Source: a virus | Direction: 5' to 3' (one strand) | Length of the DNA stretch: 40,481 nt | IMG/VR virus record: IMGVR_UViG_3300050035_000335 | Location: 1 to 40,481 of that record | Part shown: positions 1 to 40,481 of the stretch, piece after piece | Numbering within the stretch: the first letter of the stretch is position 1 | Layout: each line of letters opens with the position of its first letter | Notes under the pieces: generated by a model | The model's input: the letters and a program-made list of their open reading frames with translations, nothing else | What the model was told of the DNA's origin: nothing | Databases searched by the model: none | Translations under genes and position numbers: made by a program

Positions 1-1
1 A

Positions 2-865
2 AATCCGATTAATAAATCAGAACTCAGAAAGCCTGCACCGCTTACTATAGAAGTCGGCGGTAAGGAGTTTCATCTAGGGTATTCCCGCATAGCAAAGTTT
101 CTGGAATGTGCAAAGCAGTACAAATATACGTATGTGGATCATATACGAAATACTGCTGCCATCCCCCTCAGGCGAGGGCAAGCCTACCACAGTACGCTTG
201 AAACCATGTTCAACCATAAACTTTTTAATGATAATGAGGAACTCAAACTTTCAACCTGTGAGAAGTTGGCTGTTATCAATTCACGTAAGGAAAATCTTCC
301 CGAGCGGGAGACGTGCAACGTTATTGATGCTATTCGGTTTTATCATCCCATGATGTATTATAAGCATACACCCATTTGTGTAGAGGACTCTTTCACAATT
401 AATCGTGGGGGGGTAAAGCTTACTGGCCGGATCGACCTTATCAATGATATGGGGCGAATCATCGACCACAAATTCAGCTATGATACCTGGGCGGAAACGC
501 GCTCTCGTTATGGGGTTCAGCCTATGATTTATCAGTGGGCTGGGCTAGATTGGCTTCCAGGCTATTTGCAAAGACAGCATATGGACAGCGTACCTTACAC
601 AGGTTTTCAGTATAATATAATGCGTCTGTTCCCACATCCGCTTATTCAAGTGATTGATATTCCTGTAATTAAGCAGGATATGAGTGATTGGTGGGAGGAA
701 CAAATTGCTGAGGTTGCCAAAGGTATTTTATCGGGAGCATTCCCCGGCAACGCTTCCGATAAAAGTTGTCAGCACTGCGATCATAAAAAAATCTGCAAAC
801 CCGCCATCTATCGGATAAAAAGCTTTAATCTTGGGGCGCAGATTTCGGATGATGAAGATTATTAA
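2..865 (+). CDS. Cas4/RecB-like PD-(D/E)XK nuclease, 5' partial
   Basis: The frame is open from the first bases, so the gene begins upstream of the window; a GTG at 134 lies inside the conserved domain and is not the true start. Visible in order are an N-terminal S-R-I-x-K-F-L-E-C-A motif, RRGQAYHSTLE, the core GRIDLINDMGRIIDHK (D and D-x-K catalytic residues of the PD-(D/E)XK fold), a Q-motif-like GVQPMIYQW, and a C-terminal C-x2-C-x5-C (CQHCDHKKIC). Together with the early Cys this makes the four-cysteine Fe-S pattern of Cas4/AddB-type nucleases. Phage members probably process DNA ends in recombination or replication; that role is inferred. No CRISPR array or other cas gene is present. The next gene, nrdJ, is 160 nt downstream. 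Confidence 0.8.
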   Translation, partial: NPINKSELRKPAPLTIEVGGKEFHLGYSRIAKFLECAKQYKYTYVDHIRNTAAIPLRRGQAYHSTLETMFNHKLFNDNEELKLSTCEKLAVINSRKENLPERETCNVIDAIRFYHPMMYYKHTPICVEDSFTINRGGVKLTGRIDLINDMGRIIDHKFSYDTWAETRSRYGVQPMIYQWAGLDWLPGYLQRQHMDSVPYTGFQYNIMRLFPHPLIQVIDIPVIKQDMSDWWEEQIAEVAKGILSGAFPGNASDKSCQHCDHKKICKPAIYRIKSFNLGAQISDDEDY

Positions 866-870
866 TCGCG

Positions 871-943
871 CCCACCCTCTGTGGGAATACACAGAGTAGG
901 TAGCCGTGCTATCTTAGATGCCCCGACGCCATTGGCAGAGGGG
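871..943 (+). ncRNA. Structured leader upstream of nrdJ (candidate RNA element)
   Basis: The gap before nrdJ has consecutive hairpins. CTCTGTG (877-883) pairs with CACAGAG (890-896) around a 6-nt loop, extendable by ACC/GGT. TAGC (901-904) pairs with GCTA (908-911). CCCC (921-924) pairs with GGGG (940-943), enclosing GCC/GGC (928-930/934-936). There is no T-run after the last stem, so a plain intrinsic terminator is less likely than a folded leader or cis-regulatory RNA. It has no recognisable B12 box. Confidence 0.4.
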
Positions 944-1024
944 AGTATTCACTAAGTATCCAACTTATTAGTAGCTGGTTACGTAATTTAGTGTGAGGCA
1001 TTTAATACCGAGTAAGGAATGACT

Positions 1025-3049
1025 ATGATAGAAGAGTATTCACACAAGCAGGACGAGGACAGTATTAATATCCTCAGTGACCTAACGAGTTTTATGAAGT
1101 ATGCAAAATATCTTCCGGAACTTGGCCGGAGGGAAGTTTGGAACGAGACCTGTAATCGTAACCAAGAAATGCACATTAAGCATTATAAAAAATATCCAAG
1201 TCTCATAAAGGATATTGTAGAAACCTATGGCATGGTACGGAGGAAGGAAGTGCTCCCCTCCATGCGCTCAATGCAATTTGCCGGACGCCCCATTGAAATT
1301 ACTCCCTCCAGAATTTTCAACTGCGCGTACTTGCCTATAGATGCTATTGAGGCATTTAGCGAGATTATGTTCCTCCTTCTAGGGGGAACAGGGGTAGGTT
1401 ATTCAGTCCAGCTTCAGCATGTTGCTAAACTCCCACCCATAAACGGACCACTTCTTACACAGAGATTCGTAATTGGAGACAGTATTGAAGGCTGGGCGGA
1501 TGCGGTTAAAGTGCTGATTTCTGCCTATTTTCGTCCAGATAAACTTTATCGTCCGATTTTTGACTTTTCAGATATCCGTCCAAAAGGTGCCAGGCTTGTA
1601 ACTAGTGGCGGTAAGGCCCCGGGTCCCGCCCCGTTGAAAGCTTGTCTCGATACTATTGAAGACATTCTTCGTAAACATGTAAACGGTGACCAGCTTAGTT
1701 CCCTAGAAGTGCATGACATTGTTTGTATTATTGCCGATGCCGTGCTAGCTGGCGGTATTAGACGTGCAGCGCTCATTTCACTCTTCTCTCTTGATGATGG
1801 GGCAATGCTTAAGGCTAAGTCAAACTTTCCTGTTATCCGTAGCAAAGAGTTGGGGATGGATCGGTATGAAATCGTAGTAGATGAACCTGGCTATGGAGAG
1901 ACCACGCACTATCTCGCGCTTTCCGCGTATGCGCTTGATCTGATTAATACTAATGGTACTCTTCCTTGGTACTATTTTCAGCCACAGCGGGGACGGTCGA
2001 ATAACTCGGTGACATTGCTTCGCGGCGCGGTGAGTAGAGAAAGGTTCGATCAGCTCTGGGATACCATTCAGGCATCTGGCTGCGGGGAACCGGGGTTTTA
2101 CTGGACTAACAATCTCGATTATGGATCGAATCCGTGTTGTGAGGTTAGTCTAAAACCATTCTGCTTTTGCAACCTGACTACAATTAATGCGCGTAAAATT
2201 AAAACGCAGGCGCAGCTTAATCGTGCGGTTAAAGCTGCAACGTTTCTTGGAACGCTGCAGGCGGGTTATACAAACTTTCACTATCTTCGGCCCATTTGGC
2301 AGGAGACAACAGAAGCGGATGCGCTGCTGGGGGTGAGCATGACCGGCGTTGCGGAAGCCGGGTACTTAACGCTTGATTTTGAGAAGGCGGCAAAGATTGT
2401 TCTTGAGGAAAATGCCCGGGTAGCCGACATAATTGGAATTAATCATACGGCCCGTGGCACGGTATTAAAGCCCGAAGGTACTAGTAGTCTCGTGCTGGGA
2501 ACAAGTTCCGGCGTTCATGCATGGCACCATGAGCTTTATGTTAGGCGTATGCGTGTCAAGAAAAATGAGGCGGTCTACAAATACTTGCTGGAGCAAATTC
2601 CACAGCTTGTAGAAGATGATTTGCTTGATCCGAGTGGGGCTATTATTTGTATTCCCGTTAAAGCGCCTGAGGGGGCGATTACTCGGGAGGAAACAGCGCT
2701 CGATCTATTAGAGCGTGTCTTACTCTTTAGTCAAAAGTGGATACGCCCCGGACACGTTTCTGGGGATAATACGCACAACGTTTCGGCTACTATTACGATA
2801 AAACCGAACGAATGGTCGTTAGTCGGTGCCTGGATGTGGGAGCACAGGAATGATTACAATGGCCTAAGCGTCCTGCCTTACGATGGGGGTACTTATACGC
2901 AGGCACCATTTATGGACGCTACGCAGGAAGAATATGAACTTATGCGCCAGTATCTCAAGCAGATTGATCTTACGCAGGTCAACGAAGCAGAGGATGAAAC
3001 AAACCTCACAGGAGAACTTGCTTGCGCTGGCGGAGCTTGTACTATATAA
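1025..3049 (+). CDS. nrdJ: Adenosylcobalamin-dependent ribonucleotide reductase (class II)
   Basis: Reduces ribonucleotides to deoxyribonucleotides in the cytoplasm using a B12-derived radical, feeding phage DNA synthesis. It resembles the monomeric Lactobacillus-type triphosphate reductase: first redox Cys in F-N-C-A-Y-L (about residue 100), active site N-P-C-C-E-V-S-L (thiyl Cys about 371, Glu about 373), K-P-E-G-T-S-S, and a C-terminal C-x4-C (CAGGAC, about 667/672) that exchanges electrons with thioredoxin-like reductants. At 674 residues it is a little shorter than the roughly 740-residue type enzyme. AAGGA (1014-1018) sits 6 nt before ATG 1025 but only abuts the in-frame ATG at 1019, so 1025 is chosen. 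A dNMP kinase follows two genes later. Class II enzymes need no oxygen, which suits hosts of variable aerobiosis. Confidence 0.93.
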   Translation: MIEEYSHKQDEDSINILSDLTSFMKYAKYLPELGRREVWNETCNRNQEMHIKHYKKYPSLIKDIVETYGMVRRKEVLPSMRSMQFAGRPIEITPSRIFNCAYLPIDAIEAFSEIMFLLLGGTGVGYSVQLQHVAKLPPINGPLLTQRFVIGDSIEGWADAVKVLISAYFRPDKLYRPIFDFSDIRPKGARLVTSGGKAPGPAPLKACLDTIEDILRKHVNGDQLSSLEVHDIVCIIADAVLAGGIRRAALISLFSLDDGAMLKAKSNFPVIRSKELGMDRYEIVVDEPGYGETTHYLALSAYALDLINTNGTLPWYYFQPQRGRSNNSVTLLRGAVSRERFDQLWDTIQASGCGEPGFYWTNNLDYGSNPCCEVSLKPFCFCNLTTINARKIKTQAQLNRAVKAATFLGTLQAGYTNFHYLRPIWQETTEADALLGVSMTGVAEAGYLTLDFEKAAKIVLEENARVADIIGINHTARGTVLKPEGTSSLVLGTSSGVHAWHHELYVRRMRVKKNEAVYKYLLEQIPQLVEDDLLDPSGAIICIPVKAPEGAITREETALDLLERVLLFSQKWIRPGHVSGDNTHNVSATITIKPNEWSLVGAWMWEHRNDYNGLSVLPYDGGTYTQAPFMDATQEEYELMRQYLKQIDLTQVNEAEDETNLTGELACAGGACTI

Positions 3050-3050
3050 T
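3045..3050 (+). promoter_or_regulatory. Possible -10 element overlapping the nrdJ stop codon
   Basis: A perfect TATAAT covers the nrdJ stop codon and lies 11 nt before the 3061-3117 hairpin. No convincing -35 is visible. It would drive the 3150 gene and the dNMP kinase operon. Confidence 0.3.
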
Positions 3051-3060
3051 AGACAAATAG

Positions 3061-3117
3061 TAGTATTATTATGGCATTGGGAGAGATTAAGTTTCTACCC
3101 ATGCCATAATAATACTA
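3061..3117 (+). terminator. 17-bp perfect hairpin downstream of nrdJ
   Basis: TAGTATTATTATGGCAT (3061-3077) is perfectly complementary to 3101-3117, with an extra GGG/CCC inside (3079-3081/3098-3100) and a 16-nt loop. No U-tract follows, so it may act as an mRNA processing or stability element rather than a classical terminator. Confidence 0.5.
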
Positions 3118-3149
3118 AATTAGAAAAAACATTTTGGAGGCAGTATAAT

Positions 3150-3635
3150 ATGTCACATGAACGAACTTCCCGCCCGTCTCTGCTCCTAGCAGCACTCTCG
3201 TTTCTTTCCGGGAGTTTAGGCACACCATTAGCTGATCCTAATCGGCGCTATTCTCGCACAGGGATGCGCAGTCGAACAAAGCCAAACTATCAGTGGTCCT
3301 TGGCCCCTAAGGAAACATTCAAAGGACGTAGCGCCCGGCGTATGACACGGGCACAGGCTAAGATACTTATTCAAGATGCAAGGAGTAAGCAGCGTGTCAA
3401 ACAAGTAGCTGAAGCTGTTAGATATTCCTTCGATACCGGTAAGTGGACTGTTCGGTTGAATAACGGGCAATGGCTTGTGGCCAGAACCTTCGAAGGCTTG
3501 GTCAAAAATATTGGAGGCATGTCCGAGTTAAAGGCGGATCAGCTTTGGGCATACCTTGATAAGAATCGCAATCAATGGATCACTTTTGTTGCGGAAACCA
3601 GCTCAGTTAAGAAGAGAGGAGTTAGTTTTGCTTAA
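3150..3635 (+). CDS. Hypothetical phage protein (161 aa)
   Basis: Not recognised. The frame is open further upstream into nrdJ, but GGAGG at 3136-3140 sits 9 nt before ATG 3150, which is taken as the start. The N-terminus MSHERTSRPSLLLAALSFLS is mildly hydrophobic (about residues 10-28) but lacks a clear signal-peptide cleavage site. The middle is very basic, and the C-terminal half (KWTVRLNNGQWLVARTFEGL) reads as a small beta domain. It overlaps the dNMP kinase by 8 nt and so is translationally coupled to it. It could be a small nucleic-acid-binding protein; function unknown. Confidence 0.6.
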   Translation: MSHERTSRPSLLLAALSFLSGSLGTPLADPNRRYSRTGMRSRTKPNYQWSLAPKETFKGRSARRMTRAQAKILIQDARSKQRVKQVAEAVRYSFDTGKWTVRLNNGQWLVARTFEGLVKNIGGMSELKADQLWAYLDKNRNQWITFVAETSSVKKRGVSFA

Positions 3636-4275
3636 TCCCACCATCATTGGTATCTCTGGCCACAAGGGATCAGGGAAAGATACGCTTGCTGCATATATCG
3701 CTGATCATGCGCGGCGTCGGGGGTATAAAGTACTCTTTCGCTCCTTTGGTTCTGCGCTAAAGGAAGAAGCCGCTTATGCGATGTCCCTAGCAACAGATAA
3801 GACTTATGAGGAGTTACTAAATGAGTTCAACGATGTGGCGAAAAAGGAGCGTTGGCGACTTCTGCTTCAATTATGGGGAACGGAACTTCGCCGAACGGAG
3901 GCAGAGTCTTACTGGCTAAATTGTCTTCAGGAATGGATAGAAGAGAATTCTGCAATGTATGTGGAGGGTAAGCAGAAGTTACTTATCTTTGTGCCGGATG
4001 TCCGCTTTAATAATGAAGCAGAGTTTATCAGGGATCGCAAAGGGTTCCTCATTCGCATAGAGCGCCCAGGTCGTCCTCTGGATAAACATAGCAGTGAAAC
4101 GGAGCTGGATAACTATACGTATTTCAACCGATGTATTCTGAACGCAGGGACAAAGATAGACCTTGACCTAATTGCTCAGCGGCTTCTACAATCTCTCGAA
4201 TTTTGGGGGGGCGTAGGAGGGCAGCAGGAGTATCCAGCTCCTCCCGGGATACACCATAATGAGGGAATTATCTAA
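3628..4275 (+). CDS. Deoxynucleoside monophosphate kinase (P-loop)
   Basis: Phosphorylates dNMPs to dNDPs with ATP, working with NrdJ upstream to supply precursors. A Walker A G-H-K-G-S-G-K-D lies at residues 11-18. The acceptor-site segment P-D-V-R-F-x-N-E-A-E is typical of T4 gp1-like phage dNMP kinases, and H-S-S-E-T-E-L-D follows. The start is TTG 3628, preceded at 6 nt by AGAGGAG (3615-3621); earlier in-frame codons lie inside the previous gene. Length is 215 aa, usual for the family at about 200-240. The last 20 residues (GGVGGQQEYPAPPGIHHNEG) are low-complexity and not part of the fold. Confidence 0.85.
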   Translation: MLNPTIIGISGHKGSGKDTLAAYIADHARRRGYKVLFRSFGSALKEEAAYAMSLATDKTYEELLNEFNDVAKKERWRLLLQLWGTELRRTEAESYWLNCLQEWIEENSAMYVEGKQKLLIFVPDVRFNNEAEFIRDRKGFLIRIERPGRPLDKHSSETELDNYTYFNRCILNAGTKIDLDLIAQRLLQSLEFWGGVGGQQEYPAPPGIHHNEGII

Positions 4276-4276
4276 T

Positions 4277-4516
4277 ATGTCAGGAGCTAATTATACAGAG
4301 GCGTATCTCGAACTTCGTAATGCCTGCCGTGCGCTTGTGCAAGCAGCAGAGCCCAAGCATGAGATCGTTCAAGCTTTTACCGGAGAGAGATTTCAAGCGG
4401 TACTGGTTCCCACAGAAGAGTTCAATTACTTTAAGGCTATTGCCCGAAAGCACTTTCATATCGCTGAAGAGGAACAGGGTAATCTTACTGCCTTACAAGC
4501 GGGGTTACTCCGGTGA
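4277..4516 (+). CDS. Small hypothetical protein (79 aa)
   Basis: Not recognised. ATG 4277 is preferred over the in-frame ATG at 4259 because GAGGGA (4261-4266) precedes it at 10 nt and the gene then starts just after the kinase stop. The sequence is mostly helical and acidic (YTEAYLELRNACRALVQAAE, then FNYFKAIARKHFHIAEEEQG). It overlaps the next gene through GTGA. Its place just upstream of the large terminase would suit a small terminase subunit, but no HTH is visible, so that is only a positional guess. Confidence 0.55.
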   Translation: MSGANYTEAYLELRNACRALVQAAEPKHEIVQAFTGERFQAVLVPTEEFNYFKAIARKHFHIAEEEQGNLTALQAGLLR

Positions 4517-4971
4517 AACGAAAGGTAATCCTGCCTTTATCCGCTAAGCTCAGAACGCTGGCGCAAGGGGAGGCCCCACTCAGCCAGGTCAAACCGGGGG
4601 AGTCTGTGGTAGGATATGAGTATAATAGCCATCGTCCCAGCTCTAGCAGAATTATTGCTATTAAAGAGTTAGGTAAGTATCCAGGTATGAACATATTCCT
4701 GCGTGGAATTAACTCTATTAATATATCCTGGGATACAGTAGTGCTTACATTGTTCGGTGAGAAAAAAATGACAGAGCACCCAAGGCACCTCTTGGGGCTC
4801 TGCCTTGTGAACCCAAAGCAGATTGTTGTGCGAGAAATGAGCGTCATCAATGAGACTTCTCCCGAGCCGATGGCAGAAATAACGTGGGAAGAGGACTGCC
4901 AGTACCTTTGGGCGGAGGGCATCCTCGTAGGATCAAATGACGAAAGCGCAAATCAGTGCACTCAAACATAA
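4513..4971 (+). CDS. Hypothetical protein, possible degenerate Hint-like fold
   Basis: A GTG start overlaps the previous stop (GTGA). No certain family. The order of segments resembles a Hint (intein-type) domain: PLSQVKPGESVVGYE, then strand-rich NIFLRGINSI, VVLTLFGEKKMTEHPR (compare the LTxxHP block B of Hint domains), and a C-terminal YLWAEGILVGSN where inteins carry ILVHN. The catalytic N-terminal Cys is missing, so splicing activity is not expected. The 3' end overlaps the terminase start by 35 nt. The resemblance is by eye only. Confidence 0.55.
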   Translation: MKRKVILPLSAKLRTLAQGEAPLSQVKPGESVVGYEYNSHRPSSSRIIAIKELGKYPGMNIFLRGINSINISWDTVVLTLFGEKKMTEHPRHLLGLCLVNPKQIVVREMSVINETSPEPMAEITWEEDCQYLWAEGILVGSNDESANQCTQT

Positions 4972-7789
4972 GTTAATAAATTGCTTCATAGCTAATCCCA
5001 AGGAGGGACAAGAGTTAGCTGTGCAGTTTGGTCTCTGGGACTGGCTCTATCAGGCGGTCGCTAAACCCATTCATCTGTGCCTATGCCGAGAAGATATTAA
5101 CGCATTCCTCGAATATATTATGGTAGATCCGGAAACTGGCGGGGCAGTAAAGCAGCAGCCTTTCCATCATGAGTGGCAAGCCATCATTACTAAGTTCAAG
5201 CGTGTACTTATTGCAGCGCCGCGTGGGCATGGTAAATGCCAAACAGGGGAAACCCTTAATACTATGGCGGATGGCTCTCGTGTAATGGTTAAGGATTTGA
5301 TTCTTGGACAAGAGTATAAGTTTCTTTCCTGGACGGAAGAAGATGGTTACTCGACGCAGCCAGGGCGTGTTTGGCAGTCTACGAGGCAAAACTGCTATGA
5401 AGTTAAGACACGCGCAGGGCGTACAACCTCCTACTCAGAAGAACATCCTTGCTGGACGAGTAAAGGCTGGGTAGCAACTAAAGATTTACTTCCGGGGGAT
5501 CGTTTTGCTGTAGCACTGAGTCAACCACATGGAACTAAAGAAGTTTCCTCAGAAGAAGCGTGGCTTATGGGCTTGATTATCGGTGATGGTGGTATTAAAT
5601 ATCATCAGTGCGGGATAACGTCTGCTGATCCCGTAATCGACCTAGAGATTATGCGATGCTCTGCCTTTATGGGCTTTACCATGAGGCACGGTTCAGAAAA
5701 ATATCCCTATTGTCACTCTTTGCCCCATGGGGCTTTACCTTGGTTAGAGCGCTATGGATTAAGGGGAAAGGGTTCCTATACCAAACGTATTCCTGCGGAA
5801 TGTTTTACATGGAATGCAGAAGGTGTTCGAGCGTTGCTTGATGGTTATTGGCAAGCAGATGGGTCGGCCAGTAGCAATGGTAGTATAATTGAATATTGTT
5901 CTGTAAGTAAAGAACTTCTTGGGGATGTCCAATCACTTCTTTTGCGGTTTGGGGTTACTGCACAAATTTCAGAGAAGCATGGGACATACTTAGGATTACC
6001 CCATTTATCGTATAGGCTACTTATACTGGGTGGATCACGAGAACAATTTGTGGGGCTCTTAACGGGAAATCAGCCAAAGACTTTAGTTGCGCGAGAGCTT
6101 GCCCAGAAAAAATCGAATGCCAACGTGGATGTTATTCCTGATGCCTTAATGAATCGACTTAGTATTAGGCGCGGTTTCCGTAGTGATAAAAAAAATGGCT
6201 GTGATCTATCAAATAGACGACTTAACGGGCATTTACGTCGTAAAGTGTTGCGACATGCCGAGATTCATCCTAATGGACTTCTAGCTAATAACGCAAACCT
6301 ATTCTGGGATGAAATCGTGTCCGTCAAATGTATAGGAAGGCAGCAAACCTACTCTGTAGAAATAGATAACACGCATGTACATATCACTGATGATTTTATC
6401 ACGCATAACACTATACAAGTAATTGGACGTATTGTATGGGAGCTTGGGCGCAATCATGATCTTCGCGTTAAAATAATTGGCGCGAGTGATGAAAAAGCCA
6501 GAGAAGTTCTTGGTCTCGTTTCTGAACTAATTAAATCCTCTCCCCAAGTACAAGAAGTTTTTCCCGATCTTATTATTGATTCAGAGCGTGGTGATAAGAA
6601 AGAAGCCTTCTTTGTTATGCGCAATATCGCGCAAAGAGACCCTAGCGTGCAGGCGAGCGGGGTGATGTCCGCAGGAGCAGGAGGCCGTGCTGACCTTCTT
6701 GTTTGTGATGACGTTGTTGACGTTAAGAATGCTGTTACAAACCCTGCTATGCGTGAACAGGTTATTCGTGCGATTAAAGAAACGTGGTTTTCCCTTGTTG
6801 CTAGTCAGGGTCGCATTGTTTGGATTTGTACTCCCTATCACGTGGCTGACTGCTCCCATGATCTGAAGAACACGCCAGGAAACTTCTGGAAAGTTTGGTG
6901 GACTCCCGCTATCAATAAGATTGAGGTCATGGATAAGGATAATCGACCGCGTATGGAGCCGGTTTTCGATGATAAGGGTGAGCTTGTCCATAATAACCGG
7001 GGCGAGATTGTTATGCGTTCGGTTATGGAAACAACCTATCTCTGGCCAGAAAAGTGGGGGGAAGAGACGCTGGCCAGCAAGCGTATTGAAGTCGGAGAGC
7101 GCGTATTTGCGCGTCAATATCTGCTTAATGCTATGTCGGACGAAGAGCGCACGTTCCCCGAGCGCGGCATTAAAAAGAGTTATGATATCATGCTCGGGGA
7201 TATTGGTGAGGGAATTGATGATAACTGGCCCACATTCGGCGGAGTAGACCTTGCCTCCAGTCTTGGGAAAAAAGCAGCCTATACAGTAATATGGACCCTC
7301 GCTCGAAACCCGGTAGATAAGCGCCTCTATTTTAAAAGTATGTGGCGGGCTAAGATAGACTTCAATGAAATTATGTCAGCGATTAAATCTGAATATGAAA
7401 AGCACCATTGGAGATTTTGCTATGTCGAAAACAACGGATTTCAAAAAGCAGTTATTGATGCTGCAGATAAAGATCATAAAGATATTCCGATACAAGGCTT
7501 CCATACAAGTGCGAGCGGTAAGTTTAATGAACTCGTTGGATTACCTGGTCTTGCGGTTAGCTTTGAGAAGGGTCTGTTTGCACTGCCAGCGGCACGTTTT
7601 ACTCCTGAAGGTGAACTTACAGGAGAGGACAATACTGGTTATGGTGTGTTTTTAGATGAACTACGAAGTCACCCGGGCGGGGAGCATAGCGATACGGTCA
7701 TGGCCCTATGGTTTGCTTATCGCGCAGCTATAGAGGGCATAAGCGATTTTGAGTCAAGCTGGATCGACGCGATTAGTTCTATACGGTAA
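4937..7789 (+). CDS. terL: Terminase large subunit with intein
   Basis: Motor ATPase and nuclease that packages DNA into proheads through the portal. The precursor is 950 aa; after splicing of a 391-residue intein the host protein is 559 aa. Walker A is A-P-R-G-H-G-K (residues 94-100) joined after splicing to T492. Walker B is LLVCDD (D591/D592) in R-A-D-L-L-V-C-D-D-V. Nuclease motifs are F-G-G-V-D-L-A-S, Y-V-E-N-N-G-F-Q and H-S-D-T-V-M-A-L. The ATG at 4937 has AGGA just upstream and lies inside the previous gene. The portal follows 65 nt downstream, the usual order. The ATPase cannot work unless the intein is removed, since it splits the P-loop. Confidence 0.93.
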   Translation: MTKAQISALKHKLINCFIANPKEGQELAVQFGLWDWLYQAVAKPIHLCLCREDINAFLEYIMVDPETGGAVKQQPFHHEWQAIITKFKRVLIAAPRGHGKCQTGETLNTMADGSRVMVKDLILGQEYKFLSWTEEDGYSTQPGRVWQSTRQNCYEVKTRAGRTTSYSEEHPCWTSKGWVATKDLLPGDRFAVALSQPHGTKEVSSEEAWLMGLIIGDGGIKYHQCGITSADPVIDLEIMRCSAFMGFTMRHGSEKYPYCHSLPHGALPWLERYGLRGKGSYTKRIPAECFTWNAEGVRALLDGYWQADGSASSNGSIIEYCSVSKELLGDVQSLLLRFGVTAQISEKHGTYLGLPHLSYRLLILGGSREQFVGLLTGNQPKTLVARELAQKKSNANVDVIPDALMNRLSIRRGFRSDKKNGCDLSNRRLNGHLRRKVLRHAEIHPNGLLANNANLFWDEIVSVKCIGRQQTYSVEIDNTHVHITDDFITHNTIQVIGRIVWELGRNHDLRVKIIGASDEKAREVLGLVSELIKSSPQVQEVFPDLIIDSERGDKKEAFFVMRNIAQRDPSVQASGVMSAGAGGRADLLVCDDVVDVKNAVTNPAMREQVIRAIKETWFSLVASQGRIVWICTPYHVADCSHDLKNTPGNFWKVWWTPAINKIEVMDKDNRPRMEPVFDDKGELVHNNRGEIVMRSVMETTYLWPEKWGEETLASKRIEVGERVFARQYLLNAMSDEERTFPERGIKKSYDIMLGDIGEGIDDNWPTFGGVDLASSLGKKAAYTVIWTLARNPVDKRLYFKSMWRAKIDFNEIMSAIKSEYEKHHWRFCYVENNGFQKAVIDAADKDHKDIPIQGFHTSASGKFNELVGLPGLAVSFEKGLFALPAARFTPEGELTGEDNTGYGVFLDELRSHPGGEHSDTVMALWFAYRAAIEGISDFESSWIDAISSIR
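5237..6409 (+). other. LAGLIDADG intein inside the TerL P-loop
   Basis: In-frame insertion between K100 and the Thr of the Walker A motif. It starts with Cys (residue 101, CQTGETLNTMADGS, block A). Block B is S-E-E-H-P-C-W-T with His170. Two LAGLIDADG helices, LMGLIIGDG (210-218) and LLDGYWQADG (300-309), show a homing endonuclease domain with both acidic residues. It ends VEIDNTHVHI then ITHN (His490-Asn491) with Thr +1. All residues needed for class 1 splicing appear present, so it should be active. Its length of 391 aa is usual for an endonuclease-bearing intein. Confidence 0.93.
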
Positions 7790-7821
7790 AACCCTAGGAC
7801 AGGCCGCTTTCTTTGCGGGCA

Positions 7822-7830
7822 TGATACAAT
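7822..7830 (+). promoter_or_regulatory. Extended -10 promoter before the portal gene
   Basis: TGATACAAT matches an extended -10 (TGnTATAAT) with one mismatch and lies 25 nt before the portal start codon. A short GATAC/GTATC repeat overlaps it. RBS AGAGGAA follows. Confidence 0.35.
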
Positions 7831-7854
7831 AGTGAACGTATCAGAGGAATTATT

Positions 7855-9654
7855 ATGGGCAGTTTTAGAATATTTAATTTTCAGGATAATCAAGAGGAAG
7901 TTGTGCCGGTACCGGGTTGGGCGTTAAAACTCGGAAAAAAGCTCGGTAAACTCTTCGACCCGAATATCGGCCTGCAGCCTGTCAATAACCTAGGCTCTGA
8001 TAAAACATTAACGGATATGCTAGGGACGAGTGATACCAACTCGATGACTTCAATCCCGACGCAGTGGAAGGTTTTCCAGGATAGGAAATCTGTTTACCTA
8101 GATATAGAGGCCATGGATGGCCAGGATGAAGTGGTTGCCACGGCATTAGACATTACGGCGAGTAATGCTACCGATTTTCTTGATGATGAGCCCTCGCGCC
8201 TGCAGTTTCGTTCCAAAGACGCACGTGTAAGTAAGATACTTAATGATCTTAGAACACGATTGGAACTTGATGATAGTGTAACCTGGCAGCTCGCCCGAGA
8301 TATGGCTATGCACGGGTCTATTTTTCGGGAAGTGGTTATTGACGCAAAATTGATGAAGATTGTTGATTTCAAGCAAACACTCCCTTTCCAGATTTACCCG
8401 AAAACCAATATGAAGGGGGACAAACAGCCTGGATGGCTCGTCAAAGTTGAGCAGGATATCTACAACGGGGGAGGACAGAGTTTAGATGAATGGCAGATTT
8501 GTCCATTCCTCTTTGGGTCTAAACGAGGTTATCTTACAACTCCTCCCTTAGCCGCCGCTCGCAGGGGATGGTATCGACTGAATAAGATGGAAGACGGCAT
8601 GGCCGTGGCAAGACTAGTTCGTGCTTATGATAAACTTGTTCATAAAATCCCCGTTCAGCAGCAGTGGGCTACTGACGATATTCTCAAAACTATTAAACGG
8701 TATAAAGACGCAATCACTAAGCGCAAGATGGAGAATAATGATGGATCGACAACGCAGCTTGATGCACCACTGGATGTCGCCACGGATTTTTACATGCCGG
8801 ATGATGGCACGAATCGGGGGGATGTCAAAGTTCTCACGAGTAACAATCAGCAGCTCGGAAATCTTAACGACCTTCTTTATAGTCGAGAAAAACTGCTGGT
8901 CAGGCTTAAAGTTCCTATTAGCTCCCTTCAGCTTACCAGTGCACAAAAGACGCACATATCGAAAGGTGGCGGGGGGGTTTCTGAAGCGCAGATAGAGTTT
9001 GCGAGGCATCTGAGAAACATTCAGGCCGTGATTCGTCGGGGATATTATCGCCTGGGCGATATGGAACTTCTACTAAACGGAATAATTCCTACGGTAGGAT
9101 TATACGAGGTAGTATTAAGAGATATAGACACAGCAGATCCCGCCAGTGATGCACAAATCCTTCTGACCTGCGCCCAGGCGGCTGTGTACTTTGTCGAAGC
9201 CTTCGGCGCTCTTCCGACTGAGCTGCTGGCCAGCAAATTCCTCTCCCTCACACCGGATCAGCAAATAATGATGGACAAATTCCTCACTGCCGATGGGGAC
9301 AAGATCACAGAGCTGCGTATGAAAGCTCTTGCGGAGGAAGCGGCTCCTGGGGCACGCCCTATACCCCCTGCAGCAGCCGGAGGTTCTACCGGAAAAGGGT
9401 CTGGCAACAGTAACAAGTCGAGGGCGGCTAGATCATCCGAGCAAAAAGGTGGATCGAAGGCAGCACAGCAGGGAGAAATACCGCTAGAAGATTTAGTTTC
9501 TGTCTTTGCTGCTTTACAGCAAAATATTAATAGCGATCTTACCAACGCCGGTGTGGAGTTTGTTCCAGATGTGGATGAAAGTTTTAAGAACCTCATTCGC
9601 CAGAACCTACGCGATATAGCAACGGTTGGGGAACTGGATATTACGGAAGATTAA
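7855..9654 (+). CDS. Portal protein (T4 gp20-like)
   Basis: Forms the dodecameric ring at the capsid vertex through which DNA is packaged and ejected. The 599-aa protein has T4-type portal features: W-K-V-F-Q-D-R-K-S-V-Y-L-D-I-E, D-E-V-V-A-T-A-L-D-I-T-A-S-N-A (residues about 88-102), a central segment ending NDLLYSREKLLVRLKVPISS, and the long wing and stem region. A Gly/Ser/Lys-rich linker (about 500-545, AAGGSTGKGSGNSNK) separates an acidic C-terminal tail. AGAGGAA precedes ATG 7855. The position between terminase and protease/capsid genes supports the call. Confidence 0.88.
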   Translation: MGSFRIFNFQDNQEEVVPVPGWALKLGKKLGKLFDPNIGLQPVNNLGSDKTLTDMLGTSDTNSMTSIPTQWKVFQDRKSVYLDIEAMDGQDEVVATALDITASNATDFLDDEPSRLQFRSKDARVSKILNDLRTRLELDDSVTWQLARDMAMHGSIFREVVIDAKLMKIVDFKQTLPFQIYPKTNMKGDKQPGWLVKVEQDIYNGGGQSLDEWQICPFLFGSKRGYLTTPPLAAARRGWYRLNKMEDGMAVARLVRAYDKLVHKIPVQQQWATDDILKTIKRYKDAITKRKMENNDGSTTQLDAPLDVATDFYMPDDGTNRGDVKVLTSNNQQLGNLNDLLYSREKLLVRLKVPISSLQLTSAQKTHISKGGGGVSEAQIEFARHLRNIQAVIRRGYYRLGDMELLLNGIIPTVGLYEVVLRDIDTADPASDAQILLTCAQAAVYFVEAFGALPTELLASKFLSLTPDQQIMMDKFLTADGDKITELRMKALAEEAAPGARPIPPAAAGGSTGKGSGNSNKSRAARSSEQKGGSKAAQQGEIPLEDLVSVFAALQQNINSDLTNAGVEFVPDVDESFKNLIRQNLRDIATVGELDITED

Positions 9655-9656
9655 AA

Positions 9657-10031
9657 ATGAAAAAGTTACAACGACAAATTGCTCTTCTTTACGCTACCTA
9701 CCTGGGTACGGTTCCCTTCTTTACGTTTTGTCTTATGCTTATATTAGTAGGGGTAGTTGCTGCGTGTCTTCCGAAATTTGCCTGGGTTGTGCTTGTTGTC
9801 TCTTTTATTTCGCAGACCGTTATTCAGCTTCTTAGTCTGCCCGCCTTGCAAATACTATCAGTGGAGGCAGAAGCACAGCGCCAGGAAGATCATGCAACAG
9901 TTATGTCTTCCCATGCACTGCAGGTAGAGAACAACGCCCGGGTAGAAACCCTTTTAGGGGGAGTGCATGCCCTTATTTCGGAACTGCATACTTTACACTT
10001 CCAAGATAGCATTTCTGATGACCACGAATAG
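9657..10031 (+). CDS. Two-helix membrane protein, DUF1003-like
   Basis: Probably an inner-membrane protein of 124 aa. Two hydrophobic segments lie at about residues 13-37 (YLGTVPFFTFCLMLILVGVV) and 42-64 (FAWVVLVVSFISQTVIQLLS). They are followed by a cytosolic helical tail in which A-Q-R-Q-E-D-H-A-T and VENNARVETLLGGVHALISEL recall the RxxxRD...N.kaEleI..L pattern of DUF1003 proteins. It starts 2 nt after the portal stop and so is co-translated. A holin or superinfection-exclusion role is possible, but nothing in the sequence decides it. The mobile RHH/HNH module inserts just downstream. Confidence 0.65.
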   Translation: MKKLQRQIALLYATYLGTVPFFTFCLMLILVGVVAACLPKFAWVVLVVSFISQTVIQLLSLPALQILSVEAEAQRQEDHATVMSSHALQVENNARVETLLGGVHALISELHTLHFQDSISDDHE

Positions 10032-10067
10032 TTCAACACATCCTTTGAAATGTCTCCACATGTATTT

Positions 10068-10174
10068 AGCCCGCCGCAAGCACCCCTGCTTTAGCGGGGC
10101 GTTAGGCGGGCTTGCCGAAGGTCCCCGAAACAAAGCCTTTAGGCCGAGCGAAGTGAGTTCGGCTTTCGTGAGAC
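10068..10174 (+). repeat. Left-end palindromes of the HNH element
   Basis: AGCCCGCC (10068-10075) pairs with 10105-10112. Inside it CCCC-T-GC, a TTTA loop and GC-GGGG (10083-10099) form the typical subterminal hairpin with an unpaired T. Further on lie GCCGA/TCGGC and a TTTCGT-GAG-ACGAAA hairpin. The stretch is highly structured and non-coding. Confidence 0.55.
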
Positions 10175-10182
10175 GAAAATAG

Positions 10183-10229
10183 GTGTTGACAAAAGTGTTG
10201 ATAACGTGTATTTACATTGTGTATACAAT
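10183..10229 (+). promoter_or_regulatory. Iterated GTGT repeats, candidate RHH operator
   Basis: GTGTTGACA (10183), GTGTTGATA (10195), GTGTATTTACA (10206) and GTGTATACA (10219) recur every 11-13 nt, about one helical turn, across the -35 and spacer of the promoter. ATTGT-GTAT-ACAAT (10216-10229) is palindromic. This suits binding by the ribbon-helix-helix protein encoded just downstream. Confidence 0.4.
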
Positions 10230-10239
10230 ATGCTATAAT
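10211..10239 (+). promoter_or_regulatory. Sigma70-type promoter of the RHH-HNH operon
   Basis: -35 TTTACA (10211-10216), a 17-nt spacer, and an extended -10 TGCTATAAT (10231-10239). The start codon follows only 5 nt after the -10, so the transcript is predicted to be leaderless or nearly so. Confidence 0.7.
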
Positions 10240-10244
10240 GGTAT

Positions 10245-10403
10245 ATGAAAAAACCTTCTAACTTTCGTCTCAGCGAAGAAGCATTGCGGATTTTGATTGT
10301 GATTTCCGAACACAAAGGTATAGGACGCACCGCTGTTCTTGAACTGATTATCCGAGAGTACGCCGCACAATCAAAACTTGATAAGGGTGAGGTTCAACAG
10401 TGA
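10245..10403 (+). CDS. Ribbon-helix-helix (CopG/Arc-type) regulator, 52 aa
   Basis: Too short for most gene callers, but well placed. It starts right behind a strong promoter and ends in a GTGA overlap with the HNH gene. The translation begins MKKPSNFRLSEEALRILI and continues ISEHKGIGRTAVLELIIREYAAQ. That is a beta strand (NFRLS) followed by two helices with the G-x-x-R-T-A-V-L-E-L-I-I-R-E-Y signature common to RHH proteins, which bind DNA as dimers. It most likely represses its own operon through the GTGT repeats that overlap the promoter, limiting expression of the nuclease. Autoregulation is an inference. Confidence 0.7.
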   Translation: MKKPSNFRLSEEALRILIVISEHKGIGRTAVLELIIREYAAQSKLDKGEVQQ

Positions 10404-11014
10404 AAAGCAACACCATATCGCGGCGGCAGTCGGAAGGGCTTTGCGTCCAGTGTGGCTCGGAACGCGGAAACTCGGCTACAAAAATAAGGTGTCGGCCTTG
10501 TGCTGATTTGCACAACGCAAAAGGACATCCGCACCGCAGTTCGGGATTTTGCTTCGATTGTCGTACCCCGCTGACGGATAGTGTGGGGCGGCGTTGTGTC
10601 GTGTGTGCAGAAAAAAGCAATCAAGCGACAAAAAACAGAGTTCAGAAATACAAGAAGGCTGGTCACTGTGTCCAGTGTGGGAACACAGAGGTTGTTACCA
10701 AAGGCGTATACCACCTTTGTACTACTTGCTACTTCCGTAAAACCGCTAAACAAAGATTGGGGTCAGCAACGCGCTGGAAAGAACTGGAAGACCTTTGGAT
10801 AAAACAGGATGGTATCTGTCCCTACACAGGCTCCAAACTAATACTCGGTGTTGACGCTTCGTTAGACCACATTCTGCCATCAAGCAGATTTCCTGAACAC
10901 AGACACGACATCAATAATGTTGAGTGGGTTCATTATCGTGTAAACGAAATGAAAAAAGACTGGACGAAAGAAGAATTCCTCCAATTCATGCGAGGTATTC
11001 TCGCAAATGTGTAG
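10400..11014 (+). CDS. Zinc-ribbon HNH endonuclease
   Basis: 204 aa with a GTG start overlapping the RHH stop. The N-terminal half holds three paired CxxC zinc ribbons (C15/C18-C31/C34, C51/C54-C66/C69, C90/C93-C107/C110). The C-terminal half is an HNH nuclease core: GICPYTG (C140), S-L-D-H-I-L-P-S-S (D156-H157), N-N-V-E-W-V-H-Y-R-V-N-E-M-K. It is expected to cut DNA and promote spread of the element. It is not an IscB or IshB: no PLMP domain, RuvC or bridge helix is visible. The position corresponds to that of tnpB in an IS605 element, directly upstream of a structured right end. Confidence 0.85.
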   Translation: MKSNTISRRQSEGLCVQCGSERGNSATKIRCRPCADLHNAKGHPHRSSGFCFDCRTPLTDSVGRRCVVCAEKSNQATKNRVQKYKKAGHCVQCGNTEVVTKGVYHLCTTCYFRKTAKQRLGSATRWKELEDLWIKQDGICPYTGSKLILGVDASLDHILPSSRFPEHRHDINNVEWVHYRVNEMKKDWTKEEFLQFMRGILANV

Positions 11015-11104
11015 AGATAGATAGAGCCGTTGGGCGTCAACGCAAGGCACTGGCCTAAGCGTAGCCCAAGAAGCCGTCGGGCTTTAGCCCGTGCGGAGTG
11101 TCAC
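11015..11104 (+). ncRNA. Structured 3' region of the HNH element, omega-RNA-like
   Basis: Between the HNH stop and TCAC, TTGGGC pairs with GCCCAA around an inner GGC/GCC region. Then come AAGAAGCC and the CGGGC-TTTA-GCCCG hairpin. The order GCGTAG, AAGAAGCC, CTTTAG hairpin, TGTCAC also occurs at the 3' end of the tnpB gene and its right end here, where omega RNA is made in TnpB systems. Expression and guide function are inference. Confidence 0.4.
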
Positions 11105-11149
11105 AAATAAATAGTTATTCTACTAGGTCTTATTTCTCTAATTTTCATG

Positions 11150-11155
11150 TATAAT
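11150..11155 (+). promoter_or_regulatory. Possible -10 before the DUF932 gene
   Basis: TATAAT preceded by TG (TGTATAAT), 55 nt upstream of the DUF932 start. A small CACTT/AAGTG hairpin follows in the leader. No good -35. Confidence 0.35.
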
Positions 11156-11210
11156 TATCCTATTACACACTTAATCAAGTGCATTAGAGTTATGAGAGGC
11201 AATTAAATAA

Positions 11211-12410
11211 ATGGAAGTTAAACCCACACGGGGGCGAGTAGATACGCAAGTTGTGCAAAAAAATGATGCCGGAGCGGTTTATGGCGGCACCATTATTGAA
11301 GGAAATGTGACGGTGCGAGAGGCTCTGGAACTATCTGGTCTTAATTGGAGTGTTGGTCTGGAGCCTCTGCTCTCTCCAACACTTCCTTCCTATGATGAAG
11401 CTACTGCGGAAACGTCTCCTGTATTAGAAGCGGAGGTCTGCTTAAAGACCGGTAATCGGGAGGTCATTCCGGGATTAAAGGCGCGTTATATTAAATCGGC
11501 TGAGCGCACCTCTGCAGGTAAATTCCTCAATGTACCGGTTGGTCTCGTTGATGTGGTGCCAACGCAAGTTGTTCCTGGGTATTACGCCACTATGCGTCAG
11601 GATAATAGGGCTGTGCTAGGCGTTGTTAAGAGTCGTTATAACGTAATGCAAAACATTCAGGCGTTTGACTGGATTGATGCGATACTTGGGCAGGATGGCG
11701 CTTGTATTAGCTCAGCAGGCGCTCTTTACGGGGGGCGCATGACCTGGATATGTGTAGACCTCGGCGGCTTTGATGTACTCCCTGGGGATGAAATTAGGAA
11801 GCATATTCTCATAGTTAATAGTCATGATGGCACGAGCAATCTGGTTGTGCAAATGCTGCCTTTTAGACTTGTGTGCCAGAATATCTTAAACTTCCATGGA
11901 CTGAAATCGGGGTCGGAAGAACTGAAAGTACGACATAGTAAAGGGATGTTTAAAAAGTTGGAAGTGGCTAAGGATACATTTATCCAAGCCCACAGGAACT
12001 TTGATAACGTGGCCAAGATTTATCAGGAATTCTCCAACGTAATTGTTACTCCTCAGCAGCAAAAGGATATTATCTACAATGCACTAAGTGTTCCGGAGGG
12101 AGAGGTTCAGGCATTCTTTCAGTCCGGGCAGCGAGCGGAGGAGGAAGGTAATTACAAGAGTCCACAATGGGTCAATCAAGTCGTTGATATTGAGCGGGCA
12201 ATTGAGGCCGGACCTGGGAATGAATTTGGGAAGGGATCAATCTGGTCAATCTATAATGGACTGACTTATTACTATGATTACCTGCGGCACGTACGCGGGG
12301 AATCGAGTAAGCCAGACCTTGTGATCGAAAGCAAGATCAGTGGTTATTCGGCCAAAATGAAGGCTAAAAGTTTTATCTCCTGCTACAATGCTTTGCGTAT
12401 GGCTGCTTAA
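11211..12410 (+). CDS. DUF932 phage/plasmid-related protein (TIGR03299 type)
   Basis: 399 aa. The conserved order is W-S-V near residue 46, then D-N-R-A-V-L-G-V-V-K-S-R-Y-N-V-M-Q-N (about 131-148), G-A-L-Y-G-G-R-M-T-W, L-I-V-N-S-H-D-G-T-S, P-F-R-L-V-C-Q-N-I-L, then W-S-I-Y-N-G-L-T-Y-Y-Y-D. All are typical of DUF932 proteins common in phages and plasmids. The biochemical function of the family is not established; a role in DNA metabolism or DNA protection is suspected. GAGAGG lies upstream of the ATG. The gene stands alone between its own possible promoter and a strong terminator, so it is an independent unit within the head cluster. Confidence 0.85.
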   Translation: MEVKPTRGRVDTQVVQKNDAGAVYGGTIIEGNVTVREALELSGLNWSVGLEPLLSPTLPSYDEATAETSPVLEAEVCLKTGNREVIPGLKARYIKSAERTSAGKFLNVPVGLVDVVPTQVVPGYYATMRQDNRAVLGVVKSRYNVMQNIQAFDWIDAILGQDGACISSAGALYGGRMTWICVDLGGFDVLPGDEIRKHILIVNSHDGTSNLVVQMLPFRLVCQNILNFHGLKSGSEELKVRHSKGMFKKLEVAKDTFIQAHRNFDNVAKIYQEFSNVIVTPQQQKDIIYNALSVPEGEVQAFFQSGQRAEEEGNYKSPQWVNQVVDIERAIEAGPGNEFGKGSIWSIYNGLTYYYDYLRHVRGESSKPDLVIESKISGYSAKMKAKSFISCYNALRMAA

Positions 12411-12449
12411 AAAACTTACTATCCTAGTAACGGTAGGAGAGAAGAAGAA

Positions 12450-12500
12450 AAAGCCTCACTAAGAATTTTCAAGGTTCAGAGTGAGGCTTTTTCTTTTTTC
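12450..12500 (+). terminator. Strong bidirectional intrinsic terminator
   Basis: AAAAAGCCTCACT pairs with AGTGAGGCTTTTT (13 bp), followed by CTTTTTT on the + strand; the A-rich left flank would serve the minus strand. It ends the DUF932 transcript. Confidence 0.88.
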
Positions 12501-12892
12501 AGCATACGAACACGCTGAGGCTTGAGACAATCAATATTTCAATTCTTTACGTTTCAAATTTCAATGCCTAAAAGGTGCGATTAAATAATTTATCGGCGGT
12601 CGGTCAGATTAGAAGCGAAACGTTCCAAAGAGTAGCAGGATTGCTCCTGGGATAGCTAAATGTACTAATTTTGCTAAAAATCCAACCGACCTGAGCCAAT
12701 TTCCGCTTAGTGCAAAAGAGTGGGCCTATAATAGCGGTTGCTCTTTTGAGGGAGTGCCTGTTGGTATAAGCGTTATCCATGCGAGGGTACTTTTGGTTAC
12801 CGACGATCTCTTTATACCTTATTTTTCTTTTTTTGTGTCAAGTGGACAGAAAAAACTTTATCTTATCCCAGGAAACTCATAGTCCCCGCATG
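12501..12892 (+). other. Long non-coding interval with hairpins
   Basis: No convincing gene in 390 nt. GGTCGGT (12598-12604) pairs with ACCGACC (12685-12691). Inside this are CAGGA-TTGC-TCCTG (12636-12649) and TAGC-T-AAAT/ATTT-T-GCTA (12653-12676). A separate 8-bp hairpin CAAAAGAG/CTCTTTTG spans 12713-12748. It may be a structured RNA or a regulatory region for the capsid gene; origin unknown. Confidence 0.35.
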
Positions 12893-12938
12893 TTACACTA
12901 ATTATGTAACGTTCAAACGTTGCCAGCAATTAGTGTAA
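12893..12938 (+). promoter_or_regulatory. 11-bp inverted repeat in the capsid gene leader
   Basis: TTACACTAATT (12893-12903) is perfectly complementary to AATTAGTGTAA (12928-12938), with AACGTT-like repeats in the loop. It directly abuts the Shine-Dalgarno AAGGAAG (12937-12943). It could be a 5' stabilising hairpin of this highly expressed gene or an operator; TGTTACACT (12891-12899) also resembles a weak extended -10. Confidence 0.5.
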
Positions 12939-12949
12939 GGAAGTAAAAA

Positions 12950-15900
12950 ATGAAGAGTCAATTAGCTAAGCTGAGGCTACAAAACCTTACTCGTGAAACG
13001 TTGACAGCGCTGCTCAAGCAAGAAATTCAAGCACCGGAAACTGTTCTTCTGCAAGACCACTATAACATAGCGGGATCGTTTGAAGAACATGTATCGGATG
13101 TGCTAGGGGCATTTCGAGCCTGGAGACGGGAGGACGATAACGATGATTACTGCTATAGCTGTTTACTCAGCATATTACCAGGGACTATCGTTTTCTATAC
13201 CGATTACTACTATGAGACCGGTGGAACTAAGTATTACACCGTGAGCTACTCCGCAAGTGGTGGCCAGATTGTAGTAGGCAGCGACGTTCAACGAGTCGAT
13301 GTAGAGATGATAGTAACTGATCTAGGCATTGGCAGCGATGAAGATGGCTACAGCAGCCAAGAAAATACACAGAAAGAGAATTCTATGGCGCAGATTAAAC
13401 AAGCGAACGAGGGAAAAGAGGGCAATGACGTGGTGAAAGCTGCGGATAGTCTTACACCCCAGGTTGGCAATGCCGGGGTCCCAGACCTCACAGCGGGAAC
13501 TACCGAGGCCGATCAGACGCCCACGAGCATTCCTGACCAAGTTAATGCTGCTAAGGCAGCAACCCCGGTCGAATACTCAGGTACAGAGGGTGTGGGAACC
13601 GGCGATACTGCTTCGGCAACTACGGCTCCTAGTACTAAGGAAGGACTTGCCGATGAAGCCGCTGGACTTAAGAATACGGCTACCGGCGATGGTTATAGCG
13701 CAGTTAATGCTGCGTTTAATACGTATGCGGGAGGCGGCCATGCAGGCGGCGGAGCAGCAGGGAGCAGTGGTACGCAGAAGCAGGCGATGCCTCTTATTCA
13801 GTCTGTTTGCAATGATCTCGCTCAGCAATCACTGAGCTATGTAAAACTTCAGTCTGTAGAGACGGACGCCAGTGGTAAGAAGCTGATGCACATTCAAGGC
13901 ATTGCAACCCGCGCTGATATTGTCAACGGTATGGGAGAAGTTTATCCTCTCAGCGTTTGGGAAGCCAACCTCCCGACTATGAACGAGCAAGCTACGGCAG
14001 GCAAGTTCCTGGGCAAGGTGGAACATCCCGCGCAAGAACAAGGACTCGTAGACACAGCAATCAAGTTTGACAAGTTCTGGCTTCAGGGCTCGGATGTCTG
14101 GTTTGATGCAACGATTGTTCCGACCGAGCCTTATGGCAAAAACCTGCAGGCCATGCTTGAAGCAGGTGTTGCTATTGATTTGTCCAGTCGTGGATATGGC
14201 ACGATGAAACAGGCCGACTGGCGTGGAGTCAGTAGGAAAGTTATCCAAGATGACTTCAGTTGTGTAGCCTTCGATGCTGTATGGCACGGAGCTTCGACCG
14301 GGAGCGGGGTCACGACCGCCAAATATCAGTCAACGACAGGTACCACGGCTGAAGCCGACGGAACCGAGAAAGTAGAGATTACACAAGCTATGGAACTGAC
14401 CCAGGCACAGAAAGACGCTGCGGCCCTACGAGCTGTACGCGAAGTGAACGATTATCGCTCGGATCTGCTGAAGCAGTCTGCGGGTGAACTCAGTGAACTT
14501 GGCAACAAGACACTAAAGAACGCGCTGGAGCAGTGCAAGGATATTGAAAGCCTGCACACAACATACCAGGCATTTTTGCCTACTATAAAGCAGAGCTTTC
14601 CGAAGCCTTCGGCTGAGGCCCTCACGCAGAGCAACACCTATGCTCCTCAGTTTTATGTCACTAAGAGCGAAGCTGAGCATGCCCCTAAGACCGTTGGCGA
14701 ACTGTTTGACCGCATGGTACAGGATCTTCCTACCACGTTCCCAGGCGGCGACCCTGGCAATTCCCCAATCGGATCTAAGTTCAGCAATCCTCGCTTAATT
14801 TGCAAGCAGATGCTCGTGAATACTGCGAATGAAGCGCACGGCGCTTTTAACGGCCGTGCAGCGGCTCGGGGCCTTCTCGCGCTTGAGCAGGGCAATGTCG
14901 AGCGTGCGGGGGATATCTTGACCCAGGCGCTTGAAAATGGTTCGACCATTGCGAACGGCAACGCTGTTAATGATGGCGCTCCGCTTTCTGCTCCTCTGAT
15001 CTTTCCGCTAATCCGCCGAGTTTTTCCACAGTACATCATGAATGAGATTGCCTCAATCCAGCCGATGGACCGACCACAGGGTAAAATCTTCTACCTAGAT
15101 GCGTATCGCACCGGTGCCTCCGATGGTGATACCGGTTCTACCTCCGATCCTCTTGGTACGGGTACTGCTGGTGAGCAGAGAATTGACCTCAATACTTCTG
15201 CGAATCCTTTTAATACCTCGTATGCGAACAACTCGACGGAAGGGTCTGCCGCTCAGATTATCCGTTTGCGTCTCAACAACATCACGGTCAATGCTTATAC
15301 CAAGAAACTCGGCGCGGACTGGTCAATTGAGGAAATGCAGGATCTCCGGGCGTATCACGGCCTTGATGCCGCGCAGGAATTGATGGGTGCAGTTGCCAGG
15401 GAAATGGCCCTTGAGTGGAATGGTTCTGTTCTCAACGATATGCTGGCTCAGGCGACGGCGAGCTCGGCCACATTCGGTACTGTTGCTCCGGCAACGGGTT
15501 TCCCAAATCAAAAGGACTGGGATGAATATATCTGGACCTATATCTCAAACCTGGACAACCAGATTTTCGCACAGAGAAATGGCCCTTTAACACACATCGT
15601 GGCCGGTGTAGATGCCGCTCTTGCTCTTGGCAAGTCGTTTAGGCTTACGGCTCCTATCAATGGCAAGGACTCTGAGCTCAATGAACTGTATCCTGGTACT
15701 ACTTTCTTTGGAACTGTGACTTCCCCAAGCGGCGGACGTTACAAGATTTTCCGAACAAACTTCTGGGGTACGGGAACTGCGAATGGTTCTCAGATACTCG
15801 GCATTCGCAAGGGTGCTGATTGGTCTGATACCGCTTACGTCTGGGCGCCCTACACCGATTATGTTACGCCGCAACTTACCGACCCGGCGGACTTCTCGCA

Positions 15901-16000
15901 GAAACAGGGAATTCTCTCCCGCGCTGCGCAGCAAGTGGTTGTTTCGAACGCTATGGGAACAATTACGGTTGCTAAGGGCACTACTGGCGTCATATTGTAA
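12950..16000 (+). CDS. Prohead protease-major capsid protein fusion (T4 gp21/gp23-like)
   Basis: A single 1016-aa polyprotein. Residues 1-145 are an unknown Tyr-rich domain. About 146-290 is a Gly/Ala/Thr-rich linker beginning at an internal ATG (13385). About 300-440 resembles T4 gp21-type prohead protease: V-E-H-P-A (His359) and I-D-L-S-S-R-G-Y-G (Ser412/413), the expected His/Ser pair. About 450-600 is helical, scaffold- or delta-like. About 600-1016 is a gp23-like capsid: L-I-F-P-L-I-R-R-V-F-P-Q, A-S-I-Q-P-M-D-R-P-Q-G, W-S-I-E-E-M-Q-D-L-R-A. E516 in G-E-L-S-E fits the (I/L)xE cleavage rule. It probably self-processes on assembly. Confidence 0.88.
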   Translation: MKSQLAKLRLQNLTRETLTALLKQEIQAPETVLLQDHYNIAGSFEEHVSDVLGAFRAWRREDDNDDYCYSCLLSILPGTIVFYTDYYYETGGTKYYTVSYSASGGQIVVGSDVQRVDVEMIVTDLGIGSDEDGYSSQENTQKENSMAQIKQANEGKEGNDVVKAADSLTPQVGNAGVPDLTAGTTEADQTPTSIPDQVNAAKAATPVEYSGTEGVGTGDTASATTAPSTKEGLADEAAGLKNTATGDGYSAVNAAFNTYAGGGHAGGGAAGSSGTQKQAMPLIQSVCNDLAQQSLSYVKLQSVETDASGKKLMHIQGIATRADIVNGMGEVYPLSVWEANLPTMNEQATAGKFLGKVEHPAQEQGLVDTAIKFDKFWLQGSDVWFDATIVPTEPYGKNLQAMLEAGVAIDLSSRGYGTMKQADWRGVSRKVIQDDFSCVAFDAVWHGASTGSGVTTAKYQSTTGTTAEADGTEKVEITQAMELTQAQKDAAALRAVREVNDYRSDLLKQSAGELSELGNKTLKNALEQCKDIESLHTTYQAFLPTIKQSFPKPSAEALTQSNTYAPQFYVTKSEAEHAPKTVGELFDRMVQDLPTTFPGGDPGNSPIGSKFSNPRLICKQMLVNTANEAHGAFNGRAAARGLLALEQGNVERAGDILTQALENGSTIANGNAVNDGAPLSAPLIFPLIRRVFPQYIMNEIASIQPMDRPQGKIFYLDAYRTGASDGDTGSTSDPLGTGTAGEQRIDLNTSANPFNTSYANNSTEGSAAQIIRLRLNNITVNAYTKKLGADWSIEEMQDLRAYHGLDAAQELMGAVAREMALEWNGSVLNDMLAQATASSATFGTVAPATGFPNQKDWDEYIWTYISNLDNQIFAQRNGPLTHIVAGVDAALALGKSFRLTAPINGKDSELNELYPGTTFFGTVTSPSGGRYKIFRTNFWGTGTANGSQILGIRKGADWSDTAYVWAPYTDYVTPQLTDPADFSQKQGILSRAAQQVVVSNAMGTITVAKGTTGVIL

Positions 16001-16009
16001 GCTCAAATG

Positions 16010-16038
16010 GGGAGTTAGCTATCTTGTTAACTCCCTAA
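16010..16038 (+). terminator. Hairpin after the capsid gene
   Basis: GGGAGTTA pairs with TAACTCCC around a 9-nt loop, within 40 nt of the capsid stop. It lacks a T-run. The IS element is inserted about 25 nt further on. Confidence 0.45.
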
Positions 16039-16062
16039 CTACTCATTACTTACTAAAAACAG

Positions 16063-16230
16063 GTGACAATTCCCCAGCCCTAAAGGGCGGGGCTTCTTAG
16101 CAGTCTACGCTGCTACTCTGTATTGCCCTACAGAGAGAATGTTGATGGCGGCGTTGGTGTCTCTGTCAAGAGACAAACCGCACTGTTGGCAATTATGTTG
16201 CCGTTCGGAAAGGGACTTCTTGGCAATGTG
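16063..16230 (-). ncRNA. Predicted omega (reRNA) at the tnpB 3' end and right end
   Basis: Family knowledge: TnpB uses an RNA from the 3' end of its own gene through the right end, with the guide lying just outside the element. Here the minus strand shows an AGCAG/CTGCT hairpin over the tnpB stop, then AAGAAGCC and the CCCC-stem hairpin ending at TCAC. The predicted guide begins with CTGTTTTTAGTAAG from the phage flank. Confidence 0.5.
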
Positions 16231-17202
16231 TCCGCACCCGCTACAGGTCTGGCTGGTGTAGGCGGGATTGATTTCGGCGTACACCCTAGCGGCTCTTGCA
16301 GCCTTCTGGGAGAGTACGTTCCGAAACATTGACCAAGAAGCATCGGAAATAGACTTTGCGAGGCAGTGGTTCTTGACCATGCCTTTGACGTTGAGCTTTT
16401 CAACGGCGATCACGCCGAAGCGGTTGACGATTTTACGGGCGGTCTGGTGAACAAAGTCATGCCGCCGATTGCGAACCCGCTCATGGATACGGGAGACGAC
16501 CTTTTTGGCCTTGCGTCGTTTTCGGGAGCCGCGAACCTGCTTCGCCAACTTACGCTGCGCTTTTGCCAGTGCCTTTTCTTCTTTGCGGAAGAAGCGAGGG
16601 TTTTCAATGTTCTCGCCATTGGACAAAGACGCGAAGGTTTTCAGGCCAACGTCAATGCCAACCTGTTCCTCGGACGGCGGCAACAATTCGGGGCCGACTT
16701 CGCAGGAAAAGCAGGCATACCACTTATGACGGATGCGGCGAATGGTACACGTTTTGATTGTACCGTCAATGGGACGGTGAAGCCGAATGGCAACATCACC
16801 GATTTTTGACAAGCGAAGTTTTCCCTGATGGAACCCGAAGCCGCTTTGTGGGTAGGTGAACGAGTCGTACCCGTCGCCTTTGACGCGGGGAAAGCCTGGT
16901 GTCTCTCCTGCTTTCACGCGGCGAAAGAAAGCGTCAAAGGCAAGGTCAACACGGACGGCGACGTTCTGCAAAACTTGGCTGAACACATCGGAAAGTTCAG
17001 GGTGTTCCTTCTTCCACTTCGGGAACGCGGCCTGCTGCTTTACTTTAGACGGCGACTTGCCCAGCACTTCGTAGTCGTGCTTGCGCCAGTTCAGAAGGCT
17101 ATTGTAGACCTGTCTACAGGTTTCAAGCGTCCCCGTCATGGCCGTCTCCTGCGCCTTCGTCGGGCACAGGCGATACACGTAGGCAAGTCTGTGGTTAGAC
17201 AT
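16105..17202 (-). CDS. tnpB: TnpB, RNA-guided RuvC nuclease of IS200/IS605
   Basis: 365 aa, the usual length. It cuts DNA next to a target-adjacent motif under guidance of omega RNA, helping the IS persist after excision. The RuvC residues are intact: D184 in V-G-I-D-V-G-L-K-T-F, E268 in A-V-E-K-L-N-V-K-G-M, D348 in D-R-D-T-N-A-A-I-N-I. The zinc ribbon is C320-x2-C323 and C338-x2-C341. The basic helix K-R-R-K-A-K-K lies at about 228-234, and the N-terminal REC/WED part is intact. It overlaps tnpA by 8 nt. Since the catalytic residues are all present, it is not a dead TldR-type regulator. Confidence 0.95.
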   Translation of the reverse strand: MSNHRLAYVYRLCPTKAQETAMTGTLETCRQVYNSLLNWRKHDYEVLGKSPSKVKQQAAFPKWKKEHPELSDVFSQVLQNVAVRVDLAFDAFFRRVKAGETPGFPRVKGDGYDSFTYPQSGFGFHQGKLRLSKIGDVAIRLHRPIDGTIKTCTIRRIRHKWYACFSCEVGPELLPPSEEQVGIDVGLKTFASLSNGENIENPRFFRKEEKALAKAQRKLAKQVRGSRKRRKAKKVVSRIHERVRNRRHDFVHQTARKIVNRFGVIAVEKLNVKGMVKNHCLAKSISDASWSMFRNVLSQKAARAARVYAEINPAYTSQTCSGCGHIAKKSLSERQHNCQQCGLSLDRDTNAAINILSVGQYRVAA

Positions 17203-17593
17203 TCTTTTGGTTCTCGATGTATTGCTTGACTACGGAAAGCGGTGCGCCTCCGACCGTGATACAGCAATATGAGTTTGTCCAAAGTGACGGCAGGCGGGAC
17301 GTTAGAACTGGGAACTCCTGCCGCAGATACCGAGAAGAACGGCCCTTGACCAGTTTGACGAACTTGTGAACTCCAAACTGCGGGTCTACTTCGCAAAGCA
17401 GATGAACGTGGTCAGGCATGACCTCAAGTTCGATGACCTCGCACTTGGTTTCGTCGGCGACCCCGTGAATAATGGACTTGAGCCGTTCGCCGATGTCGGC
17501 GGTCAACACCTTCCTGCGGTACTTCGGGCAAAAGATAACATGGTACTTGCAAGAATAGGCGACATTGTTGTTTGAGCGCAGTTCCGTAACCAT
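17195..17593 (-). CDS. tnpA: TnpA, Y1 (HUH) transposase of IS200/IS605
   Basis: 132 aa from ATG 17593; a longer frame to 17632 exists but the family begins near MVTELRSNNNVAYSCKYHVIF. It cuts and rejoins single-stranded DNA at the element ends, leaving no duplication. The HUH motif is P-D-H62-V-H64-L-L, and the catalytic tyrosine is Y125 in VVKQY followed by IENQ. All key residues are present, so it should be active. It might also mobilise in trans the HNH element at 10.06-11.10 kb, whose right end is very similar. The minus-strand leader contains the left-end palindromes (17642-17709). Confidence 0.95.
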   Translation of the reverse strand: MVTELRSNNNVAYSCKYHVIFCPKYRRKVLTADIGERLKSIIHGVADETKCEVIELEVMPDHVHLLCEVDPQFGVHKFVKLVKGRSSRYLRQEFPVLTSRLPSLWTNSYCCITVGGAPLSVVKQYIENQKNV

Positions 17594-17688
17594 GCAATTA
17601 GTATACCACAAGAGGCTATCTAATGTCAACACATCTAAAAACGCAAGGCATCAATATCATGCCTTCGGAAAGGCATGGAGCCTTATAT

Positions 17689-17709
17689 CCCCATCAATAA
17701 ATTGAGGGG
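17689..17709 (-). repeat. Left-end subterminal hairpin of the IS605-type element
   Basis: CCCC (17689-17692), unpaired A, TCAA, TAAA loop, TTGA, GGGG (17706-17709) as read on the + strand. It mirrors the right-end hairpin at 16072-16092, which differs only in the inner 4 bp. Confidence 0.8.
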
Positions 17710-17783
17710 CCTTACGGCTCCTTCGGTAAGATAAATACACAGTTCCCGATCTGTCGTACAATCTATTTTTGATTGTCAGACGA

Positions 17784-17815
17784 GAGCAAATTTTGCAGAT
17801 CGCTAAATTTGGCTC
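17784..17815 (+). terminator. Terminator-like hairpin before the lipoprotein gene
   Basis: GAGCAAATTT pairs with AAATTTGGCTC (one bulged G), followed by TTTAT. It lies directly upstream of the lipoprotein gene's promoter, so it would block read-through into it. Confidence 0.4.
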
Positions 17816-17819
17816 TTTA

Positions 17820-17828
17820 TGATATAAT
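17820..17828 (+). promoter_or_regulatory. Extended -10 promoter of the lipoprotein gene
   Basis: TGATATAAT is a perfect TGnTATAAT extended -10; it needs no -35 and none is clear. RBS AAGGAAC is 20 nt downstream. Confidence 0.6.
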
Positions 17829-17861
17829 AAGTGTATAACACCACGATTTAAGGAACCTTCA

Positions 17862-18089
17862 ATGAAAATAATTCTCCTTCTTTTGTCCCTTTTTACGCTG
17901 CTCTTTTCCTTTGGGTGTGCGCATGTTCGGCAGGGATATTATGGCCGTCCCGTTTACCCGTCTGCTTATCCGGTTATTGCTGTGCATCACAGTCATTATG
18001 GGAGCGGCTACGGATATTCCCATCATACATATGGTTATGGTGCTTCTCCGATAGTTTTTGCGCACGTTCATGTACATCACCACTATTGA
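17862..18089 (+). CDS. Small His/Tyr-rich lipoprotein
   Basis: 75 aa. It has a lipoprotein signal: M-K, then a hydrophobic core IILLLLSLFTLLFSF, then G-C-A with lipidated Cys19 (lipobox S-F-G-C). The mature part of about 57 residues is almost all Tyr, His, Gly, Pro and Ser, ending HVHVHHHY, so it could bind metal ions. RBS AAGGAAC precedes the ATG. With its own terminator-promoter pair it behaves as a moron. Small phage lipoproteins such as T5 Llp block receptors against superinfection. That role, or metal handling, is a guess here; no homologue is recognised. Confidence 0.75.
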   Translation: MKIILLLLSLFTLLFSFGCAHVRQGYYGRPVYPSAYPVIAVHHSHYGSGYGYSHHTYGYGASPIVFAHVHVHHHY

Positions 18090-18116
18090 TAATAATTCTG
18101 TTGAATAACTAACCTA

Positions 18117-18168
18117 CTCTCTATAAGTTGGGTATTTATTCATTTTGTAGGCTCTAATGAATAGAGAG
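18117..18168 (+). promoter_or_regulatory. Leader with competing hairpins before the methyltransferase fragment
   Basis: TATTCATT (18137-18144) pairs with AATGAATA (18156-18163). CTCTCTAT (18117-18124) pairs with ATAGAGAG (18161-18168), which overlaps the first right arm, so the full stems exclude each other. Confidence 0.3.
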
Positions 18169-18179
18169 AAATTATAATA

Positions 18180-18413
18180 ATGCTAAGTCAATCCATTGTT
18201 GGGCACGGAACTAATAGGGAAGTTAACGACTTTTACCCGACTTCTCCTGAGTATACCGAGGCGCTGCTAGCAGTGCATAAGTTTCATGGCAGTATATGGG
18301 AGCCCGCTTGCGGGGCGGGAGATATGAGCCAGGTGCTTGAGGAGCATGGTTACACTGTCTATTCCTCTGATCTTTATTCTCGGGTACGTATGGGAAAAAG
18401 GATATCAGGGTAA
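18180..18413 (+). pseudogene. Truncated adenine-specific DNA methyltransferase
   Basis: 77 codons. The segment N-D-F-Y-P-T-S-P-E-Y-T-E-A-L, then I-W-E-P-A-C-G-A-G-D-M-S (SAM-binding motif I, F/PxCGxG-like), L-E-E-H-G-Y-T-V-Y-S-S-D-L is the N-terminus of phage N6-adenine methyltransferases. These continue for a further 150 or so residues to the DPPY-type catalytic motif. Here the frame ends at TAA after VRMGKRISG. Another frame over the same bases reads YGKKDI, like the expected continuation, suggesting a frameshift followed by deletion. No catalytic motif follows, so it is not expected to methylate DNA. A terminator lies 30 nt on. Confidence 0.7.
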
Positions 18414-18445
18414 AGCGGAGATCGGCTGGCTGTGATCTACTGTTG

Positions 18446-18482
18446 AATACCTGACCTGCTTTATGTAGGGCAGGTATTTTTT
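18446..18482 (+). terminator. Intrinsic terminator after the methyltransferase fragment
   Basis: AATACCTG (18446-18453) pairs with CAGGTATT (18471-18478), followed by TTTTTT. A new -10 starts 10 nt later. Confidence 0.85.
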
Positions 18483-18491
18483 CATCCTCTA

Positions 18492-18500
18492 TGTTAGAAT
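18492..18500 (+). promoter_or_regulatory. Extended -10, predicted leaderless start
   Basis: TGTTAGAAT (one mismatch to TGnTATAAT) ends 6 nt before ATG 18507, so transcription would begin at or next to the start codon. Confidence 0.4.
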
Positions 18501-18506
18501 ACAGGT

Positions 18507-18713
18507 ATGGAATCAAAAGTTTACGTGTATAACCCGGGCAAAGCCCCCTATCATTGTCAGGTCACTATCCCAGCAGGCAGCTACCTCGCTGTGAGTAAAG
18601 AAGTCGCGGAAACATTACGGGACTTACATATTCCAATCCTAGTAGAAGGTGATCCCCATTTTAAGCCACTCTTTGTGGAAGCATGCCCCGTAGTACGTAG
18701 TAGCAGGGTGTAA
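18507..18713 (+). CDS. Small hypothetical protein (68 aa)
   Basis: Not recognised. It appears as a compact beta-rich domain: VYVYNPGKAPYHCQVTIPAGSYLAV, then a helix VSKEVAETLRDLHIPI, then LVEGDPHFKPLFVEA. The P-G-K-A-P/V-x-I-P-A-G pattern suggests a small structural or decoration-type protein, but that is only an impression. There is no Shine-Dalgarno, since the -10 lies 6 nt upstream, so it is probably translated from a leaderless message. The terminator upstream (18446-18482) isolates it from the preceding gene. Confidence 0.6.
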   Translation: MESKVYVYNPGKAPYHCQVTIPAGSYLAVSKEVAETLRDLHIPILVEGDPHFKPLFVEACPVVRSSRV

Positions 18714-18750
18714 TTCTGTCCTAGACAGCCTGAGATTGGACACAATACCT

Positions 18751-18791
18751 TATAATATAAAAGGAGAAAGAAATAATTTGATTCTCCTTTT
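18751..18791 (+). promoter_or_regulatory. TATAAT promoter running into a 10-bp hairpin
   Basis: TATAAT (18751-18756) is followed at once by AAAAGGAGAA (18759-18768) paired with TTCTCCTTTT (18782-18791). The predicted start, near 18763, falls inside the left arm. RBS AAGGAA follows. Confidence 0.5.
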
Positions 18792-18809
18792 TGAAAGGTA
18801 GGTAAGGAA

Positions 18810-19142
18810 ATGGGAATAATCCCCCAGATTAATATCGCTAAGCAGGTTTTTGGCACGGCGACCGGCCAGAAAATTGAGAATGCCGAGGATAGCGTTCTTG
18901 ATCCCCTCGTAGCACCACTGGAGAAGCTCGCGGAAGACGCTGTGGGAGCAGGGATCGCTTCTTTCCTCAAGACGCAGAACGAACCGACTACGGTGTATGG
19001 TTTGCTGGATTACGTGGATAAGCTGGCCACTTCCAGAATTAATGCTATGAATATTAGCGATACGCTTAAAGCAGATTTCATTGCGGCGCTGAATGCTCTG
19101 GAAGTCGATGGCGAAAAAGCCCTTCCAAACGATACTATTTAA
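18810..19142 (+). CDS. Hypothetical helical protein (110 aa)
   Basis: No family recognised. The sequence is soluble and mostly helical: I-A-K-Q-V-F-G-T-A-T-G-Q-K-I-E-N-A-E-D-S, then a Gly/Ala segment DAVGAGIASFLKTQ, then LLDYVDKLATSRINAMN. It has no signal peptide or membrane span. GGTAAGGAA precedes ATG 18810. It has its own promoter and a strong terminator 25 nt downstream, so it is a one-gene unit. The position after the capsid gene and mobile element allows either a minor head protein or an accessory gene. Confidence 0.6.
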   Translation: MGIIPQINIAKQVFGTATGQKIENAEDSVLDPLVAPLEKLAEDAVGAGIASFLKTQNEPTTVYGLLDYVDKLATSRINAMNISDTLKADFIAALNALEVDGEKALPNDTI

Positions 19143-19167
19143 CTACTCCGGCTGTGGCCGCTGATAC

Positions 19168-19196
19168 GGGGCTAATAACTTAGCCCCTTCTTTTTT
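19168..19196 (+). terminator. Intrinsic terminator
   Basis: GGGGCTAA pairs with TTAGCCCC around a TAAC loop, followed by TTCTTTTTT. It separates the 18810 gene from the secreted SGNH cluster. Confidence 0.92.
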
Positions 19197-19205
19197 GGTG
19201 ATTTT

Positions 19206-22010
19206 ATGAAAATTAAGCTATGGATTTTTGCATTCCTATTGATTGTAGTAGGTGCTTGTTTGCTGCCTGGGATAGCGAGTGCGGCGGGAACTTTTACTGC
19301 CACGCCAACTGCATTGCCTGCAAATAGTACCCTCCAGTCTGTGACGTTGACAGGTACTGGAACTGGATTCTCAGGAGCATTTACTATTAGCGGCAGTGCA
19401 GGGACAACGATTGCCTCATACACTGTCACTAGTGCCACGGCGGCAACTATTGTACTTAATACCGGGCCATATGAGTCTCTCGTAAATATCACTGACTCAA
19501 ACGGGGACACCGGTTCGGTAGCGGTAGTTAGTACACAGTTCGGTGGTCAGGTCATGACCGATAAGTTTGCACTGGGGCGAACATTGCCGACGGCGGCGGG
19601 CGGAGCGGACGCAAGCACGGTTACGGGATCTTTGTTCAACTGGACTGACCCAAATAATAACTTTCTTGTCAATTCTGCGGGTAATTTAGTGCCATACACT
19701 AACACATCTAATTTGATGTTTCTTCAGCCACAGGCAGTCACTCCACTAAACATGACGGCAACAGCGTATCTTAATATTACGCCTCCTAATTTTAATGGCA
19801 GTAGGATAATTGCTCGATATCAGGACAGCACAGACTATATTGCAAGTGACTACGGATATTATAATGCTGGCACCGCGTTCGATGGATCGACACGATATAG
19901 TCTAACTTTTGATATAAAGATAGATGTTAGTGGAACAGTAACCTCTTTCGCCACAGGAACGGGCAGTTCAGCATGGATTCCTGGACATGTTTGTACTACT
20001 AATTTGACAGTTTTGAACAATACTGCAAACACTGCTGTAACTGTAATTTTTCAAGTAAACGACCTAACGGCTAATACCGTCAATTTTTATTCGGTAGGAA
20101 CCTCCACTGGTGCTAGTTTACTAACTGCGGGACAGTGGGGCATAGCAACATCGCAAATCACAAATGCAAATACCCTTTCAATCTCGCAAGCATCGTGTTA
20201 CAACGAGGCGGTTACTGCAACGACTGCTACAACCTCGATCCTTCCTGGTTCAACAGGAAATGCAATCACCATTGTTTCTTCAGGCTCAGGACTCGGCGCA
20301 ACAGCATGGGCGACAATCGCTCCAAACTGGGTGATCAGTAATAGCGGAACCAACGGGTCGATTGTATCATCAAGCGTGACTGCCGCAACTACAGCAGTTG
20401 TTAATGTTAACGCCGGGGCAACGTCAGGAACTGTAACACTGACAGATGCAACAACAGGATTAAGTGTTCTTGTTCCAGTTTATATACCAACTACAAGTGC
20501 TACGGCGTATACTTTAACAGGCCCGACGACAGCAATACAAGCTATGGCTCCTCAAGGCCCCTATACTGTTTCACTACCTACAAATTATGCACCTGCAGCA
20601 ACTATAACTATAACGCCGTCTTTGACTGGTACAGCGGGATCAACATTTAACTCGGCAACTGGATCGGGCAGTTTTACATCTTTTGTACTTTCACAGGCGC
20701 AGCCTAGTTATTCATTTTATGTTAATCCTTATTACAACAATTCTCCTGTAAACTCGACTGTTACAAGAACGCTCACAGTATCAAGTGGTGGGGCTTTAAC
20801 CGATCCCTCCGGGATTGCATTTCCTGTAGGGCCTTCTATCAACTTAATAAGTGGCTTGCTATTGACAAATAGTGGGAACGGTACGGTAAGTGTTTCATTT
20901 ACACCTACTAATCAAGCCACTTATCCAGTCACCTACTATCTGTATCGTTCAAGTGGGCCAACAGCTCCAGGATTTATGCCTCCCGCTCAAGGAACATCAG
21001 TAGCTTCTGTAAGTAGTTCCGCAACAACAGGAACACTGACACTCACGGATAATACAGCAGTCAATGGAACTGTCTACTACTACCGAGTCTACATGGTTGA
21101 CTCAGGAACTGTAGGCAACACCCAGTGGTTAGGCTATTCTACGAATGTAGTTATTGCTTGTCCCCACGTTACAATCGGGATGCTTTGGATAGGGCACTCG
21201 GTTATGGCGGGTGTAATTGGTGAACAGACCAAGTCTGATTACCCCTCTGCAAACCCCGTAGGCCAAAGTTTGCCTGCTTATCAGTGGACGGTGGCAGGAG
21301 TAGCAACCGGGTCTGAAGTCATAATAACAAGTTCAAATTATGCACCTAACCTTCATAACCCTGTTGAGTCATTCGCAATGCAAGTTAACTACCTGACAGG
21401 CGGAAAGTACCAGATAAATGCAGTTGATTGTGGATATAGCGGAGCCTTTGTCTCAACATGGCAGCCTAATGCGCACTTAATTACGATTGCTGCACAATAT
21501 CCTGCAACCACTTACCCCTACGTAGGGATTTCCTTAGGAATCAATGATGCAAACTCAAGCCCAGCAATTACGCCTTCGGCATACTTCACAGGTATGCAAA
21601 ACATCATAGCATTTCTAATTGCCAACGGAAGAACAAAGATCGTCCTTAATTACGATATTATTGATGCCAATGCCGGTACACCACATGCGTACGCAGGAAA
21701 CCTGACAACTCAAGCTCTTATTGCTGCATATAATGCACAACTTTCTAATCTTGTAACTTACTTTGCGGGAACCAACCCTGGAATAGTCGTTCTCGGCGAC
21801 ACGACAAATACTGATTACACTGCGCAATACTCAACAATTGCTAACTACACTAACCCCTTTAGTGCATCTGCACAACCTGGACTATTAGGCGATGGAACTC
21901 ACCCGTCAATTACTCTCTCGCAGCAAATAGGTAAAAACTGGGCAGCTGCTTTTGTGACAAATGTCCTCGGAATAACGCCCGCGTTGGGCAGAGGCCGATC
22001 TCTCAAATAA
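19206..22010 (+). CDS. Secreted multidomain SGNH hydrolase
   Basis: 934 aa. A Sec signal peptide, MKIKLWIFAFLLIVVGACLL with cleavage near A-S-A, opens the protein. Residues about 27-540 are Thr/Ser/Ala-rich beta domains. A fibronectin-III-like unit lies at about 550-650 (TYYLYRSS, then YYYRVYMVD). The C-terminal SGNH esterase domain has I-G-H-S (Ser665), G-I-N-D (N780, D781) and D-G-T-H-P (D896, H899), so the catalytic set is complete. Likely substrates are acyl groups on surface polysaccharide; this is inferred. It ends G-R-G-R-S-L-K, as does the next protein (G-R-G-R-T-L-K). Signal peptides are odd for virion proteins, so it may be exported by the host cell. Confidence 0.85.
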   Translation: MKIKLWIFAFLLIVVGACLLPGIASAAGTFTATPTALPANSTLQSVTLTGTGTGFSGAFTISGSAGTTIASYTVTSATAATIVLNTGPYESLVNITDSNGDTGSVAVVSTQFGGQVMTDKFALGRTLPTAAGGADASTVTGSLFNWTDPNNNFLVNSAGNLVPYTNTSNLMFLQPQAVTPLNMTATAYLNITPPNFNGSRIIARYQDSTDYIASDYGYYNAGTAFDGSTRYSLTFDIKIDVSGTVTSFATGTGSSAWIPGHVCTTNLTVLNNTANTAVTVIFQVNDLTANTVNFYSVGTSTGASLLTAGQWGIATSQITNANTLSISQASCYNEAVTATTATTSILPGSTGNAITIVSSGSGLGATAWATIAPNWVISNSGTNGSIVSSSVTAATTAVVNVNAGATSGTVTLTDATTGLSVLVPVYIPTTSATAYTLTGPTTAIQAMAPQGPYTVSLPTNYAPAATITITPSLTGTAGSTFNSATGSGSFTSFVLSQAQPSYSFYVNPYYNNSPVNSTVTRTLTVSSGGALTDPSGIAFPVGPSINLISGLLLTNSGNGTVSVSFTPTNQATYPVTYYLYRSSGPTAPGFMPPAQGTSVASVSSSATTGTLTLTDNTAVNGTVYYYRVYMVDSGTVGNTQWLGYSTNVVIACPHVTIGMLWIGHSVMAGVIGEQTKSDYPSANPVGQSLPAYQWTVAGVATGSEVIITSSNYAPNLHNPVESFAMQVNYLTGGKYQINAVDCGYSGAFVSTWQPNAHLITIAAQYPATTYPYVGISLGINDANSSPAITPSAYFTGMQNIIAFLIANGRTKIVLNYDIIDANAGTPHAYAGNLTTQALIAAYNAQLSNLVTYFAGTNPGIVVLGDTTNTDYTAQYSTIANYTNPFSASAQPGLLGDGTHPSITLSQQIGKNWAAAFVTNVLGITPALGRGRSLK

Positions 22011-22047
22011 ATATAAGACCTAGCAGTACCGGGTTAAAGGAACCAAA

Positions 22048-23133
22048 ATGAAATTTAAAAGCTGGCTCACGCTCCTGCTGGTCGCCGCAACCCCGGTTAC
22101 TAACGGGATAGCCATATCCCTTACTTCAGGTCTGTCAGGTGGCAGTAGCAGCGGTTACTCCTATCATATATTTCGTAGTACATCTCCAACTGGGAGCACT
22201 TCTGGGGCACCAACATTTACTACTTCCACAATGCCATATACTGATACAACGGCGGTCGCAGGAACATTCTATTGGTATAAATTGGTGGGAGTTGACGGTC
22301 TGGGAAATCCCACCAATTCTGCTCCGGTTGCCGAAACCGGTGTAAATACAGCGACTACTACTGATCTTAGCGTGGTAGCCATTTATTACACCTCTATTCT
22401 GAATATCGTATATATTGGAGACTCCATCACAGCAGGTGGAGCTTTACCGACAGGTTCTATAACAGCTCCGACGCAATGCTCGACTTATCTGCAAAGCATG
22501 ACTGGCATAAGAAATGTCTTTTACGCAAATGCCGGAGTCGGGGGTTTTACGACGACCACCTTTCTCCCTTCGGTTAATACGAGCAACTGTTTCGTTAACG
22601 CTGTTAATGATGCAACTTCACTGCAGACAGCTAATCCGGCAGGTCAACTTGTGTTTAGCATTATGCTCGGTACGAATGACAGCGACACAGGCAGTGATGG
22701 ATCACCACGTACCGCCGCGCAATTGGGAGCAAATCTGGAAACGATCATAGGTCAATTAATGATCGATTTCCCAGCCGCAAAAGGTATACTTCAAACTCCA
22801 CCCCTCTACACTGCTAACGCAGCAGTTGGGGCTGACTATGAGGAGGCGGGTTTAGCAAGATTAATCAGCTATTTTCCTGAGTATCCGGTTGTTGTTGCTT
22901 ATGAAAACAGCCTTTATCCTGGACATATGTTCATGGGAGATACAACTGCTCCCGCTTTTTTTGCCCCTCTCTATACTACTGAAATGGTAATAGGGATAGG
23001 AAACAACGGCTATTACTATCTACATCCTAATCAACAGGGATCTAACGACCTGGCTCGGCTATGGGCTAACGGCATTTACAATGCTCTATTTGCACTGGCT
23101 ACCACCTCCGGACGAGGAAGGACACTAAAATGA
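22048..23133 (+). CDS. Secreted SGNH/GDSL hydrolase with FnIII-like domain
   Basis: 361 aa, start ATG 22048 with AAAGGAAC upstream. The N-terminus MKFKSWLTLLLVAATPVTNG looks like a signal peptide. Residues about 35-105 form a fibronectin-III-like domain (YSYHIFRS, then FYWYKLVGVDGLG). The SGNH domain follows: Y-I-G-D-S-I-T-A-G-G (Ser126), N-A-G-V-G-G, M-L-G-T-N-D-S (Asn210), and L-H-P-N-Q-Q-G (His326). It ends G-R-G-R-T-L-K, shared with the preceding gene, pointing to duplication or a common sorting signal. The stop overlaps the next start (ATGA). Probably a carbohydrate esterase acting outside the cytoplasm. Confidence 0.85.
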   Translation: MKFKSWLTLLLVAATPVTNGIAISLTSGLSGGSSSGYSYHIFRSTSPTGSTSGAPTFTTSTMPYTDTTAVAGTFYWYKLVGVDGLGNPTNSAPVAETGVNTATTTDLSVVAIYYTSILNIVYIGDSITAGGALPTGSITAPTQCSTYLQSMTGIRNVFYANAGVGGFTTTTFLPSVNTSNCFVNAVNDATSLQTANPAGQLVFSIMLGTNDSDTGSDGSPRTAAQLGANLETIIGQLMIDFPAAKGILQTPPLYTANAAVGADYEEAGLARLISYFPEYPVVVAYENSLYPGHMFMGDTTAPAFFAPLYTTEMVIGIGNNGYYYLHPNQQGSNDLARLWANGIYNALFALATTSGRGRTLK

Positions 23134-24254
23134 AATATCTCTTTTCGCTTTTCGCAGCTCTCGCATCTCTCGCGTTTGTGCAACCCGCACACGCAGTCAC
23201 AGAACTAATCAAGACAGGTTCGCAAACGCCAATCCCATTCCTGCTAGTAGACAGCGCAACCGGTCAGACTGGTCAAACCGGGCTCTCTGGGAGCGTGGTA
23301 GTTACAGTCTACAAACCCGGGGGAAGTAGTTTCCTTGCTGACGGCGGATCGGTTACAGAGCTTGGAAATGGCGATTACGCCTATGTACCATCCACAGCCG
23401 AGACAGCGCAACCGGGATTGATTTATATTCATGCGACTTGTACCGGGTGCCAGATAGTGGACACATCGGCTCAGGTGGTCGCGTTTGATCCTACTGACGC
23501 GGTGGCGCTGGGGCTGTCAAGTATAACAGCTACCGCGCAACAGGCCAATAACGCGGCGAGCTTAACCACTTATGGAGTGGCTACTCCGGCAACGAGCGCA
23601 ACTGCGATATGGGCTGCCAGCACAAGGACTATCACTGGGGGCAGCCTTACTGTCGCGCCGCCATCCGCTTCACAGATTGCTTCCGTAATTCTCTCAACAC
23701 CGGCAAATCTACTGAATACTGACAGCTCAGGACGAGTTCCTCTGCAACCGACAGAGTCGTTCAATAATACCGGGCAGACAACCAATTACCCGACTAGCGG
23801 GGGCGGATCGGTGAGTGATACAAGTGTTCAGGGGGATGTGACTGCGTCGCTTAGCGGCCTGGGAATAAATAGCGGCTGGGTCACGGGGCTTGGCACAGTC
23901 AATACCGATGTGCCGCTGATTTATACCGCCGTAAATGCCCTGCCTTCGGCAAGCGCCATTGCTAGTGCAACACTGGGATCTACTATGATTACCATTCAGG
24001 CAGCCCAAACGACCAATGGTGTAAGCGAACAACTCTCCTTAAGACAGTTTCTTGCTTATGCAAATAGTGTACTGAAAAGTAACGCTAGTAATACCGCGCC
24101 GACGCCTAATTCGACGGCTACCGTAACCTACTATCTCCTAGGATACCCTGAGACAACGAACAACATTGTAGCAATTTCCACGCCTGCCTATGACGCAAAT
24201 GGAACAATAACCGGTCTTACTGTCAAAGTGGCCAACCCATTTCCGACTTTCTAA
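23130..24254 (+). CDS. Signal-peptide-bearing virion or fibre-like protein
   Basis: 374 aa. A textbook Sec signal is present, MKYLFSLFAALASLAFVQPA with A-H-A cleavage. The first mature domain (about 25-120) reads TPIPFLLVDSATGQTGQTGL, G-S-V-V-V-T-V-Y-K-P-G-G and GDYAYVPSTAETAQPGLIYI. Phage tail and head-fibre proteins carry this beta domain, normally without a signal peptide. The remainder is low-complexity Ser/Thr/Ala-rich sequence, like fibre shafts, ending in a small globular part (TVTYYLLGYPETTNNIVAIS). It is translated by ATGA overlap from the SGNH gene, so the three signal-peptide genes form one operon. Confidence 0.7.
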   Translation: MKYLFSLFAALASLAFVQPAHAVTELIKTGSQTPIPFLLVDSATGQTGQTGLSGSVVVTVYKPGGSSFLADGGSVTELGNGDYAYVPSTAETAQPGLIYIHATCTGCQIVDTSAQVVAFDPTDAVALGLSSITATAQQANNAASLTTYGVATPATSATAIWAASTRTITGGSLTVAPPSASQIASVILSTPANLLNTDSSGRVPLQPTESFNNTGQTTNYPTSGGGSVSDTSVQGDVTASLSGLGINSGWVTGLGTVNTDVPLIYTAVNALPSASAIASATLGSTMITIQAAQTTNGVSEQLSLRQFLAYANSVLKSNASNTAPTPNSTATVTYYLLGYPETTNNIVAISTPAYDANGTITGLTVKVANPFPTF

Positions 24255-24260
24255 CCATTG

Positions 24261-24284
24261 CACTAGCTCTCTCGGGAGCTAGTG
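24261..24284 (+). terminator. 9-bp hairpin after the secreted operon
   Basis: CACTAGCTC pairs with GAGCTAGTG around a 6-nt loop. There is no T-run, so termination efficiency is uncertain. Confidence 0.45.
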
Positions 24285-24315
24285 ATGCTTGACGCTAATA
24301 AGGAATATAATAGCA

Positions 24316-25359
24316 GTGTCCTATAATAATATTGACGGTGAAATAGATAGTGAAATAGATAGTGAGGTTGATAGCTTACAAAGTCGGTATGTACCAAACT
24401 CAACCAGTAGTAGTGGAAGTACCTCTTCAACCTCCACACCGGGGACAACTATGCCGAAATATGATATAGCCGTAATGGCTATTATAAATGAGTTGAATGG
24501 CCTCAACTTTCCACAATTACTTTCGCCTGCCAGCTATTATATCATTGTGCGTGAAGCGCTCAGGAAGATCGACCGCTATAAACCGCAAACCAGTTTTGCC
24601 GTCTTTCCGACCATTGAACTTGTGCAGGACTATTATATTTTTAATACGAATGATCAACCTGCCAGCGCTGATCCCAACAAAGAGTCGCAAGTTCTTTTTG
24701 ATGCCAACGGTGCGGAGCTGAACACAGGCCCGTGGATCAATGGTAATGTAGAAGAATATGATTTAGTCCCTGTGAACTCTGCGGGGCAGACGGAAACATA
24801 CACAGGGACCAAGGGAGTCTGCTCGACAGCGCTCAGCATTGAGGATGTCTACTGGAACCCTGGCGGCGATTTTACCTCATTGAACATTTTTAGTCCGGGC
24901 TGGCAGATGCTTGCCAACGTCCAGCTTTATTCCGGCTCTTACTTTAATCAGCCCAGTCAAATGATGATTGTTTCCCAGAAACTTACGGCCTGGAAGCAGC
25001 AGTTTGGCTCTCAAGGGTTTGAACTCTTTGGACCGACCGGTGATCCTGGCTCGTTCCTGCGCCTTTACCCCTCCCCTCTGGAAGATGGGGACCTTGTGAT
25101 TGTGCGCTTCCAGGACAAAAACCATCTGCCGACAATCGGGCCTGGAGATAATCGCTTTGATAACCTGATGATGTGGGCAAAGCATTATACGGCCAAGGCA
25201 CTGGCAAACTATTATGCGGGAACGGCTGGCGTACAAATCCTCGGATTCACTGATAGCTCAAAGGCTTTGCAGTATTGGGCCAGCGAGGCTCTTCGTTATG
25301 AACAGGAAGCCCTTATTCAGATGGCTGGTTTGCATGGAGAGGCGGATCGGAATAACTAA
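24316..25359 (+). CDS. Putative head-neck/connector structural protein
   Basis: The frame extends back to a TTG at 24289, but AAGGAA (24300-24305) precedes GTG 24316 at 10 nt, so the latter is taken (347 aa). The N-terminus has a short acidic tandem repeat (E-I-D-S, E-I-D-S, E-V-D-S) and a Ser/Thr-rich linker. The rest is a folded domain: ASYYIIVREALRKIDRYKP, then DLVIVRFQDKNHLP, then a helical end MMWAKHYTAKALANYYAG. No family is recognised. It lies between the capsid genes and the tail-completion genes and is co-translated with them (TAATG with the next gene), so a neck or adaptor role is likely. Confidence 0.6.
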   Translation: MSYNNIDGEIDSEIDSEVDSLQSRYVPNSTSSSGSTSSTSTPGTTMPKYDIAVMAIINELNGLNFPQLLSPASYYIIVREALRKIDRYKPQTSFAVFPTIELVQDYYIFNTNDQPASADPNKESQVLFDANGAELNTGPWINGNVEEYDLVPVNSAGQTETYTGTKGVCSTALSIEDVYWNPGGDFTSLNIFSPGWQMLANVQLYSGSYFNQPSQMMIVSQKLTAWKQQFGSQGFELFGPTGDPGSFLRLYPSPLEDGDLVIVRFQDKNHLPTIGPGDNRFDNLMMWAKHYTAKALANYYAGTAGVQILGFTDSSKALQYWASEALRYEQEALIQMAGLHGEADRNN

Positions 25360-25817
25360 TGATTACTAAGGAGCAGATGTTTCGGGAGCGTGTGCAAAAT
25401 CTTCTTGGCTCATTGCAGGGGCAGTATCCTACGCTTTTTGTGCCGGTCGAGCTTTACAGACTTAACGTTGTCAGCTTCAATCCTACAGAGGCCATTGACG
25501 ATATGCCCGAGGTGTTCATACGCCTTGATCCCGGTCCCGGAACTATCGGGTTTAATTATCAAACAATGGATCGCTGGTATCAGGCCGATGTGGGGCTGAT
25601 CCAGCAGAAAGTAAATAACCTGATTGTCTCCGGGGATTACGATCTGCAGCCAGATGACCATGTAATTATTCAAGGAGTCGCTTATATGGTCGTGGATGCC
25701 CAAAATATTCTTGGCGTATGCAAAGCCAAAATAGACCTTCCTAAAGCTCGGTGGAATAAGCAGCCCCGGGGGACGCCCACCTATCGGCAGATAGGCATAC
25801 AGGCATACATAGAATGA
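25359..25817 (+). CDS. Putative head-tail adaptor/stopper protein (152 aa)
   Basis: The ATG overlaps the previous stop by 1 nt. No definite family, but size, beta-rich content and place in the order capsid, neck protein, this gene, gp10-like gene and tail terminator match the stopper or adaptor slot of siphophage necks. Segments: L-F-V-P-V-E-L-Y-R-L-N-V-V-S, D-D-M-P-E-V-F-I-R-L-D-P-G-P-G, and L-Q-P-D-D-H-V-I-I-Q-G-V-A-Y-M-V-V-D-A. The last pattern (D-x-I-x-I-x-G-x-x-Y-x-V-x-D) is typical of SPP1 gp16-like stopper proteins. Moderately sure of the role. Confidence 0.6.
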   Translation: MITKEQMFRERVQNLLGSLQGQYPTLFVPVELYRLNVVSFNPTEAIDDMPEVFIRLDPGPGTIGFNYQTMDRWYQADVGLIQQKVNNLIVSGDYDLQPDDHVIIQGVAYMVVDAQNILGVCKAKIDLPKARWNKQPRGTPTYRQIGIQAYIE

Positions 25818-25845
25818 GTTTGCTAGCAGAAAAAGTATTATTATA

Positions 25846-26409
25846 ATGCCTAAACTGAAGATGCGCTGCAAAGTTAATCCCCGGGTGCTGGATACCAGCC
25901 GTTTCAACGCGGCCATTCAGCGCTCCAATGAGGCCGGAGCAAAGCTGTATGAGTCGTATGTGCGTAAGATTATTAAAGATGTTCTTGGCCGCCAGTACGC
26001 AACGCTGGCGGAGCTAAGGGCCATGGGACATCCCTATGCACGGAACCCGGCGGTGACGGTTAATCGCCGAGGAGTCACTCCTCAGCGCTTTGCTCCTCCC
26101 ATGCCGACGGGTTATGTCAGCACTCACCCTAGCAGCTATGCAGCGTCAAAGTTTGGGAACTTTTATGACAGTATTGAGTGGGGCATCGAGAGCCGTGGCG
26201 CGAGGACTACGATTGAGGTTTGGGGAGCCGAGCAGGACCTTGCCCGTATTTTGCTGACCGGAACACCGACCATGGTGCCGCGCCCCTATAAGAGTCTCAT
26301 TGGCAGCCGCATACGAGACGAGGTAACGAACCACGTGAGTAACTATTGGCGTCAGCGTATTAAGTTTGAATTCGTTGCTGCTGGCGCTTGGAATGGTCCT
26401 CGTGGATAG
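25846..26409 (+). CDS. Tail completion protein, HK97 gp10-like
   Basis: 187 aa. The segment from about residue 125 (V-W-G-A-E-Q-D-L-A-R-I-L-L-T-G-T-P-T-M-V) and then P-R-P-Y-K-S-L-I-G-S-R-I-R-D-E-V matches the G-T-x-x-M-x-x-R-P-F pattern near the C-terminus of HK97 gp10-like tail completion proteins. The N-terminal helix (RFNAAIQRSNEAGAKLYES) is also usual. Such proteins join the tail end to the head. The gene sits just before a tail-terminator candidate, as in siphophages. The Shine-Dalgarno is weak. Confidence 0.65.
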   Translation: MPKLKMRCKVNPRVLDTSRFNAAIQRSNEAGAKLYESYVRKIIKDVLGRQYATLAELRAMGHPYARNPAVTVNRRGVTPQRFAPPMPTGYVSTHPSSYAASKFGNFYDSIEWGIESRGARTTIEVWGAEQDLARILLTGTPTMVPRPYKSLIGSRIRDEVTNHVSNYWRQRIKFEFVAAGAWNGPRG

Positions 26410-26441
26410 CGAGTACACCGATAAGGGAGAGGAAGAAAACA

Positions 26442-26873
26442 ATGCCAGCACCACCATCGCAATCAACTATTGACTTTATGACCAGCTACATCAAGCAGCT
26501 TATCAACGCGAACCCCTATTTTGCGCCGATAGGCTACACACCAAACAAAATCAATAGAAAGTTTCCGCCAGGGGTTAAACCGAACGTCAATAGTGATTAT
26601 CCGTACATTAATATCATGTACAAAACGCCCACCCGGGAACGCTTCGCTGCCATTGATAAACTCATTGTCTATGTCTGCGCGTATTCCAATAATTTTATCG
26701 AGGCAGAGCAAACGGCCTTTCAGCTCGTCAATACCCTGCAGCAACAGGAAACCGCAACGGATCAATTCACTGTATATAAGTTTCAGGACCGGGCAGGAAT
26801 ACTTGCACCGACCTTGATTCCCACCTTAAATGTCTACGAGGTCTTCACAGAATTCGATTTCTGGATTGGATAA
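26442..26873 (+). CDS. Putative tail terminator protein (143 aa)
   Basis: The frame is open to 26388, overlapping the previous gene. ATG 26442, preceded by GAGAGGAAG, is the likely start. The protein begins MPAPPSQSTIDFMTSYIKQL and has the helix-strand pattern of tail terminators: L-I-N-A-N-P-Y, D-Y-P-Y-I-N-I-M-Y, KLIVYVCAYSNNFIEAEQTA, Q-L-V-N-T-L-Q-Q-Q, and a final beta pair N-V-Y-E-V-F-T-E-F-D-F-W-I. The ending E-F-D-F-W recalls gpU/DUF3168-like proteins that cap the tail tube. Position before the tail tube supports it. Confidence 0.6.
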   Translation: MPAPPSQSTIDFMTSYIKQLINANPYFAPIGYTPNKINRKFPPGVKPNVNSDYPYINIMYKTPTRERFAAIDKLIVYVCAYSNNFIEAEQTAFQLVNTLQQQETATDQFTVYKFQDRAGILAPTLIPTLNVYEVFTEFDFWIG

Positions 26874-26879
26874 GTAACT

Positions 26880-27095
26880 ATGTTTAAGACACTTGAAAGT
26901 ATACCTTTAACGGGGGTAGCAGTAATCGCCGTCAAAGGGGAGATTGATAGCCTTATATGCGGCTGGAGAGCACAAGCAGAAAGCGCAGAGGACCTTGAGA
27001 GCCTTATGATTAGCCAATGTTATATTGATGCCTACCAGACGCTTAGGCGACGTGTGTATGGACGTACGCTTCCTAAGCAGAAAGCGGCTAAGTGA
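26880..27095 (+). CDS. Small hypothetical protein (71 aa)
   Basis: No family recognised. It starts 6 nt after the previous stop and is probably co-translated. Sequence: M-F-K-T-L-E-S-I-P-L-T-G-V-A-V-I-A-V-K-G-E, then a helical part (AQAESAEDLESLMISQCYID) and a basic tail (LRRRVYGRTLPKQKAAK). It lies between the tail terminator candidate and an HNH gene. The basic end could bind nucleic acid, but nothing decides it. Confidence 0.5.
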   Translation: MFKTLESIPLTGVAVIAVKGEIDSLICGWRAQAESAEDLESLMISQCYIDAYQTLRRRVYGRTLPKQKAAK

Positions 27096-27098
27096 GGC

Positions 27099-27476
27099 AT
27101 GAGAAGAAAGCGCAGGCGCAGTCCGGGATGGGTTCCCTTCTCCGAATACCAGAGAACAAAGCGTGCAGCCTCCTGGGGGGTGGAAGAGCACTTTACTTCC
27201 ACCATGAAAAGGCGTATAATGAAGCAGTTCGGAAGATGCTGCTTCCGATGCAAAGCAATAAAGAGGCTACAAATTGACCATAATAACCCCCTATACCTCG
27301 GGAATGCGCTCGACTACGGAAATGCCGTTGTCCTCTGTCGCTCCTGCAATCTATCCAAGGGAACAAAAATCCCGGCACAGTTCTACACGAGCGAAGAATG
27401 TACCCGACTTTCCGCTCTTCTTGCTGAGCAAAGAAGTTGGAAGGATATTCAACAACAAGCTAATCCCTGCAAGTAA
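27099..27476 (+). CDS. Free-standing HNH endonuclease (125 aa)
   Basis: A compact HNH protein: basic start M-R-R-K-R-R-R-S-P-G-W-V-P-F-S, C48-x2-C51 (C-F-R-C-K-A), L-Q-I-D60-H61-N-N-P-L, N75 in Y-G-N-A-V-V-L, and C80-R-S-C83-N84-L-S-K-G. The two CxxC pairs form the structural zinc site, and D-H and N are the catalytic set, so it should be active. The ATG follows the previous stop by 3 nt. It is unrelated in detail to the HNH at 10.4 kb. Its place between tail genes, interrupting none, is typical of phage homing-type nucleases; some HNH proteins also assist packaging, but those lie by the terminase. Confidence 0.85.
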   Translation: MRRKRRRSPGWVPFSEYQRTKRAASWGVEEHFTSTMKRRIMKQFGRCCFRCKAIKRLQIDHNNPLYLGNALDYGNAVVLCRSCNLSKGTKIPAQFYTSEECTRLSALLAEQRSWKDIQQQANPCK

Positions 27477-27509
27477 TAAGTAGTTGGACACTGTATCTTA
27501 ACGATCTGT

Positions 27510-27530
27510 GCCTTATAATATAAGTAAGGC
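27510..27530 (+). promoter_or_regulatory. TATAAT promoter before the tail tube gene
   Basis: TATAAT (27514-27519) lies inside a GCCTTA/TAAGGC inverted repeat (27510-27515/27525-27530). TTGGACA stands 24 nt upstream, as it does 9 nt before the 18751 promoter. Confidence 0.4.
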
Positions 27531-27581
27531 ACTAGGCTTATTATGAGTCAAATCTTTCGGTGCTAAGGGAGATACCAGCTA

Positions 27582-28214
27582 ATGGCTGTCGTAGACAAAA
27601 ATAACATAGCGCTTGGCATCGGAAATGTGGAATTCGGTTCCTATTCGACGGCAGGTGCGTTCATAGGCTATACTGACATCGGTGCAATTAAGACCGAAGT
27701 TAACATGGAGCATAATCGGGAAGTCAAAGAGTTTGAAACGGGCCGACCTTTGGTCATCATCAAACAAGAAGTCATTCGCGAGTCTGTCATCTTGAAGTTC
27801 ACCTTTGCGGAACTTAACCTTGGTACGATCAAATCAACCCTAGGACAGGGCGTAATTACTACGTCTGTTTTGCCGACGTTCCTTGATGGATCGAGCACGG
27901 CGCTCAGTGGTACGCTTCAAACAGGAACAACCTCGGTTATGAGTGGTGCACTCTATAAGTTTGGTGGTTTGCCTACGCTGACCACAATTGGTATACGGTT
28001 CACTCATGTGAAATCGAACGGTATGCGCCAGGTCTTTGAGGGCTACATCGCTTCTCCAAAGGGTACACTCACGCTTCCCTTTAAGGAAACGGACTGGAAC
28101 CTTTTCGAAGCAACTTTCCAGTTACTGGCCAATACGGCTCTTCCTGCGGGACAGCAGTATTATCAGTTCTTCATTGAAGGTAATCCAACAACGGATAACC
28201 CGATAGGTTCGTAA
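27582..28214 (+). CDS. Major tail tube protein
   Basis: 210 aa. The pattern is that of siphophage tube proteins: early A-L-G-I-G-N-V-E-F-G, then I-G-A-I-K-T-E-V-N-M-E-H-N-R-E-V-K-E-F-E-T-G-R-P, and I-R-E-S-V-I-L-K-F-T-F-A-E-L-N-L. A late strand region reads F-T-H-V-K-S-N-G-M-R-Q-V-F-E-G-Y, then L-P-F-K-E-T-D-W-N-L-F-E-A-T-F-Q. It forms the hexameric rings of the tail tube. It has its own promoter, a GGGAG RBS, and a strong terminator directly after the stop, fitting high expression. No sheath gene accompanies it. Confidence 0.8.
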   Translation: MAVVDKNNIALGIGNVEFGSYSTAGAFIGYTDIGAIKTEVNMEHNREVKEFETGRPLVIIKQEVIRESVILKFTFAELNLGTIKSTLGQGVITTSVLPTFLDGSSTALSGTLQTGTTSVMSGALYKFGGLPTLTTIGIRFTHVKSNGMRQVFEGYIASPKGTLTLPFKETDWNLFEATFQLLANTALPAGQQYYQFFIEGNPTTDNPIGS

Positions 28215-28245
28215 TTGGGTGGTTTTCCAACTTCGATGGTATAAT
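28215..28245 (+). promoter_or_regulatory. Extended -10 promoter of the TylF-like gene
   Basis: TGGTATAAT (28237-28245), with TTGGGT (28215-28220) 19 nt upstream as a weak -35. The start site falls inside the left arm of the following terminator. Confidence 0.6.
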
Positions 28246-28247
28246 GC

Positions 28248-28289
28248 AATTAGCGGCCCTGCTCCCGTCAGGTCCGCTAATTTTTTTTT
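28248..28289 (+). terminator. Intrinsic terminator overlapping a promoter start
   Basis: AATTAGCGG (28248-28256) pairs with CCGCTAATT (28274-28282), with inner CCTG/CAGG, followed by a run of nine T. It ends the tail tube transcript. Transcripts from the 28240 -10 would lack most of the left arm and escape it. Confidence 0.9.
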
Positions 28290-28304
28290 GGAGGACTACT
28301 ACCT

Positions 28305-28898
28305 GTGCGTGATTTATACGATTTACTGATGACCGTAGGCGTGGCATCTATTTTGGGAGCTCCCAAACTCTCTGTGATGCACGGACTACTGACAAAAGCC
28401 CAGGACATTCCCGGAGATACTGCGGAATTCGGTGTTTATTACGGAGGAACTTCTCAGTTTATTCATCTTGCTCTCCCGGACAAAAAACACCACATGTTTG
28501 ATACCTTTCGTGGACTTCCCCCAGCGGATGCTAGTATTGATCTTCACAAAGAAGGCGAGTTCTGCAGCAGGCTCGATGATGTGGTAAAAGTGATGGGGGA
28601 CCTTGCTACCGTAAGCCTGCATGTCGGTACTTTCCCAAACTCCCTTAAATCCGTCTACGGATACAAAAAGCTGCGGTTCTCCTTTGTGCATATTGACTTC
28701 GACCTCTATGAGGGAACCCTTGAGGCGCTGAAGTATACCTATGAGCGCATGTCCCCCGGAGGCGTGATGGTGTTTGATGACTGGATGTGGCCCAATACTC
28801 CCGGCGTGACAAGAGCTATTGACGAGTTCTTCTATGGAAAGCCCGAGACTATCCAGTCTTTGGAGCGGTATCAGGCATTCATTATTAAGGGCGCGTAG
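28305..28898 (+). CDS. TylF/MycF-like SAM-dependent O-methyltransferase
   Basis: 197 aa, GTG start with TTGGAGGA upstream. SAM-binding motif: D-T-A-E-F-G-V-Y-Y-G-G-T-S. Then H-H-M-F-D-T-F-R-G-L-P, and a metal/catalytic segment S-F-V-H-I-D-F-D-L-Y-E-G-T, followed by M-S-P-G-G-V-M-V-F-D-D-W and G-V-T-R-A-I-D-E-F-F. These are hallmarks of TylF-type sugar O-methyltransferases, which act on deoxysugars of antibiotics or surface glycans. It splits tail tube from tail chaperone genes and is flanked on both sides by terminator-promoter pairs, a moron arrangement. Probably modifies a surface glycan or a phage-made sugar; substrate unknown. Confidence 0.88.
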   Translation: MRDLYDLLMTVGVASILGAPKLSVMHGLLTKAQDIPGDTAEFGVYYGGTSQFIHLALPDKKHHMFDTFRGLPPADASIDLHKEGEFCSRLDDVVKVMGDLATVSLHVGTFPNSLKSVYGYKKLRFSFVHIDFDLYEGTLEALKYTYERMSPGGVMVFDDWMWPNTPGVTRAIDEFFYGKPETIQSLERYQAFIIKGA

Positions 28899-28936
28899 TA
28901 GTAACAACGCAGACACCCTAGCTTTACGGGCATTCA

Positions 28937-28945
28937 TGTTATAAT
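28937..28945 (+). promoter_or_regulatory. Extended -10 promoter of the tail chaperone operon
   Basis: TGTTATAAT is a perfect TGnTATAAT. Its last bases form part of the left arm of the following terminator hairpin. No -35 is evident. Confidence 0.6.
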
Positions 28946-28985
28946 ATCGGTAGACACGCAATAGAGTGTACTACCGATATTTTTT
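28943..28985 (+). terminator. Intrinsic terminator overlapping a -10 element
   Basis: AATATCGGTAG (28943-28953) pairs with CTACCGATATT (28971-28981), with inner ACAC/GTGT, followed by TTTTT. It ends the methyltransferase transcript. A transcript from the overlapping promoter starts near 28952 and cannot form the stem. Confidence 0.9.
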
Positions 28986-29005
28986 ATTGTAGGAGGCGCA
29001 GAGCA

Positions 29006-29491
29006 ATGGCAGAGCGAACATTTAAATGGGACGCTAGTGTCCTAGACCCGGACAAGCAAGCAGTGACCCTCGGGGAGGAGGAAATCATTTTTTATGAATT
29101 CCCGCGTACCACGACCGAGCAGTTCATTGTTGAGATTATCGAAAAGAAAATCTCTAAGGAAGAAAAGTACACCGAAGAGGAAACCAAGGAAGACGGCAGT
29201 GTGGTGGGCGTAGAAAAGATGCGAACAGTGCGACTTCCCTTCAAGGAAGTATTTTCTCAGCAATCGGATTTGATAAATAAATACTTGTCTAAGTCCACAC
29301 GTAATGTAAAATCACCTAAGTATTTTGCTGAGGCAGGGTTTACGGCGAACGCCTATGGCCGCCTGGTTGATCTGCTTTTTGAACTCAATCATGTGGATGA
29401 AATACTTTCTGTGGGGGGAAACTGGCTGATGATGCCAAGCGTCTACGCGACTCGGGGAGTGGCACCTTCAGCAGACGAAAAAACGAGCTAA
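29006..29491 (+). CDS. Tail assembly chaperone (gpG-like)
   Basis: 161 aa, RBS TAGGAGGC. It is acidic and helical, with I-V-E-I-I-E-K-K-I-S-K-E-E-K-Y-T-E-E-E in the middle. It precedes the tape measure gene and contains a lambda-like slippery site near its end, so it is identified mainly by context. It binds the tape measure protein and recruits tube subunits during tail assembly. It is absent from the finished virion in known systems. The longer frameshifted form is given separately. Confidence 0.75.
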   Translation: MAERTFKWDASVLDPDKQAVTLGEEEIIFYEFPRTTTEQFIVEIIEKKISKEEKYTEEETKEDGSVVGVEKMRTVRLPFKEVFSQQSDLINKYLSKSTRNVKSPKYFAEAGFTANAYGRLVDLLFELNHVDEILSVGGNWLMMPSVYATRGVAPSADEKTS

Positions 29492-29820
29492 CCCCTCCCG
29501 GTTCTGATTTTGCCGGTATGGTGGACTGTCTGACTTCAGACAAAGGCTGGACATTAGAGTATGTTCTAGCGCTCACCTACCGGCAATTTGCCTGTCTATG
29601 GGAGCGATATATTCATCGCAAAGAATGGGACATTGATTTAGCCATCAAGCTTAATCCCTTTGCTTCTACAGACGGCGACGACGGTAGCTCGGCGAGTAAT
29701 AAAAGCCATGTTGATATAGACATGACCCAGGACGGAGCAATTGATGCAGGAGTCACGAAAGGGCTCTTTACTATAGGGCAAGATTATGACTGGGACGATG
29801 TTCCTAGCGGCAAGGTGTAA
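29006..29820 (+). CDS. Tail assembly chaperone frameshift product (gpGT-like)
   Basis: Made by -1 frameshifting at G-GGA-AAC (GGGAAAC, 29416-29422), which lies exactly in the gpG frame (codons GGA 29417, AAC 29420) and matches the X-XXY-YYZ rule. After the slip, reading continues LADDAKRLRDSGSG, then NELTPPGSDFAGMVDCL and YRQFACLWERYIHRKEWDI, to the stop at 29818-29820. The predicted fusion is 271 aa. The -1 frame is open from 29371 and also holds an ATG at 29518, a less likely independent start. This is the standard gpG/gpGT pair of long-tailed phages, made at a set ratio. Confidence 0.8.
29416..29422 (+). promoter_or_regulatory. -1 ribosomal slippery site GGGAAAC
   Basis: Canonical heptamer in the gpG reading frame (G GGA AAC). 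Slippage gives GGG AAA and entry into the frame ending at 29820. Confidence 0.78.
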
Positions 29821-29832
29821 ATAATAACAATT

Positions 29833-32800
29833 ATGGGAGAAGATGAACTACTAAGCTTTACCGGGGCATTCGACGGCAGCGATATTGTGCTGGGCGTTCA
29901 GCGCATGGCTACGGAAGTCTCTGAGTTAGTAGACCAGGTGCAAGCAAAGTTTGATACCCTCTCGGCTAAATCATTTTCTCCTAAGTCAGTAAGCGCAGGC
30001 TACCTTGGTACGGCTACGAAGGGCATTGATAACCTGGCCAGCAGCTCCGAAACGCTGCTGGGACACCTTGACCGTATGAGCGGACATTTTACTAGTGGTC
30101 TCGGCATTGGTGTCGCTGTGGGAGGGATGGCGCTGCTCACCGGCGCGTTCGACCGTGGCATTCAAAAGGCCCGTGAATTTCAAACGGCGCAGATATCCAT
30201 CGCCGCTACGCTTACCTCCGTTGGTACACGGATCGGAGCAGATGGAAAAACGCTCAGCCGCCCTGACCAATTTGCGGCTAACCTGCAATATGCCAAGGCG
30301 CTGCAGCAGCAGCTTCTCGATGCCTCTACTAAGAACCACTTGAAGTTTGAAGAACAAGTGGGAGCCTTCCAGTCCTCCATCGCTTCCGGCGCTCGTAAGG
30401 GCATGAATATTGACCAGATATTTCAAATCTCTGACCTTGGGGCCATGGCGGCAAAATCGCTCAACCTGCATGGCGAACAGATTGCAAATGCAACGCGCCT
30501 TTTGACTGGTGGCGGAGTCAACGTTGGACGATCTACTATTGGCCGCGCTCTTGGCATTACAAATCAGGATATCACAAGCCGAAGCGGTAACGACCTCTAC
30601 AAATTCCTTGAGGATAAACTTAAGGGTTTTCAGGCCGCGCAAAATGAGTTCGGTAATTCTATTGAGGGCGTGATCTCCACTATTGAGTCTAAAGTTGATA
30701 CCCTCATGGCTAGGGTTGGGATGCGCTTTTTCAATGCCGTGCGACCAACCATTGCCCGGTTCCTGGATGTCTTTGATGATCCGAAGCAGGGGCAGGGGGC
30801 TAATAGCGGTAGTAATGGGATTAATGATCCTAATGAATCGGATGTACACTTTCAAGCCCGCGTTGCTCAGCATAAAAAGGACGCTGAAGCCCTCAATCAT
30901 CTTACGGATGCCGCCGCAGATATGTTCACAAAGATATTCAAAGCGCTGGCCTCAGTAATAGAATCCGGGCAGTTTCAAACCTTTGTTTCCCTGCTAGAAA
31001 CGTTAGCCGGGTATGCGGATAAACTTGTTTTAGGGGCCGTCTTTGCCGTTATTACCTCTAACATACTTAAAGCCCAGCGGGGACTTGCCACCTTTGCAAC
31101 TACACTCAAATCCATGGGCGGGGCGCAAAGCATGGAGCAGGTCATTGGGGGGCTTGCTAATGGCGGGTTGAAAGCCGGGAAAGCCCTTACAGCAGAGCAG
31201 ATGGCTGTGCAGATGGGCTGGGCTCCCGTTGCAGCAGGCGGCGCATTACTGGGAGGCGGAGCGCTGGCCAAGAAAACGATCAGTGATGAAGGCGTTACTC
31301 TTTTAGCAGGAAAGCTTGATAAGCAAATTGCGCAGGAAGAGAATGCTGTCCGAGGCATGCACGAGCGCAGCGGTCCCAACGGCGCGGCTGGGTTTGGTGA
31401 GTTTACTGGACATAAAAAAATATCCGATCAGATTTTAGCAGAAGGTATTGCGCCAAGCGATCAGTACATTGACCTCTCCACGCTCCCCCCTATGATTGGG
31501 CCAGATGAAGATGTTATAGAGGGAGAAACGGAAAATCATAGGCGCAGTAGGAGAGAACTGACAAATCGCCCTCGCCGTGCAGCGCTGGATGTAAACTTAC
31601 AAGAAGCGTTTCGGCAGGATGATATGAATAGCGCTATTATGCAAAATATCGCTAACTCTCCTTATGCCTCCCGGAATACACCGGAATATGACGACTATCG
31701 CAATGCCTCTCTGGGTGCCTATGCGGATAAAACAAGAGCTGAGCAGGCCACTCGGGGGCAAGCCCTTGTCGAAGAACTCCGGCTTAAGAGAGAGGCACTT
31801 AACGAAAGCTATAACAGCCTCTTCAGTGCCGGGAACGGAGAAGAAACCGGCCCCTATAACGAAGAAGATGCCCTGGGGAGAAATAGACCCGCACAGCCTT
31901 ACGAGCATGCTTATCGTGGAAGTTTTGATCAAGCAGAGCGGGAAGCGGCTGAGTTTGATAGAGATAAGTCACTTTGGGGGAGAACAAAACTGCTCGGGCA
32001 GACAGCTAGTAATTATGCAGGGAGTGCGCTTGGTGGTGCCATAGGGCAAGTAGGAGATAAACTTATGTCCTCCGCCATGATTACTATGACCGGCATGGCA
32101 ATTAATGATTACGCGGATAACAATAAAACCCCAGGAGTTAATATTGGAGGCACACCCTTTGATATCGGGCACGTAGCAGGAGACGCAACAGAAGGATATG
32201 GTGTAGGAGCACTTGGGGGGCCAGCTATCGGAGCCATTACAGCATTAACCAACGTAATAATGGGACCGTTTGTTCGCGCTCTTAATACTGCTTCTGCTAC
32301 GGCTAAAACAGCAGCAGAGAACTTGGAAACCTATAATGCTGCCCATCCTAATGAAGCGAGAATTAATCTTCTGGAACAACGGATAATTAATTGGAAGGCG
32401 GAGGATAAAGGAACTCCTGGTAAGGCAGATGTACCAGGACACTATGAGTATGCAGCTAGTGATATGGGAGGACATGTTATTGGTATGTGGATTCCTAATG
32501 CCCCTGGAACTAAAGCTATAGCGCCGGGAGTGCATAAGCATCAAGAAGAAGCAGCACAAAAAGAAATTAACTCTATCTGGAATAAGGCGGGAAGCAAATA
32601 TACAACTAATTACAATCCAGAAAATGACGCTATCGCCCGTCTACAAGCACAGATCAAAGCAGAAGGCACAGATGCAAACTTTACGTATGATCAAAGGGCT
32701 AAGCGTGCGCGTGAGACAGAAACCCTTAACGACCTGCTCATTGGGCAGCAGTACAAAGGTTATAAGAGCGCGGGGCCAGACGGCAATATGCACTATGATG

Positions 32801-34344
32801 ACCAAACAGCTCCCGGCTGGATGGCAGCAAACCACAGAGTAACGCAGGAAGCGGCCAATAAAAACAGCGCTCTTTATCAAAACATTCTCCGGCGTCAAGC
32901 CTCTGAGCATGTGGACTTTGGTACGGCACGTTCGGAGCAAGAACAGGCTGCTATCGACAACATTATGTCTCCCCAGATTGGTAAGTTAGAAGCCGCTGAC
33001 AAGCAGGCTAACGATACGCATGCAGAAGTCGAAGAGCGTTCTGACCTTTATACGAGCCTCGGACTTAAAGCAGGAAATCAGCATAATGATATCGGACAGA
33101 AGTTTTATGAAGCGCTGAATAAAGCAACAGAAGATGCGGGCAAGGTCTTTCAAAATATTGACACGGGTTCAGGTAAACAGTTCATCCAGAATGCTGTCAA
33201 TGATTATTTTAAGTATGGGATTGCTGAGCCGCTTAGAGACTTGCAGGAAAAGCAGATGGCTGTGCCAGAGGCAGAGATAGCCCTGGATAAGGCCGCTTAT
33301 GCCAAGACCAAATTACCGGAAGAGCGCAGGAAAATGGTGCTGGATATTGCGGGAGATCGTCTCAGCAGCGCCCAGGTAAATAGGCAGATTGCACATATGC
33401 CCCGAGAAATCAACGATACCTGGTCGGAAGAGCGCCAGCGCCAGCGTACGTTTAACCGAGAGCAGGAAGATGAACCGGAGAAGCTGCAGCGCGATCAGAT
33501 GGGGATTGATAACGCTGATTATCAGCAGCAGGATTTCTTTGCCGGTATGAATGGCGGAGTTGGTAAGATTGCTGCGGATATTCGTAAGAGCGTGGATTTG
33601 CAATATGCTGGGAAATTTAATCCGGTCGCTTACCGAGAAGCCTATACCCGTAAAGTTCAGAACGAGATAGAAAATCTCGATTTAGATAAAATGGATGCGG
33701 TTAAGAAGCTGGATCGAGATAAAGAGGATAACACGGAGCGCATTGCAAAGTTTAAGCTAGGGTTTGCCGACTTTCTTGATAAACTTACGGACCTTCGCGC
33801 TAAAGGGTACAGCCTGATCCTTGAAAAGCAAAAGAGCAGCCTGACTACCAGTGACGCGCAAGAGGCGCTAAAGTTCTGGGATAAGACGAGTGGCACGATT
33901 GCCACTGATGATATTATGAAAGCGCAGATTGGGGTCGCAAGGGCAAAGGATGCCTTAGCTCTCGCCCAGCGTAATAACCCGAGCGCAGGCCTCGCAGCCA
34001 CAGAATCCGCTGCTAGAGCCTCCGGGTATACCGTGCCAGCATTCGGAGCTATGCCTACGGGACGAGAGATTAACGCGCTGGGCACCGGGTATGCCCCGGC
34101 AGTGCACCGCGCTCTCTCCGCGCAAACCGATGCAACGCGGGCGTTACATAACAAAATAAATAGCAAATATTCGCAGGGGAATACCTCTAAGAATAGCCAG
34201 CAGCACGGAGCGTCTTCTACGCCCTCCGTTACCGTGCCTCTTACTGTTATGGAGAACCTCGACCCGAAAGCCATCCAACTGGTGGCAGAGAAAGCAATTA
34301 GAGATTATTGCCAGCAGCAATCAAGGAGAGCGGTAAGCAAATGA
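29833..34344 (+). CDS. Tape measure protein
   Basis: 1503 aa, the largest gene here, directly after the tail chaperones. N-terminal features: F-D-G-S-D-I-V-L-G-V-Q-R-M-A-T-E-V-S-E-L-V, and a hydrophobic Gly-rich stretch FTSGLGIGVAVGGMALLTGA (about 88-107). This is followed by the conserved phage tape measure pattern A-Q-I-S-I-A-A-T-L-T-S-V-G. More hydrophobic Gly/Ala segments (about 460-475 and 790-815) and long helical, charged, coiled-coil-like regions fill the rest. At about 1.5 A per residue it predicts a tail near 220 nm, before any processing. It sets tail length and enters the cell with DNA. Confidence 0.9.
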   Translation: MGEDELLSFTGAFDGSDIVLGVQRMATEVSELVDQVQAKFDTLSAKSFSPKSVSAGYLGTATKGIDNLASSSETLLGHLDRMSGHFTSGLGIGVAVGGMALLTGAFDRGIQKAREFQTAQISIAATLTSVGTRIGADGKTLSRPDQFAANLQYAKALQQQLLDASTKNHLKFEEQVGAFQSSIASGARKGMNIDQIFQISDLGAMAAKSLNLHGEQIANATRLLTGGGVNVGRSTIGRALGITNQDITSRSGNDLYKFLEDKLKGFQAAQNEFGNSIEGVISTIESKVDTLMARVGMRFFNAVRPTIARFLDVFDDPKQGQGANSGSNGINDPNESDVHFQARVAQHKKDAEALNHLTDAAADMFTKIFKALASVIESGQFQTFVSLLETLAGYADKLVLGAVFAVITSNILKAQRGLATFATTLKSMGGAQSMEQVIGGLANGGLKAGKALTAEQMAVQMGWAPVAAGGALLGGGALAKKTISDEGVTLLAGKLDKQIAQEENAVRGMHERSGPNGAAGFGEFTGHKKISDQILAEGIAPSDQYIDLSTLPPMIGPDEDVIEGETENHRRSRRELTNRPRRAALDVNLQEAFRQDDMNSAIMQNIANSPYASRNTPEYDDYRNASLGAYADKTRAEQATRGQALVEELRLKREALNESYNSLFSAGNGEETGPYNEEDALGRNRPAQPYEHAYRGSFDQAEREAAEFDRDKSLWGRTKLLGQTASNYAGSALGGAIGQVGDKLMSSAMITMTGMAINDYADNNKTPGVNIGGTPFDIGHVAGDATEGYGVGALGGPAIGAITALTNVIMGPFVRALNTASATAKTAAENLETYNAAHPNEARINLLEQRIINWKAEDKGTPGKADVPGHYEYAASDMGGHVIGMWIPNAPGTKAIAPGVHKHQEEAAQKEINSIWNKAGSKYTTNYNPENDAIARLQAQIKAEGTDANFTYDQRAKRARETETLNDLLIGQQYKGYKSAGPDGNMHYDDQTAPGWMAANHRVTQEAANKNSALYQNILRRQASEHVDFGTARSEQEQAAIDNIMSPQIGKLEAADKQANDTHAEVEERSDLYTSLGLKAGNQHNDIGQKFYEALNKATEDAGKVFQNIDTGSGKQFIQNAVNDYFKYGIAEPLRDLQEKQMAVPEAEIALDKAAYAKTKLPEERRKMVLDIAGDRLSSAQVNRQIAHMPREINDTWSEERQRQRTFNREQEDEPEKLQRDQMGIDNADYQQQDFFAGMNGGVGKIAADIRKSVDLQYAGKFNPVAYREAYTRKVQNEIENLDLDKMDAVKKLDRDKEDNTERIAKFKLGFADFLDKLTDLRAKGYSLILEKQKSSLTTSDAQEALKFWDKTSGTIATDDIMKAQIGVARAKDALALAQRNNPSAGLAATESAARASGYTVPAFGAMPTGREINALGTGYAPAVHRALSAQTDATRALHNKINSKYSQGNTSKNSQQHGASSTPSVTVPLTVMENLDPKAIQLVAEKAIRDYCQQQSRRAVSK

Positions 34345-34781
34345 GTCAAAAATGGGGAACGGTCTTTATAGGGGGCATTCAGCTCGATATTGACCCGGAT
34401 GATTATAATATTATTTCAGGCAAACGCAGAGGTTCTGTACATCAACTTATTACGCCTTCCACAATTAACGGAACAATGACAATGATTCAAGATTTTGGTG
34501 TTGATATGGGAGATTTTTCTGTAGAAATACGAGGTGTTGCTTTTGATTCCACGATAGCTGCTTTACTTGCTCTCTACAGATTAACTAATTATTCATTTAT
34601 AGTGACAGATTTTAAGTATAATAATTACACAGCGCAATTTGAACCGGGAGAAGAGTCTTTTAAAGCCTCTACCGTTGCTGGAAGTCAGGATGCCTGGACC
34701 TATTTTATAAAGCTGAGAATAGTTGTATGGAATAGTACAGAAACGGTTTCTGGATCAACGAGCACTTTCCCCCCGATATAA
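34341..34781 (+). CDS. Putative tail protein downstream of the tape measure (146 aa)
   Basis: ATG 34341 overlaps the tape measure stop (ATGA), with AAGGAG upstream; the frame is open earlier but lies within the tape measure gene. Sequence: W-G-T-V-F-I-G-G-I-Q-L-D-I-D-P-D-D-Y-N-I, S-V-H-Q-L-I-T-P-S-T-I-N-G-T-M-T-M-I-Q-D, and YNNYTAQFEPGEESFKAST. It is beta-rich with no signal or membrane span. The slot directly after the tape measure is usually a distal tail or tip protein, and V-F-I-G-G-I-x-L at the start fits such tail-hub folds, but no family is certain. Confidence 0.6.
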   Translation: MSQKWGTVFIGGIQLDIDPDDYNIISGKRRGSVHQLITPSTINGTMTMIQDFGVDMGDFSVEIRGVAFDSTIAALLALYRLTNYSFIVTDFKYNNYTAQFEPGEESFKASTVAGSQDAWTYFIKLRIVVWNSTETVSGSTSTFPPI

Positions 34782-34809
34782 TTACACAGTTTAGGAGGCA
34801 CCCTATAAT

Positions 34810-35682
34810 ATGAGCCGGATATCACCATCGCTGGCGCTTCGGCGGCAGCAGGTCGCTGAAATTGTTACGCTACTGAGAGAACATGTAGAACAAGATACTA
34901 TCGCCCAGAAGTTTGGTATATCGAAAAAAACGGTCAACCGAATTAAAATGGGGGAAACTTGGTCCAGTATATCTGGGATACCCCGAAAAAAACCCACACT
35001 CAAACCAGCCGTTCCCCTCCCGGAACCTTCGATACCCGCTGAAAATGAGCGAGTTCTCTTTTTACAGGAGGCTACAAAAGAGAGCACAGAGTATATGGCT
35101 CAAGCTCCTAAGGAGTTCAAGGAATTTGTAGATTGGCTGATTGGAGTAAAAAACGCTTATGGCTTCTCATTCAGTCGTCCGATCTGCTGGGGCTGGTATG
35201 ATTGGCACGACGGAGTGCATGCTGTGGCAACGGACATGGAAATCGCCTGGGAGAGCCAGGAGCTTGTGGACTATGCTCAAAAAGCTGTAAGCTATAACTG
35301 TCCCTATAGTCCAGTTTTCTCTAATGAAGCCCGTGAACTGCCTACTTTCAGTCTTGAATATCTGATGAATAGACCGATAGGAAAGCCTCTGACATTTGTC
35401 AGTGATACAGGCTCTATGACCTCTTATACTACGAGCACAGGCAAGCTTGTGGTTTTACGTAAAAAATATGTTATAATTGCACAGAACAATAAACTAGAAA
35501 TCAGGGAAGCGGTAGGGCATACTGATTTTGTTTACTTTACCAAAAACAAAAATCGGTCTACTTCTGAAACAGCTACAGCCGTAATTGCCGCCGTTGTAAC
35601 CATTAGTCCCACACAGGCCCAGGTAGAGACTAAGGCAGCACCAAAAAGAGAGACTCATCGAAAAATTATAAGGAGTGCTTAG
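34810..35682 (+). CDS. HTH-domain protein of unknown role (290 aa)
   Basis: The N-terminal residues about 13-50 are a helix-turn-helix: Q-Q-V-A-E-I-V-T-L-L-R-E, then D-T-I-A-Q-K-F-G-I-S-K-K-T-V-N-R-I-K-M-G. This resembles resolvase- or transposase-type HTHs. A Pro-rich linker follows, then a domain with K-E-F-V-D-W-L-I-G-V-K-N-A-Y-G-F-S-F and P-I-C-W-G-W-Y-D-W-H-D-G-V-H-A. The C-terminus is Thr/Ala-rich and basic. No recombinase catalytic residues are visible. GGAGG stands 12 nt before the ATG, and TATAAT touches the start codon. A DNA-binding protein among tail genes suggests an inserted accessory gene or late regulator. Confidence 0.65.
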   Translation: MSRISPSLALRRQQVAEIVTLLREHVEQDTIAQKFGISKKTVNRIKMGETWSSISGIPRKKPTLKPAVPLPEPSIPAENERVLFLQEATKESTEYMAQAPKEFKEFVDWLIGVKNAYGFSFSRPICWGWYDWHDGVHAVATDMEIAWESQELVDYAQKAVSYNCPYSPVFSNEARELPTFSLEYLMNRPIGKPLTFVSDTGSMTSYTTSTGKLVVLRKKYVIIAQNNKLEIREAVGHTDFVYFTKNKNRSTSETATAVIAAVVTISPTQAQVETKAAPKRETHRKIIRSA

Positions 35683-35692
35683 ATAAGTAACC

Positions 35693-36037
35693 ATGTTTAA
35701 TACAGTTAAAAAGATAGCTAATAATGTCAAAGAGATTTTTTCTATACCAACCGTAGATGAAAACGGCAACATCATATCCAATGAACTGGGCGGCCTGCAT
35801 CCAGTCGATCTGAAGCTACAGGTCACCGATGTCACACAGACTCCCCATACATCCTACGGAGAGATTAAACTTGCCGCCATGCAGGAGCTTTTAGAGGTCT
35901 GTAATGACGATGATCTTGATGCCGTTTTACGTCTGACGATTAATGTACTGAAGGCCCGAGGTTTTACTTGTATCCCAGGCGATGTTGATGCCATTATGTA
36001 CGATTTGTGGAAGCAGTCGGAAATGGTAGGAAAATAA
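35693..36037 (+). CDS. Hypothetical protein (114 aa)
   Basis: Not recognised. It starts 10 nt after the HTH gene and ends 3 nt before the glycosyltransferase, so the three are likely co-transcribed. The N-terminal part (V-K-K-I-A-N-N-V-K-E-I-F-S-I-P-T-V-D-E-N-G-N) is amphipathic. The C-terminal half is helical and acidic (EIKLAAMQELLEVCNDDDLD, then DVDAIMYDLWKQSEMVGK). There is no membrane span or signal. Confidence 0.55.
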   Translation: MFNTVKKIANNVKEIFSIPTVDENGNIISNELGGLHPVDLKLQVTDVTQTPHTSYGEIKLAAMQELLEVCNDDDLDAVLRLTINVLKARGFTCIPGDVDAIMYDLWKQSEMVGK

Positions 36038-36040
36038 CTA

Positions 36041-37051
36041 ATGGCCAAGCCTACTATTATAATAGTACGACAGCTCGGCGGAATAGGCGATGTCCTTGCT
36101 CTCAGTTGTGTCTTTCGGGGCATCCGTGAGAAATTCCCCCAGCATGAGATAATTTGTGTCACTAGCCGCCTCTACTTAGCAGGAGGCATCCTAGAACTGG
36201 CTGAGCACAATCCCTATATAGATTCCATTTTAGTCATTGAACCCTTTGAAGCCACAACGCAAACAACAAAGTCATGGTGGAAAGAGTTTGCAGCCTCGCC
36301 AAGACTGGAAGATTTTGCAGTAGTTAGAAAGGCTGATTTTGTGATCGACCTCAACACCGTTTGTATCGAAACCGAAATTACCGAATGCCGTAATTTCGGC
36401 AGGGTGCTAACACCTCGGTATAAGATATGGTGTGATGCTGCCGGAGTTGTTCCCAGCTCTTATTTTCCGTGTTACGAGTTTAGCAAGAACGAGCTACGCG
36501 CAGCACAGCAGTATAAAAAAGAAAACTGGCCCCTAGGAAAAAAGGTCATAGGCGTTGGTGTAGCCGCGAGCACCCCCGACCGCTCGCTGAAACCAGGGGT
36601 CCTGATTGATGTGTGCAGGCAGCTCCGGGATGCAGGGTGTCATGTTGTGACGATTGACGCCACACGCAAGTATGAGGACTTTGATTACCTCGTCGGTAAG
36701 CGCATAGCGCAGCTTATGCCTCTTATCTCTGAAATGGATGTAGTGCTCTCAATGGACTCCGGTGTGCTGCATATGGCAGGGGCTGTTAGTACCCCTGTTA
36801 TTGGAATCTTTGGGCCGACTGATTACAAGATGCGTATGGGTCAGTATACCGGCTCGGCCATAGACTCGACCCAGCTTACTCCCTGCGCCCCATGCTGGTA
36901 TAACTATCCCTGCAAAAAAGAGCGCAATCCTGCTGACCATTTTAAGTGTTTTCAGAAGATATCTCCTAGCGTAATTGTGGAAGAAGTCCTACGCTGGGTA
37001 ACGTGGACAGATCGACAGGCGGCCGCTTTACCCCTCCCTGTGATAAAATAA
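36041..37051 (+). CDS. Glycosyltransferase family 9 (heptosyltransferase-like)
   Basis: 336 aa, GT-B fold. The N-terminal motif is R-Q-L-G-G-I-G-D-V-L-A-L-S-C-V-F-R-G-I-R. The donor-binding C-terminal half has G-V-G-V-A-A-S-T-P-D-R-S-L-K-P, then M-D-S-G-V-L-H-M-A-G-A and T-P-V-I-G-I-F-G-P-T-D, the GT9 signature. The cysteine cluster C-A-P-C-W-Y, Y-P-C-K-K and K-C-F-Q-K-I-S-P is also usual for GT9. Family enzymes move heptose or similar sugars from ADP- or GDP-donors to lipid A core or other acceptors. In a phage it may remodel the host surface or glycosylate virion proteins; the target is unknown. It appears full-length. Confidence 0.88.
   Translation: MAKPTIIIVRQLGGIGDVLALSCVFRGIREKFPQHEIICVTSRLYLAGGILELAEHNPYIDSILVIEPFEATTQTTKSWWKEFAASPRLEDFAVVRKADFVIDLNTVCIETEITECRNFGRVLTPRYKIWCDAAGVVPSSYFPCYEFSKNELRAAQQYKKENWPLGKKVIGVGVAASTPDRSLKPGVLIDVCRQLRDAGCHVVTIDATRKYEDFDYLVGKRIAQLMPLISEMDVVLSMDSGVLHMAGAVSTPVIGIFGPTDYKMRMGQYTGSAIDSTQLTPCAPCWYNYPCKKERNPADHFKCFQKISPSVIVEEVLRWVTWTDRQAAALPLPVIK
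37041..37049 (+). promoter_or_regulatory. Extended -10, predicted leaderless start
   Basis: TGATAAAAT (one mismatch) ends 5 nt before ATG 37055, within the end of the glycosyltransferase gene. No Shine-Dalgarno lies in the 5-nt gap. Confidence 0.4.
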
Positions 37052-37054
37052 TAT

Positions 37055-37423
37055 ATGTCAGCAAGTATTACAATTGAGAATAATGCACAGGCTCCCATCA
37101 CGTCAGCGAATTTTGGTTCACTCACGCCGGGTACGACTGCTATTGCCTACAAATATTACCTGGCTAATGTGGGAGATGCGGTGGCCAGCTCCGTACAGGT
37201 ACAAGCGACACGGATCGCTTCAAATGACGGTGTAGACTACGTACAAATTGCTCCAGACGTAGCCGGTAATCCGGGAACGTACTCAGCAAATTTGCTGAAT
37301 GTTGGAACACTGGCTGCCGGAGCCTCTTATGCGTTTTGGGTACAAGTTTCAGTACCAAATGGGGTCAGTCCTGCAGGAAACCCACGACTGTTCAGTATAT
37401 CGGCCAGTTATAGTGGAACATAA
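37055..37423 (+). CDS. Ig-like beta-sandwich structural protein (122 aa)
   Basis: Alternating strands without helices: S-A-S-I-T-I-E-N-N-A-Q-A-P-I, then A-Y-K-Y-Y-L-A-N-V-G-D-A-V-A-S-S-V-Q-V-Q, N-L-L-N-V-G-T-L-A-A-G-A-S-Y-A-F-W-V-Q-V, and L-F-S-I-S-A-S-Y-S. The N-x-G/LAAG-x-x-x-x-x-W-V-x-V pattern is that of Ig-like or BACON-type domains found on phage surfaces. No signal peptide. It is the first of several appendage genes. Probably a virion decoration or tail-fibre-associated domain; exact function unknown. Confidence 0.6.
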   Translation: MSASITIENNAQAPITSANFGSLTPGTTAIAYKYYLANVGDAVASSVQVQATRIASNDGVDYVQIAPDVAGNPGTYSANLLNVGTLAAGASYAFWVQVSVPNGVSPAGNPRLFSISASYSGT

Positions 37424-37457
37424 GTTAGATAATTAATAAACAAGAAGGAAGTTAAAT

Positions 37458-37961
37458 ATGTCTGCAACCTTTAACTGGGCACAAACGAATGGAGCCCCAG
37501 CCGGAACAACTACATTACTAGGGGCCAGCGGCAACCTAGTCAACTTTAAAAACATCGACGGCGCGGGGACAAGCAACTATGCTACGAACCCGATCCCTGC
37601 GGGCAATAACTCGTTTGAGTTATGGCTGCGTGGGAACTTTTCCGGCGTCTTTAATTCAGTCAGCAATATTCAGTTTTGGATGTCTACGGGCTTTAGTCCT
37701 AGCACCGGCTTAACGGTTATGGCTAATACTCAGCAGGTCACTTACGCCCAGCCCACCAGCGCTACAAGCAGCATCGCCACTTCTGCTGTATCTACGAGTG
37801 CTCCAGGGACACAGAACGTCTCGGTGGGGGGATCGCTCACCAGCAGCATTACGTCTAGTGGCTATACGGACTATATCGTGCTCCAACTCCAGACAACCAC
37901 CCTCGCACCTGCAGGTGATACGAGTTTGGCTACGTTTTCCTGCTCGTACATCGAGAGCTGA
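37458..37961 (+). CDS. Beta-rich structural protein (167 aa)
   Basis: RBS AAGGAAG precedes the ATG. Ser/Thr/Gly/Ala-rich beta sequence: T-F-N-W-A-Q-T-N-G-A-P-A-G-T-T, F-K-N-I-D-G-A-G-T-S-N-Y-A-T-N-P-I-P-A-G, and N-S-F-E-L-W-L-R-G-N-F. The end (D-Y-I-V-L-Q-L-Q-T-T-T-L-A-P-A-G-D, then F-S-C-S-Y) suggests a jelly-roll or lectin-like domain. It resembles the partial protein at the right edge in composition. Likely a tail or baseplate appendage; no named family. Confidence 0.55.
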   Translation: MSATFNWAQTNGAPAGTTTLLGASGNLVNFKNIDGAGTSNYATNPIPAGNNSFELWLRGNFSGVFNSVSNIQFWMSTGFSPSTGLTVMANTQQVTYAQPTSATSSIATSAVSTSAPGTQNVSVGGSLTSSITSSGYTDYIVLQLQTTTLAPAGDTSLATFSCSYIES

Positions 37962-38027
37962 GTCCCCAGCAGTTTCCTCTGTTGTAGTTATTTGAGAGTA
38001 AATTAGTAAAATAATAGAAACTCTATG

Positions 38028-38121
38028 TGTTATAATAAACATGGGAGCCAATCCTGAAACTCTTAGTAAAAGCTAAGACACATGGGAGTAACTTCCACCC
38101 TTTCTTGGTTAACTATCCAAG
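38028..38121 (+). promoter_or_regulatory. Extended -10 promoter and structured leader
   Basis: TGTTATAAT (38028-38036) is a perfect extended -10. The roughly 120-nt leader holds a direct repeat ACATGGGAG (38039 and 38080) and hairpins TCTTAG/CTAAGA (38061-38078) and CTTGG/CCAAG (38104-38121). The gene at 38165 follows. Confidence 0.5.
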
Positions 38122-38164
38122 TTTACAGAAGTAGAAAACATAATTAAAATTGGAGGCACCGATT

Positions 38165-39127
38165 TTGCCGATTAAGAATTATAAGGACATCGTACTCACA
38201 ATGGAAAACTCTGAAATTCCAGCCCCCCCTAAAGAGGAGGGAGCTATTGAGCTTTTCCGGGATGACCTGCGTACCCCGCAAATTGAGTTTGGTCGCTGCG
38301 CCATTACTGGCCAATGGGGTAAGTGCGTATCCCTTGATCTGGGGGACATCTCTATTGACTCACCGGATATTACCCGGGGTGTAAGCCTTGATGACGCTGG
38401 CCAGGTGCGTTTTTCCATCTGGAAACCCACCATTTTTAACAACCAAATCACGGTTTCTGAGGCAGGCTTAGAGAAACTTCTCGCTTGGTCCAGAAACCAG
38501 GAGAGCCCTATTCCGAGTATCACCCCAGACCTTGTGTATATGTGGAGTGTCATGTATACCGATGGCGGCGCTAGGAGCCAGTTTGAAACCACGGAATCAG
38601 GCAACGAAGTGGAAGTCAACTCACGAGAGATCGACTACAGCAAGCTTTCACAGATTAATCTGGTGCCGCATTACGGTGTGGGAAATCCTGATCTTCCTAC
38701 GTATACTTATGTAAAAGAGTCAGGCAAGATATATCGCAATGGGGAAGAGCTCGATCTGCAGTATTCCGGCGAATTTATGCCCATCGCCGACGTGGTGTAT
38801 TCCCGTAAGGTGGATCATACCTGGGGAAGCGGCATGGTGCAAAACAGCCTAAGCCGTAACATTAGCGCGGCACATACGAGCGTTTTGCAGCTCCTTGGCT
38901 GGAAAGAAGGCGGCCTCCAGGCAAAACCAGAATTTCTGGGATGGGAAGAGGGCACAAGTCCCGTTACAGGAGTATATTTTTCGAACGAGGTCTTCTATGA
39001 GCCGCGAGCCTGCATCATTTGCATCGACGACCGGGGCGTGTGGCGTCCTTGGCAGTATAGCGCTGAAACAAAAGAGTTTGCTTTAGCAAGAGTGACAAGA
39101 GCATCCACAACCAATAACGCTAGATAA
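38165..39127 (+). CDS. Hypothetical tail-region protein (320 aa)
   Basis: GGAGG (38152-38156) precedes TTG 38165 at 8 nt; the same frame has a TTG at 38150 that is part of the RBS itself, so 38165 is chosen. Not recognised. Early C-A-I-T-G-Q-W-G-K-C may be a small metal or disulfide loop. A repeated module is visible: V-L-Q-L-L-G-W-K-E-G-G-L-Q-A-K-P-E-F-L-G, then W-E-E-G-T-S. The C-terminus has ACIICIDDRGVWRPWQYS. No signal or membrane span. It has its own promoter, so it may be an accessory gene between fibre genes. Confidence 0.55.
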   Translation: MPIKNYKDIVLTMENSEIPAPPKEEGAIELFRDDLRTPQIEFGRCAITGQWGKCVSLDLGDISIDSPDITRGVSLDDAGQVRFSIWKPTIFNNQITVSEAGLEKLLAWSRNQESPIPSITPDLVYMWSVMYTDGGARSQFETTESGNEVEVNSREIDYSKLSQINLVPHYGVGNPDLPTYTYVKESGKIYRNGEELDLQYSGEFMPIADVVYSRKVDHTWGSGMVQNSLSRNISAAHTSVLQLLGWKEGGLQAKPEFLGWEEGTSPVTGVYFSNEVFYEPRACIICIDDRGVWRPWQYSAETKEFALARVTRASTTNNAR

Positions 39128-39136
39128 CTAATTATT

Positions 39137-39715
39137 ATGCCGACATCCTTTCCAACAACCGTAGATAGTTTTACCAATCCGAGCAGCACCACATCGCTCG
39201 GAAGTGGTAACCCGGCGCTTGTGCATCATACACAGCATGCCGATGCCAACGACGCAATCACGGCGCTTGAAACGAAGGTCGGCGCAGCAGCATCGACTGA
39301 TCCCACCTCACTCGATTACAAAATTCGTACCGGCAGTTTCCTCCGAACAACGGTAACAACGACTACAGCCCTCATTGCTAATGCCGCTTCCGATACTACA
39401 CAAACGCTCGCTATCGGTAAGGAGGCGACTGTGCTGCAGCTTGTTACTTCCGCAGCCGCCTGGGTACGCCTGTACGCCTCGACAGCCGCGCAAACGGCTG
39501 ATAGCACTCGGCTGCAAACGGTGGACCCTGCGGCAGGCGCAGGTGTGCTGCTGGACGTTTTAACAACGGCTAGTCTGCTGACAATTGTGCTTTCCCCTCC
39601 AGCAATTGCTTTTAGCAGTACGGGAGGCACCACTATTCCCATCACCGTCACAAATGCTAGTGGCGCAGCGCAGGCGATCACGGTGACACTCACCCTCGTA
39701 CCAAAAGAAGGATAA
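39137..39715 (+). CDS. Tail fibre-type protein (192 aa)
   Basis: The N-terminus is a common phage fibre module: F-P-T-T-V-D-S-F-T-N-P, H-H-T-Q-H-A-D-A-N-D-A-I-T-A-L-E-T-K-V-G, then S-L-D-Y-K-I. The H-A-D-x-N-D-A-I-x-A-L-E-x-K-V-G segment forms a short coiled coil in many fibre proteins. The C-terminal half is a beta domain (A-A-W-V-R-L-Y-A-S-T-A-A-Q-T-A-D-S-T-R) like small carbohydrate-binding domains. The gene starts 9 nt after the previous stop and is followed 2 nt later by the next, so they are co-translated. Confidence 0.7.
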   Translation: MPTSFPTTVDSFTNPSSTTSLGSGNPALVHHTQHADANDAITALETKVGAAASTDPTSLDYKIRTGSFLRTTVTTTTALIANAASDTTQTLAIGKEATVLQLVTSAAAWVRLYASTAAQTADSTRLQTVDPAAGAGVLLDVLTTASLLTIVLSPPAIAFSSTGGTTIPITVTNASGAAQAITVTLTLVPKEG

Positions 39716-39717
39716 TT

Positions 39718-40481
39718 ATGGCAATAGCATCATTTAATAGCTACCCAGATAACTCAGCAAGCGGCAACTTTAAAGCCTGGGGATCAGCCCTGAGCGCTGC
39801 TATTGCCGTAGTAGGACTCACTAAAACCACAGACACGGGCCAACTTGTTTGGAGTTCCGTACCAGCAACAAATCCAACAACCGCAAGTACCTTTTATGGT
39901 TATGAAATTTGGCAACTGACGGATACACTGGCTGCAACGTTTCCTGTTTATATTAAAGTAGAGTATGGAGCAGGAACGAATGTCGCTTCCCCCTCGATTC
40001 GTGTATCAGTTGGAACAGGTACAAATGGTGCTGGGGCGCTTACAGGAAATATTTCTACACCCGCCGTGCATATGATTTATAGCAGTGACACCACTAGATT
40101 ACATACATCCTTTGTCAGTAGTGATGGTGGTCGTTTGCAGCTTGGCCTCTGGGTTGATGCACAGACAGGCTATGGGGGTGTATTCTCTATCTCTCGTACA
40201 GTCTCTAGTGCAGGCGTCACTAATACTAACGGAATTAATATTGTAACATATAATATGGTAGGCCCTAGCACACAGACGCAAACGCAGCAGTATATTCCTT
40301 TTCTGGGACTTGGAATACCCTTTCCCTACACACCCTCCACAACGTGGTGCTGCGCTGTGCCTAATACAGGATACGCAACGCTTGGATCAAATATCGGAGT
40401 TTTTCCAATTTTCCCCTGGATAGGTTTTGCCGATAACCCCGATATGGGAGCCTTGGCGGCATTTAAGAATGATATCGGAAT
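39718..40481 (+). CDS. Appendage/fibre-like structural protein, 3' partial
   Basis: ATG 39718 starts 2 nt after the previous stop, and the frame runs open to the window end (254 codons seen). The sequence begins MAIASFNSYPDNSASGNFKA and is rich in Thr, Gly, Ser and aromatic residues, with beta content: F-P-V-Y-I-K-V-E-Y-G-A-G-T-N-V-A-S-P-S-I, G-G-R-L-Q-L-G-L-W-V-D-A-Q-T-G-Y. A later hydrophobic part, IGVFPIFPWIGFADNPDM, is not a clear membrane span. Likely a tail-tip or fibre component; no family can be named from the visible part. Confidence 0.65.
   Translation, partial: MAIASFNSYPDNSASGNFKAWGSALSAAIAVVGLTKTTDTGQLVWSSVPATNPTTASTFYGYEIWQLTDTLAATFPVYIKVEYGAGTNVASPSIRVSVGTGTNGAGALTGNISTPAVHMIYSSDTTRLHTSFVSSDGGRLQLGLWVDAQTGYGGVFSISRTVSSAGVTNTNGINIVTYNMVGPSTQTQTQQYIPFLGLGIPFPYTPSTTWCCAVPNTGYATLGSNIGVFPIFPWIGFADNPDMGALAAFKNDIG

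Follow-up and report, generated by a model that had tools for sequence, protein, structure and literature searches.

The segment between positions 10060 and 11104 of the window (the whole 40,481-nucleotide viral record IMGVR_UViG_3300050035_000335 of IMG/VR) is best explained, with a probability of about 0.68, as a homing-type HNH gene carried together with its repressor by a non-autonomous IS605-type shell that derives from a tnpB element. According to this explanation, an operon for a ribbon-helix-helix (RHH) repressor and an HNH nuclease would now occupy the former place of tnpB, the HNH protein would be a selfish homing nuclease whose gene is copied into HNH-less DNA when the cuts made there by the protein are repaired, the RHH protein would hold nuclease levels low via the promoter palindrome, and TnpA acting in trans would move, or would formerly have moved, the IS605-type ends. 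Such an arrangement could have arisen in two ways: the cassette inserted at the 3' end of tnpB, whose body was then lost, or tnpB was lost from a gene order like that of the viral contig G598, in which RHH and HNH genes precede it. The elements compared below suggest that mergers of two kinds of selfish DNA have happened repeatedly.

Judged from the genes of the window, the source record is a virus, a T4-like phage, and the RHH and HNH ORFs sit between a gene at 9657-10031 and a DUF932 gene at 11211-12410 (Table 1). The N-terminal half of the terminase resembles the helicase family phrog_30356, and the prohead protease and Gp23-like major capsid protein form a single ORF of 1016 aa. Scans of viral and genome contigs with single proteins (HNH, DUF932 and TerL) gave no phage relatives, so neither an HNH-less allele nor an empty site for this locus was found in them.

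Table 1. Features of the window, with the evidence on which each assignment is based.
Feature	Position	Strand	Evidence or remark
Terminase large subunit, 950 aa	4937-7789		window
Portal	7855-9654		window
CCAC at the position of the relatives' left target/cleavage motif TGAC	10056-10059	+	comparison of left ends
Whole non-autonomous IS200/IS605-type element	10060-11104	+	both ends compared with L012/L133, L013, L142 and L010
Left-end cruciform GCCCGCC..(TTTA loop)..GGCGGGC	10069-10111	+	L013 match, common fold
Promoter-like TTTACA-17-TATAAT, extended TG	10211-10239	+	consensus scan, 11/12 positions
Palindrome ATTGT-GTAT-ACAAT between promoter hexamers, candidate RHH operator	10216-10229	+	one palindrome, putative function
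RHH protein, 52 aa, probable operon repressor	10245-10403	+	CopG-family match, AlphaFold2
Predicted HNH nuclease, 204 aa, three zinc-ribbon CxxC pairs	10400-11014	+	PF13395, phrog_1035
In-frame TnpB C-terminus relic SRWASTQGTGLSVAQEAVGL*	11025-11087	+	translation beside L012/L013 TnpB; tblastn E=0.002
Stem 1 and inner stem of omegaRNA-like right-end structure	11030-11069	+	covarying across 9 sequences
Right-end hairpin, TTTA loop	11074-11096	+	covarying helix 3
GTCAC right terminus	11100-11104	+	identical terminus in L010, L012, L013, L142 and neighbour IS
Prohead protease and Gp23-like major capsid protein	12950-16000		one ORF
Autonomous IS200/IS605 neighbour (tnpA 17195-17632, tnpB 16105-17202)	16063-17725	-	PF01797 E=6e-44, PF01385 E=4e-30; NF033573, NF040570

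The ends of the segment identify it as IS200/IS605-type, as the preliminary description had proposed, since both recur around tnpB in one viral locus (L013) and around tnpA plus tnpB in another (L012/L133). Subterminal hairpins common to tnpA/tnpB elements are present at both ends, each with the TTTA loop previously claimed, and the relatives place the limits almost exactly at the coordinates first given, the left limit at 10060 being set from position alone. The left hairpin is 90% identical across 31 bp to that of L013, whose right end matches too, and the left end of the window element folds like those of L012, L013, L142, L139 and the neighbouring IS at 16063-17725, with an outer stem, a GYAAG internal loop, an inner stem and, in most, a TTTA loop. 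In six related left ends (L012, L013, L142, L139, L140 and L010) TGAC stands 8-12 nt ahead of the left hairpin, an arrangement expected by chance in about 3% of left ends; the window lacks this family target motif at its left edge and has CCAC instead. An earlier candidate for the left target, GTATTTA, was dropped in favour of the TGAC comparison as its occurrence was not above chance.

At the right end, a pattern scan of viral contigs yielded L010 in addition to L013. The right 80 bp of L010 are 84% identical to the window (E=2e-18) and finish at the same GTCAC, and this match, together with that of L013 at both ends, indicates that chance does not explain the likeness between the window and its relatives. 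When the right 89 bases were shuffled, 199 of 200 versions folded less well than the native sequence. The common structure of 18 pairs is 90.6% paired over nine sequences, and both partners have changed in nine of its pairs. Its covariation score was not reached in any of 500 shuffles, a control that does not amount to a probability as the sequences are related.

Several loci hold only parts of such ends. In L014 (7157-7246) an inverted IS605-type left hairpin adjoins a right hairpin, forming an end-only palindromic remnant, and L140, a related tail-gene locus, has a left hairpin around 905 on the reverse strand. A right-end-like hairpin, AAGAAGCCGCCTGCTTTAGCTGGCGGAGTAGTCA with small variations, lies near phage genes without tnpB in the viral contigs L026, L034, L044 and L060, and a hairpin of this kind is found in the same setting in L030, L061 and L062.

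Close to its right end, the element retains an in-frame relic of the last ~20 codons of TnpB, SRWASTQGTGLSVAQEAVGL*, which corresponds to SRWASTSAAAGVAQEAAGL* in L012 and SAWGVTWPVTASVPQEAAGL* in L013. Because this relic precedes the right end, the window element can be traced by sequence to a tnpB-bearing element that lost the tnpB body. The preliminary statement that tnpA and tnpB are both lacking therefore holds for the absence of a tnpA ORF and the loss of the tnpB body but not for the C-terminal relic; no N-terminal TnpB relic was found in the element. The cassette junction at ~11025 removes the left arm of stem 0, which is kept in the other right ends folded, including those of tnpB elements and the end-only L010, and is truncated in the window. 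Stem 1, the inner stem and the right hairpin remain fully paired.

No ORF for a Y1 (HUH) TnpA lies in 10060-11104, so the segment is at most a non-autonomous IS200/IS605 derivative, and it is placed in the family only as such because both tnpA and the target motif are absent. A full-length tnpA does lie 6 kb away in the neighbouring IS, and the parallel with that IS drawn in the preliminary description proved sound at both ends: in the two elements alike, the left end has an outer stem, a GYAAG internal loop and a stem with a TTTA loop, and the right end reads AAGAAGCC-hairpin-GTCAC. The neighbour is thus a possible source of TnpA in trans. The closest-ended autonomous relative, on the other hand, has a TnpA just ~40% identical to that of the neighbour, and the CCAC of the window matches neither TGAC nor the TTAC of the neighbour. 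Given that the window copy has no TnpA of its own, does not show the usual TGAC at its left edge and has lost one omegaRNA stem, it probably moves poorly now, and it may be immobile.

Within these ends, the ORFs, motifs and family scores bear out the cargo originally described, an RHH protein with a zinc-ribbon HNH protein containing three CxxC pairs. The 52-aa protein is 46% identical to an annotated CopG-family RHH protein, and its AlphaFold2 model (pLDDT 81) has helices at 11-23 and 28-46, the two helices of an RHH fold; its top fold matches, which are non-significant, are an RHH antitoxin and CopG. The two ORFs overlap by 4 bp. In G598 a counterpart of the promoter palindrome, GTTGTA-GAAT-TACAAC, lies at the -10 element. 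Sequence match and model agree on the fold, and the RHH protein is a probable repressor of the operon, with the one window palindrome as its putative operator. The closest RHH relative (the 46% match) is encoded at L080 3001-3141 on a Sulfuricystis plasmid, beside conjugation genes; it was set aside, since the different downstream gene that it overlaps is not an HNH gene.

The 204-aa protein contains six CxxC motifs and an intact HNH core (CPYTG, DHI, N, N), and its family scores are weak yet consistent (PF13395, E=0.014; phrog_1035, E=1e-8). An AlphaFold2 model was unusable (pLDDT 51). Profile searches gave no RRXRR, RuvC or OrfB_IS605 match, in agreement with the earlier view that the protein is neither TnpB nor IscB. 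Its nearest relatives are free-standing phage genes, and members of the phrog_1035 family are either free-standing in phages or located between gene pieces annotated as DNA polymerase (in a Listeria phage) or RNA polymerase (in a Vibrio phage). The HNH core, the zinc-ribbon part and kinship to phage HNH genes, which characterize homing HNH proteins, are thus all present in the sequence, and by analogy the window gene presumably behaves as a homing nuclease gene. LR745208 and LR756511 carry the HNH gene without IS605-type ends. The preliminary description had named such homologues as evidence against the element; they do occur, and the element stands because the HNH gene is its cargo. What these close homologues do count against is adaptation of the HNH protein to IS605 elements.

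Since a structured RNA with covarying pairs is retained at the right end, on the same strand as the operon, it could be imagined that this omegaRNA-like end serves as a guide RNA for the HNH protein. This idea is highly improbable: stem 0 is lost exactly at the cassette junction and retained in the other right ends folded, the protein has no RuvC or RRXRR match, its homologues occur without such an RNA, and no match to the HEARO RNA (RF02033) or another guide-RNA family was found. It was set aside because of the loss of stem 0.

Predicted HNH genes recur in or beside tnpB in at least three other IS605-type elements. In G598, a virus contig with the same ends as the window element, the order is left end, RHH, HNH1, TnpB N-terminus, HNH2, TnpB C-terminus and right end. 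The RHH-like protein has 58 aa (PSK_trans_fac, E=0.013, below cut-off), HNH1 (PF01844, E=2.5e-8) overlaps its gene, and HNH2 (phrog_1035, E=8e-27) replaces most of tnpB, of which the first 45 codons are kept. These ends thus enclose a small RHH-like gene with an HNH gene after it in two cases, the window and G598, which differ in HNH type. The right junction of HNH2 differs from those of the window and the cyanobacteria, and none of the HNH1 relatives in Thermus, Nostoc and Halomarina plasmids and in L144 was seen in an IS605-type element. G598 is the one HNH case among viral loci with the right-end pattern and was found later; the script scan of the 68 such loci missed it, its right end lying at the edge of locus L071. 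In the flank before the left end (L142), the G598 element lies inside an apparent further HNH-like gene (..CLSCGRKEPEIKLT), so that three HNH-like genes are clustered at this locus.

Three HNH-bearing cyanobacterial genomes (G001, G208 and G254) came from searches that covered 386 cyanobacterial genomes and 293 of the Microcystis order; an alignment-based HNH scan of genomes yielded Microcystis only. G254 was discarded as a further case, as its truncated HNH gene of the same family (L082 1500-1620) follows a long gene and has no IS605-type ends. One and the same Microcystis tnpB element occupies two unrelated sites, on plasmid NZ_CP025929.1 (L002) and in strain LEGE 91341 (L007), and carries an HNH gene antisense at the tnpB 3' end within a 461-bp insert that is absent from all eight sister copies examined in detail. 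On its right side the insert is bordered by GTACGGCAGGGCGTGTCGG in place of the native GTACGGTAGGGCATACCGG, a diverged tnpB duplicate of the kind that co-conversion would leave. In G208 an antisense HNH gene stands in for most of tnpB, between 35 N-terminal codons and the C-terminus of TnpB. Its right junction coincides with that in the Microcystis tnpB (STVGH, 8-9 codons past NAAxNIL), and these two cases may share one origin. The window junction, 4 codons past NAAINIL, falls within about 5 codons of the cyanobacterial position. This coincidence is only suggestive because tnpB deletions that spare the right end would often stop nearby; moreover, the orientation of the HNH gene relative to tnpB is sense in the window and antisense in Microcystis and G208, so the events are independent and the shared position could be due to chance. 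A FastTree tree of HNH domains, weak because the domain is short and divergent, groups the window HNH with LR745208 and LR756511 (0.93) and Microcystis with G208 (0.95), with the G598 HNHs elsewhere, a weak indication that the element-borne HNHs are not one clade.

These comparisons bear on two further explanations. The shell could be what is left of an IS605 element, lying immobile between two phage genes, into which a free-standing phage HNH gene moved by chance. Phage homing genes commonly sit in intergenic sites beside structural genes, and the missing TnpA and TnpB, truncated stem 0 and non-canonical left motif would all fit a dead element. Chance invasion is nevertheless unlikely, as the same ends flank an RHH-HNH pair in the unrelated G598, a tnpB element with an HNH gene is found at two different Microcystis sites, and stem 1, the inner stem and the hairpin of the right end of the window element are still fully paired.

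It is also possible that the HNH protein took over the retention role of TnpB, as the preliminary description proposed; this fits the repeated replacement of tnpB, although none of the evidence requires it. In its full form, the nuclease would cut the resealed empty site after single-strand TnpA excision so that the element is copied back, with the RHH protein timing its expression, and IS605-type elements would repeatedly have exchanged TnpB for an RHH-controlled HNH nuclease serving retention or spread, becoming tnpB-free homing transposons. HNH genes do occupy or replace tnpB in G598, G208 and the window, where the ends needed for transposition persist, the window operon is oriented like tnpB, towards the right end, and retention by TnpB is known to resemble the action of a homing endonuclease (PMC12477157; PMC11870625). 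Yet HNH homing enzymes have a fixed target and IS605 elements land at many sites, so that such an enzyme, unlike RNA-guided TnpB, could not restore the element at each new site. The diverse lineages of the element-borne HNHs, the nearest relatives of the window HNH outside such elements and the missing TGAC motif also argue against this proposal, which is considered doubtful.

The preferred reading, a homing-type HNH gene carried in a tnpB-derived shell, shows concretely how HNH nucleases and IS605-type elements could be brought together. IscB and Cas9 have been proposed to originate from an HNH domain inserting into a RuvC nuclease, and a merger such as that in the window would be an event of this kind. 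HNH genes that lie in or replace tnpB also make the exchange of an RNA-guided for a protein-guided homing nuclease testable, with the HNH-less and HNH-bearing Microcystis copies as a ready natural experiment.

The open-access literature searched contained no report of HNH genes replacing tnpB, and the window element combines features of several known systems. Like other members of the IS200/IS605 family (tnpA, tnpA plus tnpB, tnpB-only and MITE/PATE forms), it has subterminal hairpins with TTTA loops, a AAGAAGCC-hairpin-GTCA right terminus and a structured tnpB 3' end before the right hairpin, plus a TnpB relic; it differs in having no tnpA, RHH and HNH genes for the tnpB body, and CCAC for TGAC. 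With phage HNH homing endonucleases (phrog_1035, annotated as 'endonuclease VII' or HNH) it shares the zinc-ribbon N-terminal part and the CPYTG..LDHI..N..N core, but those genes are free-standing or adjoin split genes, whereas the window gene is paired with an RHH gene inside IS605-type ends. IscB, IsrB and IshB (HEARO/OMEGA) likewise link HNH to IS200/IS605-type elements; the window, however, has no RuvC/RRXRR or HEARO RNA match, and its structured RNA comes from tnpB and follows the gene on the 3' side, in contrast to the HEARO RNA, which is 5' of its gene. The closest parallel is provided by IStrons, in which a group I intron has been fused to an insertion sequence, with several independent origins (PMC4227781); there too a second selfish element has joined an IS, the partner in the window being an HNH nuclease gene instead of a self-splicing intron.
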